The translations under genes were made by a program, and so were the position numbers. DNA of 64,000 nucleotides from Chitinophagales bacterium (lineage in GTDB: Bacteria; Bacteroidota; Bacteroidia; Chitinophagales; UBA10324), in NCBI GenBank assembly GCA_025056305.1, contig JANWWJ010000043.1, positions 62,001 to 126,000 on the forward strand, written 5' to 3'. Below the pieces are notes generated by a model that was not told where the DNA came from, made no database searches, and saw nothing but the letters and a program-made list of their open reading frames with translations. Of the stretch, positions 1 to 64,000 are shown piece after piece. Each line of letters opens with the position of its first letter. Within the stretch, counting starts at the first letter, position 1.

Positions 1-1103
1 TGCAGTTTCTTATGAAAAAAAACAAGATTGAAGTAATCAGCGGCTTCGGACGAGTGCGGCCGGGCAACAAGGTGGAAGTAACGGCTGCCGATGGAAAAAA
101 AAGCAACCTTTCCGCACCTCACATCATCGTCGCTACCGGGGGTCGCTCTAAAGAACTACCACACCTCAAGCAGGATGGAAAAAAGATCATCGGCTATCGT
201 GAAGCCATGAGCCTTTCGCGTCAACCGGCCAGTATGGTCATCGTCGGTGCAGGAGCGATTGGCGTTGAATTTGCTTATTTCTACAACAGCATTGGTACCA
301 AGGTCACCTTAGTAGAGTTTATGCCTCGCATCGTACCTGCTGAAGACGAAGAGATATCCAAAGAGCTGGAGCGCAGTTTTCGTAAGCAGGGCATACAAGT
401 GCTCACCAACACAACGGTAGAAAAGGTAGACACCTCCGGTAAAGGCTGCGATGTCACGCTTAAGACTGAAAAAGGCTCGGAAAAAATTTCGTGTGAAGTG
501 GTACTTTCCGCTATTGGCATTGCCACCAACATCGAAGGCATAGGTTTGGAAGAAACCGGGATCAAAACCGAAAAAGGGAAGGTGATTGTGGACGAGTATT
601 ACCGCACCAACGTTGCCGGATACTATGCCATTGGTGACATTGTCAACGGCCCTGCCTTAGCGCACGTGGCCTCCGCCGAAGGGATCATCTGTGTTGAGAA
701 AATAGCCGGAAAGAACCCTGCCCCTCTGGATTACAACAACATCCCAGCCTGCACGTATTGTATGCCGGAGGTGGCATCGGTAGGTTATACAGAGCTAGCT
801 GCCCGTCAGGCCGGTTATGATGTCGTCGTAGGTAAATTTCCCTTCTCCGCCAGCGGAAAGGCCAAAGCAGCCGGACATGCCGAAGGTTTCGTAAAAGTGG
901 TTTTTGATGCCCGCTACGGCGAATTTTTGGGCGCTCATCTGATTGGCTACAACGTTACTGAAATGATCGCCGAATGCGTAGTAGCCCGCAAGCTGGAAAC
1001 CACTGGCCATGAGCTGATTAAGAGCGTACATCCACATCCGACCATGAGCGAAGCCATTCTGGAAGCTACCGCCGCTGCTTTCGGTGAAGTCATTCATTTG
1101 TAG
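1..1103 (+). CDS. lpdA: Dihydrolipoyl dehydrogenase (E3), 5'-truncated by window edge
   Basis: FAD- and NAD-dependent oxidoreductase that reoxidises the lipoyl groups of 2-oxo acid dehydrogenase or glycine cleavage complexes in the cytoplasm. The frame is open back to the left edge, so the first roughly 100 residues, with the FAD-binding GxGxxG and the redox CxxxxC disulfide, lie outside the window; the ATG at 12 is an internal Met. Visible are the NAD-binding Rossmann segment (IVGAGAIGVEFAYF), the second FAD contact (YYAIGDIVNGPALAHVASAEG) and the C-terminal dimerisation domain with the catalytic HPHPTMSE motif. The 3' end overlaps a convergent lipoprotein gene by 14 bp. Family assignment is secure; which complex it serves cannot be told. 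Confidence 0.95.
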   Translation, partial: QFLMKKNKIEVISGFGRVRPGNKVEVTAADGKKSNLSAPHIIVATGGRSKELPHLKQDGKKIIGYREAMSLSRQPASMVIVGAGAIGVEFAYFYNSIGTKVTLVEFMPRIVPAEDEEISKELERSFRKQGIQVLTNTTVEKVDTSGKGCDVTLKTEKGSEKISCEVVLSAIGIATNIEGIGLEETGIKTEKGKVIVDEYYRTNVAGYYAIGDIVNGPALAHVASAEGIICVEKIAGKNPAPLDYNNIPACTYCMPEVASVGYTELAARQAGYDVVVGKFPFSASGKAKAAGHAEGFVKVVFDARYGEFLGAHLIGYNVTEMIAECVVARKLETTGHELIKSVHPHPTMSEAILEATAAAFGEVIHL

Positions 1104-1848
1104 CGGTGTGGCCGGCAGCCATATTTTCTTGCAAAGCCGATCGGCCTTGCACTGCACAGCCTTCATAGGCAATACCGTTGACTAACGCAGTTACCCGAAA
1201 TGGATATATAGCTTTTTTGTATAATGTATTTTTCGAAACAATAGTAACCCGCAATGACCTTTGCGATGCAAAATTGTTGGATTCATAAATCCAGCGATCT
1301 GGCTGTTGCGCCGGCGGAAAATATTCAAAAACATCATGCACACCCCAATGCCGATCGAGGAAGCGAAGGGTTTGTTGCGCCTCGCTGATCTGTAATTGCC
1401 AGTTGGGGCCTTCGGCTAAAAAATCGTACGGAATGCACCATGCCGGTTCGCGCAACACACTACAGGAGTTTACGGTGTGGAGGACAAACAAACTATCGGA
1501 CTGTCCCATGTGGCTTTTGCTGATGCGCTGCCATTTTCCGGTCGCCTCGACTTGATAAAAAACAGAGGCATCGGCCGCTTGCGCCGACATGTGCTTGAGG
1601 GGAAATACACCGGCGGTGTCGCGTACCCAATAGGGATGAAAAGGCTTTTCGCATGCATAAAACCATAATGAATCATTGGCATAAAGCATCGTGCCGCGAA
1701 GCGTCTCTGTACCGGCAAAGCCAAAAGAATTTTCGTTTTGCAACGCAGGGCTGCGGTTCACTATCTCTTGGTTTTGCCGATGGCGGCAACTTACGAACAC
1801 CACGTGACAGCCCACCAGCAAGCCGAAAACCACGAGCGGCTGCAACAT
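1090..1848 (-). CDS. Putative lipoprotein of unknown function
   Basis: Not recognised as a named family. The N-terminus is a short hydrophobic segment ending in a lipobox-like FVSC at about residues 18-21, so the mature protein is probably a lipoprotein of about 230 residues. The body is mixed beta with several Cys; the stretch from FYACEKP and a terminal YEGCAVQG recall small envelope lipoproteins of the NlpE/META kind, but this is only a resemblance. The start codon lies 3 bp after the stop of the upstream T9SS adhesin-like gene, so the two are very likely co-transcribed and possibly translationally coupled. The 3' end runs 14 bp into the convergent lpdA. Confidence 0.6.
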   Translation of the reverse strand: MLQPLVVFGLLVGCHVVFVSCRHRQNQEIVNRSPALQNENSFGFAGTETLRGTMLYANDSLWFYACEKPFHPYWVRDTAGVFPLKHMSAQAADASVFYQVEATGKWQRISKSHMGQSDSLFVLHTVNSCSVLREPAWCIPYDFLAEGPNWQLQISEAQQTLRFLDRHWGVHDVFEYFPPAQQPDRWIYESNNFASQRSLRVTIVSKNTLYKKAIYPFRVTALVNGIAYEGCAVQGRSALQENMAAGHTATNE

Positions 1849-1851
1849 GAA

Positions 1852-4800
1852 TTATCGCAGCAACAATACATTACCCCGACGTTCAAAGGTCATTCCGTCG
1901 AGGAATCTAGCCCTGATGTGATATACATAAGTGCCTATTTCTTCGGGTTTTCCTTTGTACGTTCCGTCCCAACCCGTCGCAACATCATTGCTGACAAACA
2001 ACAACTGTCCCCAGCGGTTGAAGATTTTCATTTCAAATTCACTAACATTCACATGGCTGGGCAAGAAAATGTCGTTCAAACCATCACCATTGGGTGTAAA
2101 AGCATTGGGGATGGCAAAAACGTTTGATACTGATTTCAGCACAACTGTATCAGAAATCTTGCATCCGTTTGCATCGGTAACGGTGACGATGTATTCACCC
2201 GGACCTAGTCCCGTAGCTGTAGTTCCGGTTTGAGGCGGGTTGGTGTTCCATTCATAGCTATAAGGAGGTGTGCCGCCGCTGGCCTGAGCTGTGGCCGAAC
2301 CATCTTTGGCCCCAAAAGAAGACTCATTGGTAAAGGTGGTTCCCACAGAAAGCTCCGAAGGTTCGGTGATAGTCACCATCAACGTATCGCTACAGTCGTT
2401 GGCATCGGTGATGAAAACTGTATAGGTGCCCGGCCCTAGACCCGTGAGCAAAGAATCGGTCACCGGCGGCGTCAAGTCCCACAAATAAGAGAAAGGAGGC
2501 TGGCCCTGAAGACCTGCAACGTGAATTTCCCCGTCGGCCTCACCATAGCATGAAACATCAGTAGCATTGGCTAAGGCCACCACCTCTGGAAATACCGCTA
2601 CTTGCATGGTGTCGTAGTTTTTACAGCCCGCCTGCGATTTACCTTCAACCACTACTGTTGTGGGACCGCTGGGATAAGTCGTAATCGGATTTGTGTTGCC
2701 TGCAGGTGTACCGTTTGCCCACCATGCAAACTGGGTGGCATTGGAATTAGCCTGTATGACAAACGGCAATCCCGGACAAATGGTTGTATCCGGCGGCAAC
2801 CATACCGTCGGTTTTGGATGCACTACAACGTTTTTAGATCCTGTATTGGACCCGCATTCATTAAGCGCAAAGACAGAAATTACAGCAGTGCCTGCACTGT
2901 CAAATACAATGGTAATTTGATTGTTGGCTGTGTCAATAATCTGACCTAAAGAAGTGGACCAATCGTAGTAAGTACCGGCCAAAAAGGTAGTTTTATAAGT
3001 AAACGTATCCCCCACACAGGCATTGATCATCCCGAATATGGACGTCGAAGGGGTACCTATAACTGTGATATACACTGTATCGCTCCACGGTCCCCAGCAC
3101 CCATAATTGTATTCCCTGACGGTAAACCAATATGTGCCATTGGGCGCGTTGGCCCAGTTGATCAAGAGTGGATTATATTCCCAGAAAAAAGGTACTCCAC
3201 TGTTCAGATTTGGTGAATACCACTGATATTGGGAATCGTAATTGTACGGGAAGATGGTGATGCCGCTGATTTGCCCTTTGCAAACCAGGGTATCATCCGG
3301 TATGACCAGAGGAGGCAGCGAATCCGGCGAGCCAATAATCAAGCGCACCAGTGTAGCCAGGCTATCCCACGGAGGCACGGGATCAGTAGCAATGATGCGC
3401 ATGTAATACATGCCCGTGCCCGGCGGGCCAAGTTTGCTGATCACATCCAGTAGGCCGGGAATACTCAGTGTTAATGTTGTGCTGGAGGTAGCCGAAACCA
3501 CACCAAATGAACCGGTATCTAAGATTTGAAATGTTTTGGAGCTCAAGATTTGAACCTTAAACTGATTGCCTGGGTTGTAGGTGGTATTGGTATTCCAGGT
3601 GTTGATGTCCAGTTCAATGGTTGTGTCCTTGCCCACATGGTCAGTGATGCATACAGAGATATCCTGCATGTTGTTGGTGGTCACGTCGCATTGTCTGATG
3701 CAAAACGGGCCCCACGGAGAGCCTATTGATACCGGTGAGGTAGAGCGGACCCGAACATAGTAGCCACAGCCCGGGGGTACGTTAGGAATTATGCCCGAAA
3801 CGGTTCCGGGTGGCGAACCCAACATAGGGTCATAGGTGTTGGGATCTAACGATTGCCCGATGAAATAGGGATTGGCAAAGCTGCCGTTCATGTCTGACAG
3901 CTCAGCCACATAAAAGTTGTTAAAGTTGTAAACGCCGGTGGAATAAAAGGGAACATCAATGACGCTATACACACAAACGGTATCGGGCCCATAGGTGACC
4001 ACCGGCTGCAGCGTGGTGATGATATTCGGGCAATTTTTGATTTCAAAACAGCCACTGGCAATCCCCGTAATTGAAGGTTGTGGAGATACGCGGTTGATTC
4101 GCACCTTATAACACGTACCATTGGCCTGCCAACTGGGGATCATGGCAGCCACGCCCCCACTGGTCATGTTGGCCGGGATCGTGAAAACGCCAAGACTGAC
4201 TGGCGAAGCAAAGTTGCCTACCGAATTGCTGAGCTCAACTTCGTATGTGCCCGTGCAAAGCGGAGCCGACAGTTGCCAGAAGATGAACAAATATGATCCC
4301 TTGCAGACAGGGTTAGGAGAAACCGAGGTAATACTAATGTTTACAGGATTGTTAACGTTATCGTAAGTGCCCACCACGATGATGTCGTCAACCCCGAAAC
4401 CGATGCTGGGTGCTGCACCGCTTCCGTTAACCCAGCGGAAAGCGAAGCGCAAGTTTATCTTGTTGTTGAAAGCAGGATCCGTGACCACCTCATACTTCCA
4501 TTGCCCGTAGCCATAATATTTCGATTGGCCTGTTTGTATCCACGTCACGCCATTATCTATGCTGTAATACAACTGCGCGTAGTCGTTGGCATTACCTTCT
4601 CCGATATAAAAAAACGTTAATTCAACATCGGTAAGGCCAAGCGTGCAAAAGCTGGTGTTCATTACGGCCATGCGGTCGCTGGGCGCGTTTGGATTGTAAC
4701 AAGCATTGGTTGAGCTACTTCCTGCGTCGTAAACGTGCAGGTAATTGCTGTTGGGAGCTCCTGCTATGGTGCCACTTATGGTTTGAAACTGATCAGGGGT

Positions 4801-5016
4801 ATTTGGGTAACCGGCACTGCCCGCGTAATGATTGTTGATAATCCACTGGTTTGGCCCCGTGTTGGCACTTGGTCCCGCTGCAGCATTCAACGTGAAGCCT
4901 GCCGTACCACCGTTAAAATCCTCATAATAGAGCTGAATGGTTTGTTGTGCACGTGCCTGCGAAAAGGCAATAAGTGCACACATTGTTATGCGCAAGAAGC
5001 GATTCATGGAAACCAC
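1852..5016 (-). CDS. Large secreted SprB-repeat protein with T9SS type B sorting domain
   Basis: Predicted extracellular protein of 1054 residues. A Sec signal peptide ends near residue 23 (SQARAQQ). An N-terminal choice-of-anchor/MAM-like jelly roll follows (DFNGGTAGFTLN ... GFGVDDIIVVG), then several Ig/PKD-like beta modules, two SprB-type repeats (DVSCYGEADGEI and ESSFGAKDGSA, each ending in a TVxITDAN or TVTDANG pattern) and a C-terminal gliding-motility-type domain starting IPNAFTPNGDGLND and ending RRGNVLLLR. That last domain is the type B T9SS signal (CHU_C). SprB repeats are known from gliding adhesins of Flavobacterium; an adhesive role here is inference. A TATATTTA box, one base off the phylum's -7 consensus, lies about 45 bp upstream of the ATG. 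It leads a two-gene unit with the 1090-1848 lipoprotein. Confidence 0.9.
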   Translation of the reverse strand: MVSMNRFLRITMCALIAFSQARAQQTIQLYYEDFNGGTAGFTLNAAAGPSANTGPNQWIINNHYAGSAGYPNTPDQFQTISGTIAGAPNSNYLHVYDAGSSSTNACYNPNAPSDRMAVMNTSFCTLGLTDVELTFFYIGEGNANDYAQLYYSIDNGVTWIQTGQSKYYGYGQWKYEVVTDPAFNNKINLRFAFRWVNGSGAAPSIGFGVDDIIVVGTYDNVNNPVNISITSVSPNPVCKGSYLFIFWQLSAPLCTGTYEVELSNSVGNFASPVSLGVFTIPANMTSGGVAAMIPSWQANGTCYKVRINRVSPQPSITGIASGCFEIKNCPNIITTLQPVVTYGPDTVCVYSVIDVPFYSTGVYNFNNFYVAELSDMNGSFANPYFIGQSLDPNTYDPMLGSPPGTVSGIIPNVPPGCGYYVRVRSTSPVSIGSPWGPFCIRQCDVTTNNMQDISVCITDHVGKDTTIELDINTWNTNTTYNPGNQFKVQILSSKTFQILDTGSFGVVSATSSTTLTLSIPGLLDVISKLGPPGTGMYYMRIIATDPVPPWDSLATLVRLIIGSPDSLPPLVIPDDTLVCKGQISGITIFPYNYDSQYQWYSPNLNSGVPFFWEYNPLLINWANAPNGTYWFTVREYNYGCWGPWSDTVYITVIGTPSTSIFGMINACVGDTFTYKTTFLAGTYYDWSTSLGQIIDTANNQITIVFDSAGTAVISVFALNECGSNTGSKNVVVHPKPTVWLPPDTTICPGLPFVIQANSNATQFAWWANGTPAGNTNPITTYPSGPTTVVVEGKSQAGCKNYDTMQVAVFPEVVALANATDVSCYGEADGEIHVAGLQGQPPFSYLWDLTPPVTDSLLTGLGPGTYTVFITDANDCSDTLMVTITEPSELSVGTTFTNESSFGAKDGSATAQASGGTPPYSYEWNTNPPQTGTTATGLGPGEYIVTVTDANGCKISDTVVLKSVSNVFAIPNAFTPNGDGLNDIFLPSHVNVSEFEMKIFNRWGQLLFVSNDVATGWDGTYKGKPEEIGTYVYHIRARFLDGMTFERRGNVLLLR

Positions 5017-5227
5017 TTTAGATCAAAAGCCCCGCTACTTTTTTATCGACCAGCGTAAATATAAGATTTTCCTACTAAAAAAGAGTACGCGCCCCATCCA
5101 AACAAACCCCACCCTTTGCCCGGATTGGCAAAGCCAGAAAAGAAACCAGTCTTGTTTTTTTAATCTCGAAAAAAATTTAACAAAAGCTTAAAAATCGTGA
5201 GAAAATAAGGGGTAAAGCGGCATACCG

Positions 5228-5235
5228 TATCTTTG
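5228..5235 (+). promoter_or_regulatory. Bacteroidota -7 promoter element (TATCTTTG) before the 126-aa Cys protein
   Basis: Exact match to TAnnTTTG. It ends only 6 bp before the ATG at 5242, so the transcript would be leaderless or nearly so. No TTG-type -33 element is visible at the right distance, which lowers confidence. Confidence 0.45.
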
Positions 5236-5241
5236 TAAATC

Positions 5242-5622
5242 ATGCGAGCGGCAACAATATTGTGCTTAACGCTGGCTTTTTTGGCCGGTCAAATACGATT
5301 GCTGCTCCTACACACGCATTATTTGTTATCCAAGCAATATTATGCCGAGGTTTTATGCATCAATAAAACCAAAGCGGAATTGCAATGTGAAGGCCGCTGT
5401 GCTTTAAAAAAAGAAATGGAGCAGGAACGGAAAACAGACATACAGCACCCTCCCCGCTTTGAACTGACTCTGGAATACCTGACAGCTGAAACGATCAGCA
5501 TTTTAACTGCCAATCTTTTTTCGATTGCCGGCACAATGACCTCCGCCGGTAAGCACCCCAAAGCGTTCGATCACTACAGATTCGTTTTTCAACCCCCTGA
5601 GCTTTTTCTTATTGCCGCTTAA
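5242..5622 (+). CDS. Small membrane-anchored cysteine-motif protein in an MbnP/MbnH cluster
   Basis: A 126-residue protein with one N-terminal hydrophobic segment (about residues 5-25) followed by a charged region with a C-x9-C-x3-C arrangement (CINKTKAELQCEGRC, then ALKKEM). Similar small proteins with a CxGxC-x-L-x-K element are, from memory, common in Bacteroidota next to metal-uptake genes, but the family has no established function. The C-terminal half is poorly conserved-looking and ends in an aromatic FVFQPPELFLIAA tail. It sits 105 bp upstream of the MbnP-like gene and points the same way, which suggests a role in copper or other metal handling. That role is inferred from context only. 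Confidence 0.65.
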   Translation: MRAATILCLTLAFLAGQIRLLLLHTHYLLSKQYYAEVLCINKTKAELQCEGRCALKKEMEQERKTDIQHPPRFELTLEYLTAETISILTANLFSIAGTMTSAGKHPKAFDHYRFVFQPPELFLIAA

Positions 5623-5727
5623 CCCTCCTTTTCTCCGTTTTTAGACACAGCTTAAAACTGCACCAGTGCTGCACATTAAGGCAGTTCGGTGTGAATTTTT
5701 GTTTAACCCTTAAAATCTCAAAAACCC

Positions 5728-6465
5728 ATGAAAAAAAGACATATTGCAATTTTTCTTCTCATCGCTTTAGGTTGGGCTTCCTGTAAGAAAGATGATCACG
5801 AGGAAACCCACGAAAAGGTCACCCTGCACCTTCACACCATGGTAGGTAGTAAAGCTGCCGACTACACATCTACTTTTACTTCAGAGTCGGGCCGAGCTTT
5901 TACGCTCAGCGACTTGCGCTACTACCTGTCCAATTTCGTGCTCATCAAGGAAGATGGCAGCGAAGTACCGATAGCCGGAACGGTAATTCTGGCCAGCCCT
6001 AATGAACACGAATGGGAACTGGGCACAGCCCCCAGTGGTCACTATAGCGGAATTCGCTTTCTGGTCGGATTGGATTCAGTGACCAACCACGGAGACCCGA
6101 GCGTTTATCCTGCCAATCACCCTCTTGCACCTCAAACGCCAAGCATCCATTGGAGCTGGAACACCGGATACATTTTTATGAAAATTGAAGGTAAAGTGGA
6201 CACCACCCTATCGGCAACCGGTACGCCCAATGCTGATTTCTACTACCATATCGGCCTAGATCAGATGGCTCGGGAAGTGACCATTAGAGATATGCATGTG
6301 CATATAGAAAAAGGGGGAGAAAACAGCTTTCATGTGGCTTTTGACTTGCTCAAAGCACTTAAAGGTGTTGACATGCGCACCGAGCGCGCCACGCATACCA
6401 TGGACAATATGATGTTGGCTCAAAAAATTGCTGACAACTGGCCGGAATCCTTTTCGGCAGAATAG
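5728..6465 (+). CDS. MbnP-like periplasmic copper-binding lipoprotein
   Basis: A lipoprotein of 245 residues: the signal peptide ends in a lipobox (LGWASC, Cys19), followed by a charged linker and a domain with the features of the MbnP family. These are LSDLRYYLSNFVL near residues 64-76, the GIRFLVGLD strand, and the signature HWSWNTGYIFMKIEG near residues 142-156. In characterised methanotroph MbnP a tryptophan is converted by the partner diheme enzyme MbnH to kynurenine, which helps bind copper; whether one of the Trp residues here is modified is inference. The MbnH-like gene starts 115 bp downstream on the same strand, as in known pairs. Methanobactin biosynthesis genes are not present, so the role is probably general copper handling. 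Confidence 0.8.
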   Translation: MKKRHIAIFLLIALGWASCKKDDHEETHEKVTLHLHTMVGSKAADYTSTFTSESGRAFTLSDLRYYLSNFVLIKEDGSEVPIAGTVILASPNEHEWELGTAPSGHYSGIRFLVGLDSVTNHGDPSVYPANHPLAPQTPSIHWSWNTGYIFMKIEGKVDTTLSATGTPNADFYYHIGLDQMAREVTIRDMHVHIEKGGENSFHVAFDLLKALKGVDMRTERATHTMDNMMLAQKIADNWPESFSAE

Positions 6466-6580
6466 CCCTTAGGCAAGCAGCTTTGAGTGGGCCGGCGAAA
6501 GCTCTTTGCTTCCCGGTTCTAAGAGTGTAACATCAATGCCATTTGATGGTAACTTTAAACGGGAGGCAAAGTCATCCGTG

Positions 6581-7588
6581 ATGCGGAAAAGCTATTCGCC
6601 GGCTCATTTTTTTCTTTTGGCTTTGACGCTGGGGGTGGCTGCCTCTTGCACCTGGGATCAAAGCCGTGTTGATTGGGGCGATCAAATAGTCATGCCAGAA
6701 ATTCCGCCAGGCTTTTCTATGCCACCTATTCCCGACGACAACCGATTGACGCCTTACCGCATAGAATTGGGTCGCCGCCTGTTTTTTGATCCGATTCTCT
6801 CGCGCGACAGCACCATCTCGTGTGGCTCGTGTCATCATGCCGACAAAAAGATGACCGATGGCTTATCCAAAAGCATCGGCATCGACGGACAGGTGGGCAT
6901 ACGTAATGCCATCAGTCTGCTCAATGTTGCTTACCAACCGTATTTATTCTGGGACGGGGGCGTGCCCACTTTGGAAACACAAGTATTGGCGCCCATCCAT
7001 GATCCGAAAGAAATGGATTTTGACATCAACTTAGTTGTGGAACGCCTGAAACGACACCCTGAGTATCCTGCCCTGTTTTACCAAGCCTATAAAGCCGGTC
7101 CGTCACCATATACGGTGACGCGCGCCATTGCTTGCTTTGAGCGAAGTCTTTATAGTTCTACTACTCGCTACGACCGCTACGTGCTTTTTGGGGATACTAC
7201 GGCATTGACTGCGTCAGAAAAAAGAGGCATGGAATTGTTTTTTAGCGAACGAGCCGAGTGCTTTCACTGCCACAGCGGTTTTTTATTTACTGACTTTAGC
7301 TTTCGCAACAATGGGCTTTACGAAAAATATGCGGATAGCGGGCGAGCCCGCATCACATTAAATCCTGACGACGTAGGAAAGTTCAAGGTTCCCTCGCTTC
7401 GTAACCTTGCCTATACGGCACCCTATATGCACGACGGATCGTTGGCCACCCTTCGCGATGTAATCGAACATTACAATAGCGGTGGAAAAAATCATCCCAA
7501 TAAAAGCATATTCGTTCGACAACTGGCCCTCAGCGAGCAGGAAAAAGAAGACCTGATCAATTTCTTGCTTTCGCTGAGTGATCCGTAA
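6581..7588 (+). CDS. MbnH/MauG-like diheme cytochrome-c peroxidase family lipoprotein
   Basis: Two c-type haem sites are plain: CGSCHH near residue 83 and CFHCH near residue 227. The C-terminal PSLRNLAYTAPYMHDGS and the TLRDVIEHYNSGG element are characteristic of the bacterial diheme peroxidase/MauG superfamily. The listed ORF begins at 6506, but the ATG at 6581 is preferred because it directly begins a signal peptide with lipobox (GVAASC). The size, about 335 residues, fits the family. The adjacent MbnP-like gene argues that this is the MbnH-type enzyme that oxidatively modifies its partner's tryptophan rather than a detoxifying peroxidase; the sequence alone does not settle this. Confidence 0.85.
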   Translation: MRKSYSPAHFFLLALTLGVAASCTWDQSRVDWGDQIVMPEIPPGFSMPPIPDDNRLTPYRIELGRRLFFDPILSRDSTISCGSCHHADKKMTDGLSKSIGIDGQVGIRNAISLLNVAYQPYLFWDGGVPTLETQVLAPIHDPKEMDFDINLVVERLKRHPEYPALFYQAYKAGPSPYTVTRAIACFERSLYSSTTRYDRYVLFGDTTALTASEKRGMELFFSERAECFHCHSGFLFTDFSFRNNGLYEKYADSGRARITLNPDDVGKFKVPSLRNLAYTAPYMHDGSLATLRDVIEHYNSGGKNHPNKSIFVRQLALSEQEKEDLINFLLSLSDP

Positions 7589-7605
7589 GTTTTATATTAA
7601 AAATT

Positions 7606-8343
7606 TTACTCCTTTGACTCAGCGTGCATAGGGCGTAGCTGTCGCTTGTATAATTGTATGGTGTTTTCCAAGCCCAGGTAAATGGCATCACAAATCAGCG
7701 CATGGCCAATAGACACTTCTTTCAGATCAGGAATGTTCCGAGCCAGATAGGCCAGGTTGTACAGATTCAAGTCATGGCCGGCATTGATTCCCAGACCCAA
7801 TTGGCGCGCTGTGCGTGCCGTTTCTACGTAAGGTCTGATAGCTTCTGCAGGTGCCGTTGGAAACAGCTTAGCATAAGGACCAGTGTACAGTTCTATGCGG
7901 TCGGCGCCAGCAGCTTTTGCCCCCTCGGCCATAGCCGGGATGGGGTCTATAAACACCGACACCCGAATGCCATGGCTTTTCAAAGCAGCAATGATATCGC
8001 GCAAGAAAGCCTGATGTTTAAGCGTGTCCCAGCCCGCATCGCTAGTGAGCACGTCATGGCCGTCGGGAACCAAGGTGGCTTGAGCCGGCCGCACTTGCTG
8101 AACCAGATCCATCCATGTGCTGATGGGATTTCCTTCGATGTTAAATTCGGTAGTAACTACATCTTTGAGCTGCAACACATCGGCGTACCGAATGTGCCGT
8201 TGATCAGGTCGTGGATGGACGGTGATGCCATCTGCTCCGAAGCGTTCGCAATGACGGGCGGCCTCAATCACATCAGGCACATTGCCGCCCCGCGAGTTAC
8301 GCAAGGTGGCAAACTTGTTTATGTTGACCGAAAGTCGGATCAC
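7606..8343 (-). CDS. pdxJ: Pyridoxine 5'-phosphate synthase
   Basis: Last step of de novo vitamin B6 synthesis: condenses 1-deoxyxylulose 5-phosphate with 3-amino-2-oxopropyl phosphate in the cytoplasm. Family motifs are clear: LSVNINKFATLRNSRGG at the N-terminus, the ERFGADGITVHPRPDQRHI active-site strand, GADRIELYTGPYA, and the LGINAGHDLNLYNL phosphate-binding segment. The ORF track starts at 8388 with a GTG that adds 15 atypical residues; the GTG at 8343 gives MIRLSVNIN and 245 residues, matching the usual family start and length, so it is preferred. It lies immediately downstream of the serine hydrolase gene and is convergent with the MbnH-like gene. Both candidate starts are GTG. Confidence 0.95.
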   Translation of the reverse strand: MIRLSVNINKFATLRNSRGGNVPDVIEAARHCERFGADGITVHPRPDQRHIRYADVLQLKDVVTTEFNIEGNPISTWMDLVQQVRPAQATLVPDGHDVLTSDAGWDTLKHQAFLRDIIAALKSHGIRVSVFIDPIPAMAEGAKAAGADRIELYTGPYAKLFPTAPAEAIRPYVETARTARQLGLGINAGHDLNLYNLAYLARNIPDLKEVSIGHALICDAIYLGLENTIQLYKRQLRPMHAESKE

Positions 8344-8389
8344 CGGCGCAAAATTGCCATATTTCCAAGTGCGCCACCGCTCATGCACT

Positions 8390-10378
8390 TTATTCGATGC
8401 GCGGGCATTCCACGCTGCGGCCCTGCGTGTAGGTCAACTGGCTGATTTTGCCAGAAGGATTGCGATGAAATTCCAATGTGGCATCCACAACTTTCAGGAA
8501 AAAACGGCTATCGGTTTCGGCAAACAGCTCGTAACGCGGCTGTCCGGTGGGCTGAAGCCAGAGTTTTCCTTCTTCCCACAAAACCTTCAAATGAAAACCT
8601 TTTTGCAACTCATAGGTACCTAAAAAATCTTTTACTTCTTCGTAAGTAACAGGTCGTTCTTTTCGCTGAAGCACCGCCACCTGGTCGCTTATGCGTCGGC
8701 AACGGTATTGTTGTCCTTGCGTAAACAATAAGGTTCGAAAAACGCCGTCAACATCAGGGACAAACTCGGCTTGCGCATCCACTTCCACAATGAAAAAGCG
8801 ATGGTCGCCGTCGTAATGCAGTGGAAACGGGGCCTGGCCGGTAGCCTGAATGAACAGCGTATCGTTCCGAGCAAAAACCATCAGATTGAAACCCTTTTGC
8901 AGTTCATACGTTCCAACATAAGCCTGAAGTCGATCGGCCTCAATGCTTTTAGCCTGACGTTGTGCGGGCAGCGGCAAGTTCGTGCGTAAGCCTATATCCG
9001 GTAAGCCATAGCACAAAGGGTAACTTTCAACCCGTACAGCATAAATCTCGCCTGAGGAATTTCTTAAAAAGTGGATGCGATTGTTGTAATCGGCAGTGTA
9101 AAAAGTGTCGGGACCTGTTGCAAATATGGGCTTGCGACTGCCTCCTGATGCCTGCATCAACAGGGTGTCGGCACTAATGCTGAAGTAATAGTATTCCGGC
9201 ACAGCTCCAAAATTGCGGACGAGGCGCGTTCCCTTTCGGTTTCGTTCATAAACGCCGGCGTAATCCTTAAGCTGTTCTGATGTAAGCTTTCGGAAGGCAG
9301 GAGGCCTTACTTCAAGCAACCGTAATAAAATACGCTCCAGCAGTTGGGAAGGGGAAGGCGCCGAGCTGTTGCTAAGCATCACCAGCAACAACTTCCGCTC
9401 AGGTACATAAAGCGCATGGCTTAGGTAGCCGGGTAGTGCGCCACCATGTCCTACCACCAAGTAACCGCCTAACGTATCGACCAACCAACCCAGGCCGTAG
9501 TTGACAGCACGGCCATCGTTTAAACGTGCGGGCGACCAGACCTGACGTAAACTCGTGTCAGAAATGATTTTTTCATTGACCAATGCTTGATACCATTTCA
9601 GTATATCGCCGGTTGTTGAGAGGATGTCGCCGGCTCCGTATGTCCAGGACCAGTCAAAATAAGGTCCAGGCACGCTGTTGAGCGAATCAAGGCGCAAATA
9701 ATTATAAGCCCGATGAGGGAATACTTTTTCATGCGTTGCGAATTCGGTTTCATTCATGTGTGCAGGCCCCCACAGATACTGACGCACGAATTGTTGATAT
9801 GACTGCCCACTAACTTTTTGCACGATACGTGCCGCCAACAAAAAGCCCGTGTTGGTGTAACTCCAGTTGGTAGCTGGAGAAAACAGAAGGGCACTGTCGC
9901 CCACCAGGGCGAACAATTCATCAAAGGCCACCGGGTCTCGGAATTTTTCTTCAAAGGCACGCACTTCGGTGTAACTCATCAGCCCTGACGTGTGATTTAG
10001 CAATTGCTCAACCGTAATGCCAGCCAATGCGCCGGATAATTCAGGCAGGTATCGGCTAGCCGAGTCCGCCAGGCTGAGTTGGCCCAATTCAACTAACCGC
10101 AAGATGGCCACCGCAGCAAACTGCTTGCTCATGCTGCCAATAGGAAAGAGCGTATGAAGCCGGTTCGGTACGCCATGCTCCAAATTGGCCAACCCGTAGG
10201 AACGGTGTAGCAGAGGCCTGAAGTTTTCAGCAATCAGCACTACAGCACCAGGACCCTGGGCAGGATAGTTGGCAGCCAGCAAAGAATCCGCCCACTTCAG
10301 TTTTTTCGCCAAGGATTGAGCGCCCGCCGCACTGAACCCACCTGACAACAGGGCAACTGCCCAAATCAAAAGGCGCAT
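8390..10378 (-). CDS. Secreted beta-lactamase-fold serine hydrolase with tandem C-terminal repeats
   Basis: Class C beta-lactamase/DD-peptidase-like hydrolase. The ATG at 10378 begins a signal peptide (RLLIWAVALLSGGFSAAGAQS); the longer ORF start at 10417 is a GTG and adds 13 residues. The catalytic serine motif is SMSKQF (SxxK), the tyrosine motif is YTNTGF, and a GHGGALPGY element stands in for the KTG box. After the roughly 350-residue catalytic domain come three similar C-terminal modules of about 95-105 residues (starting YAGVYERN, YVGTYELQKGF, FLGTYELQKGF), resembling the DUF3471-type domain often appended to these enzymes. The last two are clearly related copies. The substrate is unknown: peptidoglycan, D-amino-acid peptides and esters are all possible. 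Confidence 0.85.
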   Translation of the reverse strand: MRLLIWAVALLSGGFSAAGAQSLAKKLKWADSLLAANYPAQGPGAVVLIAENFRPLLHRSYGLANLEHGVPNRLHTLFPIGSMSKQFAAVAILRLVELGQLSLADSASRYLPELSGALAGITVEQLLNHTSGLMSYTEVRAFEEKFRDPVAFDELFALVGDSALLFSPATNWSYTNTGFLLAARIVQKVSGQSYQQFVRQYLWGPAHMNETEFATHEKVFPHRAYNYLRLDSLNSVPGPYFDWSWTYGAGDILSTTGDILKWYQALVNEKIISDTSLRQVWSPARLNDGRAVNYGLGWLVDTLGGYLVVGHGGALPGYLSHALYVPERKLLLVMLSNSSAPSPSQLLERILLRLLEVRPPAFRKLTSEQLKDYAGVYERNRKGTRLVRNFGAVPEYYYFSISADTLLMQASGGSRKPIFATGPDTFYTADYNNRIHFLRNSSGEIYAVRVESYPLCYGLPDIGLRTNLPLPAQRQAKSIEADRLQAYVGTYELQKGFNLMVFARNDTLFIQATGQAPFPLHYDGDHRFFIVEVDAQAEFVPDVDGVFRTLLFTQGQQYRCRRISDQVAVLQRKERPVTYEEVKDFLGTYELQKGFHLKVLWEEGKLWLQPTGQPRYELFAETDSRFFLKVVDATLEFHRNPSGKISQLTYTQGRSVECPRIE

Positions 10379-10426
10379 TTTATTTATTAAGAAAAATAAT
10401 ATGAATAAAGTGCGCACTTTTACTGA

Positions 10427-11755
10427 TCAGTACCGGTAGTGATCTGGCTTGTACGGGCCTTCCTTAGGTACACCCAAATAAGCTGCCTGTTCGTCCGTTA
10501 ATTCATCGAGTTCTGCACCGATTTTTTGCAAATGCAACCGAGCTACTTTTTCGTCTAAGTGTTTGGGCAAGACGTAAACCTTGTTCTCGTAACGGTCCCG
10601 GTGGTTCCACAGTTCTATCTGTGCCAAGCACTGATTGGTAAATGAAGTGGACATAACAAAAGAGGGATGACCCATGGCCACGCCCAAATTCACCAGCCGC
10701 CCTTCTGCCAGCACAATGATGTCTTTTCCGTCAATGGTGTATTTATCGACCTGAGGCTTGATGGTGACTTTTGTGTGTCCGTAATGCTCATTGAGCCAGG
10801 CCATATCTATTTCTACATCGAAATGGCCTATGTTGCACAGCACGGCTTTGTCTTTCATGAGGCGGAAGTGAGGCTCGGTAATCACATGCTTGCAACCGGT
10901 GGCCGTAACGATGATGTCTGCTTCCTTAACTGCATCGATCATGCGCTTTACCTCATAACCTTCCATGGCGGCCTGCAGCGCACAGATGGGATCAATTTCG
11001 GTGACGATAACACGGCAATGAGCCGATCGCAGCGATTCAGCACTGCCCTTGCCGACGTCGCCATAGCCGGCAACCACAGCTACCTTACCGGCCAGCATCA
11101 GGTCGGTGCCGCGCCGAATGGCATCTACAAGTGACTCACGGCAGCCGTATTTGTTATCGAATTTGGATTTAGTCACTGAGTCATTAACGTTGATGCAGGG
11201 CAGTGGCAGCTCACCCTTTTCCATGCGTTCATACAAACGGCGAACGCCTGTAGTGGTTTCCTCAGTGATGCCGCGGATGCCGTGCACCAATTCGGGAAAT
11301 TGGTCCAGCACCATGTTGGTGAGATCGCCCCCATCGTCTAAAATCATGTTAAGGGGGCGACTGAAATCACCAAAAAACAGTGTTTGCTGAATGCACCAAT
11401 AGTACTCCTCTTCTGTCATTCCTTTCCATGCAAATACCGGAACACCGGCTTTGGCCATGGCCGCAGCAGCATGGTCCTGTGTGGAGAAAATGTTACACGA
11501 ACTCCAACGCACTTCGGCACCCAGCTCAATCAACGTTTCAATGAGCACAGCCGTTTGGATGGTCATGTGCAGACAACCGGCAATCCGGGCCCCCCGAAGG
11601 GGTTTGCGCGGGCCATATTCTTTTCGGATTGCCATGAGTCCCGGCATTTCCGCTTCTGCCAACTCAATTTCTCTTCGCCCCCATTCAGCCAGCGACAGGT
11701 CTTTGACTTTATAAGGCAGCGATAAATCAATGGATTTTTTAATGGTTACAGACAT
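10427..11755 (-). CDS. ahcY: Adenosylhomocysteinase
   Basis: NAD-dependent hydrolase that splits S-adenosylhomocysteine into adenosine and homocysteine, clearing the inhibitor left by methyl transfer. Motifs: [13 protein letters not shown], the [15 protein letters not shown] segment, the [13 protein letters not shown] substrate-binding loop, the Rossmann [16 protein letters not shown], the GHFDVEIDM strand and a C-terminal KPDHYRY with the Lys/Tyr that contact NAD of the neighbouring subunit. The ORF-track start at 11764 is a TTG; the ATG at 11755 (MSVTIKK) is chosen and lies 19 bp after a -7 promoter element. It is divergently transcribed from the bacilliredoxin gene, sharing a promoter region of about 110 bp. 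Confidence 0.97.
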
Positions 11756-11774
11756 GTATTGCAATCTTTGGCGG

Positions 11775-11782
11775 CAAAGTTA
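11775..11782 (-). promoter_or_regulatory. -7 promoter element of ahcY (TAACTTTG)
   Basis: Exact TAnnTTTG on the minus strand, 19 bp before the ahcY ATG. No convincing -33 element was found. Confidence 0.5.
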
Positions 11783-11837
11783 CAACCTCAAGGCTACGGA
11801 TGCAGTGTGGCTAACTTTACGGCTAAACGTTGTGCTG

Positions 11838-11845
11838 TAATTTTG
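11838..11845 (+). promoter_or_regulatory. -7 promoter element of the bacilliredoxin gene (TAATTTTG)
   Basis: Exact TAnnTTTG, 23 bp before the ATG at 11869, in the divergent ahcY/brx intergenic region. Confidence 0.5.
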
Positions 11846-11868
11846 GCTTTTAAATAAAGACGTTTCAC

Positions 11869-12285
11869 ATGTATCCAGAAGAACTGGTGCTTCCCATGAT
11901 CCGGGAATTAACCAATGAGGGCTTTGAAGAAATCAAAACCGCCGAACAAGCCCGCAAAGTGATCGAACAAAACCAAGGCACCTTATTGGTGGTGATCAAT
12001 TCCGTATGCGGGTGCGCCGCGGGTAGCGCCCGGCCTGCAGTGTTGATGTCGTTGCGGCAAGCAACCAAAAAGCCTGATCGTCTGGTCACCGTTTTTGCCG
12101 GTGTAGATAAAGAAGCCACGCAGGAAGTGCGGCGATTTCTGGCTCCTTATCCGCCCTCCTCACCTGCTATTGCCTTATTCCGAGATAGCGAACTGGTGCA
12201 CATGATAGAACGGCATCAAATAGAAGGCCGGCCAGCAGAAATTTTGGCGCAACACCTGCGGCAGGTGTACGAACACTATTGCTGA
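11869..12285 (+). CDS. BrxA/BrxB-family bacilliredoxin
   Basis: A 138-residue cytoplasmic thiol protein of the YphP/YqiW family. The diagnostic redox motif CGCAAGSARPAV is at residues 46-57, in the usual place, and the length is typical. In Firmicutes these proteins remove bacillithiol from S-bacillithiolated proteins. Many Bacteroidota carry bacillithiol synthesis genes, but none are in this window, so the thiol partner is inferred. It is divergent from ahcY, whose product feeds homocysteine and thus thiol metabolism; the pairing may be functional or accidental. Confidence 0.93.
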   Translation: MYPEELVLPMIRELTNEGFEEIKTAEQARKVIEQNQGTLLVVINSVCGCAAGSARPAVLMSLRQATKKPDRLVTVFAGVDKEATQEVRRFLAPYPPSSPAIALFRDSELVHMIERHQIEGRPAEILAQHLRQVYEHYC

Positions 12286-12971
12286 GCCCAAATCAGTTGC
12301 CCATGCTCTGTAATCATGCGGCAACAGCCGTCAGGTGTTTTAAACTATAGCCAGATAAGATTTTCACGCAACTACTTCTGCCAGATTTGAAGTTGTAGAT
12401 TTCATCGTAATGATTGTAGTGCGTGAGATGACCTTTTGTTTTTCTGCTGCCAATGCGATGGCATCCCATAATCATGTGAGGTAGATGAGCTATAGCTATT
12501 AGACTCCAATCGCTGCTCGCCGGGGCTTGTCTTGGGTTTCGTTCCTGAGCCAGCAGCAAAAAAGCTGTGATGTATGCCCTGCCAATTGCCTTACCACTCG
12601 TGCATTGCGAGCTGCGCGATGGATTTACCCTGTTGACCCACGTGTAGTCCTTGGTTAGCTGCATTTACGGAAGGAATTGTAAAGGGAAGTAAGAATGTTG
12701 TCCTCCGACTGGTTGGGGTTGAGCTGTAAAAAAGAAGATTCGCAACCGGTCATAAAAAGCTTGTTTTTAGACCTCAAATGACTCTCGATTTTCTAGTTAA
12801 ATTGATAAAAAAATTATATTAAAATTACTTTAAAATGTTTTCTAAATCACACCTCGTCTTACCGGCTTGTTTAGCAACTCAATAATGCTTATGAGGCATT
12901 GATTTCATTGGAAAACTTTTGTGTTCCATAGGACCCCTTCCGTTCTACAGGCTACATGCCTGAATGAATAC
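12286..12971. other. Gene-poor intergenic stretch, no supported gene
   Basis: About 690 bp with no recognised gene. The left half contains a 116-codon minus-strand ORF (12314-12664) without recognisable motifs, signal peptide or promoter; it is treated as spurious or a degraded remnant. The right half (about 12780-12860) is very A+T-rich. A short imperfect inverted repeat (TCAAT..ATGC / GGCATTGA) is near 12888-12912. Nothing here matches a tRNA, riboswitch or insertion sequence I can recognise. Confidence 0.5.
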
Positions 12972-13003
12972 TTGAAGCATTATCTTGAAAGTAAATATAT
13001 TTG
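12972..13003 (+). promoter_or_regulatory. Promoter of the Omp28/T9SS protein (TTG-N21-TATATTTG)
   Basis: A -33 TTG at 12972-12974 and an exact -7 TATATTTG at 12996-13003. The -7 element overlaps the TTG codon that the ORF track uses as a start, which argues that translation begins further down at the GTG at 13025. Confidence 0.6.
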
Positions 13004-13024
13004 TCTGAGAAAAAAATCCTTCCC

Positions 13025-14983
13025 GTGAACATAAGACTACTAAGCTCAATTACTTGCCTCATTCTTTCTGTCAATGCGGCAATAGCACAAACAACTTTTC
13101 TGTTTGAAGATTTTGAAGATGGTACCTTGCCCGTAGGTTGGACCAACATCAGCAATGCCACCGATGGAGGATGGAAATTCGGAAACAGCACACAATTGTC
13201 AAGTACCTACTTTCAGATCCCCCCCCACACGCTAATGGCAGCCACCAACGACGATGCTTGCAATTGCAACAAAGCCGACGAGTATCTGATAACACCCCAG
13301 CTCGACCTGAGTGGGGCAACGATTGTTTATCTGACTTTCGACGCCTTCTACATGGCAGGTACTTACCAGAGTAAAAAAGAAGAAGCTCACATTAAAATAA
13401 GCACCAATGGGGGCTCTACGTGGACTACCGTATTCACGCTTCCTGGCTACAATGGCTGGTTTACCTACGATTTAGATCTCAGTGCCTATGCCGGTCAATC
13501 AAATGTGCAAATTGCTTTCAACTACAAAGATGGAAGCGGCTGGCTCTACGGTTGGGCTATAGACAATGTTCATCTGTATGAACCTGTGATTGGTGTCGAT
13601 ATGGTGGTATCGTCGGTGGTGGTAGGCAAAAATGATCCTCGGCCTGTATTCGTGGGCTTTCAACAATATTTAGTAGGTATGCCGTTAACCGTCATGGCCA
13701 TCCTGAACAACAAGGGTACAGTTCCCATCACCTCTTTCGACGTAATGTGGACTGACGGAACCAACACCATCAACGAAACGGTAACGGGAATAAGCATTCC
13801 GCCATTGGGAACCTATACGTACACTTCCTCCACCCCTTACCTCACCCAAACGGGATATCAAACCATCTGGTTATACATTAGCAACATCAACAATGGAAGC
13901 AGTGAGATTTCAACGACGAACAACAGCAAGAGTTATACCGTTTATGGCGTAACGCCCAACCCCGACCGTAAATACCTTGCCGAAGAAGCCACGGGTACAT
14001 GGTGTGGCTGGTGTCCGCGTGGAACTGTTTTTATGGACTACATGACTGAAACTTACCCTGAACAATTCGTAGGTATTGCCGTGCACAATGGCGATCCTAT
14101 GGCCAATGCTACGTATGACAATGGCGTTAGTGAATTCCCCAATTTCGCCGGTTACCCCAGTGTCATCGTAGATCGTTCCTACATTATTGACCCTCAAGAA
14201 TTGGAAAATGATTTTATCAGCAGAGTTGGTAACGATGTACCTGTTAAAGTATCTGTAGAAGGATTTTATAACCCATCGACCAAAAAGCTTGAGGTAAAAG
14301 TGACCGGTGAATTTTTACAAAACCTCAGCGGCAATTTCCGCTTCAACGCAGTGGTGGTGGAGGATAGTGTGAAGGGTTCAACTGCTGGGTATAATCAGGC
14401 AAACTTCTACGCAGGCGGTGGCATGGGGTCCATGGGGGGCTATGAAAATCTGCCCAGTACAGTGCCGGCCAGTATGATGGTGTACAACCATGTCGGCCGT
14501 GCAATTTTAGGCGGCTTCCTGGGCACCCCGAACAGCCTGCCCACGACCATCAATGCGGGTGATACGTACAGCTACGTTTATCAATATTCAGTTCCGTCTT
14601 TTGTCAAAATTGAAAACGTCCATCTTGTGGGCATGATTACGCAGTACATTTCTGACACCGATAATAAGGTGCTTAACTGCAACAAGGGTGGCTGGCAATT
14701 GACGATCGGCGTAGAAGAAAATGAACTGCCCGCTGCCACGATGATGATTTATCCCAATCCGGCTGATGAGCAGGCTATGCTGCGCTTCCGTACCACAGAG
14801 GCTGCTGAGGTCGGCCTTGAAGTGCGGAATCACCTCGGTCAACTCGTCATCACGGAAAAGTTAGGTCGGATTTCGGGGGAACACCTTCTGCCGATAAAAA
14901 CGAACAAGCTTCCTGCCGGTACCTACACGATCACGTTAGTGGTGGACGGAAAAACCTTCAGCGAAAAGCTGTTTGTGCAATAA
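13025..14983 (+). CDS. Secreted Omp28-type thioredoxin-fold protein with T9SS type A sorting domain
   Basis: Predicted secreted protein of about 650 residues. From the GTG at 13025 it reads MNIRLLSSITCLILSVNAAIAQ, a standard signal peptide; the TTG at 13001 used by the ORF track lies inside the promoter. Domains in order: a choice-of-anchor J/MAM-like jelly roll (DFEDGTLPVGWTN ... WAIDNVHLYEP), a CARDB-like Ig module, an Omp28 domain with the redox-type motif GTWCGWCPRG near residue 325, and a C-terminal type A T9SS domain (IYPNPADEQ ... LPAGTYTITL ... EKLFVQ). The CxxC suggests a surface thiol-disulfide function, which is unproven. A strong terminator follows within 20 bp. Confidence 0.88.
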   Translation: MNIRLLSSITCLILSVNAAIAQTTFLFEDFEDGTLPVGWTNISNATDGGWKFGNSTQLSSTYFQIPPHTLMAATNDDACNCNKADEYLITPQLDLSGATIVYLTFDAFYMAGTYQSKKEEAHIKISTNGGSTWTTVFTLPGYNGWFTYDLDLSAYAGQSNVQIAFNYKDGSGWLYGWAIDNVHLYEPVIGVDMVVSSVVVGKNDPRPVFVGFQQYLVGMPLTVMAILNNKGTVPITSFDVMWTDGTNTINETVTGISIPPLGTYTYTSSTPYLTQTGYQTIWLYISNINNGSSEISTTNNSKSYTVYGVTPNPDRKYLAEEATGTWCGWCPRGTVFMDYMTETYPEQFVGIAVHNGDPMANATYDNGVSEFPNFAGYPSVIVDRSYIIDPQELENDFISRVGNDVPVKVSVEGFYNPSTKKLEVKVTGEFLQNLSGNFRFNAVVVEDSVKGSTAGYNQANFYAGGGMGSMGGYENLPSTVPASMMVYNHVGRAILGGFLGTPNSLPTTINAGDTYSYVYQYSVPSFVKIENVHLVGMITQYISDTDNKVLNCNKGGWQLTIGVEENELPAATMMIYPNPADEQAMLRFRTTEAAEVGLEVRNHLGQLVITEKLGRISGEHLLPIKTNKLPAGTYTITLVVDGKTFSEKLFVQ

Positions 14984-14996
14984 TCAAAAAAAAGTT

Positions 14997-15033
14997 AAAA
15001 CGAGGGGGCGCCTTGCAGGCGCCCCCTCGTTTT
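14997..15033 (+). terminator. Strong intrinsic terminator after the Omp28/T9SS gene
   Basis: Perfect 12-bp GC-rich stem (CGAGGGGGCGCC / GGCGCCCCCTCG) around a 5-nt loop, flanked by AAAA and TTTT so it could act on either strand. It lies 14 bp after the stop codon at 14983. Confidence 0.92.
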
Positions 15034-15096
15034 CCACCAACTATTAACAAAGTTCAATCATCGCCGTTTCTTTAGGATGGTTGCAGTTGGCCTTTT

Positions 15097-15104
15097 TATT
15101 TTTG
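15097..15104 (+). promoter_or_regulatory. Possible -7 promoter element for carB (TATTTTTG)
   Basis: Exact TAnnTTTG located between two terminators. Transcription from it would give a leader of about 70 nt containing the hairpin at 15131-15156. No good -33 TTG at the usual spacing. Confidence 0.4.
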
Positions 15105-15130
15105 TGCTTTAATGCAAACGCTTTGGGTCC

Positions 15131-15162
15131 AGGCTTTCTGTGCTTACAGAAAGCCTTTTTTC
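15131..15162 (+). terminator. Terminator-like hairpin in the carB leader, possible attenuator
   Basis: Perfect 11-bp stem (AGGCTTTCTGT / ACAGAAAGCCT), 4-nt loop, then a run of six T. It ends about 20 bp before the carB ATG and comes after an already strong terminator for the upstream gene. Short GCTTT copies upstream (15120, 15133) could pair with the AAAGC of the 3' arm in an alternative fold. Either a second terminator or a carB attenuator. Confidence 0.75.
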
Positions 15163-15179
15163 TTCAATAATCATTAATT

Positions 15180-18008
15180 ATGCCGCGCGACCCGAATATT
15201 AAACATGTTTTGATAATAGGATCGGGTCCGATTATTATTGGCCAAGCCTGCGAGTTCGACTACAGCGGTAGCCAGGCCAGCCGAAGCCTTCGTGAGGAAG
15301 GCATACGCGTCTCGCTGATCAATTCCAATCCGGCCACGATCATGACCGACCCCGTAACGGCCGATCATGTTTTCCTTCTGCCGCTTGAAGTTTCTTCATT
15401 GGAGCTCGTGCTTCAGCAGCAAATCGAGCAAGGCGTACCTGTTGACAGCGTGTTGCCAACCATGGGTGGACAGACGGCGCTGAACTTGGCCAAAGAAGCC
15501 CATGAACTTGGTTTATGGAACAAATACGGAGTACGACTCATCGGGGTAGATATCGAAGCAATTGAGCGTGCGGAGAACCGCGAGGCTTTTCGCCGCCTCA
15601 TGAAAGAAATCGGCGTAGCCGTAGCACCTTCTCAAATAGCTACTTCAATGTTGGAAGGAAAAGAAATTGCGCAGCGAATCGGCTTTCCCCTGGTCATAAG
15701 ACCTTCCTATACGTTAGGAGGAACTGGCGGCTCATTCGTGCATCGAAAAGAAGATTTTGAAGAACTGCTGGATCGTGGCTTGTCGGCATCGCCGGTGCAT
15801 GAAGTTCTGATCGAAAAGGCCGTGCTGGGTTGGAAAGAATTTGAATTAGAACTGCTGCGAGATGCGGCAGATAACGTGGCTATCATTTGCGTGGTGGAAA
15901 ATTTCGACCCGATGGGCATTCATACCGGCGACTCGATAACGGTGGCGCCCGCCATGACGCTGAGCGACACTACCTACCAGCAAATGCGCAATCAAGCCAT
16001 GCGCATGATGCGGGCCTTGGGAAACTTCGCCGGCGGATGTAACGTTCAGTTTGCCGTTCATCCAGTCACCGAAGAAATTCTGGCCGTGGAAATCAATCCC
16101 CGTGTTTCGCGCTCTTCGGCTTTGGCCTCGAAAGCCACGGGATATCCTATAGCTAAGATCGCTGCCAAGCTGGCCATCGGTTATCGGCTCGACGAGTTGC
16201 GCAACCAAATCACCGGCACCACCTCCGCCTACTTTGAGCCGGCACTTGACTACGTGATCGTAAAAATACCCCGATGGAATTTCGACAAGTTTCCCGGAGC
16301 AGAGGAAACCCTCGGCCTGCAAATGAAAAGCGTTGGCGAGGCCATGGGCATCGGGCGTTCTTTCATCGAAGCATTGCAGAAAGCCTGCCAATCATTGGAA
16401 AACGACAGCATTGGTTTAGGTGCTGATGGGAAACCGCTCAGACCCATTGAAGAGATCAAAGAAAAACTACCGCATCCGTCGTGGGATCGGGTATGGCGTA
16501 TTAAAGACGCATTGACCCTTGGTTTACCTGAAAAAACCATTCATAAAATCACACACATTGATCCATGGTTTATTCATCAGATTGCCGAAACAGTACGTGT
16601 TGAAGCATCGCTGAAAAACCGAAGCCTCTATGACTTGAGCGCAGCTGAACTGCGCAGCCTTAAGCAAATGGGCTATTCCGACCAGCAATTGGCCGTACTG
16701 CTGAACAGCACAGAGGATGAGGTGTACCGCCACCGAAAACAGTTAGGCATTAAACGCACGTACAAAGTCGTAGATACGTGTGCAGCAGAATTTGGTGCCC
16801 AAACGCCTTATTACTACTCCACTTTCGAAACCGAAAACGAAAGCATTCCCTCAGACCGCAGAAAAATCATCGTGCTGGGCTCAGGTCCGAATCGAATCGG
16901 TCAGGGAATTGAGTTTGATTATTGCTGTGTACACGGAGTATTGGCTATTCGCGAATGCGGCTTTGAAGCCATCATGGTCAACTGTAATCCCGAGACTGTA
17001 TCCACCGACTTTGATGTTGCCGATAAGCTCTACTTCGAGCCGGTATTTTGGGAACATCTCCGAGAAATCATTGACTTAGAGCAGCCCGAGGGAGTTATCG
17101 TCCAACTGGGAGGCCAAACGGCGTTGAAGCTGGCTAAAAAACTTCATGAAGCGGGAATACCCATCATAGGCACATCGTTTCCCGATATGGACGTGGCGGA
17201 AGACCGAGGCAAGTTTTCGGATTTGTTGCGTACGCTGGGTATTCCTTATCCGGAATACGGCGTTGCCTACACTGCCGAAGAAGCCGTTGCCGTAGCCCGA
17301 CGCATTGGGTACCCTGTATTGGTGCGCCCTTCCTACGTACTTGGTGGCCAGCGCATGCGCATCGTCATCAACGATGATGAAATGCGACAGGCAGTTAATC
17401 GATTGCTCAAACATCTTCCCGGAAATAAAATTCTGATTGATCACTTTTTAGATCATGCCGCAGAGGCAGAGATTGACTGCATCTGTGATGGTGAGCAGGT
17501 GCATATCATGGGGGTATTGGAACACATTGAGCCTGCTGGCATCCATAGCGGGGATTCTAGTGCTGTCTTGCCCCCTTTTGACCTTAATGTGGAGGTGATC
17601 CACACCATGATCGAATACACCGAAAAGCTCGCTTTTGCCCTTAAAATCAAAGGGCTTCTAAACGTTCAGTTCGCCATCAAAGATCAACGCCTGTATGTGA
17701 TCGAAGCTAACCCCCGGGCCTCGCGCACAACGCCTTTCATTGCCAAAGCTTATCAAATCCCATATTTGAACATCGCGACCAAAGTGATGTTAGGCGTTAA
17801 AAAACTCAGCGACTTTAAATTCGAGCGCAAGCTTACCGGCTATGCCATCAAAGAACCGGTATTTTCCTTCAACAAGTTTCCTAATGTAAACAAAGAATTA
17901 GGTCCGGAAATGAAATCGACGGGTGAAGCCATTCGTTTTATCCAAGACTTGTATGATCCGTTTTTCCGGAAGTTATATAAAGAAAAAAATATGTATTTGA
18001 GCCGCTGA
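15180..18008 (+). CDS. carB: Carbamoyl-phosphate synthase large subunit, short form
   Basis: ATP-dependent synthesis of carbamoyl phosphate for pyrimidines and arginine, together with the glutaminase CarA, which is not in this window. The two homologous synthetase halves are seen: the first ATP-grasp with IRPSYTLGGTGGSF and EINPRVSRSSALASKATG, the oligomerisation region around residues 400-545, and the second half with GSGPNRIGQGIEFDYCCVH, VRPSYVLGGQRMRI and EANPRASRTTPFIAKA. The protein stops at 942 residues (FFRKLYKEKNMYLSR), whereas the Escherichia coli enzyme is about 1070: the C-terminal MGS-like allosteric domain that binds UMP, IMP and ornithine is absent. Short CarB of this length is, to my knowledge, common in Bacteroidota. 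A hairpin just upstream may provide transcriptional control instead. Confidence 0.97.
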   Translation: MPRDPNIKHVLIIGSGPIIIGQACEFDYSGSQASRSLREEGIRVSLINSNPATIMTDPVTADHVFLLPLEVSSLELVLQQQIEQGVPVDSVLPTMGGQTALNLAKEAHELGLWNKYGVRLIGVDIEAIERAENREAFRRLMKEIGVAVAPSQIATSMLEGKEIAQRIGFPLVIRPSYTLGGTGGSFVHRKEDFEELLDRGLSASPVHEVLIEKAVLGWKEFELELLRDAADNVAIICVVENFDPMGIHTGDSITVAPAMTLSDTTYQQMRNQAMRMMRALGNFAGGCNVQFAVHPVTEEILAVEINPRVSRSSALASKATGYPIAKIAAKLAIGYRLDELRNQITGTTSAYFEPALDYVIVKIPRWNFDKFPGAEETLGLQMKSVGEAMGIGRSFIEALQKACQSLENDSIGLGADGKPLRPIEEIKEKLPHPSWDRVWRIKDALTLGLPEKTIHKITHIDPWFIHQIAETVRVEASLKNRSLYDLSAAELRSLKQMGYSDQQLAVLLNSTEDEVYRHRKQLGIKRTYKVVDTCAAEFGAQTPYYYSTFETENESIPSDRRKIIVLGSGPNRIGQGIEFDYCCVHGVLAIRECGFEAIMVNCNPETVSTDFDVADKLYFEPVFWEHLREIIDLEQPEGVIVQLGGQTALKLAKKLHEAGIPIIGTSFPDMDVAEDRGKFSDLLRTLGIPYPEYGVAYTAEEAVAVARRIGYPVLVRPSYVLGGQRMRIVINDDEMRQAVNRLLKHLPGNKILIDHFLDHAAEAEIDCICDGEQVHIMGVLEHIEPAGIHSGDSSAVLPPFDLNVEVIHTMIEYTEKLAFALKIKGLLNVQFAIKDQRLYVIEANPRASRTTPFIAKAYQIPYLNIATKVMLGVKKLSDFKFERKLTGYAIKEPVFSFNKFPNVNKELGPEMKSTGEAIRFIQDLYDPFFRKLYKEKNMYLSR

Positions 18009-18048
18009 AACATTTCTGATTTTTGCTCCTGCGGTTCACAAAGAAGCC

Positions 18049-18597
18049 ATGTGGCTCGATATCGCCTGTGCCTTGGTGCTGTTGTTTGGAATTTGGAAAG
18101 GATGGAAGGAAGGATTCATCGCTTCGTTGTTTACTGTACTGGCTTGGCTGGCGGGTTTAGTGGGGGGGCTGCAGCTCACAGCAGCCGCTGCGCTCTTTCT
18201 GCGCAGCCAGTTTGGGCTGCATCATCAGCTTTCACCCGTCATAGCCTTTGTCGTGGTGTTTGTGCTCATTGCTCTCGCTGTGTATCTTGTTGGGAAGCTG
18301 TTGGAACGCTTCTTTGCATTGCTGGAGTTAGGTTGGTTCAACCGATTAATGGGGATCGTGCTGCGTAGCGGTGTTTATCTGTTCTTGTTGGGCGTAGTGG
18401 TGTGGTTGCTCAATCAGGCTGGATTGTTGACACCAGAATTCAAAGTCAACTCACGCAGTTATGAGCCCTTATTGTTTTTGGCCGATTTCGGCTTGGAGCA
18501 ATTGCAGCGGCTGTGGCCTTCAGTGGGCCATGCCGTCCAGGAACTCCGTGAGTTTTTCGACCAGCTGCAACCAAAGCTCATTTCGTCGCTGAAATGA
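18049..18597 (+). CDS. CvpA family membrane protein
   Basis: A 182-residue inner-membrane protein with about four hydrophobic helices. The N-terminus is typical of the colicin V production family: WLDIACALVLLFGIWKGWKEGFIASLF, followed by a second helix and a LLGVVVWLLNQAGLL helix. The molecular function of the family is unknown; cvpA was first linked to colicin V export and purF-region regulation in E. coli. The stop codon overlaps the start of the pabA-like gene by 4 bp (ATGA), so the two are translationally coupled. It begins 40 bp after carB and may be read from the same transcript. Confidence 0.85.
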   Translation: MWLDIACALVLLFGIWKGWKEGFIASLFTVLAWLAGLVGGLQLTAAAALFLRSQFGLHHQLSPVIAFVVVFVLIALAVYLVGKLLERFFALLELGWFNRLMGIVLRSGVYLFLLGVVVWLLNQAGLLTPEFKVNSRSYEPLLFLADFGLEQLQRLWPSVGHAVQELREFFDQLQPKLISSLK

Positions 18598-19169
18598 TTT
18601 TGCTCATTGACAACTACGACTCATTTACCTACATCTTGCAGGATTATTTTATTCAGTTAGGACAACAGGTAGTTGTTTATCGCAACGACATGCTAACGGT
18701 CGGTGAAGCGGAGGCACTGCATGCCGATGCAATCGTATTTTCTCCCGGGCCTGAGCGACCCGAGCGGGCCGGTAACTTAATGCCGTTGGTCGCACATTTC
18801 TATAACCGAAAACCTATGCTGGGGGTATGCCTTGGACATCAAGCCATTGGCTTATTTTTCGGAGCTCGTCTGGAAGCGGCTCCCAACGTCATGCATGGCA
18901 GAACTTCACAGGTTTTTCACAACAGCCACCCTCTGTTTGAATCAATAACATCTCCGTTCGCGGCCATGCGCTACCATTCATTATTGCTTTACGATGTACC
19001 AAACACACCTCTGCAACCGATCGCCTGGACCTCGCAAAATGAGTTGATGGCACTGGCACATCCTCATTTACCTATAGCCGGCGTGCAATTTCATCCCGAA
19101 TCTATCTTAACTCCTTGCGGTTTGGTTTTGCTGCGCAATTGGTTGAAGTGGTGTGGCTTGTCCTGTTAA
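18594..19169 (+). CDS. pabA: Aminodeoxychorismate/anthranilate synthase glutaminase component
   Basis: Class I glutamine amidotransferase of 191 residues that supplies ammonia to a chorismate-using partner. Motifs: LLIDNYDSFTYIL at the N-terminus, FSPGPERPERAG, the nucleophile elbow GVCLGHQAIG (Cys about residue 80), and the catalytic His/Glu in GVQFHPESI. The partner subunit is not nearby, so a role in folate (PabA) or tryptophan (TrpG) synthesis cannot be separated; a stand-alone gene outside a trp cluster favours PabA or a shared subunit. The symbol is therefore tentative. It is coupled to cvpA by a 4-bp overlap. Confidence 0.88.
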   Translation: MILLIDNYDSFTYILQDYFIQLGQQVVVYRNDMLTVGEAEALHADAIVFSPGPERPERAGNLMPLVAHFYNRKPMLGVCLGHQAIGLFFGARLEAAPNVMHGRTSQVFHNSHPLFESITSPFAAMRYHSLLLYDVPNTPLQPIAWTSQNELMALAHPHLPIAGVQFHPESILTPCGLVLLRNWLKWCGLSC

Positions 19170-19262
19170 GGCTTTTTAAATGATATTGATGTTAAACCAT
19201 GAAAGGAAGCGTTTCCGGCAGTATGTTTCAAAAAATCTATTTTAGCAGCAACACTGCCACGC

Positions 19263-20036
19263 ATGGAATTTTCCGTCAAGCACGATGGAGGCTTCAGCTA
19301 TATTGAAGAAGGGCAAGGTGATGTGTTGTTGCTGTTGCACGGATTGTTTGGTGCGCTGAGCAACTTTCAAGGAATCCTGGAAGAGTTTCAACACCGAAAC
19401 AAGGTGGTAATTCCCCTGCTCCCTATTTATGAAATGCCCTTGCTGAACGCCACCGTGCGCGGACTCGTAGATCACGTGCATCGCTTTGTGGAGTACAAAA
19501 AATATGACCAGGTCATCTTAGTAGGAAACTCGCTCGGCGGGCATGTGGCCTTGTTGTATGCATTGCAACATCCTCATAAAGTGCGGGCCATGGTGCTTAC
19601 CGGCAGTTCGGGATTGTTCGAAAACACCTTGGGTGGTACCTTCCCTAAACGCGGAGACTATAACTTCATCAAAGAAAAAACCGAATACACGTTTTACGAT
19701 CCGAAAACTGCTACTAAAGAACTGGTTGACGAGGTGTACGAAATCTGCAACAACCGCTCCAAGGCTATGCGTGTGATCAGCATGGCACGTTCAGCCATGA
19801 AAGAACACCTGGGGCCGCACCTACATAAGCTGCACATGCCCGTGTTGCTCATCTGGGGAAAAAACGACCGGATCACGCCTCCCTTTGTAGGCGAGGAATT
19901 TCATAAGCTTTTGCCCAACTCTGAACTGGTACTTATTGACCAATGCGGGCATGCACCCATGATGGAAAAGCCGCAGGAGTTTAACGTTATTTTGGAAGAA
20001 TTTTTGCAGAAGCTCAACGTAGGTATTGAACCATGA
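19263..20036 (+). CDS. Alpha/beta-fold hydrolase
   Basis: A 257-residue cytoplasmic hydrolase. The oxyanion/N-terminal motif LLLHGLFGALSNF, the nucleophile elbow GNSLGGH (Ser about residue 90), an acidic residue in LLIWGKNDRITPP, and the catalytic His in CGHAPMMEKPQEF form a full triad. The substrate is unknown; the resemblance is to the esterase/MhpC-like group. The next gene, a CBS-domain protein, overlaps by 4 bp (ATGA), so the two are expressed together, a pairing that could be functionally meaningful but is unexplained. Confidence 0.88.
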   Translation: MEFSVKHDGGFSYIEEGQGDVLLLLHGLFGALSNFQGILEEFQHRNKVVIPLLPIYEMPLLNATVRGLVDHVHRFVEYKKYDQVILVGNSLGGHVALLYALQHPHKVRAMVLTGSSGLFENTLGGTFPKRGDYNFIKEKTEYTFYDPKTATKELVDEVYEICNNRSKAMRVISMARSAMKEHLGPHLHKLHMPVLLIWGKNDRITPPFVGEEFHKLLPNSELVLIDQCGHAPMMEKPQEFNVILEEFLQKLNVGIEP

Positions 20037-20695
20037 GGGCTGCTGAATTCTTGACACCTGACATTCCGGTGTTGCAGCAAACCGACAGCGGCTTCTATGC
20101 TTTGGCTAAAATGCGGGAACGGCAGCTCAGCCATCTACCTTTGATGCGCGACCGACGCCTCATAGCGCTGATTTCTGAAGCTGATCTGGATGCTCTGACC
20201 GATTTGGCCTTGCCTTTGGGACAAGAAGAACATTCCTTGCATGTTGCGTGCGTGCGTGCCTCAGACCACCTGTTCCAGGCTGTAAAACTGGCGGTGGAGT
20301 GCAATCTCAGTATCGTTCCCGTGGTTGATGAAGAGCAGAATTACCTGGGTAGCATTCGTACCGATAGCATGTTGCGTGCCTTGGCTCAGCATACCGGAGT
20401 ACTGGAATCAGGCAGCATCATCGTGTTGGAAATGAACCTTCAGGATTTTTCCTTGGCGGAAATCGCTCGCATCATCGAGTCAGATAAGGCACGCATCGTC
20501 GGTAGTTATGTTTTGAAAAGCCCCTCTGCAGGCCGTATGTTGCTGACGTTGAAGATCAACAAAAGCGAAATACACCCGTTGGTAGCTTCTTTGGAAAGGT
20601 TCAATTACAACGTAGTCAGCGTATTTACAGAGCCGGAACATTTTGCCCTGTTGCGAGAGCGTTACGAAGCCCTGATGAATTATCTGAAGATTTAA
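20033..20695 (+). CDS. CBS-domain pair protein with C-terminal ACT-like domain
   Basis: A 220-residue cytoplasmic protein. Two CBS motifs occupy about residues 1-120 (LSHLPLMRDRRLIALISEADL and LSIVPVVDEEQNYLGSIRTDSML). The C-terminal part (SIIVLEMNLQDFSLAEIARIIESDKARIVGSY ...) resembles ACT-like regulatory folds appended to CBS pairs in Bacteroidota. CBS pairs sense adenine nucleotides; no enzymatic domain is present, so this is probably a regulatory subunit or sensor. In many Bacteroidota this family lies beside NAD kinase; that is not the case here, where a hydrolase precedes it. Confidence 0.85.
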   Translation: MRAAEFLTPDIPVLQQTDSGFYALAKMRERQLSHLPLMRDRRLIALISEADLDALTDLALPLGQEEHSLHVACVRASDHLFQAVKLAVECNLSIVPVVDEEQNYLGSIRTDSMLRALAQHTGVLESGSIIVLEMNLQDFSLAEIARIIESDKARIVGSYVLKSPSAGRMLLTLKINKSEIHPLVASLERFNYNVVSVFTEPEHFALLRERYEALMNYLKI

Positions 20696-20756
20696 CAAGT
20701 GTTGCATTACTTTGGCGGGCCGGTGCTTTAGCATTGAATGCCCAAATACATGCCTT

Positions 20757-23700
20757 ATGAATCGATGCTTGACTTTACTGTTCTTATTGTGTGTCGGATT
20801 TAGCGGTCATGCTCAGCCCACCGAAGCACGATTGCTGCGCTTCCCTACCGTCCATGGTAATCAGGTGGTTTTCACCTATGCAGGCGACCTGTACAGTGTT
20901 CCCGTGCAGGGCGGAGTTGCCCGCAAGCTCACTTCCGACCCCGGCTATGAGTGCTTTGCCCGCTTTTCGCCCGATGGTCGCCACATAGCCTTTACCGGCC
21001 AGTTCGACGGCAACACCGAAGTAATGTTGATGCCGGCACAGGGGGGCGAACCTCGCCGCCTAACCTACACCCCCACCCTCTCGCGCGACCAGATCAGCGA
21101 CCGCATGGGCCCCAATAACATTGTTATGACCTGGAAAGACAACGAACACATCGTGTATCGCTCCCGTATGCGCTCGTTCAACGATTTCAAAGGTCACCTT
21201 TATGTCGTGCATATCAACGGCGGACCGAGTGAGCAACTTCCTTTTGCTGTAGCCGGCTTTTGCTCGTTTTCGCCCGATGGAAAACAGCTCGCCTTAAATC
21301 GGGTGTTTCGCGAATTCCGTACGTGGAAATACTACCGCGGCGGCATGGCCGACGATATCTGGATTTTCGACCTGAACACCAAACAATGGACCAACCTGAC
21401 TCAAAACGATGCTCAGGACATTCAGCCCATGTGGTGGAAGCATAAGATTTTTTTCTTAAGCGACCGCGATCGAACGATGAATCTGTTTGTTTACGATGTA
21501 AACACACGCACTACGCGCAAGGTGACACATTATACCGATTACGATATCAAATTTCCCTCGTTGGGCGACGGAAAGATTGTTTTCGAAAAAGGCGGTTACT
21601 TGTATGTGATGGACTGCGAGAACGAGCAGATCAAACCCATACCGGTGTATATTCAAGATGACATCATCTGGGCCCGAAGCGAACTTATTAATGCTTCTAA
21701 GTTCATTGAAAGCTGGGATGTAGCCCCTGATGGTAATCGGCTGGTTTTTGTGGCTCGCGGCGATGTATTTACAGTCCCAAGTGAGGCCGGTATTACCCGC
21801 CAGTTAACCCGGACCTCAGGCTATCATGAACGTCAGGCAGTTTGGAGTCCCGACGGCCGCTACCTGGCTTACATCAGCGACGAAAGCGGAGAAGATGAGA
21901 TCTACATCGTCGAACAAGACGGAAGCGCTCCTCCCATCCGCCTCACCACCGGCGGCGATACGTACAAGTATGCTTTGCGCTGGAGCCCCAACAGCAAAAT
22001 GCTGCTTTTTTCTGACCGGAAACAAGTGCTGCAAATTCTCGATGTCGAAACCAAAAAAATCATAGTCATCGACCGATCTGATACCGGTGAATTCTGGGAT
22101 TATCAGTGGTCTCCCGACAGCCGATGGGTCTGCTATGTAAGACCTCAATGGCAAACCAACAACGTCATCGTCATTTATGATGTGGCCAAGGGCACTTCTC
22201 ACGTCGTGACCGACCATTGGTACGAAAGCTATCAGCCCATTTTCTCTAACGATGGAAAATATCTTCTGTTCGTTTCCGATCGGGATTTCAACCCCACCTT
22301 CTCGGCGGCTGAATTTCAGATTGCCTATCTCAATATGGCCCGCATCTATTTAATCCCCCTCAGCAAAAAGACGCCATCGCCCCTCGCACCTAAAAACAAT
22401 GAAGTGCAAACCAAAAAAGAAGAAACCACCGACGAAAGTGGGGCTTCCAAAAAGAAAGAAGCAGATAAAAAAGATAAAGAAAAAAAAGATGAAAGCAAGG
22501 CCACAGGCGTTCCTGTAGAAATTGACTTTGATGGCATATTGCAGCGCATCATCGGCTTGCCTGTAGAGGCCGGCCGCTACAGCCAGTTGCAATACCGCGA
22601 CGGCAAAGTGTATTATTTGCGCAGCAAGGCCGAGAGCAATGAACCCACCCTCTATTTATACAATCTGGAAAAACGGGAAGAAACAGAACTGGGTAAATAC
22701 GATGCATTCCGAATTACTGCCGACGGCAAGAAGATGGCCCTGAAGAAGGGGGAACAGTATTACGTCATTGACTTGCCTTCCTCAAAAATTTCTGCCGACA
22801 AAGCCGTCAGCCTCGCCAACATGCAGATTTGGGTTGACCGCCGTCAAGAATGGCAGGGCATTTTCAATGAATGTTGGCGCCAGATGCGCGACTTTTTCTA
22901 TGCACCCAACATGCATGGTGTGGATTGGAAGGCTATGAAAGAAAAATATCAACCCTTGGTGCCGCATGTAGCCCATCGCGCCGACTTGACATACGTAATC
23001 GGTGAAATGATTGGTGAGCTTAATGTAGGGCATGCATATGTGGGTGGAGGTGATGAGCCTGAGGTCAAGCGCATTCCCATGGGCATGTTGGGGGCTCGGT
23101 TCAGCCGCCACCCCTCCGGCTATTACCGTATCGATCACATTTTGCCCGGAGCCAATTGGTCGTCCTCATTGCGCTCACCTTTGCGCGACGTAGGCGTCAA
23201 CGTCCAGGTGGGCGATTACATTATTGCCGTCAATGGTGTTTCTGTACAAAACTACCCTGACTTGTACCAGGCATTAATCAATACGGCGGGCAAGACTATT
23301 GAATTAAGTGTGAACAGCAAACCCGAGGCGGCCGGTGCCCGTAAAGTCAATGTCGTTCCTGTGGAAGACGAAAGCGATCTGTATTATTTCGAATGGGTGC
23401 AGAAAAACATCCGCTACGTCGATAGTGCTACCGGCGGAAAAGTAGGCTACTTACATATTCCCAACATGGGTACTGAAGGACTCAACGAATTCATGAAATA
23501 TTTTTATCCACAACTCAACAAAAAAGCTTTAATCGTTGACGACCGCGGCAACGGCGGTGGTTTTGTTTCCCCGCTCATCACCGAGCGGCTGGCTCAACGG
23601 CTGGTGTATTTTGAGATGATGCGCAACACCCGAGGCTTTCCCGATCCAGTCATGCTGTTGGGGCCCAAGGTGTTGCTCATCGATCGTTATTCTGCTTCCG

Positions 23701-24029
23701 ACGGTGACATTATTGCCTACCGCTGGCGCAAATACCAGATTGGTAAAATCATCGGCGTGCGCACGTGGGGCGGCGTGGTAGGCATTCGTGGCAGCCTGCC
23801 GCTGCTCGACGGTGGCTACCTGATGCGCCCTGAGTTCGCACCCTACAACGAAGAAGGATGGCTGATCGAAGGCTACGGCGTCGATCCCGACATTGTCGTG
23901 GACAATGACCCCTACCGCGAGTACATGGGCATCGACGATCAGCTCAACCGTGCCATTGAGGAAATCCTTAAAGACTTACAAACTCAGGAACGCAACGTGC
24001 CTCCCGTTCCTGAGTTCCCCAAGCGCTAA
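20757..24029 (+). CDS. Tricorn-type S41 protease with PD40 propellers and PDZ domain
   Basis: A 1090-residue exported peptidase. The ATG at 20757 (MNRCLTLLFLLCVGFSGHAQ) is preferred over the ORF start at 20712 because it opens the signal peptide. Order: PD40/WD40-like propeller repeats (FSPDGRHIAFTG, WSPDGRYLAYIS, WSPDSRWVCYVR), a highly charged Lys/Glu linker near residues 545-585, a tricorn C1-like region (NVGHAYVGGG, about residue 755, with the catalytic His), a PDZ domain (VGDYIIAVNGVSVQNYPDLYQAL) and the S41 catalytic domain with the serine in RYSASDGD (about residue 980) and a downstream GWLIEGYGVDPDI element. Archaeal tricorn degrades peptides made by the proteasome in the cytosol; this exported version probably degrades peptides in the periplasm. 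Confidence 0.92.
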   Translation: MNRCLTLLFLLCVGFSGHAQPTEARLLRFPTVHGNQVVFTYAGDLYSVPVQGGVARKLTSDPGYECFARFSPDGRHIAFTGQFDGNTEVMLMPAQGGEPRRLTYTPTLSRDQISDRMGPNNIVMTWKDNEHIVYRSRMRSFNDFKGHLYVVHINGGPSEQLPFAVAGFCSFSPDGKQLALNRVFREFRTWKYYRGGMADDIWIFDLNTKQWTNLTQNDAQDIQPMWWKHKIFFLSDRDRTMNLFVYDVNTRTTRKVTHYTDYDIKFPSLGDGKIVFEKGGYLYVMDCENEQIKPIPVYIQDDIIWARSELINASKFIESWDVAPDGNRLVFVARGDVFTVPSEAGITRQLTRTSGYHERQAVWSPDGRYLAYISDESGEDEIYIVEQDGSAPPIRLTTGGDTYKYALRWSPNSKMLLFSDRKQVLQILDVETKKIIVIDRSDTGEFWDYQWSPDSRWVCYVRPQWQTNNVIVIYDVAKGTSHVVTDHWYESYQPIFSNDGKYLLFVSDRDFNPTFSAAEFQIAYLNMARIYLIPLSKKTPSPLAPKNNEVQTKKEETTDESGASKKKEADKKDKEKKDESKATGVPVEIDFDGILQRIIGLPVEAGRYSQLQYRDGKVYYLRSKAESNEPTLYLYNLEKREETELGKYDAFRITADGKKMALKKGEQYYVIDLPSSKISADKAVSLANMQIWVDRRQEWQGIFNECWRQMRDFFYAPNMHGVDWKAMKEKYQPLVPHVAHRADLTYVIGEMIGELNVGHAYVGGGDEPEVKRIPMGMLGARFSRHPSGYYRIDHILPGANWSSSLRSPLRDVGVNVQVGDYIIAVNGVSVQNYPDLYQALINTAGKTIELSVNSKPEAAGARKVNVVPVEDESDLYYFEWVQKNIRYVDSATGGKVGYLHIPNMGTEGLNEFMKYFYPQLNKKALIVDDRGNGGGFVSPLITERLAQRLVYFEMMRNTRGFPDPVMLLGPKVLLIDRYSASDGDIIAYRWRKYQIGKIIGVRTWGGVVGIRGSLPLLDGGYLMRPEFAPYNEEGWLIEGYGVDPDIVVDNDPYREYMGIDDQLNRAIEEILKDLQTQERNVPPVPEFPKR

Positions 24030-24040
24030 GCATTAACGGC

Positions 24041-24070
24041 TTTGCACTCAACACTTTTACACTATATTTC
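24041..24070 (+). promoter_or_regulatory. Promoter of accBC (TTTG-N18-TATATTTC)
   Basis: A -33 TTTG at 24041-24044 and a -7 TATATTTC at 24063-24070, one base off the consensus, with 18-bp spacing. The accB ATG follows 24 bp later. Confidence 0.55.
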
Positions 24071-24094
24071 GCACAGCTCATTTTCCTGAATGTC

Positions 24095-24619
24095 ATGAAG
24101 AAGAAAAAAACCAAACAATCGCTTCCATCCGCTGCCAGCAATCCGGTTGGCGAAGTGGAAGAGTTGGTGCGATTGCTGCAATCCACCAACATCGCCGAAG
24201 TAAGTATTGAACACGACAACATCAAAATAACCATCAAGACGCATCAGCCTTACGCTCCTGTGGCTACGCCCCTTGCGGTAAGTCCTGTGCCCACCGCTCC
24301 GTTACCGGCCACCCCTGCAGCACCGGCGGCACCTGCAGAAAAAGAATCCGTGGCTGCCGCGGAGCCTGATGAAAGTAAACTCATCACCATCCGTTCGCCC
24401 ATGATCGGCACCTTCTATCGCAGCCCTGCCCCTGACAAGCCCCCCTTCGTAGAAGTGGGCGATGAGATCAAGCCGGGAACCATCTTATGTATCATCGAAG
24501 CAATGAAATTGTTTAACGAAATTGAATCGGAATACCACGGCCGTATCGTCAAGGTATTGGTTGAAAACGGCAAGCCGGTTGAATACGACCAACCGCTGTT
24601 TTTGATTGAGCCCCTCTAA
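24095..24619 (+). CDS. accB: Biotin carboxyl carrier protein of acetyl-CoA carboxylase
   Basis: Carries the biotin that is carboxylated by AccC and passed to the AccAD transferase in the first step of fatty-acid synthesis. The N-terminal helix region (EEVLVRLLQSTNIAEVSIEH-type) is followed by an Ala/Pro linker (about residues 65-95) and the C-terminal biotinyl domain (IRSPMIGTFYRSPAPDKPPFVEVG) with the biotin lysine in IIEAMKLFNEIE. The residues after the AMK triplet, LFNEIE rather than the common MMNEIE, are a mild variant. Length 174, slightly longer than E. coli AccB because of the linker. accC follows after 50 bp, as usual. Confidence 0.96.
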   Translation: MKKKKTKQSLPSAASNPVGEVEELVRLLQSTNIAEVSIEHDNIKITIKTHQPYAPVATPLAVSPVPTAPLPATPAAPAAPAEKESVAAAEPDESKLITIRSPMIGTFYRSPAPDKPPFVEVGDEIKPGTILCIIEAMKLFNEIESEYHGRIVKVLVENGKPVEYDQPLFLIEPL

Positions 24620-24669
24620 GCACCTGAATCACTTTAAGCTTTTTTCTAAAAAGTTCAGTTGCTGGTGGT

Positions 24670-26031
24670 ATGACTAAGAAAAAAGTAACCATTCGCCCCT
24701 TCAAAAAAATTCTCATCGCCAACCGAGGAGAGATTGCCTTACGTATCATCCGTACCTGTCGTGAGATGGGGATTCGCACGGTAGCCGTTTATTCTACGGC
24801 CGATCGTGACTCACTGCATGTGCGCTTCGCCGATGAAGCCGTTTGTATCGGTCCACCACCCAGTAAAGAATCGTACCTGAACATGCCGCGCATCATGTCA
24901 GCCGCGGAAATTACGGGTGCCGATGCCATTCATCCCGGCTATGGCTTTTTGGCCGAAAACGAAAAGTTTGCTTCTATATGTAAGGAATATAACATAAAGT
25001 TTATTGGTCCGACGCCGGAGCAAATTGCCGCCATGGGTGACAAGATCACCGCCAAGGAAACCATGAAAAAAGCTGGAGTTCCGGTCATTCCCGGCAGTGA
25101 CGGCCTGGTTACCGATATCAAAGAAGGCAAGCGCATTGCTAACGAGATCGGTTATCCTGTCATGCTGAAAGCCACGGCTGGCGGTGGCGGCAAAGGCATG
25201 CGTATCGTAGAAAACGAACAGGAGTTTGACAAAGCCTTCATAACGGCGCGCAGCGAAGCCGATGCAGCCTTTGGCAACGATGGTGTTTATTTGGAGAAAT
25301 ACATCGAAGAACCGCGCCATATCGAAATTCAGGTTGCCGGCGATCAATATGGAAAGGCCTGCCACCTTTCGGAACGCGATTGCTCAATTCAACGACGACA
25401 CCAAAAGCTGGTAGAAGAAAGTCCTTCCCCATTTGTAACGCAGGAGCTGCGTGAACGCATGGGTGAAGCCGCCATCAAAGCCTGTTTGAGCATCAACTAC
25501 GAAGGTGTGGGTACCGTAGAGTTTCTGGTTGATAAACACCGAAACTTTTATTTCATGGAAATGAATACCCGTATTCAAGTGGAGCACCCCGTGACGGAGG
25601 AAGTAATCAACTACGATCTTATTAAGGAGCAAATCAAAATTGCCATGGGCGAGCCCATTAGCGGGCGAAACTATTTTCCTACCCTTCATGCCATCGAATG
25701 CCGAATCAACGCCGAAGACCCCTATAATGATTTTCGCCCATCTCCAGGCAAAATCACCACCTTGCACACACCAGGAGGTCATGGCGTTCGGGTTGATTCC
25801 CACATTTATGCAGGCTACGTCGTTCCACCGTATTATGATTCCCTCATCGCCAAAATCATTTGCATGGCCCAAACCCGCATTGAAGCCATCCGTACTATGG
25901 AGCGAGCGCTGAGCGAGTACGTCATTGAAGGCATCAAAACCACCATTCCCTTTCATTTGGCCCTGATGAGAAATAAAGACTTTCAGGAAGGCAACTTCAC
26001 CACCCAGTTCTTCAGCACATTTAAATATTGA
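24670..26031 (+). CDS. accC: Acetyl-CoA carboxylase biotin carboxylase subunit
   Basis: ATP-dependent carboxylation of biotin on AccB, cytoplasmic. A complete 453-residue family member: N-terminal [22 protein letters not shown], the substrate-grasp [14 protein letters not shown], the glycine-rich ATP loop [33 protein letters not shown], the catalytic [15 protein letters not shown], and the C-terminal RINAEDP segment. It forms an operon with accB. No downstream carboxyltransferase genes follow; a MORN-repeat protein does. Confidence 0.97.
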
Positions 26032-26133
26032 ACACGGATGGCGAACGCCCCTATTCCTCATGCGTGTTTCAGGAACATTGTCATCGCAACATCAGGCATA
26101 GTTTTTGTCCTTCCTAAGTCATTTCCGGCCCTT

Positions 26134-27198
26134 ATGCGCCATTTATTCATATCGTTTTTTGTAATGCTTTTTTCTACCCACCACTATGCTCAGTGCTACC
26201 TGGGTAATTGTGTCGACGGGTGGGGTACCTACATCTGGGAAAGCGGGGAGGAATACACCGGACAATGGGTAAACGGAAAACGCACGGGGCTGGGTGTGTA
26301 CGACTGGCCCGACGGCAGCTTTTATGTAGGCTATTTTGAAGACGACCAAATGCATGGCCGAGGTATTTACATTTCCGGCACAGGGGGCAAAGACTTGATA
26401 GGTCTGTTTTCAAAGGGCACCTTTGTCAAAACACTGTTGTTTGACTCGCTGGGATGTATCCTGGGTAACTGCGTAAACGGTGTAGGAGTTTATATATGGG
26501 AAAATGCAGAAATGTATGTTGGCCAATGGAAAGACGGTAAGCGCACAGGCTACGGCCGATACGATTGGGCCGATCGTTCGTTTTACATCGGCTCGTTTCT
26601 CAACAACATGTTGGAGGGGCTGGGCGAATACGTTGGTGCCGACGGTCAACGGCTTAAAGGCATCTTCAAAGCCAACGAACTGGTGACACCCATTTCGGAT
26701 ACCTTACCTGTTGCCGACAGCGCATGGGTCAAGAATCTTTGCGATACCTTAAAACAACTGCTTGTTCATTTTGTCAACGATTTTGAAACCCTTAAAGGTC
26801 CAAAAGCGGAATCTGAATATAAGTTGGCCTTTTCTTGGAAAGCCACGATGGCTCCCAAAGGTTGCCAGGAAGCCCTCGTTTTACGGCTGCCGGGAACGGC
26901 ATCCAATCAGTATATGTGTACTCTACTGCGCTCTGCGCCCCTCAGCCAAGTCATGACACTTTACTATGCGCTTGGCGATGTCATCTCTACCTGTTCGCTC
27001 TCGTGCTGCAAACTTCAGGCTACTGAACTCGAAACCGAATACGGCACTTACCTGCGTTATGCCACCACATGGACCCACCCCCCCGATACCACACCCAACA
27101 ATCACCGGTACGTCAACCTGGCGCTGCAACTGGAAGCAGAAAGCGAACCCGATCAGTCAGGTTATCGCCTCCGCCTGCTGATCCGCCAACAATACTGA
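26134..27198 (+). CDS. Secreted MORN-repeat protein with duplicated repeat module
   Basis: A 354-residue exported protein. The ATG at 26134 (MRHLFISFFVMLFSTHHYAQ) gives a clean signal peptide; the ORF start at 26038 adds 32 residues. Two copies of a module of about 87 residues, each made of three to four MORN motifs, run from about residue 21 and residue 108: both contain LGNCV, a GxYIWE strand, GQWxxGKRTGxGxYDW and SFYxGxF. The C-terminal 170 residues are unrelated and unrecognised, with several Cys (LSCCKLQ). MORN repeats are generally protein- or lipid-binding scaffolds; the specific function here is unknown. Confidence 0.8.
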   Translation: MRHLFISFFVMLFSTHHYAQCYLGNCVDGWGTYIWESGEEYTGQWVNGKRTGLGVYDWPDGSFYVGYFEDDQMHGRGIYISGTGGKDLIGLFSKGTFVKTLLFDSLGCILGNCVNGVGVYIWENAEMYVGQWKDGKRTGYGRYDWADRSFYIGSFLNNMLEGLGEYVGADGQRLKGIFKANELVTPISDTLPVADSAWVKNLCDTLKQLLVHFVNDFETLKGPKAESEYKLAFSWKATMAPKGCQEALVLRLPGTASNQYMCTLLRSAPLSQVMTLYYALGDVISTCSLSCCKLQATELETEYGTYLRYATTWTHPPDTTPNNHRYVNLALQLEAESEPDQSGYRLRLLIRQQY

Positions 27199-27414
27199 CG
27201 ACAAGTGAAGAACACAAAGCAGCAAACACCGCCTTCTAACCACAGCGTCTGACTTCCAACAACCAGTGCCTCATCTATCCGTATTTTTCGAATCAATCGC
27301 TTTTATACTTTTTTATATTACAATTTTCTTAAATTTATTTTTTGCCTAACCTAAAAACTAAAGCTCCGTTAGTTTAGGCCTTGCCTTCATGGCCAGCAAA
27401 AACCTGCACTCTAT

Positions 27415-28944
27415 TTAGTCCACACGGTCTTGATCGTGCAAGAAGCGGTTGTTGCGTTTTAACTCTGCAGGCTGGTCTTCGCCCTTGGCTTCTAAAATGT
27501 ATGGGGATTGTGCAGTTTCTGACGAATGAGGAACATCATCAAGTGTTACGTTTCGGCGCACATAAGCAGGTACCCGCTCCATCTCCATAATTTTAGAGGG
27601 ATTCGATAACACGCTTATTGCCCGCAAGGTTGCTTTGCGTCCGGCATTGCAATTGTCCTGCGCACCGTGTTGGCTGCAGGCCCTCTGATTTTTCATTTCC
27701 ATCGTTTCACTGAAGGTCCGCTCGCGCAACACAAAATCGGTGACATCTGCTGAAGCGGAGTGTTCCGCTGGCTCGCGCACCTCTTCTATGGTCAAAGTTG
27801 GTGTTTCAATTTTTGCCGGAGGATCCTCCTCGCCTAACTGAAGCGGGAGCTGATTGTTTTCCGATTTTGTTGGACGTGAGCTGCGCCGCTTTGGCTGCAC
27901 CTCAGAAGGTTGCTTGTCCGCATTTTCTTCAAGCGTAAATACAATCTGATCGGATCGCGTGTTTGCGGCACTGAGCTGGTTGGCCTTAAAGCCGGTGGCA
28001 ATGACCGTAACCATGATTTTTTCACCAAGGCTTTCGTTGAAGCAATTCCCCCAAATCAGGTTCGATTCGTATCCGGCTTCCCGTTGCACATATTCGGTAA
28101 TCTCACTCACTTCATCCAGCGTAACCTCCACCAGTCCGGAGCTGATGTTCACCAAAATGTTGCGCGCACCTCGGATATCGCTGTCGTTCAGCAGTGGCGA
28201 GTTCAAGGCTGCCTGCACTGCCTGCAAGGCACGGTTTTCCCCCTCGGCCGCAGCCATGCCCATAATGGCCACCCCGCTGTTACGCATGACGGTGTTGACG
28301 TCCTCAAAATCCACATTGACGTACCCCGGTACGGTAATGATTTCCGCTATGCTTTTGGCGGCATTGGCCAATATGTTATCGGCCTGTGCAAAAGCAGCAC
28401 TTAAGGTAAGGTTGCCGTAGATTTCCCGAAGTTTTTCATTAGAAATAATTATAAGCGTATCAACATGCTTTTTTAATTCCTCAATCCCCTCACGTGCCTG
28501 CTGATATCGTCTTGGCCCTTCAGCAGAAAATGGCAAGGTTACCAATCCCACGGTCAAAATGTCCAATTCTTTAGCTATTTCGGCGATCACGGGTGCAGCA
28601 CCAGTACCTGTGCCTTTTCCCATACCAGCCGTGATGAACAGCATGCGGGTCTGGTGCGCGAGCAAAGCTTTGATTTCTTCCAACGCTTCGAGTGCCGAAC
28701 GGCGACCGATCTCGGGGTTCATGCCTGCCCCCCGCCCTTCGGTAAGGTTCTTGCCGAGTTGCACCTTGCAGGGCACAGGGCTCATGTTCAGGGCTTGCAG
28801 ATCGGTGTTGGCCACGATAAAATTTACCCCTACAATTCCTTGCCTGTACATGTGGTTGACCGCGTTGCCACCGCCCCCTCCCACACCAATTACCTTGATT
28901 ATGGAATTCGTGTCTATGCCGGGAAGATCAAATTGAATGGCCAT
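27415..28944 (-). CDS. ftsZ: Cell division protein FtsZ
   Basis: Tubulin-like GTPase that forms the division ring. The GTP-binding core spans about residues 1-320: VIGVGGGGGNAVNHM, NTDLQAL, the tubulin signature GMGKGTGTGAAPVIAE, and the T7-loop region NVDFEDVNTVM. A long charged linker of about 120 residues follows, then a conserved tail with RVPAYVRRNVTLDD and the terminal NNRFLHDQDRVD, which resembles the usual ending of Bacteroidota FtsZ. At 509 residues it is long compared with about 380 in E. coli because of the linker. Last gene of the dcw operon, 9 bp after ftsA; convergent with the MORN gene. No clear terminator follows. Confidence 0.98.
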   Translation of the reverse strand: MAIQFDLPGIDTNSIIKVIGVGGGGGNAVNHMYRQGIVGVNFIVANTDLQALNMSPVPCKVQLGKNLTEGRGAGMNPEIGRRSALEALEEIKALLAHQTRMLFITAGMGKGTGTGAAPVIAEIAKELDILTVGLVTLPFSAEGPRRYQQAREGIEELKKHVDTLIIISNEKLREIYGNLTLSAAFAQADNILANAAKSIAEIITVPGYVNVDFEDVNTVMRNSGVAIMGMAAAEGENRALQAVQAALNSPLLNDSDIRGARNILVNISSGLVEVTLDEVSEITEYVQREAGYESNLIWGNCFNESLGEKIMVTVIATGFKANQLSAANTRSDQIVFTLEENADKQPSEVQPKRRSSRPTKSENNQLPLQLGEEDPPAKIETPTLTIEEVREPAEHSASADVTDFVLRERTFSETMEMKNQRACSQHGAQDNCNAGRKATLRAISVLSNPSKIMEMERVPAYVRRNVTLDDVPHSSETAQSPYILEAKGEDQPAELKRNNRFLHDQDRVD

Positions 28945-28953
28945 AAACGTTTC

Positions 28954-30246
28954 TTATTTAGTTTCTATTTCTTCAAGCAAAAAGCTTTTTACCCCCAACA
29001 TGAAGCGGTCCATGAGGCTTTGCAGAAAGCTGCGGTTGTCTTTGTGTTGAGTCTCGACCTGTGTGGCCGTTTTGTGTTGCTCATCATAGTAACGAAAACC
29101 GTTTAACACCAGCCCAACGCAGGTAGCATACATCGGATGCCGCAATTCATCCAAATGAGCAGGTTGATCGGGCGATAGATATTCAGTCGGGATGCCAATG
29201 CGAGTGTCCAGCCCCGTCACATATTCTGCCAATTGAACCAAGTTGGTCAATTGAGCTCCACCGCCGGTAACAACCATGCCGGCTACCAGCTTGTTTTTGT
29301 AGCCGGAAGCCTCAATTTCCGCATCGACCAGTTCCAGAATCTCTTCCATGCGTGCATGTATTATGTTGGCCAGATTTCGCATGGAAATTTCTTTCGGCGG
29401 GCGGCCGCGAATACCAGGAATGGATATGATCTGATTGTCCATGTTTGAAGAAGGAATAGCACTGCCGAAACGACGTTTAAGTTGCTCTGCCTGCTCTCGT
29501 GTAACTCGGCACCCTTCCTGAATATCTTCGGTGATCACGTTGCCGCCGAAGGGGATAACGCAGGTATGTCGAATGATGTTATTATGAAAAATGGCTATGT
29601 CTGTCGTTCCTCCTCCGATATCAACCAAGACCACGCCTGCCTCTTTCTCATCGTCATGCAACACAGCTGCAGAACTGGCCAATGGCTCCAGAATGAGCTC
29701 CTGCATGCGCAGGTTACATTTGTTAATGCAACGCTGAATGTTCTGGGCGGCACTGATCTGACCGGTGATGATGTGAAAGTTGGCTTCCAGGCGAGTGCCG
29801 CACATCCCCACCGGATCGCGGATATCTGGTTCATTGTCCACAAAAAATTCCTGCGGTAACACATGAATAATGCGATCGCCGGGGTTGACCACCAACTTAT
29901 ACATGTCATCGGTAAGCTGCCGGATATCTTCTTCGCTGATTTCGGTTTCTCCGTTTTTTCGGATGAGCACCCCCCTATGTTGCATGCTGCGGATGTGTTG
30001 GCCGGCTATACCCACAAACACTTCGCTGATGTGGACTTTTGAGCTGTCCGATGCCTTGCTTACCGCCCGCTGAATGGATTCAACCGTTCGGTCGATGTTG
30101 GCGATGACACCACGCTGCACCCCCAGCGACTCAGCATGACCCATACCCAAAATCCTCAATTTCCGATCTGCCGTACGCTGGGCAACTATGGCACAAATCT
30201 TCGTCGTGCCTATATCTAAACCTACAACAAAGCGCTCTGAGGTCAT
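28954..30246 (-). CDS. ftsA: Cell division protein FtsA
   Basis: Actin-like ATPase that tethers FtsZ to the membrane and recruits later divisome proteins. Motifs: VVGLDIGTTKICAIV (phosphate 1), the 1C domain with SEVFVGIAGQHIRS, VVLVDIGGGTTDIAIF (phosphate 2), the GGNVITEDI segment and the adenosine motif GMVVTGGGAQL. The C-terminus (FLQSLMDRFMLGVKSFLLEEI) fits an amphipathic membrane-targeting helix. The start overlaps the ftsQ stop by 4 bp and ftsZ follows after 9 bp. Confidence 0.97.
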   Translation of the reverse strand: MTSERFVVGLDIGTTKICAIVAQRTADRKLRILGMGHAESLGVQRGVIANIDRTVESIQRAVSKASDSSKVHISEVFVGIAGQHIRSMQHRGVLIRKNGETEISEEDIRQLTDDMYKLVVNPGDRIIHVLPQEFFVDNEPDIRDPVGMCGTRLEANFHIITGQISAAQNIQRCINKCNLRMQELILEPLASSAAVLHDDEKEAGVVLVDIGGGTTDIAIFHNNIIRHTCVIPFGGNVITEDIQEGCRVTREQAEQLKRRFGSAIPSSNMDNQIISIPGIRGRPPKEISMRNLANIIHARMEEILELVDAEIEASGYKNKLVAGMVVTGGGAQLTNLVQLAEYVTGLDTRIGIPTEYLSPDQPAHLDELRHPMYATCVGLVLNGFRYYDEQHKTATQVETQHKDNRSFLQSLMDRFMLGVKSFLLEEIETK

Positions 30247-31091
30247 AAGTCCGTTTTTGAAGAAGAGGGAGTTTGTACGTTCGAAGCGTCAGCCTGAACG
30301 GTTTCCGTTTTTTCCTGCCCGGCCCGGCGCGTAGCGTAGATCTGATGGCGGAATCGCAGGTCCACGACCGAATACGAGGACCACTTCCCCGATTGCGACA
30401 ACTGTCGGTAGAGCGGCCGCAACTTGCTCAGCTTTTCCTCCAGCTGTTGCGTGTCCCCAATCAAAATGCGGTGCTTACCGTGAAAAGGAATCAGCTCGTA
30501 CTGTCCGGCTTCGTTGCAGTGAATCTGGTCAATAAGGCCGAGCAAAAAAGAATCACGCATCATGTGCTTAACGATTTGAAGTACTTCATATGTAAACAAG
30601 TTCTCATTTTTTAAAGACTGATTTGTACCTGCTCGGGTGGCCACAGGAACCCTTGCGGTAAATTTATCGCTGAGGGGCAGGCGCCGACCTTCTGCATCGA
30701 GGTAGTAACTCACAGTAGGGCTGTTGATTATCCTGATTACGGGAATGGATTGCCGCACATGTACGTGCAGGTGATGTTGCGCGTCGAGGTAAACAAGGCT
30801 CGAATGAATCCATGGTTGTCGGTTGAGGTGTTCTTCCAGTTCAGTCAGCGAAAGTTGGGTCACCGGTGTCCCCCCTTCAAATGCAATATGGCGTGCCTCC
30901 AGCCATTGACGCACGTCGGCTGCATCCACAAATGAAATTTCAGGAGCGCCCACCACATGAACGGTTACTCCGGTGGTTAGGGGTTCAGGCTGGCTCATTG
31001 CAGCCACCCATACCCACACTGTAAGGCCACTCAACAACATGAGCAGTCCGTAACGAAGTCCTAACAAGATTGCGTTGCGATGAATCCTCAT
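30243..31091 (-). CDS. ftsQ: Cell division protein FtsQ/DivIB
   Basis: Bitopic divisome protein of 282 residues. One N-terminal transmembrane helix (LLMLLSGLTVWVWVAAM, about residues 15-32) is followed by a POTRA-like domain (FVDAADVRQWLEA ... LEEHLNRQPWIHSSLVYLDAQHHLHVHVRQ) and a beta domain with SYYLDAEGRRLPLSDKF, typical of Bacteroidota FtsQ. Sequence conservation is low, as usual for the family; position between murC and ftsA with 3-bp and overlapping junctions makes the call firm. The C-terminal tail is charged and low complexity. Confidence 0.93.
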   Translation of the reverse strand: MRIHRNAILLGLRYGLLMLLSGLTVWVWVAAMSQPEPLTTGVTVHVVGAPEISFVDAADVRQWLEARHIAFEGGTPVTQLSLTELEEHLNRQPWIHSSLVYLDAQHHLHVHVRQSIPVIRIINSPTVSYYLDAEGRRLPLSDKFTARVPVATRAGTNQSLKNENLFTYEVLQIVKHMMRDSFLLGLIDQIHCNEAGQYELIPFHGKHRILIGDTQQLEEKLSKLRPLYRQLSQSGKWSSYSVVDLRFRHQIYATRRAGQEKTETVQADASNVQTPSSSKTDL

Positions 31092-31094
31092 GGC

Positions 31095-32450
31095 TTACAA
31101 TTGATCCAGCATTTGAGCCAAAGGCATAACCAGTTCGTCAATATCGCCGGCCCCCACTGTAACCAGAACCTCAGGCGGCTGTTGCCGCAACAGCTCAAAC
31201 AGCTCTTGTTTGGAAGCCAGCATTGCACGGCAACCCGTCAAGTAGCCTAACAATAAAGACGAGTCCACGCCCTCCAGAGGCGCCTCTCGCGCTGCATAAA
31301 TGGGCAAAAGGATTACCCTATCAGCCAGCGAAAGGGCTTTTCCAAAACCTTCCGCAAAGTCCCGAGTGCGTGAATACAGGTGCGGTTGAAACACACAGGT
31401 AATAAGTCGCGGACCGCACAGCTGACGCACCGCACCTAAAAAAGCTTCGATCTCCACCGGATGATGGGCGTAATCATCAATAAACCAATAACGCTCGGTG
31501 CGTCGGATCCATTCAAACCGTCGTTTCACCCCCCTAAATGTTTCTAGGCCTTTTTTGATTTGTTCCGGATTGGCCTCTAAGTACAAGCCTACGGCTACGG
31601 CGGCCACTGCATTTTCTACGTTATAACCGCCCGGCAAAGGCAAGTGTATGTCGCCGATAGTGCCCTTGGACCACGTCACAGCAAATCGCTGCCCGATTTC
31701 TGTGGGTTCAATGTGATGAGCACGCACATCGGCTTCCTGATGAATTCCATAAAAATGAATATTAAAAAAGTTTACATAGGGCAAGAAGGCTAGTCCAGGC
31801 CTTGTGATGAGGACGCCTCCGGCCTTAAGCCGGCTGGCAAAATCGCCGAACGAACGAACTACTTCTTCCGGAGCCTCATAGATATCCAGGTGGTCCGGAT
31901 CACAGGAAGTGACCACGGCAACATCGGGGCGCAGTTTCAAAAAGGAGCGGTCAAATTCATCAGCCTCCACCACGCAAATACCTGACGTTCCATCAAGAAA
32001 ATTAGAATGATAGTTTAAAGCGATACCGCCCAAAAAAGCCATGCAATCGATTCCACAACTTTTGAGCACATGAGCTATCAGAGCAGCGGTCGTGGTCTTT
32101 CCGTGTGTGCCGGCTATGGCAATGGTGAACAGCTCGGCAGTAATAAGCTGAAGCACTTCAGCCCGTTTGAGCACTGGATAACCCCGCTGTTGATAATAAA
32201 CCAACTCTGCATGATCCGATGGAATTGCCGGCGTATATACCACCAGTTGGGCATCGCTCATAATCCGACTGATGTCTTCTTCGTAATGAATGGATATCCC
32301 TTCTCGCTCCAATTGAGCTGTTAGTAGGGTTGGGGTTCTGTCGTAACCGGTAACGGTTGCTCCTCGGGCGTGGAAATAGCGAGCCAGGGCACTCATACCA
32401 ATACCGCCGATGCCCAGAAATGCCACCCGTCGCACGTCATGCACATTCAT
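31095..32450 (-). CDS. murC: UDP-N-acetylmuramate--L-alanine ligase
   Basis: Adds L-Ala to UDP-MurNAc, the first step of the peptidoglycan stem peptide. A full-length Mur ligase of 451 residues: N-terminal Rossmann VAFLGIGGIGMSALARYFHARG, the ATP P-loop AGTHGKTTTAALI, the VVEADEFDRSFLKLRPDVAVVTSCDPDHLD segment and the C-terminal DDYAHHPVEIEAFL. Start overlaps the murG stop by 4 bp; ftsQ follows after 3 bp. Confidence 0.98.
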   Translation of the reverse strand: MNVHDVRRVAFLGIGGIGMSALARYFHARGATVTGYDRTPTLLTAQLEREGISIHYEEDISRIMSDAQLVVYTPAIPSDHAELVYYQQRGYPVLKRAEVLQLITAELFTIAIAGTHGKTTTAALIAHVLKSCGIDCMAFLGGIALNYHSNFLDGTSGICVVEADEFDRSFLKLRPDVAVVTSCDPDHLDIYEAPEEVVRSFGDFASRLKAGGVLITRPGLAFLPYVNFFNIHFYGIHQEADVRAHHIEPTEIGQRFAVTWSKGTIGDIHLPLPGGYNVENAVAAVAVGLYLEANPEQIKKGLETFRGVKRRFEWIRRTERYWFIDDYAHHPVEIEAFLGAVRQLCGPRLITCVFQPHLYSRTRDFAEGFGKALSLADRVILLPIYAAREAPLEGVDSSLLLGYLTGCRAMLASKQELFELLRQQPPEVLVTVGAGDIDELVMPLAQMLDQL

Positions 32451-33568
32451 GAGATAAAAGCAGATTTTTTGTTTACCAGTTCAAGTATTTCCGTCGCCAA
32501 GGCCTGGTGGGCATGCGGGCGCGCCAGGGTTGAAATGTTTTGACTGAGGCGATGGCGTGTGGGTTCATCGCGCATCAACTTCAGGATGTTATCTACAAGC
32601 AGTTGGGGTGCCTCGGCATCGGCTATAAGGACGGCGGCTCCGTGGCGTGCCAGCTCCTCTGCATTTCGTCGCTGATGATCTTCGGCCACATGGGGTGAAG
32701 GAACCAGCACGGCAGCTTTGGCCGTAACGCTCAGCTCGGCCAGAGCCAGCGCTCCGGCACGAGATACCACTAAGTCCGCGGCAGCGTAGGCAGCAGCCAT
32801 GTCGTTGACAAACGGCAAAATCCGTAAGCGCTGGGGTGCCTTTTTTTCATATAAACGAAACTGTTCATAATAAATTTTTCCCGTTTGCCACAAAATTTGA
32901 AACCCGGCCTCCAGCAGACGGTCTATTCCCTCGGCTATGCTTTGATTGATGGATGCCGCACCCAGACTTCCCCCCACCACCAACACCACCGGCACATCGG
33001 CACGAAATCCAAACACCTCTCGAGCCTGCGCTGTGGAGGGCAATTGCAGCAACTCCTGCCGTACCGGATTACCTGTCAGAACGATTTTATGGCGCGGGAA
33101 AAACCGTTCCATACCCTCGTAGGCCACACAGACTTTTCTCACCCATCGGCCTAAAAGCCGATTGGCGAGTCCGGCGTAAGAGTTTTGTTCGTGGATCAAC
33201 GTTGGAATACCGAGCAACACTGCCATCAGCAAAACCGGAAAGCTGGCATAGCCACCCACCCCAATCACGACATGAGGCCGAAACTGCCGCATCAACGCCA
33301 AAGCCTTCCAGCAGCTTGCCAGCAGTTTGAAAGGCAACAGAAAATTTTGCATATCGAACTTTCGCTGTAGCCCCGCTATTGGCAAGCCCACAATTCGGTA
33401 GCCGGCGGCGGGCACGACTTGCATTTCTAAGCGCCCTCGTGCTCCTACAAAGAGCAATTCGGCCTTAGGCTCCTTCTGCTGCAGGGCCTTTGCTATGGCT
33501 AAGGCCGGAAAGACATGACCGCCAGTGCCGCCTCCGCTAATCATTATTCTGATCGGTTGATGCCCCAT
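32447..33568 (-). CDS. murG: UDP-GlcNAc:undecaprenyl-PP-MurNAc-pentapeptide transferase
   Basis: GT28 glycosyltransferase that makes lipid II at the cytoplasmic face of the membrane. Motifs: RIMISGGGTGGHVFPALAIA, GVGGYASFPVLLMA, HEQNSYAGLANRLL, VVGGSLGAASIN, and the UDP-GlcNAc site VSRAGALALAEL. The annotated start lies inside ftsW with a 32-bp overlap; a Met at residue 9 (33544) would still overlap by 8 bp. murC overlaps downstream by 4 bp. Confidence 0.98.
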   Translation of the reverse strand: MGHQPIRIMISGGGTGGHVFPALAIAKALQQKEPKAELLFVGARGRLEMQVVPAAGYRIVGLPIAGLQRKFDMQNFLLPFKLLASCWKALALMRQFRPHVVIGVGGYASFPVLLMAVLLGIPTLIHEQNSYAGLANRLLGRWVRKVCVAYEGMERFFPRHKIVLTGNPVRQELLQLPSTAQAREVFGFRADVPVVLVVGGSLGAASINQSIAEGIDRLLEAGFQILWQTGKIYYEQFRLYEKKAPQRLRILPFVNDMAAAYAAADLVVSRAGALALAELSVTAKAAVLVPSPHVAEDHQRRNAEELARHGAAVLIADAEAPQLLVDNILKLMRDEPTRHRLSQNISTLARPHAHQALATEILELVNKKSAFIS

Positions 33569-34706
33569 GGTCTTGCTCCGTGCTTCGGCTTACACTCAAA
33601 ATGATTCCAACGGCCAGACTCGTAAACAAGGTAGAGGTACCCCCCATGCTGATCAATGGTAGAGTTACCCCGGTGGTGGGCAGCAGATCGACAACCACAG
33701 CCATGTTGATCAGTGCCTGCACCACAATTGCCAGGCCAAGCCCAAGGGCCAGATATGCCCCAAACAATCCCTGAGCCATACGCGCTACGCGAATACTTCG
33801 CAACAACAAAAACAAATACAAAACCACCAAAGCCATCCCTCCGATGAGGCCGTATTCTTCAACAATAATTGCATATATGAAATCTGAATATGGGCTGGGC
33901 AAAAAGTTGCGTTGAATGCTGTTGCCTGGGCCGGTTCCGAAAATGCCTCCATGCGCAATTGCAATCTTAGCCTGTTGGACCTGATAGGGCTCATGCTCCT
34001 GATCCGCAAAGGCTGCCAGCCTACTGCTCCAGGTTTCTACCCGTGTGGAAAAGGGTGTAAGCCGATCTAGGAGGACCAACACGCTCAGCAGCGATATTGC
34101 CAACAACACCAGGGCTGTTAGATAGCGAATCGGCACTTGCCCGATAAACATGAGAAATAAACATGTGGCCAGCAAAATGGCTGCGGTAGAAAAATTACTG
34201 GGTGCAATTAGGCCGCAGATCAAGAGTACCGGCGCCCCGATGGGTAAAAATCCATGCCGAAACTCATGCAAGTGATCTTTCTTAATCACCAGCATTCGGG
34301 CTATGTACATGATGAGCGCCAGCCGTGCTAAGTCAGAAGTTTGAAACGACAGGTCAACGACCGGTACCGACAGCCATCTGCGTGCTTCGTTGATTTCCTG
34401 GCCGAAAAACAGGGTAAGGATCAACAACGGTACCGAAACAAAAAGAAGCATTTGAGCCAAGCGGGAATAGTAGCCATAAGGAATACGGTGTGCCACATAT
34501 ATTATCAAAAGGCTAATACCAATGATAAGCCCTTGCCGGAGCAGGTAATACTGCACGTTTCCGCCCTGCACGCGGAAAGCCAGCGTGCCGGTAGAACTAT
34601 ACACGGCCAGCATAGAAACTAAAAACAAAAAGATAACCACCAGCCATATGTAGCGGTCTCCGCTGGTGTATCGAAATACCTCTTTAACCGATTGGTCGAG
34701 CTTCAT
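33537..34706 (-). CDS. ftsW: Septal peptidoglycan glycosyltransferase FtsW
   Basis: SEDS-family membrane glycosyltransferase that polymerises lipid II at the septum together with FtsI. About ten hydrophobic helices in 389 residues. Family markers: the first-helix region LFLVSMLAVYSST, the RRWLSVPVVDLSFQTSDLARLALI segment, the large extracellular loop with GPGNSIQRNFLPSPYSDFIYAIIVEEYGLIGG, and the C-terminal LLPTTGVTLPLISMGGTS. Position between murD and murG in the dcw cluster supports FtsW rather than RodA. Confidence 0.97.
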   Translation of the reverse strand: MKLDQSVKEVFRYTSGDRYIWLVVIFLFLVSMLAVYSSTGTLAFRVQGGNVQYYLLRQGLIIGISLLIIYVAHRIPYGYYSRLAQMLLFVSVPLLILTLFFGQEINEARRWLSVPVVDLSFQTSDLARLALIMYIARMLVIKKDHLHEFRHGFLPIGAPVLLICGLIAPSNFSTAAILLATCLFLMFIGQVPIRYLTALVLLAISLLSVLVLLDRLTPFSTRVETWSSRLAAFADQEHEPYQVQQAKIAIAHGGIFGTGPGNSIQRNFLPSPYSDFIYAIIVEEYGLIGGMALVVLYLFLLLRSIRVARMAQGLFGAYLALGLGLAIVVQALINMAVVVDLLPTTGVTLPLISMGGTSTLFTSLAVGIILSVSRSTEQDHGASTDQNND

Positions 34707-34715
34707 GGGCTGGAG

Positions 34716-36047
34716 TTACAGATCGCGCACACATTCCTTGAATTGGCGTCCCCGTTCTTCGTAGTTTTCAAACAAGTCAAAACTGGCGCATGCAGGGGAA
34801 AGCAGCACGCAGTCACCAGGGGCCGCTAGATGGAAAGCGGCTTTAACGGCGTCTCTCATGTTGTTGGTATTGACGATTAAGTCTACACTGTTGCTGAAGG
34901 CTTCGTGCAGTTTACGATTGTCCACCCCCAAGCACACCAACGCTTTAACCTTTCTGCGTACCAGATCCGTAAGCATACTGTAATCATTTCCCTTATCCAC
35001 CCCACCGGCAATCCAGATAATGGGTTTGTTGATGCTTTCCAAAGCATACCAAGTAGCATTTACACTGGTCGCTTTGGAATCATTGATGAACTCCACGCCT
35101 TTGATGTCAGCAACCCATTCGAGACGGTGTTCCAACGACCTGAAGTCGCTCAGTGCCTCCCGAATCAGGTCGTTTTTGATGTCAAACAGCCGCGCGACAA
35201 TGCCGGCGGCCATGGAGTTGTACACATTGTGTTTACCCCGTAATCCAAGTTTTGGTACTGGCATGGTGAAGGAATTTTGGTTTAGAGAAAAAACTATTTG
35301 ATCGTGGTGCAGCCAGGCTCCCTGGCTCAATGTTTTTTCTTGCGAAAAAGCAAGGCATTGGGCCTTTACCTGATGACGTTCCAGGCCCGCCCGGGTTTCG
35401 GCATCATCGGCACAATAGATCAAATAATCCGATGCGTCCTGTGCTTGCGTGATCCGAAACTTGGTGTCGGCATAGCGCTGCATGCTGTATTCGTACCGAT
35501 CCAGATGATTGGGTGTGATGTTGGTGATGACGGCCACCCATGGCTTGAATGCATAACAATCTTCCAATTGAAAGCTGCTGACCTCTGCTACATAACAGGC
35601 CGCCTCGCGTTCGGCAAGCTGGCCGGCAAAGCTTTTACCAATGTTGCCGACCAAAGCGACATCCATGCCGCTTCGTTGCAGCAGGTGCCACGTGAGCGTT
35701 GCAGTGGTTGACTTGCCGTTCGTTCCCGTAATGGCTACGACAGGGGCGCGTGTGTGCTGCGCAGCAAATTCTATTTCGGAAATGATCGGTATTCCCTGTT
35801 GGCGCAACGCAGCCAACACTGGGGAGTTGGGTGCTATGCCCGGACTTTTGATGATTAAATCCGCGCCAAGCATGCGGCTTAGATCGTGTTGGCCCTCTTC
35901 AAAGGGGATGCCGGCTTGCAGCAGCTGCTGGCGCCGCTGAGGGCGAAGGCTGCCGCTGTCGCTCACCAGCACCTCATGACCAAGCTTTTTTGCCAGCAAG
36001 GCAGCTCCAAGGCCACTTTCTCCTGCTCCGATCACTACCACGTTCAT
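34716..36047 (-). CDS. murD: UDP-N-acetylmuramoyl-L-alanine--D-glutamate ligase
   Basis: Adds D-Glu to UDP-MurNAc-L-Ala. 443 residues with the N-terminal VVIGAGESGLGAALLAKKLG, the P-loop ITGTNGKSTTATL, the NITPNHLDRYEYSM segment and the C-terminal FINDSKATSVNATWYAL and IAGGVDKGNDY. The ATG overlaps the stop of the small basic ORF by 4 bp (ATGA), so its translation is probably coupled to that ORF instead of directly to mraY. ftsW follows after 9 bp. Confidence 0.98.
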   Translation of the reverse strand: MNVVVIGAGESGLGAALLAKKLGHEVLVSDSGSLRPQRRQQLLQAGIPFEEGQHDLSRMLGADLIIKSPGIAPNSPVLAALRQQGIPIISEIEFAAQHTRAPVVAITGTNGKSTTATLTWHLLQRSGMDVALVGNIGKSFAGQLAEREAACYVAEVSSFQLEDCYAFKPWVAVITNITPNHLDRYEYSMQRYADTKFRITQAQDASDYLIYCADDAETRAGLERHQVKAQCLAFSQEKTLSQGAWLHHDQIVFSLNQNSFTMPVPKLGLRGKHNVYNSMAAGIVARLFDIKNDLIREALSDFRSLEHRLEWVADIKGVEFINDSKATSVNATWYALESINKPIIWIAGGVDKGNDYSMLTDLVRRKVKALVCLGVDNRKLHEAFSNSVDLIVNTNNMRDAVKAAFHLAAPGDCVLLSPACASFDLFENYEERGRQFKECVRDL

Positions 36048-36226
36048 GCTTTCACCCAGATTAGGGTATTATCCTTAGGTTGTGTTTTTCTGCGAAGGCG
36101 CGCCTTGACAAGTTGGACCTGCTTCTTGCGCCAGCGGTTCAGCCGTCGGCGCGTACGACGAATCAACTTAGCCCGTTGCCGCTCGCTGAGCAGGATCCAG
36201 TTCTGCCATTCAAGACGCCCCATCAT
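36044..36226 (-). CDS. Small strongly basic protein encoded between mraY and murD
   Basis: A 60-codon ORF hidden in the ORF track inside a longer 178-codon frame that overlaps mraY and is not credible. The real start is set by the junctions: the mraY stop TAA shares its last A with the ATG (TAATG), and the stop overlaps the murD start (ATGA). Such double coupling is the same style as the other dcw junctions. The product (starting [10 protein letters not shown]) has about 20 Arg/Lys against three acidic residues, including a RRTRRRLNRWRKK core, and no membrane helix or signal peptide. I do not recognise a family. RNA, ribosome or anionic-membrane binding is possible from charge alone. It could also be a non-functional coupling ORF that carries ribosomes to murD. 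Confidence 0.7.
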   Translation of the reverse strand: MMGRLEWQNWILLSERQRAKLIRRTRRRLNRWRKKQVQLVKARLRRKTQPKDNTLIWVKA

Positions 36227-37470
36227 TAACGAATTTTTAATGTAACTAACGTTAATACCGCCAATAGCATTCCGACGATCCAAAAACGCGTTACGATTTT
36301 CGGCTCGGGATACCCCAACACCTGATAATGATGATGCAGCGGGGCCATGCGAAAAACCCGTCTGCCTGCGCCGTACCGCCAGCGCGTGTACTTGAAGTAG
36401 GCAACTTGGATGATCACCGACAGATTTTCGATTAAAAAGATGCCGCACAGCAACGGCAATAACAGTTCCTTCCGTACCGTAATAGCCAGCGTGGCAATGA
36501 TGCCGCCCAGAGCCAATGAGCCCGTATCGCCCATGAATACCTGAGCCGGATAGGCATTGTACCATAAGAATCCAACACAAGCCCCGATAAAAGCAGCCGA
36601 AAAAACCAGCAACTCACCACTGTTGGGGATATACATGATGTTCAGATAGTCGGCCAACAGAATATTGCCTGATACGTATGCAAAAATTCCTAAAGTTGCA
36701 CCGGCAATGGCTGAAACACCGGTAGCCAGCCCGTCCATGCCATCGGTGATGTTGGCAGCATTTGAAACGGCGGTGATGATGATGACTACAATTAAAATAT
36801 ATACCACCCACGTGTACCGTTCCCATTCGCGGTTGATCCAGCTCAGCAACCTGCCATAGTTGAATTCATGGTTCTTTACGAAGGGAATGGTCGTGATGGG
36901 CAGTTTAGCATCCACGTATTGTGCGGTTGCTTTCTCTACGGGCGAGAGCAGTAGCTCTTCCTGAGGAGGTTGCTGCGCGTGCACCAACGGCCGACGTACC
37001 ACTACGTCGGAATGGAAATACAAAATGGAACCCACAAGAATTCCCAGGGTAATTTGTCCAAACAACTTCGACCACGCCGTAAGACCTCTTTTATTCTTTT
37101 TAAAAACTTTAATATAATCGTCAACAAAACCGATTAATCCACACCAGAGGGTTGTCGCCAGCAGCAACAACACATAGATGTTGTGAAGTTTGGCAAACAA
37201 GAGGGTAGGAATAAGGATGGCCGCCAGTATTATCAGCCCGCCCATAGTTGGGGTTCCTTCTTTTTCCATCTGCCCCTGAAGGCCGAGATCCCGAATGCTT
37301 TCACCCACTTGTTTGCGCCGCAAAACCTTCAACATCCATTTGCCAAAAAACAGGCCTATGAGCAACGAAAGAATGATGGCCATGCCCGCCCGAAAGGAGA
37401 TGAACCCAAACAAGCCGGCCCCCGGCAGATCGAAACGCTCATCCAAAAACTCAAACAAATAGTACAACAT
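36226..37470 (-). CDS. mraY: Phospho-N-acetylmuramoyl-pentapeptide transferase
   Basis: Integral membrane enzyme that makes lipid I from UDP-MurNAc-pentapeptide and undecaprenyl phosphate. About ten helices; motifs [36 protein letters not shown] (catalytic Asp pair), [22 protein letters not shown] and the HHHYQ of MAPLHHHYQ. At 414 residues it exceeds the E. coli protein (360), mainly through an extra hydrophilic segment of about 55 residues ([12 protein letters not shown] ... [10 protein letters not shown]) between helices, as is common in Bacteroidota. murE ends 17 bp upstream; the next small ORF overlaps the stop by one base. Confidence 0.98.
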
Positions 37471-37487
37471 CGCCTAAGCCAATTCGG

Positions 37488-38960
37488 TCAACTGTTGATC
37501 TTGATTTGTTCCAAAGCTTTTTTCAGTTCCTCACGATCGTCGAACGGGTAGCGAGTGCCAGCAATCTCTTGGTATTTCTCATGGCCTTTGCCGGCCACGA
37601 GTACCACATCTTTAGCTGCACCCAATGCCACTGCCGTACGTATGGCCTCCCTGCGGTTCACCACCGTCAGCACTTTTCCGACAGCCTCAGCCGGTACACC
37701 TTTCATCATCTCTTCGATAATGAACTGAGGGTCTTCGTAGCGTGGATTATCTGCAGTGAAGATGGCCCGATCAGCCAACAGGGCAACGGCGCGACCCATT
37801 AGTGGCCGTTTCTGCCGATCGCGGTTGCCCCCACAACCCACTACCGCTAGCAGCTGTGCCTCTTCATACATCAGTTGCCGCAACGTGCGCAATACTTGCT
37901 CCAAAGCATCAGGTGTGTGGGCATAGTCAACCACACCGGTTAGCTCATTGCCCGGCACTCGAATCACCTGCAGGCGACCTTCCACCGGCGCCAATAGGCT
38001 CATTGCCTGCAGTACAACTTCTCGTTCAGCACCCAGCAGCCGGGCTGTGGCATACACCGCCAACAAATTGGAGGCATTAAAGGCCCCGATTAGCCGCAGA
38101 TGTACTTCCTGACCTTCCAGTAACACCACCATGCCATGCAACGATTGTTCTAAGAGGCGAAGCCGGAAGTCAGCCATCCCTTGAATTGCGTAGGTGTACA
38201 CCTTAGCGCGCGTGTTTTGAACCATGACCCGGCTTCGCACATCATCCGCATTTACCAGCGCGAAAGCATTCGCAGGCAATGCATCGAACAACTTCTTCTT
38301 GGCTTTTATATATGCATCAAAAGTTTTGTGATAGTCCAAATGATCATGAGAAATGTTGGTGAAAATGCCTCCGGCAAATCGAAGACCTGCTGTGCGCTGT
38401 TGATCCAGGGCATGCGAGCTGGCTTCCATGAAACAGTAGGTACATCCCTCTTTGTGCATGAGATGCAGCAGTTGGCTCAGGGTAACGGCGGCCGGCGTCG
38501 TGTGGGTCGCTTCCAACGTTGTGGCACCAATGCGATTTTCTACTGTGGAAATAAGCCCACAGCGAAAGCCAAGAGCAGTAAACAGGTGATACAACAGTGT
38601 TGCTACGGTGGTTTTACCGTTGGTGCCTGTTACGGCAACGATTTTGAGTTTTTGAGAAGGGAAATCATAAAATGCTTCTGCAATATGTGCCAGGGCTTGT
38701 GCAGCCGATGGCACCTGAACATACGTCACGTGATCGTAGCGGCATTCCGGCATTACTTCACAGACAATGGCTACAGCTCCAGCAGCCGTCGCTGCATCGA
38801 TAAACTTGTGGCCATCCGTGGTGTGGCCGGGTATTGCTGCAAACAGCCAACCTTGCTGCACTTGTCGTGAATCGTCGGTAATGGCCTCAATCCATACCGT
38901 GTCGCTGCCTTCAACACGAAGAGGCCGCACCGCCTTTAACAACTCACTGAGCTGTTTCAT
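37488..38960 (-). CDS. murE: UDP-N-acetylmuramoylalanyl-D-glutamate--diaminopimelate ligase
   Basis: Adds the third stem-peptide residue. 490 residues; visible are DDSRQVQQGWLFAAI (uridine site), the P-loop VTGTNGKTTVATLLYH, the TTPAAVTLSQLLHLM segment, EASSHALDQQRTAGL, FTNISHDHLDYH, and VVGCGGNRDRQKRPLMG. The C-terminal TADNPRYEDPQFIIEEM contains the DNPR motif that marks meso-diaminopimelate-specific enzymes, so the organism's peptidoglycan is probably DAP-type. The start overlaps the ftsI stop by 4 bp. Confidence 0.98.
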   Translation of the reverse strand: MKQLSELLKAVRPLRVEGSDTVWIEAITDDSRQVQQGWLFAAIPGHTTDGHKFIDAATAAGAVAIVCEVMPECRYDHVTYVQVPSAAQALAHIAEAFYDFPSQKLKIVAVTGTNGKTTVATLLYHLFTALGFRCGLISTVENRIGATTLEATHTTPAAVTLSQLLHLMHKEGCTYCFMEASSHALDQQRTAGLRFAGGIFTNISHDHLDYHKTFDAYIKAKKKLFDALPANAFALVNADDVRSRVMVQNTRAKVYTYAIQGMADFRLRLLEQSLHGMVVLLEGQEVHLRLIGAFNASNLLAVYATARLLGAEREVVLQAMSLLAPVEGRLQVIRVPGNELTGVVDYAHTPDALEQVLRTLRQLMYEEAQLLAVVGCGGNRDRQKRPLMGRAVALLADRAIFTADNPRYEDPQFIIEEMMKGVPAEAVGKVLTVVNRREAIRTAVALGAAKDVVLVAGKGHEKYQEIAGTRYPFDDREELKKALEQIKINS

Positions 38961-41071
38961 GGTTGGAGCTGCAATTCAAGGTTTACAACCTGACCGGCAC
39001 GCCAAGACGTTGCTGGTGGTGGCTGCTGTTGCACCACAATGCCCAAACCTGATGCCTGAACCCTGTAACCAGCCGACTCTAAGACATAGATGGCATTCCG
39101 CAAGCCAAGGCCGCGTACGTCCGGCACCTTGTTTGCCTCGCTCTCCGAACCACTCGGCTTAATGCCCTGTTCAGGGTCAATAGAAACCCATACATCAGTA
39201 CTTGAGGGCATCACTGGAACATTCAAAGCGGATAACACTTTGCCCACATCCCCTGCATGGGCTTTGACCACCAAAGGCAACTGCACAGGCGTTTTAACAC
39301 TGTCAACCGGCGCAGGCTGTCGAAAGAACAGTTCAGCAGCATAGATCCGGTCAGCTATTTCCCGGAAAACAGGCGCGGCAACCTGTGATCCGTAGTAGCG
39401 ACCCGCTGAAGGTTGATGGATCATCACGATCATGGTATATTGCGGATCGTCGGCAGGGAAATAGCCCACAAAGGATGCGACGTAGCGGCGCTCATCGTAA
39501 CCGCCGTACGCATCAGCCAACAAAGCGGTTCCCGTCTTACCGGCAATCTTATAAGAGGAATGTTTAATGTTTTTTGCCGTTCCAGCTTCGACCACTGCTT
39601 CCAGGGAAGCACGCAGAGCACGCAAGGTTGCTTCTTTACAGATCGGTGTTGGCATGACGAGTGTCTGATGCTGCTTTTTGACTTGACCGAACGATTCGGT
39701 CCGCTCCAGCAAATGCGGCTGGACCCATCGGCCGTCGTTGGCAATGGCATTGTAAAAGCACAACAGCTGCAAAGGCGTCAACTTTAGCTCATACCCTACT
39801 GACATCCAGGGCAGACTATACTGGCTGAACGAACGATCGGCTGCTGACTTGATGAATGGCCATGGCTCACCTGGTAAATCAATGCCAGTCGGCTTATCCA
39901 AGCCTATTCGACGTAAATGAGCAATAAAGCGTTCGGGCTGGTGCCGATAATATTGTGCGATCAGTTTAGATATTCCCACATTTGAAGAGAGGGCAAAAGC
40001 CTTGAGCACATCCACCTTGCGGTGGTCATGAGCTTCTGCATCGCGCATGATCTGACTTCCAAATACATGCGTACCGTAGTTAAGGTCCACACTGTCGTGC
40101 AAGCGCACATAACCGTCTTCCAACAGTACGAGCAATGAAGCAAGCTTAAAGGTGGAACCCGGCTCCTGGCTCTCAGCGATGGCATAGTTATAGTCTTCGA
40201 CATAAGTGCCGTCGGCCTGCCGACTTAAATTGACCATGGCCCGGATGGCACCGCTGCGTGTTTCCATGAGCACCACACAACCGTGGTGCGCTTGATGCGC
40301 AGCCAGTGCCCGCTCCAGAGCGCTTTCTGCGATATCCTGTAGCGTCACATTGATGGTAATGACAACATCTTGACCGTTGACAGGGTCTATTTCGTTCTTG
40401 TCGGTAATGGGCAAAACTTGTCCTCCACCAACCTTTTTCACCAGCCGTTTGCCCGGTTGCCCTTTGAGGAATTCATGGTACTGAGCCTCCAAACCCACCG
40501 GCTGAACACTGGCATCGCGGACATAGCCTATGGTGCGTTGAGCCAGTCGTCGGTACGGATACATCCGCTTGTGCTGGGTGACCACAATAAGTCCGCCCTT
40601 ATACTGACCCAATCGAAAAATGGGAAACGTGCGCAGTTGCTGCAGCTGGCTATAGGTTACATTTTTTTTGATGAGAAGGTAGCGTTCACCGCGTTGCCTT
40701 GCCTGAATCAACAGCTTGCGATAAGCAGCCGCGCTGCGGTCCTGAAACAGCTGGGCCAACAGGCGACTGAGCGAGTCCACCCCGGACTGAAATACCGCTG
40801 AGGTGAGTCCATCTGCCTTCAGGTCCATGCGGATCTCGAAGACGGGAACCGTTGTGGCCAACAAACGGCCATCGGCAGAATAGATGTTTCCGCGCTGCGC
40901 CGGAACGGTCACATAACGGGTGATCACACTGTCCAAGAGCGCGAGGTACTCAGGGCCCTCCACCTGCTGCAGATAAATCAGCCGCCCACCAATGGCAATG
41001 GCGCCCAGGGCCAACAGCACATAGATCAATGCCGCACGCCACGTCCATTGATGGTTAAGAGCTTGAGTCAT
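38957..41071 (-). CDS. ftsI: Septal penicillin-binding transpeptidase FtsI/PBP3 with PASTA domain
   Basis: Class B penicillin-binding protein of 704 residues, anchored by one N-terminal helix (AALIYVLLALGAIAIGGRLIYL) and acting in the periplasm with FtsW. The PBP dimerisation domain is followed by the transpeptidase domain with SxxK in EPGSTFKLAS, SxN in SSNVGISKL, and KTG in AGKTGTALLADAYGG. The C-terminus carries one PASTA domain (VPDVRGLGLRNAIYVLESAGYRVQ ...), a frequent addition in Bacteroidota FtsI but absent in E. coli. Start overlaps the FtsL-like gene by 4 bp and murE overlaps the end by 4 bp. Confidence 0.97.
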   Translation of the reverse strand: MTQALNHQWTWRAALIYVLLALGAIAIGGRLIYLQQVEGPEYLALLDSVITRYVTVPAQRGNIYSADGRLLATTVPVFEIRMDLKADGLTSAVFQSGVDSLSRLLAQLFQDRSAAAYRKLLIQARQRGERYLLIKKNVTYSQLQQLRTFPIFRLGQYKGGLIVVTQHKRMYPYRRLAQRTIGYVRDASVQPVGLEAQYHEFLKGQPGKRLVKKVGGGQVLPITDKNEIDPVNGQDVVITINVTLQDIAESALERALAAHQAHHGCVVLMETRSGAIRAMVNLSRQADGTYVEDYNYAIAESQEPGSTFKLASLLVLLEDGYVRLHDSVDLNYGTHVFGSQIMRDAEAHDHRKVDVLKAFALSSNVGISKLIAQYYRHQPERFIAHLRRIGLDKPTGIDLPGEPWPFIKSAADRSFSQYSLPWMSVGYELKLTPLQLLCFYNAIANDGRWVQPHLLERTESFGQVKKQHQTLVMPTPICKEATLRALRASLEAVVEAGTAKNIKHSSYKIAGKTGTALLADAYGGYDERRYVASFVGYFPADDPQYTMIVMIHQPSAGRYYGSQVAAPVFREIADRIYAAELFFRQPAPVDSVKTPVQLPLVVKAHAGDVGKVLSALNVPVMPSSTDVWVSIDPEQGIKPSGSESEANKVPDVRGLGLRNAIYVLESAGYRVQASGLGIVVQQQPPPATSWRAGQVVNLELQLQP

Positions 41072-41457
41072 GGCTCGCGAAGCAATTGGGGAGGTTCAAG
41101 GGTTTCCCTGAGGCCCATAGGTGCTGCTAACCGCACAATCTGCGACTGACGCATTAGATTGTCCCATTCAGCTTTTTGTACCGTATAGGCCCAGTTGAGT
41201 TCTTCCAACTTTTTCTCGAGGGCATGCAACTTTCGTAAATGCGCTTCGGCCAAATGGGCATTGCCGATATACAACAATCCCAGCAGGGTCAGCAACAACA
41301 ACAAAGGCAACTGCTCCACAAGCGTTTCATGATGTACCCATTGGCTGAGATCCAGCCAGCGCAACAGACCCCGACGTCGCCGCCCGGTGTGCTGCATCTT
41401 AACATCCCTTACACCAGCAGCATTTGACATTTGGGTTTGCGTTTGGTCACTGGCCAT
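41068..41457 (-). CDS. ftsL: FtsL-like cell division protein
   Basis: A 129-residue bitopic protein in the canonical ftsL position between rsmH and ftsI. A basic cytoplasmic tail of about 50 residues (RRRRGLLRWLDLSQW) precedes one transmembrane helix (QLPLLLLLTLLGLLYIGNAHLAEAH), then a helical, leucine-rich coiled-coil stretch (LRKLHALEKKLEELNWAYTVQKAEWDNL). Primary-sequence similarity between FtsL proteins is low, so the call rests on topology and position; it fits the FtsL-like family known in Bacteroidota. It is 2 bp after rsmH and overlaps ftsI by 4 bp. Confidence 0.88.
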   Translation of the reverse strand: MASDQTQTQMSNAAGVRDVKMQHTGRRRRGLLRWLDLSQWVHHETLVEQLPLLLLLTLLGLLYIGNAHLAEAHLRKLHALEKKLEELNWAYTVQKAEWDNLMRQSQIVRLAAPMGLRETLEPPQLLREP

Positions 41458-41459
41458 AG

Positions 41460-42377
41460 CTATCGTTTTTCAGCAATACGCAGACGAGCGCTTCGTGCCC
41501 GCGGATTGTTCGCCCGTTCGCCAGCCGAGGGCACTACCACGCGCCGCGTGATCAGTCGAAAAGGCCTCTGCTCTTTACCTGACTTGTCACTGACTATATC
41601 CACTTCCCCCGTATGCATGAACCTTTTTACTATACGATCTTCTAACGAGTGATATGAAATAACCACGAGCCTACCTCCCGACCGCAGGACCTCCAGCGTT
41701 TGCAACAAAAACTCCTTTAATGCTTCCAGCTCGTCATTAACCGCTATGCGCAGGGCTTGAAATGCTTGCGCATAATACCGGTGTGGATTGCCTCTGACAC
41801 AACGCCGCAGGATTTCCATGAAATCAGCCACCGATTGTATCGGCCGGTGTTGACGGCGCCGTACTATGGCACGCGCCAACGTGCGCGCATTGCGCACTTC
41901 TCCATACCGACTGAAGACGGCATGCAGCTGTTCTTCCGTGCTTTGGGCCAACAGTGCTGCTGCCGTCAAAGGGGTTTGGCGGCTCATGCGCAGATCCAGC
42001 GGCCCATTCCATCGGTAACTGAAGCCGCGTTGCGCGTCGGACAGCTGCATCGAAGAAACTCCCAGATCTGCCAGTACGCCGTCCACAACAACGACATTTA
42101 GATAGCGCAGCATACGTCGCAGATATCGAAAGTTTTGATGTACCAGCGTGAGCCGATCATCGGCAATCTTATACCGACCGGTGTCCTCATCTTGATCAAA
42201 AGCAATGACGCGACCGCCTTGCAGCCGGCGCAGTAATTCCCGCGTGTGCCCACCGCTGCCGTAGGTAGCGTCCACATAAATGCCACCCGCCTTTAGCGCT
42301 AACCCTTCCATGCATTCTTCCAACAGGACTGGCGTGTGTGCTTCCATCCGACTCATCTGTTTTTGGCCGGTTACCAT
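41460..42377 (-). CDS. rsmH: 16S rRNA (cytosine(1402)-N(4))-methyltransferase
   Basis: SAM-dependent methyltransferase acting on C1402 of 16S rRNA (MraW). Motifs: HTPVLLEECMEGL, the SAM-binding YVDATYGSGGHTRELLRRL, GVLADLGVSSMQLSDAQRGFSY, LDLRMSRQTPLTAAALL, and the C-terminal SYHSLEDRIVKRFM. 305 residues from the first Met; Met8 or Met11 (42356, 42347) would give the more typical start just before the HTPVLL motif and would remove the 7-bp overlap with mraZ. Confidence 0.97.
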   Translation of the reverse strand: MVTGQKQMSRMEAHTPVLLEECMEGLALKAGGIYVDATYGSGGHTRELLRRLQGGRVIAFDQDEDTGRYKIADDRLTLVHQNFRYLRRMLRYLNVVVVDGVLADLGVSSMQLSDAQRGFSYRWNGPLDLRMSRQTPLTAAALLAQSTEEQLHAVFSRYGEVRNARTLARAIVRRRQHRPIQSVADFMEILRRCVRGNPHRYYAQAFQALRIAVNDELEALKEFLLQTLEVLRSGGRLVVISYHSLEDRIVKRFMHTGEVDIVSDKSGKEQRPFRLITRRVVVPSAGERANNPRARSARLRIAEKR

Positions 42378-42835
42378 TCAAACGTCAATCCTCCCAAAAC
42401 TTTCTGAATCTTTTTCTGCATGCCAACCACATTTCTTTTACGATACGCATAAAAGGTTTTTTCATCCCATAACTCAATTCGATTGAGATAGGCCTTGATC
42501 AACATGTCTTTATGAATGCCGGCGTATTGCAACAGGTTTTTCGGGATCATGATGCGCCCGGAGCCATCAATGCTCACGCGGGTAGCCCCGTCAAAAAGAA
42601 ATCGTAATGCATCCAGGTTTTCCTGATTAAAATGGGAGATGCGCCGCACCGTCTTACTTAAGATTTCCCAGTCATGAATGGGATACATCACCAAGCATTT
42701 ATCCGTCGAGCGTAACAGCATAAACGTATTGCGTGCTTTGGCTGGAATCTGCTTACGCAGTTGAGCCGGAAACAGAAATCGATTCTTACTGTCCAAGGTT
42801 ACCGGGTATTCTCCAGTAAAATCCGCCTTGCTCAT
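42371..42835 (-). CDS. mraZ: Transcriptional regulator MraZ
   Basis: First gene of the dcw operon. A 154-residue protein with two SpoVT-AbrB-like domains: FTGEYPVTLDSKNRFLFPAQLRKQIP (about 5-30) and FDGATRVSIDGSGRIMIPKNLLQYAGI (about 75-102), the arrangement of MraZ. In E. coli MraZ represses its own promoter by binding evenly spaced direct repeats; three 10-bp-spaced repeats lie 35-58 bp upstream of this gene. It is slightly longer than usual owing to a C-terminal extension. The ATG lies 16 bp after a perfect -7 element. Confidence 0.97.
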   Translation of the reverse strand: MSKADFTGEYPVTLDSKNRFLFPAQLRKQIPAKARNTFMLLRSTDKCLVMYPIHDWEILSKTVRRISHFNQENLDALRFLFDGATRVSIDGSGRIMIPKNLLQYAGIHKDMLIKAYLNRIELWDEKTFYAYRKRNVVGMQKKIQKVLGGLTFEW

Positions 42836-42851
42836 GAAGCCAAAGCCGTCT

Positions 42852-42859
42852 CAAATGTA
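42852..42859 (-). promoter_or_regulatory. -7 promoter element of the dcw operon (TACATTTG)
   Basis: Exact TAnnTTTG on the minus strand, 16 bp before the mraZ ATG. The expected -33 region overlaps the GTGT repeats and has no TTG, so the promoter may be intrinsically weak. Confidence 0.6.
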
Positions 42860-42863
42860 AACG

Positions 42864-42893
42864 TTTTTTACACTTTTTTACACTTTTTGACAC
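42864..42893 (-). promoter_or_regulatory. Putative MraZ operator: three GTGT repeats at 10-bp spacing
   Basis: On the minus strand the sequence reads GTGTcaaaaa-GTGTaaaaaa-GTGTaaaaaa. The last two copies match the AAAGTG[T/G]N3 direct repeat described for MraZ of mollicutes, and the 10-bp period equals that of the E. coli TGGGN sites. The repeats cover the -18 to -45 zone of the predicted promoter, a position suited to repression. Inference; not tested. Confidence 0.65.
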
Positions 42894-42946
42894 ATTTGTG
42901 GAAAAAATTTTTTGTGCACCTCATCACGAAGTGCCACCCAATACCC

Positions 42947-43041
42947 GTGCAGCCGCTATGTGTTTGATCGCAACCACACAGCGGGATCCTCATGATTTCG
43001 GGTCGCACACCACCCACGGAGTCCCTGCGCTCCGTGGGTGG
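42947..43041 (-). terminator. Hairpins downstream of aroK
   Basis: A perfect 12-bp stem (CCACCCACGGAG / CTCCGTGGGTGG, 43010-43041, loop of 8) lies 34 bp beyond the aroK stop on the minus strand. A second imperfect stem (CGCTATGTG / CACACAGCG) is near 42954-42983. There is no T run after either, so this is at best a weak or factor-assisted terminator separating aroK from mraZ. Confidence 0.45.
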
Positions 43042-43074
43042 GTAGAGCGTTCAGCCGGTGCTCGCAAAAACGTC

Positions 43075-43602
43075 TTAAGAGAGCAATTGAGCCAGCTGTT
43101 CGGCAGTGAGCTGATCTGCTTCTACGATCAGCCGTGCTTGCTGATAGAAAGGCTCACGCTCTTGCAACAAATGGCAGATGTGTCGATGCAAATCAAGACC
43201 CGTCCGGCCTTGCAGCAAGGGCCGGTGGCGGGTTTGGGCTTTGAGCCGTTTAATCAATATGTCCAGGCTCACTTTTAAATAAACGGTAAGCCCATGTTCG
43301 TTCATCCAAGACAAGTTGTCGAAAAAACAAGGAGTACCACCACCGGTGGCTATGATTTGGTGCCGCAGGGGGATTTTTTTCAGATATGCTTGTTCTTTTT
43401 GCCGAAAGGCCTGTTCCCCTTCGCGCGCAAATAATTCTGCAATCGAACATTGCTCTTGCTGCTCGATAAGCTGATCCAAATCTGTAAAGGGCCGCTTGAG
43501 CAAATCCGCCAACTGCCGGCCCAGATATGTTTTACCTGAGCCCATAAAGCCAAGCAGAAAGACGGGCTGGTCAGCGCATGGATGCCTCGGCTGTGGCGGC
43601 AA
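43075..43602 (-). CDS. aroK: Shikimate kinase
   Basis: ATP-dependent phosphorylation of shikimate in the chorismate pathway, cytoplasmic. 175 residues: P-loop GFMGSGKTYLGRQLA, substrate residues in FTDLDQLIEQ and FRQKEQ, the IATGGGTPCF strand, and the LID/adenine region with LKAQTRHRPLL. The start lies within the upstream BT_3928-like gene (32-bp overlap). It is the last gene of the DUF1599-BT_3928-aroK unit; the dcw operon begins 240 bp further on, on the same strand. Confidence 0.95.
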   Translation of the reverse strand: MPPQPRHPCADQPVFLLGFMGSGKTYLGRQLADLLKRPFTDLDQLIEQQEQCSIAELFAREGEQAFRQKEQAYLKKIPLRHQIIATGGGTPCFFDNLSWMNEHGLTVYLKVSLDILIKRLKAQTRHRPLLQGRTGLDLHRHICHLLQEREPFYQQARLIVEADQLTAEQLAQLLS

Positions 43603-44770
43603 AGTACTTTTTACGGATTTTTTCTAGATCAGGAATATCATTATAATGCCACATGGCCCGAACTACCGGGCCTTGCAACAACACTAAGCCGGGATTAGAT
43701 CGTATAATGGTTTTCAATACGGTTGCATCAGCGTAATAAAAAGGAAAGGCCAATTGTAGCTCGTGTCGTAACGGCTCCAGTTGTTCATATGGCGTAGCTG
43801 TGAGGGCAACGAACGGAATTCCTTGCTGCTCACATTCGGCCGCCAAACGATTGATCCGTGAAAAAGCTTTTTTGGGAGCTTTGGTCAAATCGTAAGTAAC
43901 CAACCAGAAGTGAAAACCGGTTCGCTCGTCGAGAATTTGCCGGGTTACCTCATTGCGCTCTATATCCCAAACGTGGAAGTCGGTAATACGGGGCTGATCG
44001 CCTTGCTGCACCAGTTCACTGCGCGAGGCGACGAATTCCCAGGTAGCCACCCATACCGAATCGTTCCATGGAAAATTGTCGCTCGGGTATTCTTTGACTT
44101 CTCCGGTCTGCTTGTTCCGATACGTTAAATAAGTCTTGTATATGGTTGGTTTGGCATTGGGCGGCAAACTCATCTGTTCCCGAAGATTAGTGCCTACCTT
44201 GTAAGGTCGAAAATCAATAATGGGCAGATGCCTGAGGCAGTACACAGGCAAGTAAATGCTCCCAAACAAACCGATGAGCAAGACGATGTTGGAAAGTGTG
44301 GGGCGAAATATGGGCTGCAGCCTACGCCGAACCAAAAACAAGGGGATGAGCACTGCCGTCAGTACGATGTCCTTGTAAAAAGTTTGTGCCGGCGTGAGCT
44401 TGATGGCATCGCCGAAGCAACCGCAATCCGCCACCTTTCCGGTGTACCACGCATAACCGGTAAGAAACGTAAAAAACAGCATGAGCAGTAACATGAGCGT
44501 AAGCACCAGCGGCATACGTATTAAAAAAATGGCCATCCATCCAAGTACCAGCTCCAGGACGATAAACACCACCGCCAGAGGTAACGATAGATGCTTCATC
44601 CACAAAAACGCTGCGGATAGGGCGGGAATACCGGATGCCTGCTCACTGAAAACTTCAAAATATTCATCCAGCTTATAGCCGAAACCGATTGGATCAACCC
44701 CTTTGACAAATCCGGAAAACATGAAAAAAAGCCCAATAAGTATCGACAGGATGCGCGCTGCAGCAATCAT
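43571..44770 (-). CDS. BT_3928-like DoxX/thioredoxin-like membrane protein
   Basis: A 399-residue integral membrane protein. The N-terminal 150 residues contain four helices in DoxX/MauE style (LSILIGLFFMFSGFVKGVDPIGFGYKLDEYF ... LTGYAWYTGKVADCGCFGDAIKLTPAQTFYKDIVL). The CGCFGD motif with its paired Cys is a marker of the MauE/DoxX-like group. A further hydrophobic helix and a C-terminal thioredoxin-fold-like region (FHFWLVTYDLTKAPKKAFSRINRLA ... FPFYYADATVLKTIIRSNPGLVLLQ) without a CxxC follow. This matches the BT_3928 family, which usually sits next to DUF1599, as here (4-bp overlap). Function unknown; a redox role is suggested by the Cys motif only. Confidence 0.85.
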   Translation of the reverse strand: MIAAARILSILIGLFFMFSGFVKGVDPIGFGYKLDEYFEVFSEQASGIPALSAAFLWMKHLSLPLAVVFIVLELVLGWMAIFLIRMPLVLTLMLLLMLFFTFLTGYAWYTGKVADCGCFGDAIKLTPAQTFYKDIVLTAVLIPLFLVRRRLQPIFRPTLSNIVLLIGLFGSIYLPVYCLRHLPIIDFRPYKVGTNLREQMSLPPNAKPTIYKTYLTYRNKQTGEVKEYPSDNFPWNDSVWVATWEFVASRSELVQQGDQPRITDFHVWDIERNEVTRQILDERTGFHFWLVTYDLTKAPKKAFSRINRLAAECEQQGIPFVALTATPYEQLEPLRHELQLAFPFYYADATVLKTIIRSNPGLVLLQGPVVRAMWHYNDIPDLEKIRKKYFAATAEASMR

Positions 44771-45306
44771 GCTTGCTCGCTGATTTTTATGAGGGCAAAA
44801 ATAGCGTAGTTGATGATGTCGTACAGATTGGCATCTATCCCTTCCGAACTCGTTATCGGACCTTGCTGCGAGGCAAGGCTGCGGATGCGCAACACGCGCA
44901 TCAAAATGATATCGGAAAAAGACGAAAGCAGCATGTCACGCCAGGCCTCACCATAATCATGGTTTTTGGCCATCATCAATTCGCGTGCCCGGTTGAGGTG
45001 GTGATCGTAATGTTGCAGGATGGCTTGCTCGCTCAACTGCTCATCCGCAGGCACACTCAATGAAATCAAGCCCATTAACGCGTAGTTTACAATGCCGATA
45101 TAATCTGTTATGAGATCGTCGGCGATTTTTTGCGTTGCCAATTGGTCAATGGTGCGGATGCGCTGTGCTTTAATAAAAATCTGATCGGCCAATGACGACA
45201 GCCGCAAGATGCGCCACGAGTGACCATAGTCTCGGGCCTTTTGGAGAAAAATCAACCGGCACTTTGCTGCTTGCGCATCAAACTGCTGCAACGTTTTGTT
45301 TTCCAT
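44767..45306 (-). CDS. DUF1599 domain-containing protein
   Basis: A 179-residue cytoplasmic protein made of two related halves: each has a KARDYGHSWRILRLSSLADQIFIKAQRIRTID-like block (KNHDYGEAWRDMLLSSFSDIILMRVLRIRSL in the second) followed by a short helix with DIxNYAxxxL. This internal duplication is typical of DUF1599, for which no biochemical function is established. It is divergent from folP, a conserved arrangement in Bacteroidota as I recall it, and is coupled to the BT_3928-like gene by a 4-bp overlap. Confidence 0.9.
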   Translation of the reverse strand: MENKTLQQFDAQAAKCRLIFLQKARDYGHSWRILRLSSLADQIFIKAQRIRTIDQLATQKIADDLITDYIGIVNYALMGLISLSVPADEQLSEQAILQHYDHHLNRARELMMAKNHDYGEAWRDMLLSSFSDIILMRVLRIRSLASQQGPITSSEGIDANLYDIINYAIFALIKISEQA

Positions 45307-45325
45307 ATTTGTCGGCCTCTACCTC

Positions 45326-46195
45326 ATGAATGGCGCACAAGCTACGGGATTTTGGCACAATCATTTGTTGCGTTGTCCCAACCGTTTGTTGGATTTGAGC
45401 AGCCCCAAAATCATGGCTATCCTCAACATTACAGACGACTCCTTTTATGCCGGCAGCCGCACCCCATCGGTTTCGGAATCGTTGCGACGTGCCGAACTCT
45501 ACTTGCAGCAGGGAGCTGCCGTCCTCGATGTGGGTGGGGTATCTTCCCGCCCGGGTTCCCAGCCAATAAGGGAAGAGGAAGAACTGCGGCGGGTCATTCC
45601 GGTTGTTGCAGCCTTGTGCCAAAACTTTCCTGATGCCATCATTTCGGTCGACACCTGGCGTGCTCGAGTTGCTGAGGAAGCAGTATCTGCTGGGGCTAGC
45701 ATGATCAACGACATCTCTGCCGGCCGCATGGATGCTGCGCTGCTGCCCACGGTAGCTCAGCTTCGCGTCCCATACGTACTGATGCACATGCAGGGAACAC
45801 CGGCAACCATGCAACTCAATCCTCAGTACACCGATGTCGTTCAAGATATATTCGCTTTTTTAAAAGATAAGCTTTTGGAACTACATGCCCTCGGCATCTA
45901 TGATGTCCTGGTGGACCCTGGTTTTGGCTTTGGGAAATCCTTGCACCACAATTACCGACTCCTGGCGCATTTAAGCACATTCCAGGCATTGGGATGCCCC
46001 ATGCTGGTGGGCTTGTCACGCAAATCCATGGCGTACCGCCCGCTGGGTTTAACGCCTGAATCAGCGCTTAACGCTACTACGGCTTTGCACATGATTGCCC
46101 TGCAACAAGGTGCCCGTCTTTTGCGAGTACACGATGTTGCTGAGGCAATGCACGTGATCCATCTTTGGGAATTGCTGCATCAAGAGGGTGCCTGA
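45326..46195 (+). CDS. folP: Dihydropteroate synthase
   Basis: Condenses p-aminobenzoate with 6-hydroxymethyl-dihydropterin pyrophosphate in folate synthesis; the sulfonamide target. Motifs: IMAILNITDDSFYAGSR, GAAVLDVGGVSSRPGS, SVDTWRARVAEEAV, INDISAGRMD, PYVLMHMQGTPATM, DVLVDPGFGFGKSLHHNY and GLSRKSM. The ORF track starts at 45296, inside the divergent DUF1599 gene; the Met at 45326 avoids that overlap and gives 289 residues. The pterin-loop D in ITDDSF is typical of Bacteroidota. It is convergent with the next lipoprotein (16-bp overlap). Confidence 0.97.
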   Translation: MNGAQATGFWHNHLLRCPNRLLDLSSPKIMAILNITDDSFYAGSRTPSVSESLRRAELYLQQGAAVLDVGGVSSRPGSQPIREEEELRRVIPVVAALCQNFPDAIISVDTWRARVAEEAVSAGASMINDISAGRMDAALLPTVAQLRVPYVLMHMQGTPATMQLNPQYTDVVQDIFAFLKDKLLELHALGIYDVLVDPGFGFGKSLHHNYRLLAHLSTFQALGCPMLVGLSRKSMAYRPLGLTPESALNATTALHMIALQQGARLLRVHDVAEAMHVIHLWELLHQEGA

Positions 46196-46731
46196 GCGGA
46201 ATCTTGCATCATGGTGTCTAAAATTTCTTGCAAAAGTTCGTCTGGAGATTTTCCCAGGTGCTTCAGCTCAAAGCGTGCATCTTCGGTCAGTTTCTCATCC
46301 CACTGGCTGTAATTGTCCAAGTACAAAGTATAAGCTTTTCGGGCTGAAGCAGTGTCGTTGAGCTCATTGGCCAGAATGAAGGCTTCCAAAAAAAGTGCCC
46401 GATGTGCTGAGGGGGAGGTCGGATACAATGTGTGTACTTTTCGTAATTGTTCGATGGCCTGCTGTGACTTGCGATGCATTTGCAATGTCATTCCCAGTCG
46501 ATACAACAGCTCAGGGGCAGCCGGGTCATCTTTGAACTGTTCGGTAAAGGTTAGGACTTGTCTTTGCGCTTCAATCAATTTAACCGAATCGCCTGGAGTA
46601 TTGTTCAGATCCGCAGCCTCTGCCTGGCGCAAGGCTTCTTCCGCCTTCTGCTTGAGGCGTTCGGGTGAGCTGGTGCAAGCTGCCCACCACACTGTCAGCA
46701 CCCCGAACAGAAACAAGAAGGTATGTTTCAT
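46180..46731 (-). CDS. TPR-like lipoprotein
   Basis: A 183-residue predicted lipoprotein; the ATG at 46731 (MKHTFLFLFGVLTVWWAAC) gives a signal peptide with lipobox WAAC, so the longer ORF start at 47022 is rejected. The mature protein is alpha-helical with tetratricopeptide-like helices (APELLYRLGMTLQMHRKSQQAIEQLRKVHTLYP ... AHRALFLEAFILANELNDTASARKAYTLYLDNYS), resembling BamD/YbgF-type periplasmic proteins. The exact partner is unknown. Divergent from the M43-like gene; convergent with folP. Confidence 0.8.
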   Translation of the reverse strand: MKHTFLFLFGVLTVWWAACTSSPERLKQKAEEALRQAEAADLNNTPGDSVKLIEAQRQVLTFTEQFKDDPAAPELLYRLGMTLQMHRKSQQAIEQLRKVHTLYPTSPSAHRALFLEAFILANELNDTASARKAYTLYLDNYSQWDEKLTEDARFELKHLGKSPDELLQEILDTMMQDSAQAPS

Positions 46732-46778
46732 ATCAAAGCCCCTTAAAGCGCTCAAAGATATGCCGATGCCCGCGTGCA

Positions 46779-46809
46779 TTGGTTCAAGGAAGCAGGCGGC
46801 ATAGATTTG
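46779..46809 (+). promoter_or_regulatory. Promoter of the M43-like gene (TTG-N20-TAGATTTG)
   Basis: A -33 TTG (46779-46781) and an exact -7 TAGATTTG (46802-46809) at the canonical spacing. The -7 box ends 4 bp before the ATG at 46814, so the transcript should be leaderless or start within a few bases of the start codon. Confidence 0.65.
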
Positions 46810-46813
46810 GGCG

Positions 46814-48100
46814 ATGTTTCTTTGGGTTCTATTAGTACTGCTCGCCAGTTCTTTACAGTCGGCACTGGCCCAAACTATTCGCAGCCGCTGGGCGACAGCG
46901 GCCGACCTCAATACCGATTCTTTATCCCTTCGACGTACCAGCAACCCATGCGTCGAACCTGAATCATATGTTCCGGATACGAGCCGCCCCTGGCTGACAC
47001 CCGAATATCGCATTCGCATCAACGTTCATATCATCAACGACACCAAAAAACGCTACAATTTTTCCGAACAGGAAGGTCGGCTCTGGGTTCAAGACCTGGT
47101 GGCGCAGGCAAATAATCGGTTGGCTGCAAATCAAAAGCCTTGGCTGCCTCCCGGAAATACCTTGCCTGCCCTGCCCGTTCCGTTTCGTTATGTGCTGACC
47201 GGACGCCCCTACGTGCCTGGTGACGACGGTATTTATTTTCATTATGATGATGAACTTTTTTATATGAACAAAAAAGCCCGAGGCCCGGGTCGTGTCAACA
47301 ACGTATATGATGAACGGCAATACGAACGGTACGGTATTCAGAAGGACACGGTGATCAATATATTTCTGATCGAACATCATCCCGATAGCATCCACAGCCC
47401 TACCTACAAAGCTTCTCACGACGGCGTAGGGAAATCCACTCATGCCAAATTGGTAGGCCAGTACTACCTGAGGCGGAAGCTCACTGTTCTGCCTCGAGGG
47501 GACACCTTGCGCTTCACTGCCTGGGAAGCTGCCGGCCTGTTCAACCATGAGCTCGGACACGTGCTTGGCTTAGCTCACACCTGGAACATGGACGACGGCT
47601 GCGACGATACGCCCAAGCACGCCGGCTGCTGGAATTTTAACGAACCAGCCGGTTGCACAGAGGTTTCCAACAACGTCATGGATTACAACGCTTATCAGAA
47701 TTCATACACGCCCTGTCAGTTAGGAAAAATTTTAATGTCTTTTTATCAAGATAGAGGCACGCGCCGGTTTTTGATTCCAGACTGGTGCTTTTACGACGCC
47801 GCCTTAAGTTGGGCATTGCTTCCCGGAGAAATTGCAGAGCTGAATCGTTCAGTTGACCTTAGAGGCGATTTGATCTTGCGCAAACGATCTACCTTGATTG
47901 TTCGCTGCACGTTGTCGCTGCCGCCCGGTGCACGCATAGTGCTCCATCGCAAGGCCACCTTGATCGTTGATGGCGGATGGATTACCTCCCGTTGCACCGA
48001 ACCTTTTGAGGGCATATGGCTCGCTGATTTGGGGAAACATCAGCCCCGTATCGTTTTAAAAAGGCAGGGCAAAATAACGCATGCAAAAAATCCTCTATAA
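46814..48100 (+). CDS. Secreted M43-like zinc metalloprotease, apparently C-terminally short
   Basis: An exported metalloprotease of 428 residues. Signal peptide MFLWVLLVLLASSLQSALAQ. The zinc site is HELGHVLGLAHTW (HExxHxxGxxH) near residue 251, followed by CDDTP and a NNVMDYN Met-turn region, matching the pappalysin/cytophagalysin M43 pattern. After the catalytic domain a beta-helix-like segment begins (LRGDLILRKRSTLIVRCTLSLPPGARIVLHRKATLIVDGGWITSRC) but stops at HAKNPL, where related proteins, as I remember them, continue for hundreds of residues and end in a T9SS domain. No T9SS signal is present, so the mature location is uncertain. Confidence 0.85.
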   Translation: MFLWVLLVLLASSLQSALAQTIRSRWATAADLNTDSLSLRRTSNPCVEPESYVPDTSRPWLTPEYRIRINVHIINDTKKRYNFSEQEGRLWVQDLVAQANNRLAANQKPWLPPGNTLPALPVPFRYVLTGRPYVPGDDGIYFHYDDELFYMNKKARGPGRVNNVYDERQYERYGIQKDTVINIFLIEHHPDSIHSPTYKASHDGVGKSTHAKLVGQYYLRRKLTVLPRGDTLRFTAWEAAGLFNHELGHVLGLAHTWNMDDGCDDTPKHAGCWNFNEPAGCTEVSNNVMDYNAYQNSYTPCQLGKILMSFYQDRGTRRFLIPDWCFYDAALSWALLPGEIAELNRSVDLRGDLILRKRSTLIVRCTLSLPPGARIVLHRKATLIVDGGWITSRCTEPFEGIWLADLGKHQPRIVLKRQGKITHAKNPL

Positions 48101-48108
48101 TTAAGTTT

Positions 48109-49071
48109 ATGACAGATCAACTTGTAGCTGGAATTGATTTAGGGGGGACCAAGACGAAACTGGGATTGGTATCGGCATCAGGCAAAATTCAGTGGCGTGG
48201 ACAGTTGGTTACAGGCAATTACGAAGACCCCGCAGCCTTTGTTGAAGCCGTGTCTGAAATGCTTGAAGCCGCAGCCCAACAGCTGCAGGTCAGGCTTGGT
48301 GGCGTGGGCATAGGAGCTCCCAATGGAAACCCTTTTACAGGTACCATCGCTTTTGCCCCTAATTTGAAATGGAAGGGAACGGTGCCTATTGTGGAACTGT
48401 TTCAACAACGGTTACGCCTACCAGTTTTCTTGACCAACGACGCAAAGGCAGCGGCTTTAGGAGAAAAATTTTTCGGCCGTGCATCAGCTCTTCAGGATTT
48501 CATCGTCATCACCTTAGGTACCGGTTTGGGCAGCGGTATTTTTTCCGGCGGCCGTTTGGTGTACGGTCACGATGGCTTTGCCGGTGAACTGGGACACATT
48601 GTCATTCGCCCTGCCAGCAACCGGCGCTGCGGCTGTGGACGCCGCGGCTGCTTAGAAACCTACGTCTCTAATAAAGGATTGGTCCAAACATATCATGAAT
48701 TGATCGAAAATGTTTCACAAGCTGAGCGTCCCGTACATGCGATAGATGATGCCGCAGATGTTTACGCACGAGCAAAGCAAGGCTTTGCACCGGCCATCTC
48801 GGCCTTTGCTGAATTGGGAACCCTGCTGGGTGAAGGGTTGGCTATTGCCGTCTTGTTGCTGCGGCCAGCATCGATCTTTTTGACCGGCGGCCTGGCTCAA
48901 GCGGCTCCCTACTTTTTACCCTTTGCACAGCAGGCTTTAGATGATCATGTATTAGAAATTTTCAAAGGAAAAGTTTCGGTGACCGTTTCCGAGCTTCCCC
49001 CTGCCGACATAGGCGTGCTCGGTGCTGCCAGTCTGCTGTTGAAGCAACAACCCGGGATTGAAACTATTTAA
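48109..49071 (+). CDS. ROK-family sugar kinase, glucokinase-like
   Basis: A 320-residue cytoplasmic kinase. N-terminal ATP motif AGIDLGGTKTKLGLV, GIGAPNGNPFTG, the sugar-binding NDAKAAALGEKFFGRA, GTGLGSGIFSGG, and the ROK zinc-binding site HIVIRPASNRRCGCGRRGCLETYVS with its CGCGxxGCLE pattern. GILTGG-like FLTGGLAQAAP completes the family. Glucose is the usual substrate but other hexoses are possible. It begins 8 bp after the M43-like gene and may be read from the same leaderless transcript. Confidence 0.9.
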   Translation: MTDQLVAGIDLGGTKTKLGLVSASGKIQWRGQLVTGNYEDPAAFVEAVSEMLEAAAQQLQVRLGGVGIGAPNGNPFTGTIAFAPNLKWKGTVPIVELFQQRLRLPVFLTNDAKAAALGEKFFGRASALQDFIVITLGTGLGSGIFSGGRLVYGHDGFAGELGHIVIRPASNRRCGCGRRGCLETYVSNKGLVQTYHELIENVSQAERPVHAIDDAADVYARAKQGFAPAISAFAELGTLLGEGLAIAVLLLRPASIFLTGGLAQAAPYFLPFAQQALDDHVLEIFKGKVSVTVSELPPADIGVLGAASLLLKQQPGIETI

Positions 49072-49103
49072 ACATATTTTCATCCATCATCGAATTCACC
49101 TAC

Positions 49104-50228
49104 ATGCCTTACTCAAGCCATTTCCACCTGATTGCCTCAAAAAGATTAACATTGGCTCTCTATCATCGCTCGAACTTCCTAAGCTCCCTCTTAGTTCTTG
49201 GGGTTGGTGGGCTGCCTTCAGGGGATGCTCCCAACCTCCTCAGGACCGCCATCTTAGGAACAGGTAGCATAGTTTTGCTTTTCATCGGTGCGGTGTGTTT
49301 TGACCTTTGTGCGCACGCCCAGGAAAAAACAGAGCTGCCCTTTTTCAAGCCGTTCCGCACCGACACCGCCTATATTTCTGCTGCCGAACCATGGACGCTG
49401 CGCCTCTATGCAGTCAACAAACATTTCAACCTGCGTTACGGTACGCTGGTCAGCAACCAACGCATGTTTTTAGATCCAGACCGGAGCATTGCCGCAGGCC
49501 TTGGTGTTTCCCGTTATCTGCTGGCCTTGGATCTGGGTTTGGAAATCGGGCGCACACGTCAAAAAACAAAAGCCTTGGTGCTTTTTTCCAATCTTTTTTA
49601 TGGGCCACACAACCTGCAATTGAATGCCCAGCAATACACCGGTTTCAGCAAACAGGCACAGCAGCCTTTGACTTCTCCTGTATTTGACTCTTCATTAAGG
49701 AGCCGGCTGATCTATCTGAGTTATTTACACTACTTCAATTACACCCGTTATTCATCACCTGCTCCACTAACCGGAACTCAGCGTCAATTGCGTAGTGCCG
49801 GTTCACCCAGCTTCGGTGCCTTTCTATTGCTGCATGCGCTGAGTAGTGCTGTTCCCGTATTTCCCGATACTTTCCTGCCGATGCCTGAGTGGTTGGCAAC
49901 AGCAACCCGCACCACAATTTTTTCGGGGGGCATAATGGGCGGTTATGGATTTACGTTCGTGTTGCCGAAAAGCCTGTTTGTGAATGCAGCAGCAGCATTA
50001 GGCGTCTCTCCTGCTGTCACCCACTGGGCTGACGCGCTCTACAACCTTAATTCCCAACAAACTTTGGGTTGGTTGGTACAGGCACAGGCTGCCGCAGGCT
50101 ATCACGGGCCTTGCTACTATGCTCTGATCACCTTACAGCACGTCGCTTCCTATTTTCCCTCACAAGCCGTTCCCGCCACACAGCTGAACCTTGAAAAGTA
50201 CAAAATTGCGGTGGGCCGAAAACTTTAA
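49104..50228 (+). CDS. DUF4421-like outer membrane beta-barrel protein
   Basis: A 374-codon frame. The first roughly 70 residues are unusual: a non-hydrophobic lead, a Gly/Leu stretch, then a convincing signal-like helix (ILGTGSIVLLFIGAVCFDLCAHAQ). The remainder shows alternating beta strands and matches the DUF4421 pattern (FRTDTAYISAAEPWTLRLYAVNKHFNLRYGTL ... SIAAGLGVSRYLLALDLGLEIG). The true start cannot be fixed: no in-frame ATG lies close to the signal helix. DUF4421 proteins are taken as outer-membrane barrels of unknown function. It lies 33 bp after the ROK kinase gene and is convergent with an MBL hydrolase. Confidence 0.75.
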   Translation: MPYSSHFHLIASKRLTLALYHRSNFLSSLLVLGVGGLPSGDAPNLLRTAILGTGSIVLLFIGAVCFDLCAHAQEKTELPFFKPFRTDTAYISAAEPWTLRLYAVNKHFNLRYGTLVSNQRMFLDPDRSIAAGLGVSRYLLALDLGLEIGRTRQKTKALVLFSNLFYGPHNLQLNAQQYTGFSKQAQQPLTSPVFDSSLRSRLIYLSYLHYFNYTRYSSPAPLTGTQRQLRSAGSPSFGAFLLLHALSSAVPVFPDTFLPMPEWLATATRTTIFSGGIMGGYGFTFVLPKSLFVNAAAALGVSPAVTHWADALYNLNSQQTLGWLVQAQAAAGYHGPCYYALITLQHVASYFPSQAVPATQLNLEKYKIAVGRKL

Positions 50229-50231
50229 GCT

Positions 50232-51065
50232 TTAGAAAAGATCTGCTACCACAAAACGTTCTCTAATGACAAACCCTTTTTCAGCACAGCTTACGGTGCA
50301 TGCCTCTGTTTTCGGATCATGTTCAAAAAACAATATATAAGAATTGTTAACGGCTTCGTTCAAAAGTTTTTCTTTCTCCTCCAAAGTAACCAGCGGGCGC
50401 ACATCGTAGGCCATGACATAAGGCAACGGCACATGAGCTGCACTGGGGACCAGATCGGCCATATACACCACCGTCTTTCCATCAACTTGAAGCACGGGCA
50501 ACATCATGGCTTCGGTATGTCCGTAAACAGTAAGAAAGGAAAAGCCCTCGAAGAGCTGGGTGCCGTCGTCGAGCAACTGCAGTTGGCCGCTGGATTCTAG
50601 AGGTACAAAATTCTCTTTCAAAAAAGAAGCCTTTTCCCGAGCGTTAGGCTGCAGGGCCCATGCCCAATGGCGGCGATGGATGTAATAAGTAGCCTTGGGG
50701 AAGAATGGCTTGAGTTGATCGCCTTCCACACTGACGGCCCCTCCACAATGGTCGAAATGGAGGTGCGTGATAAATACATCGGTGATGTCGCCGCGCGAAA
50801 GGCCCAGTTGCTGCAGCGATTGTTCTAACGTAGGACCGTGAGGTTCGTAGTAGCTGAAAAATTTTGCACTTTGTTTGTTTCCCAAGCCACAGTCGATCAA
50901 CACCAAACGGTTTTGGTGCTCGACCAACAGACACCGGAGCGCCCACGTGCAAAGATTTTTTTCGTCGGCAGGATTCAGGTTGTTCCAGATGGTTTTGGGC
51001 ACTACGCCAAACATGGCACCGCCATCTAATTTGAAATAGCCAGCCAACACCGAATACAGCTTCAT
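50232..51065 (-). CDS. MBL-fold metallo-hydrolase
   Basis: A 277-residue cytoplasmic metallo-beta-lactamase-fold hydrolase. Metal ligands are in THLHFDHCGG (about residues 100-109), a His in VYGHTEAMM and an Asp in VYMADLVPSAAHVP, giving a binuclear centre. The group resembles quorum-quenching lactonase/arylsulfatase-like hydrolases but the substrate cannot be assigned. It begins 13 bp downstream of ribH and probably shares its transcript. Confidence 0.88.
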   Translation of the reverse strand: MKLYSVLAGYFKLDGGAMFGVVPKTIWNNLNPADEKNLCTWALRCLLVEHQNRLVLIDCGLGNKQSAKFFSYYEPHGPTLEQSLQQLGLSRGDITDVFITHLHFDHCGGAVSVEGDQLKPFFPKATYYIHRRHWAWALQPNAREKASFLKENFVPLESSGQLQLLDDGTQLFEGFSFLTVYGHTEAMMLPVLQVDGKTVVYMADLVPSAAHVPLPYVMAYDVRPLVTLEEKEKLLNEAVNNSYILFFEHDPKTEACTVSCAEKGFVIRERFVVADLF

Positions 51066-51078
51066 GGACCGCTGCTGT

Positions 51079-51570
51079 TTATCGGTTTTTTTGCATCTGT
51101 TGACGCAGCCGCATCAGCTCCATCAAAGCCCTGGCTGCTTCTTCACCTTTGTTGCCGCGATTGCCGCCGCTGCGGGCAACCGCTTGCTCTAGGTTATCTG
51201 TGGTCAAAACACCAAAGACCACCGGGCAACAACCGCTGGTATTGAGTTGCTGCAAGCCCATAGCTACAGCATATGCGATATATTCGTGATGTCTTGTTTC
51301 TCCTTTGACAATACAGCCCAAACAGATGATGCCATCTGGCTTGAGCTGCCGCATGGCCATAGCCGCAGCCGCAGGCAGTTCAAAACTGCCGGGAACATGA
51401 AAATGATAAATATTTTTTTTCTTAATGCCTGCCTCTCTCAGCGTTTGGATACAGGCCTCTTGCAGTGCTGCTGTAATAGCGGTGTGCCACTGAGCAACCA
51501 AAACCACGACCCGCAACCGGCCGGCCCGCGGCACCTTCTTTACATGTCTTGCTTCCTTGCCGGTATGCAT
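51079..51570 (-). CDS. ribH: 6,7-dimethyl-8-ribityllumazine synthase
   Basis: Penultimate enzyme of riboflavin synthesis. 163 residues from the ATG at 51570; the ORF track start at 51795 runs into the TonB gene and is rejected. Motifs: VVLVAQWHTAITAALQEA, HVPGSFELPAAAAMAM, CLGCIVKGETRHHEYIA (catalytic His) and NRGNKGEEAARALM. A GTG at 51534 is an alternative start giving MPRAGRLRVVVLVAQ, closer to the usual N-terminus. The ATG at 51570 directly follows the T tract of a terminator hairpin. Confidence 0.94.
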   Translation of the reverse strand: MHTGKEARHVKKVPRAGRLRVVVLVAQWHTAITAALQEACIQTLREAGIKKKNIYHFHVPGSFELPAAAAMAMRQLKPDGIICLGCIVKGETRHHEYIAYAVAMGLQQLNTSGCCPVVFGVLTTDNLEQAVARSGGNRGNKGEEAARALMELMRLRQQMQKNR

Positions 51571-51600
51571 AAAAAAGCTCCGCCCTAAATATAGCGGAGC
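51571..51600 (-). terminator. Intrinsic terminator between the TonB receptor gene and ribH, abutting the ribH start
   Basis: Minus strand: 7-bp stem GCTCCGC / GCGGAGC with a 10-nt loop, then six T that run straight into the ribH ATG. It lies 26 bp after the TonB receptor stop. The loop contains TATATTTA, one base off a -7 element. Confidence 0.8.
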
Positions 51601-51626
51601 TGCAAGAAGCGTTTCGACCGCTCGGG

Positions 51627-54068
51627 TTACAAACGCATGCCAACCGACACCACCACGTTGCGGCCATCTCCAGGCCAAACGCCGGGGTCCGGGAAAAATG
51701 TAGGCCGCTTGGTGAAATAAGGTTTGTTGAACAGGTTGGTGATGCTGAGCTTGACATTCCAATTTTGGTAATACCAGGCCGCAAACACATCCCACAAATG
51801 GTAATCAGGAACCAAGCCCAGGGTCCCCGTCTTATTGGGCTCCCGGGTGTTCAAAGCGTCAGCATAGGTTTCGCTTACGTAGCTGTGCATTAATGTAGCT
51901 GTGAGCCCTCGCCACCGATACGTAAGGCCGGAGCGTAAGTTCCAATCGGGAGCTGACTCTACATGATTACCAGTGATGTCTATGTTTTCATTTCCCGATC
52001 GTACCGTACCCTTGGTATATCGTGCCTGCATGTATGCTGAGGAAGTAAACAATGAAATACCTGTCAAGCCCTCGCGATGGGTCCATTGTAAGGGACTGAA
52101 TTCCAGAAAGAGTTCTATGCCTTTGTTGAAATTGTCGCCAATGTTGGTCTTGTAAAAGCGGGTATTTCCCAACGTGTCGGTCAGGACGACGGTTGTGATG
52201 CGGTCTTTGTAGCTGAGACCAAATAGATTTACGTCATAATTCAACCATTTCCTCACCGTCCCTCGTACACCCAGCTCAGCATTCCAGCCGGTAACATCCT
52301 TTAAGTTTGGATCAATGGAGTCGGTGGCAGCAAGCGGAATGATGTCTTTGAGCAGCATGGGTCGGTAGGCCTGACTCCAGCCGCCATAAATGTTTCCGGT
52401 TTCTGCAAACCGATATTCTGAGCGAAAACCGGCCAGCAGGTAGTTGTGCTCAATAGTCTGAGGGGTTTTTTCTTCGGGATAGTAAACAATTTTTCCGGAT
52501 AATTCAGAAGCTCCACGCTCCAAACGCACCCCTGGTGTAACGGATAATTTGTCAGTGAGGCCGAAAGAATGTTCAACAAACAAAGCAGAAGTTTTAGAAA
52601 TGAAATGGATGTCGCGACGCCAATCTCCGGTAATCGTCAAATCGTAATCGATGCCCGTTGTGCCTTTACCTCCGTTTTGACGATGTAGGTCATTGTGGAT
52701 AAGCCGCAAGCCACCGACCAGGCGATTGTGCATATTTCCTAGATCATATTGATGGGCCACCCGAACCTCAAAATTATTGCTGTTGTAATGATCGCTATCC
52801 ACCTGCCTTGGGTTGTAATCCAAGGTTGCAGCATTGATGGTGTCAGGGATATTGGGAGTAGCTAAAAACAGCACAGAATTGCGGTCGCCGCGGATGCCTG
52901 AAGCAATGATGTTGAGGGTGGTCTGATCCGTAATGTTCCAATTAAAATTGAGGCCAGGAACTAAAATGTTTGGCTGGTAGTAGTTCCGAAAGCGGGTAGC
53001 TTGGCGCGGGTTTTCATAAAACATGGAATCGGTGAGCGCGCCCGCAAGCCGGTTGTTGTAATACATGTAGGAGAGCTCCGCCTTCAGCGACACGTCGGGA
53101 TTAAAACGGTAGATAGCTGCTGCATGCCATGAGTAATAACTATAATCGCTGTTTTCTCTATATGTATCTGAGGAGCGTTGATTGAAGTAGAAATAATATT
53201 CTAGTTTTTTGATCTGACCTCCCCCTTCTGCAAAACCGCTAAAGAAATTAAAGCTGCCACGAGAAAGCTGCATCCTCATCGAAAAGGGGCGTGTCGTATC
53301 CGGACGGTTTAAGATGAAGTTCAGCATGCCGCCAAACTGAGCTCCGTATTGCAGGGAAGCCGAGCCCCGAATGAGCTGAACTTGATCTACTGCTTCCATA
53401 GGCGGATTAAAATGATTGGCTGGATATCCATACAAATCAGAATTTATCATCAAGTCGTTCATGCGGATGTTGAATTCCCAGTTGCGATGGGGGTCCAACC
53501 CCCGCGTGGCTATGTTGATGGCATTGCCGGTACCATCAAATTCATAAACAAAGGCCCCCGGTACGCGCGCAAATACCGAACGGCCGTGGTTCTGCATGGT
53601 GTTGATGCTCGAATGTCGAATTTGGATTACCTCATTTTTAATTCCCGTAGTCAAATACGTTCCCCGCAGGTCGGGCAAACGTTGCATTTCTTCCATGACG
53701 GATGGGGCCAGTACTGTGATGCCCTCAAGCGTCCGGGCACTCAGCTGGCAGTTGACCTGTTGTGTGCTGCCGGCTGATATTTCGATTTCTTTAATAAAAG
53801 GCACAAAACCTACTCGATTAACCCTGACAACATACTTACCTGCCGGAATACCGCTGATGCCGTAATAACCGTCTGCATCTGTTGTAGCACTGAAGGACGT
53901 GCCAGTTAGATATACGTGTGCTCCCGCAATGGGCTGTTGCAATTCATCGACAACCCGACCATGAAGGGTCGCCGTTGTCGTCTGCCCTTCAAGGCGCATT
54001 TGAGCTGTTGTACCCAGCAACAGCGAAAGAAAAAACCACCAATGGTTAAGAGGGCGATGTAATACCAT
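51627..54068 (-). CDS. TonB-dependent outer membrane receptor, FecA-like
   Basis: An 813-residue outer-membrane transporter energised by TonB. Order: signal peptide (about 1-22), a carboxypeptidase-regulatory-like domain (LHGRVVDELQQPIAGAHVYLTG ... GKYVVRVNRVGF), a plug domain with TRGLDPHRNWEFNIRMND and VQLIRGSASLQYGAQFGGMLNFIL, and a 22-strand barrel ending in GDGRNVVVSVGMRL. The plug wording (ATRGLDPHRxWEF, NSDLYGYPANHF) resembles ferric-dicitrate-type receptors, so iron-chelate uptake is likely but not certain. No SusD partner is adjacent, which argues against polysaccharide uptake. A weak TATTTTCG box lies about 45 bp upstream. Confidence 0.93.
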   Translation of the reverse strand: MVLHRPLNHWWFFLSLLLGTTAQMRLEGQTTTATLHGRVVDELQQPIAGAHVYLTGTSFSATTDADGYYGISGIPAGKYVVRVNRVGFVPFIKEIEISAGSTQQVNCQLSARTLEGITVLAPSVMEEMQRLPDLRGTYLTTGIKNEVIQIRHSSINTMQNHGRSVFARVPGAFVYEFDGTGNAINIATRGLDPHRNWEFNIRMNDLMINSDLYGYPANHFNPPMEAVDQVQLIRGSASLQYGAQFGGMLNFILNRPDTTRPFSMRMQLSRGSFNFFSGFAEGGGQIKKLEYYFYFNQRSSDTYRENSDYSYYSWHAAAIYRFNPDVSLKAELSYMYYNNRLAGALTDSMFYENPRQATRFRNYYQPNILVPGLNFNWNITDQTTLNIIASGIRGDRNSVLFLATPNIPDTINAATLDYNPRQVDSDHYNSNNFEVRVAHQYDLGNMHNRLVGGLRLIHNDLHRQNGGKGTTGIDYDLTITGDWRRDIHFISKTSALFVEHSFGLTDKLSVTPGVRLERGASELSGKIVYYPEEKTPQTIEHNYLLAGFRSEYRFAETGNIYGGWSQAYRPMLLKDIIPLAATDSIDPNLKDVTGWNAELGVRGTVRKWLNYDVNLFGLSYKDRITTVVLTDTLGNTRFYKTNIGDNFNKGIELFLEFSPLQWTHREGLTGISLFTSSAYMQARYTKGTVRSGNENIDITGNHVESAPDWNLRSGLTYRWRGLTATLMHSYVSETYADALNTREPNKTGTLGLVPDYHLWDVFAAWYYQNWNVKLSITNLFNKPYFTKRPTFFPDPGVWPGDGRNVVVSVGMRL

Positions 54069-54165
54069 GGGTTACAATTTTTTTAATGAAAAAAAACTCC
54101 ATGCGGGCGAAAATAAACCGCAGCCGCCCAACCAATTTATTACCGCTTTGTTAATGCCTTGTTAA

Positions 54166-55191
54166 TTAAGGCTTAATTCCACTGTAGGTGACCAGGGCTA
54201 TTTTGTCCCCGTTGGGACTTACCGCCAGACGATAAAACTGCCGTATCGCCGTTTGTGAAAAATCGGCCACCTTAGCCCAATGCGCGCTGACTTTGTATTG
54301 GTCTTGCTTTTTTTCTTTTGATGCCTGAGTTTGTTTTTTTTCTTCTTGCTTGCTGGCGACTGCAGCAGAGGCCGATGAACGCGCGCTCGTTTGCACGATA
54401 GCCGGCACATGCCGATACAAGAAGCTTTGACTTCCCATCAGGATACTGCCATCCGGCATGAAGGCAAAATCTTCGTCTTCGGCTCCGGTTACCGGAACCA
54501 AATCAGAAATTTTTCCCGAGCGGCCGTCGTAAAGCCTGATGGTCCACGGTTTTTTGTTCTTGTCCACAAATGCCAGCAAGGGATTTCTGCCCGGTACGCG
54601 CTGCAGGCAGCGCCCGACATTGACGGCAAGGGTATCCAGGCGTCCGGTGGCAACATGACCGATGACCAGGGTTAACTCCTCCCCGAGCAGCGCCATGGCC
54701 ACGCGATTTTGATCCAACCATGTGTAATAGCCCACCCCTTTAAGCTTGGGAAAAAGAATCTGACAATCGTCGGTTCCATCGGCGCATTTTGCTAATACTT
54801 GCGTACTGTCGTCTTCCAAAATGCGAACCACGGAAACATGGGTTTTGTCTGCCATCAACATGGGGGAGAATTCTGACGTCCGTGGCGTATTGATGATGGT
54901 CAATGTTCGGCCGTTACTTAAGATGTACTTATTGATGTCCGCACGTGGAGTATCGAGCTCGAAAGGAACCGTGCTGTACAAAATAGCGCTCCCGTCGGGA
55001 TACCACGATGGCTGATTGTCATAGCCTTTGTTCTGGGTAATTTTTCTGGGGCTGTCAAAAACAAGATTCCCCTTTTCATCGGTGCTGATGTTAAGAATGT
55101 AAATGTCGGTGTCGGGCAAGTCAACCAGCTGGGCCCTTGTAGTCAAGAAGCAGAAACTTAAAAAGACCAACCATAAGCTACGGTTCTTCAT
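54166..55191 (-). CDS. Exported PD40 (TolB-like) beta-propeller protein
   Basis: About 341 residues from the ATG at 55191 (MKNRSLWLVFLSFCFLTTRAQ), which opens a signal peptide; the ORF start at 55347 is rejected. The body has PD40-type repeats (PSWYPDGSAILYST, EFSPMLMADKTHVSVV, FAFMPDGSILMGSQ, RLAVSPNGDKIALV), so a propeller of six or so blades is likely. A Lys/Gln/Ser-rich insert (KQEEKKQTQASKEKKQD) interrupts it, as in the tricorn protein of this window. No enzymatic motif. A role as a periplasmic scaffold or sensor is inferred. Confidence 0.82.
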   Translation of the reverse strand: MKNRSLWLVFLSFCFLTTRAQLVDLPDTDIYILNISTDEKGNLVFDSPRKITQNKGYDNQPSWYPDGSAILYSTVPFELDTPRADINKYILSNGRTLTIINTPRTSEFSPMLMADKTHVSVVRILEDDSTQVLAKCADGTDDCQILFPKLKGVGYYTWLDQNRVAMALLGEELTLVIGHVATGRLDTLAVNVGRCLQRVPGRNPLLAFVDKNKKPWTIRLYDGRSGKISDLVPVTGAEDEDFAFMPDGSILMGSQSFLYRHVPAIVQTSARSSASAAVASKQEEKKQTQASKEKKQDQYKVSAHWAKVADFSQTAIRQFYRLAVSPNGDKIALVTYSGIKP

Positions 55192-55330
55192 CTTGAAGAA
55201 TTTGCACCAAAGTTCCGCAAATGCATGCATAAATTTTCTGTACCCGAATCTTTTGCAACAGGATAAAAAAGATCGTTCAGGCAATGGGTAGATATGGGTT
55301 GTAGCTTTTACTTTGTCTGAAAATTTTCTT

Positions 55331-57247
55331 GTGGCCTTGCGCATCACCAGCCTCCGGGAATACGACCAACAGTATCAGCGTAGCATTGAAGAGCCGGAAG
55401 CATTTTGGTCTGAAGTAGCATCTGACTTTCATTGGCAACAAAAATGGGATCGCGTATTCAGCGGTGGCTTCGAGCACGTTGACTTTAAGTGGTTTGAAGG
55501 AGCGCGTTTGAACATCACCGAAAATTGTTTAGACCGACATCTGAAATCGCATGCTTCTCGAACGGCGTTGATCTGGGAACCGAACGATCCGAAGGAAAAC
55601 GGCAGAACCCTCACCTATCGGCAGCTTTATGAAGAAGTATGCCGCTGCAGCAATCTTTTACGGCTCCTGGGCATTGGTAAGGGCGATACGGTGTGCATTT
55701 ATCTCCCGATGATTCCAGAACTCGTAGTCAGCGTACTGGCATGTGCACGCATCGGGGCGGTTCATTCCGTTGTGTTTGGTGGTTTCAGTGCGGGATCTTT
55801 GGCTGACCGCATCCGCGACAGTCAAGCAAAGTTGTTGATCACCGCCGACGGGTATTACCGTGGTTCCAAGCCGGTCAACTTAAAAAGTATGGCCGACGAG
55901 GCCTTGCGCAATTGCCCTTCTGTTAAGCACGTGCTGGTAGTAAACCGCAGTCAGTTTCCTATCTCTATTGTGCCAGGACGCGACAGCTATTGGGATCAGC
56001 TCATAGCCAAATGCAGCCCAAATTGTGAACCCGAAAGCATGGAGGCCGAAGACCCGCTGTTCATTCTATACACTTCGGGTTCCACCGGTAAACCAAAAGG
56101 TTTGCTGCATACAACAGCAGGCTATATGGTCTATGCCGGTTTTACGTTTTTGAATGTTTTTCAGTACCGAGAAAATGAAATTTTCTGGTGCACTGCCGAC
56201 GTGGGTTGGATTACAGGTCATACCTATGTCGTTTATGGGCCCCTACTTAATGCAGCCACCATTTTGATTTATGAAGGAGTACCGCACCACCCTAGCTGGA
56301 GCCGGTGGTGGGATATTATCGATAAATACCGAGTAAATATTTTCTATACGGCGCCTACAGCCATTCGATCTTTCGAAGCACAAGGGGATCAGCATTTGGC
56401 TCATGCCAACCTGAGCTCATTGCGCTTATTAGGGAGCGTAGGTGAACCCATTAACGAAGAAGCTTGGCATTGGTTTTTTCAAAAAGTAGGAAAAGGTAAT
56501 TGCCCTATCGTGGATACGTGGTGGCAAACGGAAACCGGAGGAATAGCCATCTCTACATTAGCCGGTATCACCCCTCAAAAGCCCGCACATGCCGGCTGGC
56601 CCTTGCCCGGCATCGTACCCGTATTGTTTGACGACAATGGGCGGATGATCACGCAAGCCGGCGTGGAAGGAAACTTGTGCCTGGCGCGGTCGTGGCCTGG
56701 GCAGGCGCGCACCATTTACGGTGACCATCAGCGATTCATTCAAACCTACTTTTCCCGCTTTCCGGGTTATTACTTTACGGGCGATGGCTGCCGCCGCACT
56801 GAACAAGGTTTTTATCGAATTACTGGACGGGTCGATGATGTCATCAAAGTTTCAGGGCATCGCTTAGGAACAGCCGAATTGGAAAATGCCATCAACCAAC
56901 ATCCTGAGGTGGTAGAAAGTGCAGTAGTGAACATACCCCATGCTGTTACCGGCGAGGCCATCGTAGCTTTTGTGGTCACGCGTAGCCTTGAAGTAGATGT
57001 ACAACGCTTGGAACAGGAAGTTATTGATCTGGTTACGCGCAGCATAGGCCCTATTGCCAAACCAAAGCAAGTGATCGTGGTGACGGGCCTACCCAAAACC
57101 CGCAGTGGAAAAATCATGCGTCGCATCTTGCGAAAACTGCTTCAAGGTGAGACCTCTAACCTTGGCGACAGCTCGACTTTGTTGAACCCTGAAATTGTTA
57201 CCGAAATTGCCGAGCAGCTCGAGCAAAATCCTGTTCGCGTGAATTGA
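55331..57247 (+). CDS. acs: Acetate--CoA ligase, non-ATG start
   Basis: AMP-forming acetyl-CoA synthetase. About 638 residues; FEGARLNITENCLDRH, the P-loop YTSGSTGKPKGLLHTTAGY, DVGWITGHTYVVYGPL, the WWQTETGG signature and YFTGDGCRRTEQGFYRITGRVDDVIKVSGHRLGTAELE are textbook. The C-terminus carries the acetylatable lysine motif TRSGKIMRRILRK. No in-frame ATG exists near the start. The ORF track uses a TTG at 55313; the GTG at 55331 gives MALRITSLREY and fits family alignment. The TTG lies in a TTACTTTG sequence resembling a promoter -7 box. Divergent from the PD40 protein. Confidence 0.96.
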   Translation: MALRITSLREYDQQYQRSIEEPEAFWSEVASDFHWQQKWDRVFSGGFEHVDFKWFEGARLNITENCLDRHLKSHASRTALIWEPNDPKENGRTLTYRQLYEEVCRCSNLLRLLGIGKGDTVCIYLPMIPELVVSVLACARIGAVHSVVFGGFSAGSLADRIRDSQAKLLITADGYYRGSKPVNLKSMADEALRNCPSVKHVLVVNRSQFPISIVPGRDSYWDQLIAKCSPNCEPESMEAEDPLFILYTSGSTGKPKGLLHTTAGYMVYAGFTFLNVFQYRENEIFWCTADVGWITGHTYVVYGPLLNAATILIYEGVPHHPSWSRWWDIIDKYRVNIFYTAPTAIRSFEAQGDQHLAHANLSSLRLLGSVGEPINEEAWHWFFQKVGKGNCPIVDTWWQTETGGIAISTLAGITPQKPAHAGWPLPGIVPVLFDDNGRMITQAGVEGNLCLARSWPGQARTIYGDHQRFIQTYFSRFPGYYFTGDGCRRTEQGFYRITGRVDDVIKVSGHRLGTAELENAINQHPEVVESAVVNIPHAVTGEAIVAFVVTRSLEVDVQRLEQEVIDLVTRSIGPIAKPKQVIVVTGLPKTRSGKIMRRILRKLLQGETSNLGDSSTLLNPEIVTEIAEQLEQNPVRVN

Positions 57248-57289
57248 ATGATTAGATGTCTTAAGTTTTATGCTTCCGGTTGGATTCGT

Positions 57290-57297
57290 TACATTTG
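57290..57297 (+). promoter_or_regulatory. -7 promoter element of the Omp28 lipoprotein gene (TACATTTG)
   Basis: Exact TAnnTTTG, 22 bp before the ATG. The 13 bases TTACATTTGAGAC are identical to those at the mraZ promoter. Confidence 0.5.
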
Positions 57298-57319
57298 AGA
57301 CACCTTAAGGCCTGAGGAA

Positions 57320-58267
57320 ATGAAAAATCTTTTTCTTTTTCTTTCTGCATTAATGCTAACGGTGGCTTCATGCACCAAGGAGTACACCGGAAACCCTACC
57401 AGCGGACAGCAAAACAATCAGAACAATGAGGGTGGAACGGGAGGTGGAGGTGGTGGAGGTGGCACCGGAGGCGGTGGCACAGGAGGTGGTTCTGCCGTAG
57501 GGCCGGTCCCTTCCTCTTTCACTCAAAAAGTGTTGATTGAAGAATTTACCGGCGAATGGTGCGGCTATTGCCCTGACGGAGCACTTAAGCTGGAGGCTGC
57601 TGTTGAACAACATCCGGGTAAGGTTTTCGGTGCGGCAATTCATGACGGCGATCCCTATGAAATTCCTTCGCTGAACAGCACATTTCAAACCACATTCAAT
57701 GTTTCAGGGTATCCGTCAGGAATGGTCAACCGTACCCCATACAATAATGAGGTATGCCTGGACCGCAACTTTTGGCTCAGCTTTGCCACCAGCCAGTTAG
57801 CCAACACAGCTGTATGTGGTTTGGCCATGACCTCCTACACAACCGGCACCGATAGTTTTTACGTTCAGGTGCATGTAGGCTTCAACAAAGCACTCAGCGG
57901 TGATCATTACCTTACCGTTTACGTTATTGAAGATGGTATTGTGAGCAATGGGCAAGCCAACTATTATAACGACGGATCCATTGACCCCAATTCTCCGTTG
58001 GTTGGATTAGGAAATCCCATTGCGAACTGGGAACACAATCATGTCGTACGTCAAGTACTAACCGACCCCTTGGGGGATCCGATTCCTGCTTCTAAGTTGG
58101 TTCCGGGCGGCGAATACGTCGTAAAATTTGGAGGACGTTATACAGGTATCAATAAAAGCAAGATGAGCTTCATCGCTTTTGTCAATACCAAAGGCCCCAC
58201 TGCATTGGATCACCGCATTCTCAACGTGCAGCAAGCTAAGCTGTATGAAATCAAAAAATGGGATTAG
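57320..58267 (+). CDS. Omp28-type lipoprotein with Gly-rich linker
   Basis: A 315-residue lipoprotein: signal peptide with lipobox VASC (about residue 18), then a Gly-rich segment of about 30 residues (GGTGGGGGGGGTGGGG) likely serving as a flexible tether, then the Omp28/thioredoxin-like domain with GEWCGYCPDG near residue 77. Unlike the Omp28 protein at 13025 it has no T9SS domain, so it should be anchored by lipid to a membrane. Both carry CxxC motifs and may be surface disulfide proteins. The role is not known. A clear terminator follows. Confidence 0.85.
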   Translation: MKNLFLFLSALMLTVASCTKEYTGNPTSGQQNNQNNEGGTGGGGGGGGTGGGGTGGGSAVGPVPSSFTQKVLIEEFTGEWCGYCPDGALKLEAAVEQHPGKVFGAAIHDGDPYEIPSLNSTFQTTFNVSGYPSGMVNRTPYNNEVCLDRNFWLSFATSQLANTAVCGLAMTSYTTGTDSFYVQVHVGFNKALSGDHYLTVYVIEDGIVSNGQANYYNDGSIDPNSPLVGLGNPIANWEHNHVVRQVLTDPLGDPIPASKLVPGGEYVVKFGGRYTGINKSKMSFIAFVNTKGPTALDHRILNVQQAKLYEIKKWD

Positions 58268-58292
58268 AAATTAGAAAAAATCAAATGTTTTA

Positions 58293-58322
58293 AAAGGCCG
58301 TCGCATGTTCGGCGGCCTTTTT
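58293..58322 (+). terminator. Intrinsic terminator after the Omp28 lipoprotein gene
   Basis: Stem AAAGGCCGTCG / CGGCGGCCTTT (one wobble) with a CATGTT loop and a T tract of six, 25 bp after the stop codon. Confidence 0.85.
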
Positions 58323-58342
58323 TCATTTAGGCAGCTCAGAGC

Positions 58343-58372
58343 CTTGACCTTTTCCACCGATGTGCATAACTT
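58343..58372 (+). promoter_or_regulatory. Possible promoter of the hairpin-rich intergenic region
   Basis: TTGACC, 17 bp, then TAACTT followed by TTG. It looks like a sigma70-type -35/-10 pair and is close to, but not exactly, the Bacteroidota TAnnTTTG box. Confidence 0.4.
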
Positions 58373-58625
58373 TTGTAGAAATTTTGTGCAAATTTTTCCT
58401 TAAAAAAACTTGCATGGATCTAAAGTGCTTTTGATCTTTGATATACCGATCAAAACATCGCTTTTCCCGAAAGGGAAAGTTTTCCGGCGCCGCGAGGCAA
58501 AGGAAAAGGGGAGGTGGAAACACTGAACGGCGGTTCGAAGGTCGGTGCAGGCTAAGAGGCTAAGGCTTCTTAGGTTGCGGGAGCGGAAGTAGTTAGACCA
58601 ACTGCTTCCGCTCTCTTCGTTTTTA
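58373..58625 (+). ncRNA. Candidate structured RNA or regulatory leader, unassigned
   Basis: About 250 bp between a terminator and the subtilase gene, with no credible protein. It holds several consecutive hairpins: TTTGAT/ATCAAA near 58436; a CCC-GAAA-GGG tetraloop stem (CTTTTCCC/GGGAAAG) near 58460; GAAC-ggcg-GTTC near 58525; a 9-bp stem CTAAGAGGC/GCTTCTTAG near 58552; and finally a 14-bp stem (58581-58613) followed by a T tract, a good intrinsic terminator. The ending and the promoter-like sequence at 58343 suggest an independent transcript. It does not match the conserved cores I know of tmRNA, SRP RNA, RNase P RNA or the common riboswitches. It could also be two unrelated hairpins of an upstream and a downstream gene. 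Confidence 0.4.
58581..58625 (+). terminator. Intrinsic terminator at end of the hairpin-rich region
   Basis: Fourteen-bp stem GAGCGGAAGTAGTT / AACTGCTTCCGCTC with one G-T wobble, 5-nt loop, followed by TCTTCGTTTTT. No protein gene precedes it closely on the plus strand. Confidence 0.8.
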
Positions 58626-58791
58626 GAGCAAACCTAACCGATACACAGGGTTCCTCACACATTCACCGCGTGGAATCTCACGCAAAGCATTAAGTGATCA
58701 CAAACGGGTATGCTTTATTCACCTGTCCTGTTGGCAACTTTTCCTCTTGCCGGTGAGTCGGCTGATTAATTTTAACGAAACAGCAACTTAA

Positions 58792-61700
58792 ATGAAATTT
58801 TACTTATGGACACTAGTCCTATCGTTTCTTCCATGTGATCTTATCGCACAGCCAACAGCGACAGTTATTGAAGCCAAGAAAAAAGAGCCCTCAAATGCTT
58901 CGATATCATTCGAACATCAGGTGCTTGCGGCTCTGAGGAAAAACTCGTTTAACGGCTATTTCCCTGCCTTAATAAAATTTGAGGAAATGCTGACGGCCGA
59001 TCGACGGCAGGATTTTCAACTTCATTCCGGTATTCATATCGTTGGTTATTTGCACGATAAAACCTATGTGGCCTGGGTACCCGATACGGCAAGATTTGAA
59101 TTCCTTGATGACGGGGTTATTCGCTCCGTTGAACCAGTGCCCCTGGAACTGAAGTTGGCCCCTTCACTCCGCCAGCAAACTTATCCCGAGCATATCATCG
59201 AAGACGAAAACTCCGTCCGAGTCAACATTATAGGCTTTCGCGAAGCTGATCATTCCCTGATCTTAGCAGACCTGCAGCGCCGTACCACGCAGGTGCGCCC
59301 GTATTCGGCCCGCTATAACATTTTTGAGGCAATTGTTCCCAATGCTTTTTTAAAAGAGCTAGCCAATTTGCCCTATGTGCAATATGTGGAACCAGCCTAT
59401 CCTCCGGTAAAGCCAGACAACAAAGAAGAAGTAAGCATTAATCGAGCCCATGTGCTTAACAGTGGCTTTTTGCAATCATACGATGGCAGCGGGGTCTGGA
59501 TTGCCATCAACGACGATGGAGCCGTATCCAATCACATTGATTGGCAGGGCCGCATCGATAACAGCGCTGTAGGTAATGCTGACGAAGGCAATCACGGCAA
59601 TCATTTGGCCGGTACCATTTTGGGTGCCGGCAATTTAGATCCTTTAACCAGAGGTCATGCCCCAGGGGCGCAATTGAAAACCTACTTCGCTTATCAAAAC
59701 TACAGCCCTCAATACGGAGCCTGGTTTGATATCCCCAACATTTATTTCAACCCCGGTGTGACCATTACCAGCACGGCTGTGAGTGATCTGGTGTGTAATG
59801 GAGGTTATAATTCTTTAGCCCAGATGCTCGATCAGCAAGCATGGGATTATCCGCTGCTCATCCATGTGCTTTCGGCCGGCAATGCCGGAAAAGAAAATTG
59901 CGGACCGCTTCCCGGTTTTTACAACATCACCGGTGGTCACAAAACGGCAAAGAACTGCATTACGGTAGGGAGCGTCAATGACTCTGAAAAGCTCGATGAC
60001 CTCAGCAGCCGGGGGCCAGCTAAAGACGGACGCCTCAAACCCGAACTCGTTGCCTCTGGTGCAGATGTGTATTCAACATATGGCATAAACGACTATAAGA
60101 GTTTATCGGGGACGAGCATGGCCTGCGCTGCCGTTACGGGTATTTTGGCCTTGTTGACGCAAGCCTATAAAGAACAAAACGGACAAAAACTTCCGCCATC
60201 GGCTTTGCTGAAAGCGGCTTTGCTCAACACTGCCGACGACATGGGTTGGGCCGGCCCCGACTGGAAGCATGGTTATGGCAGAATCAATGCCCGCCGAGCT
60301 ATGAGATTGATTAAAGAAAATCGCTATATGTCAGGATCGGTGGACCATGGGCAGACGCAAACTTTTTCGCTTCAGGTACCGGCGGGAGTCCGCCAATTGC
60401 GCGTGCTTTTGTACTGGCACGATGCTCCGGCCCTGTTGGGTGTATCCAAGGATTTGGTGAATGACCTACAACTCCAACTGCAACTTCCGAACGGAAGCAT
60501 GATAGACCCATGGATTTTAGACCCCACGCCCGTAAAGGATTCCCTCAACAAGCCTGCCTGGCGTGGCATCGACACCCTCAATAATCACGAGCAAATAACG
60601 ATTAACAATCCGATTGAAAACGATACATATACACTCATCGTCACGGGATCTGCGGTGCCGCTTGGACCTCAGTCGTTCTACATAGTGTATGAATTTTTAT
60701 ATGATGAAATTACTTTAACCTACCCCATCGGAAGGGAAAGTTGGAAAGCAATGGAAAAACATATCATACGGTGGGACAGCTATGGCCTTCTCAAACCGTT
60801 GACCCTGGAAATATCTTATGACGACGGCAGCAGTTGGCAGCTACTTGCTGTTTTGGATTCTTTCGTCCGAAATTATGAGTTCACCGTACCTCAGCAGGTT
60901 ACGGGTCGATGCCGGATCCGGGTGTCCAGGAGCGATACATCCAGCACCAGCGATTGGTTTTCTATCTTCCCCACTCCGCAAGGTTTGAGCTGGCAGCAGA
61001 TATGCCCATTAAAGGCTCGCCTGACGTGGAATGCAGTTCCGGGTGCCACGCATTACGAAGTATTTGTGCTGGGCCCCTATGAAATGCAGGCGGTGGGCAC
61101 CACTACAAAAAACTACTTTGATTTTTATGGATTAAATCCCAACGTCACTGATTGGGTGGCTGTACGAGCCTACGGTCCAGACAGTGTGTTCAGTGCCCGC
61201 TCTGTAGCCCTGCAGAAACCTACCGGTTTGCTCAACTGCACCATTACAGCTAATGTGGCAGCGACTGCATCATCACCCGGCCCGTACCTCTACACTTCAT
61301 GCATGGAGTTGCAGCAAACAGCCATCAGCCTGACCATTAGCAATACGGCTCAAATAGATTTTAATGGCGTAACGCTGAGCTATCAGCACAATTCTAATCC
61401 TATCGTAACAGAATACTTAGCTTCCGGTATCGGTGCCGGTAGCACACTGATTTATACCTTCAGTTCACCCGCAGATTTATCAGCGGCCGGCACGCACACT
61501 CTTCGCTGCTGGGTTTCGGCTCCAGGCGATCAGAACCCGTGGGACGATACCTTGGTTCATCTCATCACAGTGGCCGACGGTGCCGCCTTGACTTTGCCAA
61601 TTAAGGAAAACTTTGATTTGTTGACTAAATGCGAAGTCACCAACAGCTGCGTCGAAGGGATATGCCCTCTTGCATCGCCCTGGCTCAATTTGACCAATTT

Positions 61701-62868
61701 GGTTTATGACAGTATTGACTGGCGGGTACACTCAGGCAGTACCCCCGGAGAGCAAACTGGACCTGCTGCCGACTTTAACTCTGCTGACGGCACTGGCAAA
61801 TACATCTATTTAGAAGCTGGCAGCTGCAAAAACAAGGAAGCACATTTGTTGCTGCCGTGTGTAGACTTATCGTCGGCCATTCAGCCACGGCTGGCTTTTG
61901 CCCGCCATCAATACGGGCAGGGCATGGGTAGCCTTAGTATCGACATCTTTACAGATGGGCAATGGCACGAAAACTGGTTCACAACAGCAGGAAATCTAGG
62001 CAATGCCTGGATTGCCGACACGCTGGACCTCAGTGCTTTCTGCGGCCATGTGATTAGTGTGCGTTTTCGCGGCAAAACCGGTAATTCATCCACCAGCGAC
62101 CTGGCTTTGGATGCCATTCGCCTCTATGACGCTGCAAGCATTCAAGCTCATATCGAACACACAAATCCTGTCTGCACTGAAAGTCCCGTAACTTTTTATA
62201 ATATGTCCGAAGGCCAAATTACATTCACCCAGTGGACGTTTGCTCCCGATGGTATTCCCCCTTTCGCCTCTGCACCTGACTCAGTGTTGGTCCTCTTTCC
62301 CACTCCCGGATTAAAAATTGTCTCGCTCACCATCGGGAATGAATTTGATACTTTGATGCTCAGTAAGGAGCTTGAGGTCAGGGAAAAGCCACATGCGCAA
62401 TTCCAGATCCAACCAACGCAAGCAGGGTTTTTTGAGTTGATCAACACTTCTGCAGGTGCAGATTCTTGCTTGTGGTTTTTGGGTGACGGTACCTTTGCCA
62501 CCACATGTACCCTTACGCATCAGTACGAAACGGGAACCTTTACTGTAATGTTGCTTGCAATCAACGAATGTGGAATTGACACCGCCCAGGCCTCGGTGGT
62601 AGTTACTCAGGCAAATACCGGCATGTCCCCTCCAACGGCTATGGTTTATCCCAATCCATTTACCGACAAGCTTGTTTTTGCGACAAACGACTTGACTTCA
62701 GCTGCAGCATTGCGCATCTATAGTGCAACCGGCTTTTTGAAGCATGAAACGGTCATGAACGGTGAGCGCAGCATCATTACCACCACTCGTTGGCCTGCCG
62801 GTTTGTATGTTGCCGAAGTAATTAACCAGGGATGGCGAACTCATATTCTGCTGATCAAGCATCAATAA
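58792..62868 (+). CDS. Secreted S8 subtilase with T9SS type A sorting domain
   Basis: A 1358-residue exported serine protease. Signal peptide ending near residue 20 (LIAQ), an N-terminal region of about 200 residues with YVEPAYPP reminiscent of an inhibitor prodomain, then the catalytic domain. Asp is in IAINDDGAVSNHIDW, an unusual DDG in place of the usual D(S/T)G; His is in NHGNHLAGT; Ser is in SGTSMACAAVTG. A P-domain-like beta region, Ig/fibronectin modules, a jelly-roll segment (CVDLSSAIQPRLAFARHQYGQGMGSL) and a PKD domain (LWFLGDGTFATTC) follow. The end (VYPNPFTDKLVFATND ... PAGLYVAEVINQG ... LIKHQ) is a type A T9SS domain. Confidence 0.92.
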   Translation: MKFYLWTLVLSFLPCDLIAQPTATVIEAKKKEPSNASISFEHQVLAALRKNSFNGYFPALIKFEEMLTADRRQDFQLHSGIHIVGYLHDKTYVAWVPDTARFEFLDDGVIRSVEPVPLELKLAPSLRQQTYPEHIIEDENSVRVNIIGFREADHSLILADLQRRTTQVRPYSARYNIFEAIVPNAFLKELANLPYVQYVEPAYPPVKPDNKEEVSINRAHVLNSGFLQSYDGSGVWIAINDDGAVSNHIDWQGRIDNSAVGNADEGNHGNHLAGTILGAGNLDPLTRGHAPGAQLKTYFAYQNYSPQYGAWFDIPNIYFNPGVTITSTAVSDLVCNGGYNSLAQMLDQQAWDYPLLIHVLSAGNAGKENCGPLPGFYNITGGHKTAKNCITVGSVNDSEKLDDLSSRGPAKDGRLKPELVASGADVYSTYGINDYKSLSGTSMACAAVTGILALLTQAYKEQNGQKLPPSALLKAALLNTADDMGWAGPDWKHGYGRINARRAMRLIKENRYMSGSVDHGQTQTFSLQVPAGVRQLRVLLYWHDAPALLGVSKDLVNDLQLQLQLPNGSMIDPWILDPTPVKDSLNKPAWRGIDTLNNHEQITINNPIENDTYTLIVTGSAVPLGPQSFYIVYEFLYDEITLTYPIGRESWKAMEKHIIRWDSYGLLKPLTLEISYDDGSSWQLLAVLDSFVRNYEFTVPQQVTGRCRIRVSRSDTSSTSDWFSIFPTPQGLSWQQICPLKARLTWNAVPGATHYEVFVLGPYEMQAVGTTTKNYFDFYGLNPNVTDWVAVRAYGPDSVFSARSVALQKPTGLLNCTITANVAATASSPGPYLYTSCMELQQTAISLTISNTAQIDFNGVTLSYQHNSNPIVTEYLASGIGAGSTLIYTFSSPADLSAAGTHTLRCWVSAPGDQNPWDDTLVHLITVADGAALTLPIKENFDLLTKCEVTNSCVEGICPLASPWLNLTNLVYDSIDWRVHSGSTPGEQTGPAADFNSADGTGKYIYLEAGSCKNKEAHLLLPCVDLSSAIQPRLAFARHQYGQGMGSLSIDIFTDGQWHENWFTTAGNLGNAWIADTLDLSAFCGHVISVRFRGKTGNSSTSDLALDAIRLYDAASIQAHIEHTNPVCTESPVTFYNMSEGQITFTQWTFAPDGIPPFASAPDSVLVLFPTPGLKIVSLTIGNEFDTLMLSKELEVREKPHAQFQIQPTQAGFFELINTSAGADSCLWFLGDGTFATTCTLTHQYETGTFTVMLLAINECGIDTAQASVVVTQANTGMSPPTAMVYPNPFTDKLVFATNDLTSAAALRIYSATGFLKHETVMNGERSIITTTRWPAGLYVAEVINQGWRTHILLIKHQ

Positions 62869-62889
62869 AGGGTTCCCTCGCTTTGTGCC

Positions 62890-62897
62890 TATATTTG
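62890..62897 (+). promoter_or_regulatory. -7 promoter element of the small lipoprotein gene (TATATTTG)
   Basis: Exact TAnnTTTG, 23 bp before the ATG at 62921, in the gap after the subtilase gene. Confidence 0.5.
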
Positions 62898-62920
62898 TTG
62901 CCTAACGAGCCGTGGAAAAA

Positions 62921-63364
62921 ATGAGGAGTGCACCGTTCCTGATTGTGTTGATATGCCTTGTCACGGGGTGCTTTCAATACCCGGAGGGTCCGTTTTTCAC
63001 GTTGCAGACGCGTGATGAACGCTTGAAAGGCACCTGGGGTGTTTTGCAGGTCATAGACCCCTCCGGTGCCGATGTCACCTACGCCACCGATGAAAACGGC
63101 AATCCCCTTTACACCAACATAACTCTGACCATTGAAATCAACCGTTCCGGCGACCGCAACTGGACGATATTTCAGAATTCCCTGATGCGTTCGCTGGGCA
63201 CTTATCAGTTTGCCCGTTACGGAGATGAAATAGTAGTTCTGTACACGTTCTACAATGGAGCCGAAACATATTTGCAAAAATTTTATACCATACGTAAGCT
63301 CACTGAAAAAGAATTTATATTTCTCGACCAAGAAGGCTTTCGGTGGGAGCTGAGTAAATTTTAA
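62921..63364 (+). CDS. Small lipocalin-like lipoprotein
   Basis: A 147-residue lipoprotein. The ATG at 62921 is chosen over the GTG at 62912; it gives a signal peptide with lipobox LVTGC near residue 17. The mature part is all-beta (RLKGTWGVLQVIDPSG ... NITLTIEINRSGDRNWTIFQ ... FYTIRKLTEKEFIFLDQEGFRWELSKF), in the style of Bacteroidota lipocalin-like proteins with an N-terminal W-strand (GTWGV). Function unknown. It has its own promoter and is convergent with the partial T9SS protein gene. Confidence 0.75.
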   Translation: MRSAPFLIVLICLVTGCFQYPEGPFFTLQTRDERLKGTWGVLQVIDPSGADVTYATDENGNPLYTNITLTIEINRSGDRNWTIFQNSLMRSLGTYQFARYGDEIVVLYTFYNGAETYLQKFYTIRKLTEKEFIFLDQEGFRWELSKF

Positions 63365-63439
63365 AACCTATTGCACCCAATAATCACCCTGCCTCAACTT
63401 GCGCTGAAACGACTCATGCAGTGGCTTTGATTTCCCGCT

Positions 63440-64000
63440 TTAGCGAACCAACGTAATGTTTCCCGACTTGCTGATCGAAGTTCCGTTGATGAACGTTGCT
63501 GTGGCTTTCCAAACATAAACTCCCACTTCGCAAGGCTGGCCCTTATAGGTGCCGTCCCATCCCCGGTCGTTCGGATTATTTGTTTCAAACAACAGTTCGC
63601 CCCAACGGTTGTACACAGCGTAATACAGGCTAACGATACCCAAGCCACCTAATTCATGGAAGAAATCGTTTACTCCATTGTTGTCAGGGCTAAACGCGGT
63701 GGGGAAGAAGATGTCGTTCCAATAAACGATAATGATGGGGCCTATTTTGACCGTGTCAGAGCAGTATTTATTGTACGCGGTTAACACAACGTAAAAAGTG
63801 TCCACATAAGTATAGGTATGGGTAGGATTGTTTTCGGTACTGGTGGTTCCATCACCGAAATCCCAAATGATGCCTTCGTAGTTTTCCGAACAGTTGGTGA
63901 AATGAAAGGTAGCCTGAGATATATCATATTTTTTCGTAATATCTTCTGCTACGGTAGCACAGGCCAATGGCTGGGGCAACACTTCGATGTAGTCTTGATA
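63440..64000 (-). CDS. T9SS type B sorting-domain protein with PKD domain, truncated by window edge
   Basis: The frame is open to the right edge (reading YQDYIEVLPQP before the ORF-track GTG), so only the C-terminal 186 residues are seen. A PKD domain is at the left of the fragment (IIWDFGDGTTSTENNPTHTYTYVDTFYVVLTAYN), followed by a gliding-motility-type C-terminal domain (FFPTAFSPDNNGVNDFFHELGG ... YNRWGELLFETNNPNDRGWDGTYKGQPCEVGVYVWKATA ... GNITLVR). It is therefore a secreted T9SS cargo, probably large. The upstream domains, which would reveal its role, are outside the window. Confidence 0.93.
   Translation of the reverse strand, partial: YQDYIEVLPQPLACATVAEDITKKYDISQATFHFTNCSENYEGIIWDFGDGTTSTENNPTHTYTYVDTFYVVLTAYNKYCSDTVKIGPIIIVYWNDIFFPTAFSPDNNGVNDFFHELGGLGIVSLYYAVYNRWGELLFETNNPNDRGWDGTYKGQPCEVGVYVWKATATFINGTSISKSGNITLVR

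Follow-up and report, generated by a model that had tools for sequence, protein, structure and literature searches.

A Probable Small Basic Gene Between mraY and murD

The dcw operon of the Chitinophagales bacterium analyzed here, covered completely by a stretch of 64,000 nucleotides (the window), contains between mraY and murD a 60-codon open reading frame (ORF) that, judging from comparison with its closest sampled relative, is very likely a real, translated gene under selection. We consider it probable that this is a genus-restricted small protein gene, which was inserted between mraY and murD and is translated as part of the operon.

The ORF (36044–36226; 60 amino acids, 61 codons with the stop) is on the minus strand, as are the upstream neighbor mraY (36226–37470) and the downstream neighbor murD (34716–36047), and it is locked to both. 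The ORF start codon ATG begins on the final base of the mraY stop codon TAA (36226–36228, minus strand), giving TAATG with position 36226 in common, and the ORF stop codon TGA overlaps the murD start codon ATG by 4 nt (ATGA, 36044–36047, minus strand). The product is very basic, with 20 lysine and arginine residues, three aspartate and glutamate residues, and a pI of 12.0. An earlier, sequence-only reading of this DNA had described the ORF with its double coupling, its basic composition, the core RRTRRRLNRWRKK, and the 178-codon TTG frame (36044–36580) that conceals it, and all of these features hold, with the strand now specified as minus. The operon, in a genome of 2.4 Mb, comprises mraZ, rsmH, ftsL, ftsI, murE, mraY, the ORF, murD, ftsW, murG, murC, ftsQ, ftsA, and ftsZ, with most junctions overlapping or no more than about 20 nt apart. 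The Bacteroidota-type promoter TTTG-N(17-23)-TANNTTTG had no matches across the whole window.

The double coupling had been taken as an argument for either a real product or a translational relay. As an argument, it is weaker than assumed: In shuffled sequences, a given frame is open across the mraY-murD gap with P = 0.12 (12 to 25% of shuffles across estimates), and a doubly coupled ORF arises with P of about 0.03 (range 3 to 5%), so that the anatomy alone is only suggestive. These frequencies are in line with an alternative explanation, namely, a chance open frame in a GC-rich noncoding insertion, with the likeness between species amounting to residual DNA similarity, an explanation that we consider quite improbable given the coding tests described below.

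A Syntenic Ortholog in a Congeneric Species

Only one other genome of the genus has been sampled (hereafter, the congener), and all evidence of selection on the ORF accordingly comes from a single species pair. The mraZ-to-ftsZ cluster is collinear in the two genomes, with 87% identity for mraY, 77% for murD, 64 to 76% for most other dcw genes, and 50% for ftsQ. In a genome search, the best match to the ORF in the congener fell at its mraY-murD junction (E = 3.3e-5), where an ORF of 62 amino acids starts 5 nt past the mraY stop and ends in the same ATGA overlap with murD. The two products are 35% identical overall, with higher identity in the core (codons 9 to 37, 36116–36202, minus strand; NWILLSERQRAKLIRRTRRRLNRWRKKQV), which is delimited by the two-species alignment and includes the common pattern QRxxLLxRTxRRLxRWRKKQV. 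The C-termini, encoded next to the murD start, differ between the species (DNTLIWVKA and NPSNQTEQ). A local tblastn search against the corresponding stretch of the congener did not recover the ORF at 1e-3, which we attribute to composition-adjusted scoring of the basic peptide; similarity was therefore assessed by shuffling instead. The local protein alignment of the two ORFs scored 102, whereas 2000 shuffles that preserved the composition reached 66 at most.

Signatures of Selection on the Peptide

Over an ungapped block of 37 codons, the in-frame BLOSUM score was 97, whereas none of 5000 column shuffles exceeded 80 (0/5000), and the other frames of the same block scored 4 and 33 in the forward and 5 to 54 in the reverse direction. 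Substitutions in a 22-codon core numbered 5, 6, and 11 at codon positions 1, 2, and 3, respectively, with the third position changing most. An independent alignment at the DNA level contained only two indels, each of 6 nt and in frame. The neighboring genes have diverged to dS values of 1.6 to 3.2 where these could be estimated (murE is saturated and its value not calculable), and at such distances the DNA of the ORF would have been scrambled if it were not under selection. The ORF itself is highly divergent (dN of about 0.5 over the 37-codon block), and its codon usage falls between that of coding and that of shuffled DNA, with the genes of the window as the reference.

The preserved core, the indels in multiples of three, the shuffle tests, and the saturation of synonymous sites together indicate that the peptide sequence is under selection, for which the evidence from sequence comparison is strong, though from a single pair. 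A chance frame would fit the observation that strong DNA similarity between the two ORFs spans only about 36 nt, but not a coding-frame score above those of all column shuffles and of the other five frames, nor the confinement of all indels to the reading frame. The sequence-only reading had named absence from close relatives, or a lack of purifying selection, as what would speak against a gene; in the congener, the ORF is present and selection on it is apparent. Of the two possibilities raised at the outset, these comparisons favor a real, selected product, and a relay, with ATGA kept in both species, is compatible with it.

Distribution Across Bacteroidota

The mraY-murD junction was surveyed at 168 loci containing both genes, taken from the family, the order, and contig records of Bacteroidota, in which a few genomes are counted twice (the congener is listed as both L020 and L140). 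The gap between the two genes has a median of 6 nt and a 75th percentile of 24 nt, and a gap-spanning ORF coupled at both ends was found only in the window genome and the congener. The other members of the family have gaps of about 19 to 62 nt and no such ORF, and several relatives have gaps of 75 to 260 nt with no spanning ORF. In the nearest relative outside the genus, as measured by MraY, the contig runs on past mraY with neither murD nor the ORF; at this locus (L142), mraY is followed by a noncoding stretch of more than 200 nt, the start of another frame (MNTASQNQISMLTTSEQEI...), and the contig end.

Searches beyond the junction gave the same picture. A profile made from the two sequences identified no credible third member among 399 genomes of the order or 396 genomes of the phylum, and its matches outside the genus in these genomes were weak and chance-like, many of them with internal stops. 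No homologue was confirmed in a scan of contigs with the ORF as the query, and plasmids yielded no credible match. The reading of the ORF as a general dcw gene of Bacteroidota was thus rejected, the ORF being absent from the junction in every genome examined outside the genus, including the rest of the family. As sampled, the ORF appears to be restricted to the genus, in which it is found in two species, and it may also occur in close relatives outside the current sampling.

The survey also brought up other departures from the usual arrangement of this region. In a Flavobacteriaceae metagenome-assembled genome (MAG; UBA3356, L086), a 412-nt mraY-murD gap contains a different gene, encoding a 23S rRNA-intervening sequence protein (PF05635, E = 2.3e-15), with a stop codon 8 nt beyond the projected murD start; the junction therefore takes up unrelated small genes elsewhere. 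A MAG labeled Lacinutrix (L075) has a 332-nt gap with a 104-amino acid ORF immediately after the mraY stop, the product of which has a lipoprotein-like N-terminus and no Pfam match. At three loci from one family of the same order (L171, L173, and L174; family f8), no murD was found within about 600 nt of mraY, which is followed instead by an acylphosphatase-like and then a DnaK-like frame, as identified by eye, so that the dcw cluster is seemingly broken after mraY. In another genome (G005, L032/L033), mraY matches in two pieces, residues 1 to 267 and 286 to 414, separated by about 340 nt, which suggests that MraY contains an insertion or that the assembly is faulty here.

A Putative Translational Relay

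The coupling anatomy is maintained in both species, as TAATG and ATGA in the window and as the 5-nt gap and ATGA in the congener. From this arrangement, we infer that ribosomes finishing mraY would reinitiate at once on the ORF and would then move from the ORF to murD through the ATGA overlap, such that the 180-nt insertion would leave the coupling of mraY to murD unbroken. A conserved translational relay to murD is, in our assessment, fairly likely.

Whether such a relay alone might account for the ORF has to be considered. Under this explanation, the inserted DNA would be kept open just for the transit of ribosomes from mraY to murD, and the peptide would have no function. The placement of the start beside the mraY stop and of the stop over the murD start in both species agrees with this, as does the spacing of no more than about 25 nt between mraY and murD in most relatives, from which the operon seems to favor closeness. 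Transit, however, calls for an open frame and not for a conserved peptide, whereas the core is preserved at the amino acid level despite saturated synonymous sites, and the wider gaps of several relatives are tolerated with no ORF spanning them. We therefore regard a functionless peptide as improbable.

A regulatory leader peptide, in which a polybasic nascent chain would slow or arrest ribosomes and thereby tune the translation of murD, would be compatible with the location of the ORF directly before murD and with its dense run of arginine and lysine. The C-terminal stretch adjoining the murD start lacks conservation, unlike a C-terminal arrest motif, which makes an arrest peptide of that type less likely. 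Furthermore, folding of the gap RNA showed nothing unusual in the window or the congener (z = −0.96 and −1.44) and the window has no Rfam match, so a structured RNA or leader element was rejected and we consider a leader peptide very unlikely.

Predicted Properties of the Product

The AlphaFold model of the product, obtained with the two-row alignment, consists of a short helix (residues 7 to 12) and a long helix of 34 residues (15 to 48), the latter including most of the conserved core, with a block mean pLDDT of 91 to 94 over residues 11 to 40 and a pTM of 0.50. The best 18-residue windows of the helix are amphipathic, and the hydrophobic moment of the whole helix is weakly above that of shuffled sequences (P = 0.11 and 0.04). 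A lone predicted helix probably tells little about function. Sequence inspection revealed no hydrophobic stretch of membrane-helix length, in agreement with the earlier reading.

The product had no significant match in Pfam or NCBIfam, and a fold search of the PDB with the model returned no match. Sequence matches to Protein A constructs in the PDB (whole-sequence E values down to 1.9e-7) were rejected: They covered only profile positions 6 to 23, and no single stretch passed on its own, for which reason we take them to be chance similarity summed over repeats.

In its most likely mode of action, the predicted basic α-helix would bind to a polyanion or acidic surface, with RNA or the ribosome, the anionic inner membrane, or a Mur or Fts enzyme at the site of synthesis as candidate targets. 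A target in the membrane or among the division and cell wall proteins is quite possible, and a nucleic acid target is a somewhat more tentative prospect. A more specific proposal, that the product is a recently acquired, genus-specific regulator made alongside MraY and MurD, which might regulate the synthesis of lipid I or, alternatively, the early divisome (or its mRNA), is rather unlikely at this level of detail.

Relationship to Known Systems

The literature searched yielded nothing on a gene at the mraY-murD junction. The order of dcw genes is among the most conserved in bacteria, and all genes of the canonical series murE-mraY-murD-ftsW-murG-murC-ftsQ-ftsA-ftsZ keep their customary order in the window and the congener alike; compared with it, these species carry a single additional gene, between mraY and murD, which, at the 168 loci surveyed, no genome from outside the genus shares. 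A selected extra gene at the center of the dcw cluster, with the coupling intact, would be a clean case of a young small gene wired into an essential operon, and might point to a lineage-specific regulator of cell wall synthesis.

With its predicted single helix, dense arginine run, and tryptophan, the product resembles arginine-rich-motif RNA-binding helices, such as those of lambda N and HIV-1 Rev. We treat this resemblance as a lead only, with no detectable homology to these proteins and with an arginine-rich composition that by itself could account for the likeness. Another parallel is offered by lineage-restricted (orphan) small proteins that annotation overlooks or lists only as hypothetical: Like them, the ORF is short, confined to one genus, fast-evolving, and unmatched to any family. 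Unlike typical orphan small proteins, it is coupled at both ends within an operon that ranks among the most conserved in bacteria. The ORF thus appears to belong to a known kind, that of lineage-restricted small genes, and it is the location that is unusual.

Follow-up and report, generated by a model that had tools for sequence, protein, structure and literature searches.

What controls the dcw operon of this Chitinophagales bacterium, and is MraZ the only protein likely to act there? The question is raised by the mraZ promoter in the stretch of DNA analysed here (all 64 kb of it, hereafter the window), in which the first-pass annotation had pointed to three GTGT repeats at 10-bp spacing upstream of the -7 box of mraZ, with coordinates that are right to the base. 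An element absent from that annotation is a DnaA-box-like 9-mer situated 3 bp upstream of the repeat array. The features with which the discussion is concerned are as follows, with promoter positions given relative to the predicted transcription start:

42897..42905, minus strand: DnaA-box-like 9-mer TTTTCCACA, which fits TTWTNCACA, with its centre near -54 (-58 to -50)
42890..42893, minus strand: predicted MraZ repeat core 1, GTGT in the sequence (predicted -46 to -43)
42880..42883, minus strand: predicted MraZ repeat core 2, GTGT in the sequence (predicted -36 to -33)
42870..42873, minus strand: predicted MraZ repeat core 3, GTGT in the sequence (predicted -26 to -23)
42852..42859, minus strand: -7 box TACATTTG, from the Bacteroidota primary sigma consensus TAnnTTTG
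42371..42835, minus strand: mraZ, 154 aa, two MraZ domains (PF02381, E=1.6e-27; NCBIfam TIGR00242 above cut-off)
41460..42377, minus strand: rsmH (mraW), overlapping the end of mraZ (Pfam PF01795)
38957..41457, minus strand: an ftsL-like gene and a PASTA-domain division transpeptidase of the ftsI type (Pfam)
27415..38960, minus strand: the remaining dcw cluster in the same direction, as open reading frames: murE, mraY, murD, ftsW, murG, murC, ftsQ, ftsA and ftsZ

Read on the minus strand, the elements run TTTTCCACA-AAT-GTGTCAAAAA-GTGTAAAAAA-GTGTAAAAAACGTT-TACATTTG-16 nt-ATG, the stretch upstream of mraZ ending ...TTTTTTCCACAAATGTGTCAAAAAGTGTAAAAAAGTGTAAAAAACGTTTACATTTGAGACGGCTTTGGCTTC-ATG with the ATG at 42835. 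The gene is the first of an intact dcw cluster that reaches ftsZ at 27415; the names of ftsA and ftsZ were given by NCBIfam family match, and those of murE, mraY, murD, ftsW, murG, murC and ftsQ were assigned from the sequences. The encoded MraZ retains the conserved D15-K17-R19 and D90-R94, its closest named relative (88% identity) belongs to a Chitinophagales MAG, and recent structures of MraZ can be found in the PDB (9qlg, 9r4j, 9sx6, 9sz7, 9qlr). MraZ is present in 14/16 genomes of the family, 144/150 of the order and 282/297 of the phylum. The profile search gave no match in 9/9 sampled genomes of one Bacteroidota family (f42, e.g. G176, G206 and G246), which can be read as either loss or strong divergence.

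In this phylum TAnnTTTG has been described as the primary -7 box (PMC9723704, PMC7366714), lying at -12 to -5 (PMC9723704). With the box of the window placed at -12 to -5, transcription is predicted to start near 42847, the leader would be about 12 nt in length, and the repeats would occupy -46 to -23. A TAnnTTT[G/A] box 8-13 nt past the last repeat is found in 90 of 162 relatives. Scanning the mraZ promoter for sigma-70 -35/-10 elements gave no match, as expected for the phylum, and the -33 TTTG element is absent from its expected place.

The first-pass annotation had proposed the repeats as a likely MraZ operator and had named conservation upstream of orthologous mraZ genes as the means of checking it; when this comparison was carried out, the repeats were found to be conserved across the phylum. 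A collection of 205 distinct regions upstream of Bacteroidota mraZ genes was reduced to 164 non-redundant ones, of which 149 contain pairs of GTG[G/T] at 10 bp, against a mean of 1.9 and a maximum of 6 in dinucleotide shuffles, and 113 contain triplets (mean 0.03, maximum 1), the opposite strand of the same regions yielding 4 pairs and 0 triplets. Over the full range of spacings counted, 4-41 bp, the excess is at 10 bp (149) and 20 bp (123), with a small tail at 30 and no other spacing above 23. The 10-bp unit is WWGTG[G/T]KAAAWW, with G in 82% and T in 18% of the Bacteroidota copies; the contrast that the annotation had drawn between a TGGGN type in E. coli and an AAAGTG[T/G] type in mollicutes does not hold for the sequences themselves, as E. 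coli K-12 too has the GTG[G/T] core at 10 bp, in GTGGgaaattGTGGggcaaaGTGG upstream of mraZ. The sequence flanking the repeats is not conserved among relatives.

As the spacers are A-rich with a 10-bp period, it might be supposed that the repeats are phased A-tracts, forming curved, UP-like promoter DNA and no protein operator. However, the GTGK arrays exceed shuffles in which dinucleotide content was kept, some relatives have T-rich spacers and intact cores (e.g. GTGTtattttGTGT), and the same cores are present in the E. coli and mollicute MraZ sites; we regard the A-tract explanation as very improbable. Given that GTG[G/T] pairs and triplets are conserved far above shuffles, we read the three repeats as an MraZ operator in its GTGT form. 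At least three GTG[G/T] direct repeats stand at 10 bp, they are positioned at the mraZ/dcw promoter, and they are conserved at orthologues; by every one of these sequence criteria the assignment is almost certainly correct.

The mraZ array is the only GTG[G/T] triplet with 10-bp spacing in the window. Throughout the 2.41-Mb genome the triplet pattern has two matches (mraZ and one unrelated place), and the reversed control pattern also has two; as such, little can be concluded from the spacing pattern by itself, and it is the position at mraZ together with conservation that carries the argument. Further MraZ targets in the genome were considered and rejected, the single other pattern match not being above the reversed control.

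Variation in the repeats and in MraZ itself may be recorded here. In other Bacteroidota classes (L162-L192) the MraZ repeats are of the GTGGGGAAAA type, often in two copies and often downstream of a -35-like CTTGACTTT, a layout unlike that of class Bacteroidia. Codon 18 of MraZ (window 42782-42784) specifies a residue in the D-x-K-x-R loop, and 4/4 all-GTGT operators are accompanied by a non-Gly residue at this position (N, N, S, Q), as in the DNKNR of mollicute MraZ. As three of these four belong to a single clade, and as GTGT is missing in the case of four non-Gly proteins, this is only a hint that residue 18 is a possible specificity residue for GTGG/GTGT.

When all 9-mers in the 60-bp stretch preceding the array were counted and ranked without bias, the leading entries were TTATCAACA (23), TTTTCCACA (21), TTATTAACA (16), TTTTCAACA (15) and TTATCCACA (13), which are the DnaA-box series and its variants, the remaining top entries being shifted copies and A/T runs. 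A match to TTWTYMACA lies no more than 60 bp from the array in 91/162 regions, compared with 3.4 in shuffles and 2.4% of stretches further upstream, and the strict form TTWTNCACA in 43/162 compared with 1.7 in shuffles. By class, 89/131 Bacteroidia and 2/31 members of other classes carry TTWTYMACA. Since TTWTCCACA was first noticed in some 14 loci, and TTWTYMACA was fixed after many upstream sequences had been viewed, the count at mraZ is partly post hoc; guards against this bias are provided by a control of 2000 permuted patterns (mean 2.0, best 39, a near-copy of TTWTYMACA, against the observed 91) and by the later tests at dnaA and ftsZ, in which the fixed pattern was used. The raw counts are also inflated by relatedness, as only 29/66 clusters at 60% MraZ identity have the box.

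The box is met in both orientations relative to the repeats. Direct boxes mostly end 1-4 bp ahead of repeat 1, and the gaps of inverted boxes cluster at 5-8, 17-18 and 27-28 bp, about one helical turn apart, with phasing of R=0.78 at 10.5-11 bp (60%-identity clusters). In class Bacteroidia, then, the box is conserved at the mraZ promoter with constrained geometry. There is no box in about one-third of the class Bacteroidia promoters or in nearly all of those from other classes, so it is dispensable for MraZ control. Within the genome of the window the mraZ box is a single copy, and TTWTCCACA is not enriched genome-wide (52 matches versus 50 reversed).

It could be argued that MraZ accounts for the upstream 9-mer as well, either as part of its footprint or as an inverted, out-of-register half-site, so that the region would be an MraZ operator only. 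CCAC, the complement of GTGG, does lie inside TTTTCCACA and TTATCCACA, MraZ repeats being GTGG/GTGT, and the repeats of E. coli stand without a box. Nevertheless, the common variants TTATCAACA and TTATTAACA have no CCAC, and the distance between an inverted GTGG and repeat 1 would be approximately 14, 25 or 36 bp, none of them a multiple of 10. Furthermore, the same 9-mers are present in dnaA promoters; they also occur in promoters of ftsZ, where the stretches inspected have no 10-bp GTGK array. We judge it quite unlikely that MraZ alone explains the 9-mer.

The reading that we favor is a site for DnaA. TTWTYMACA occurs in 13/27 dnaA promoters (2.0 in shuffles), with 19 boxes compared to 1.9, as would be expected for DnaA autoregulation; the dnaA promoter of the window's own genome has no box. 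In the DnaA of this genome both GGRDHSTVIHSC, the signature of domain IV, and the ARQ arginine are retained, and Ser stands where the DHTT motif of the E. coli protein has its first Thr. At position 6, where A is common, TTATCAACA and TTATTAACA do not match the textbook box, and the textbook box may not be that of Bacteroidota DnaA, a point that would also suit an MraZ operator accompanied by a site for some other division-gene regulator that reads TTWTYMACA. We think such a regulator unlikely, as the strict TTWTNCACA alone is enriched about 25-fold, and as the 9-mers mark dnaA promoters too, in the manner of DnaA autoregulation. Binding of TTTTCCACA by DnaA is, on the strength of these patterns, quite probable.

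The same boxes recur at ftsZ in one family of Bacteroidia; among named organisms, those nearest to it by MraZ are Solitalea, Sphingobacteriaceae MAGs and Acidiluteibacter. At least one box is present in 27/33 ftsZ promoters of this family, at least two in 25/33 and at least three in 21/33, against 1.8 genomes with at least one and 0.03 with at least two in shuffles. The array, comprising three to four 9-mers some 75-140 bp upstream of ftsZ (L291, L302-L305, L350-L377), has a fixed layout of two direct boxes and then one or two inverted ones, with start-to-start distances of 18-19, about 20 and 13 bp. A box was found in 0/21 ftsZ promoters from other sampled families, and the ftsZ promoter of the window has none. 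In a 400-kb stretch of one ftsZ-array genome, a box lies within 150 bp of only 15/310 ORFs, and no cluster of at least three boxes exists other than the one at ftsZ.

That this cluster might be oriC was also considered. The oriC of the phylum is usually far from dnaA (PMC4755523). The sign of the GC skew is unchanged at ftsZ in the 400 kb of this one genome, the nearest local dip being 60-80 kb away, and this, together with the cluster being the sole one of its size in the stretch, makes an origin at ftsZ unlikely. A search for oriC by GC skew, through whole-chromosome sampling of another genome in which the skew is weak, did not locate it. Elsewhere, a box-pair scan of nine whole genomes gave seven matches, of which one fell in an mraZ promoter and one, in a different genome, between ftsA and ftsZ; it was the latter that led to the ftsZ arrays. 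In G005, a same-family genome, a type III glutamine synthetase gene is immediately preceded by two DnaA-box 9-mers (L273:1501-1531), and in G226 a long intergenic stretch beside an HGSNAT-like gene contains three boxes (L276:1416-1531) and may represent an origin or else a site of regulation.

In light of the above, the dcw operon is probably governed by a composite region at 42905-42852 on the minus strand, in which an MraZ operator is joined by a DnaA box. With each helical turn contacted by one subunit on the same face of the DNA, an MraZ octamer lying over -46 to -23 would bar the sigma factor from the -33 zone; since sigma access would be blocked in this way, mraZ and the genes downstream would be repressed. 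DnaA, at -58 to -50, would bind beside MraZ on a fixed helical face, and its level or nucleotide state could adjust dcw transcription. MraZ binding and repression, DnaA binding to the 9-mer and the direction of the DnaA effect are what we infer from the DNA, and an activator position for DnaA at about -54/-57/-68/-79 is a guess. An effect of DnaA on dcw expression has, on the sequences, roughly even chances, and we hold in equal balance the broader proposal that across class Bacteroidia DnaA directly controls dcw beside MraZ, and that in one family its control extends to ftsZ via the three-to-four-box array. If true, replication initiation would be tied to division at the level of transcription; the adjoining box suggests that the expression of cell-division genes may be set in part by DNA replication. 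Both the box present class-wide at the dcw promoter and the one-family ftsZ arrays provide point mutations that are directly testable in tractable Bacteroidia.

By its repeats, the predicted MraZ operator spans Bacteroidota, and MraZ autoregulation of dcw is itself of a kind already known. The view of the first-pass annotation that such an operator is little studied in the phylum is borne out in the open-access literature, to which our search extended, as no report was found there; the same literature yielded no earlier report of a DnaA box at mraZ.

With respect to known systems, the likeness to E. coli K-12 is in the three GTGG cores, spaced by exactly 10 bp, that precede its mraZ. The E. 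coli copies, GTGG in form where those of the window are GTGT, begin at -44, -34 and -24 relative to the start codon and are presumably downstream of the transcription start, whereas the repeats of the window overlap the -33 zone; moreover, E. coli has no DnaA box in the 200 bp upstream of mraZ and the window has one. The mollicute site resembles that of the window in core, spacing and GTGT form, the DNKNR loop of its MraZ resembling the DSKNR of the window, and to our knowledge no DnaA box has been described at the mollicute operator. The E. coli boxes upstream of mraZ are those of Eraso et al. 2014, as given in PMC8475190, and the mollicute site, (AAAGTGKN3)x3, is that of Fisunov et al. 2016, as cited in PMC5282649. 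DnaA sites at cell-division promoters have precedents at ftsL in B. subtilis and at ftsZ in C. crescentus (reviewed in PMC8203912), although these are other genes in other phyla, with a box and no MraZ operator; the new part of the arrangement described here is the DnaA box adjoining the MraZ operator.
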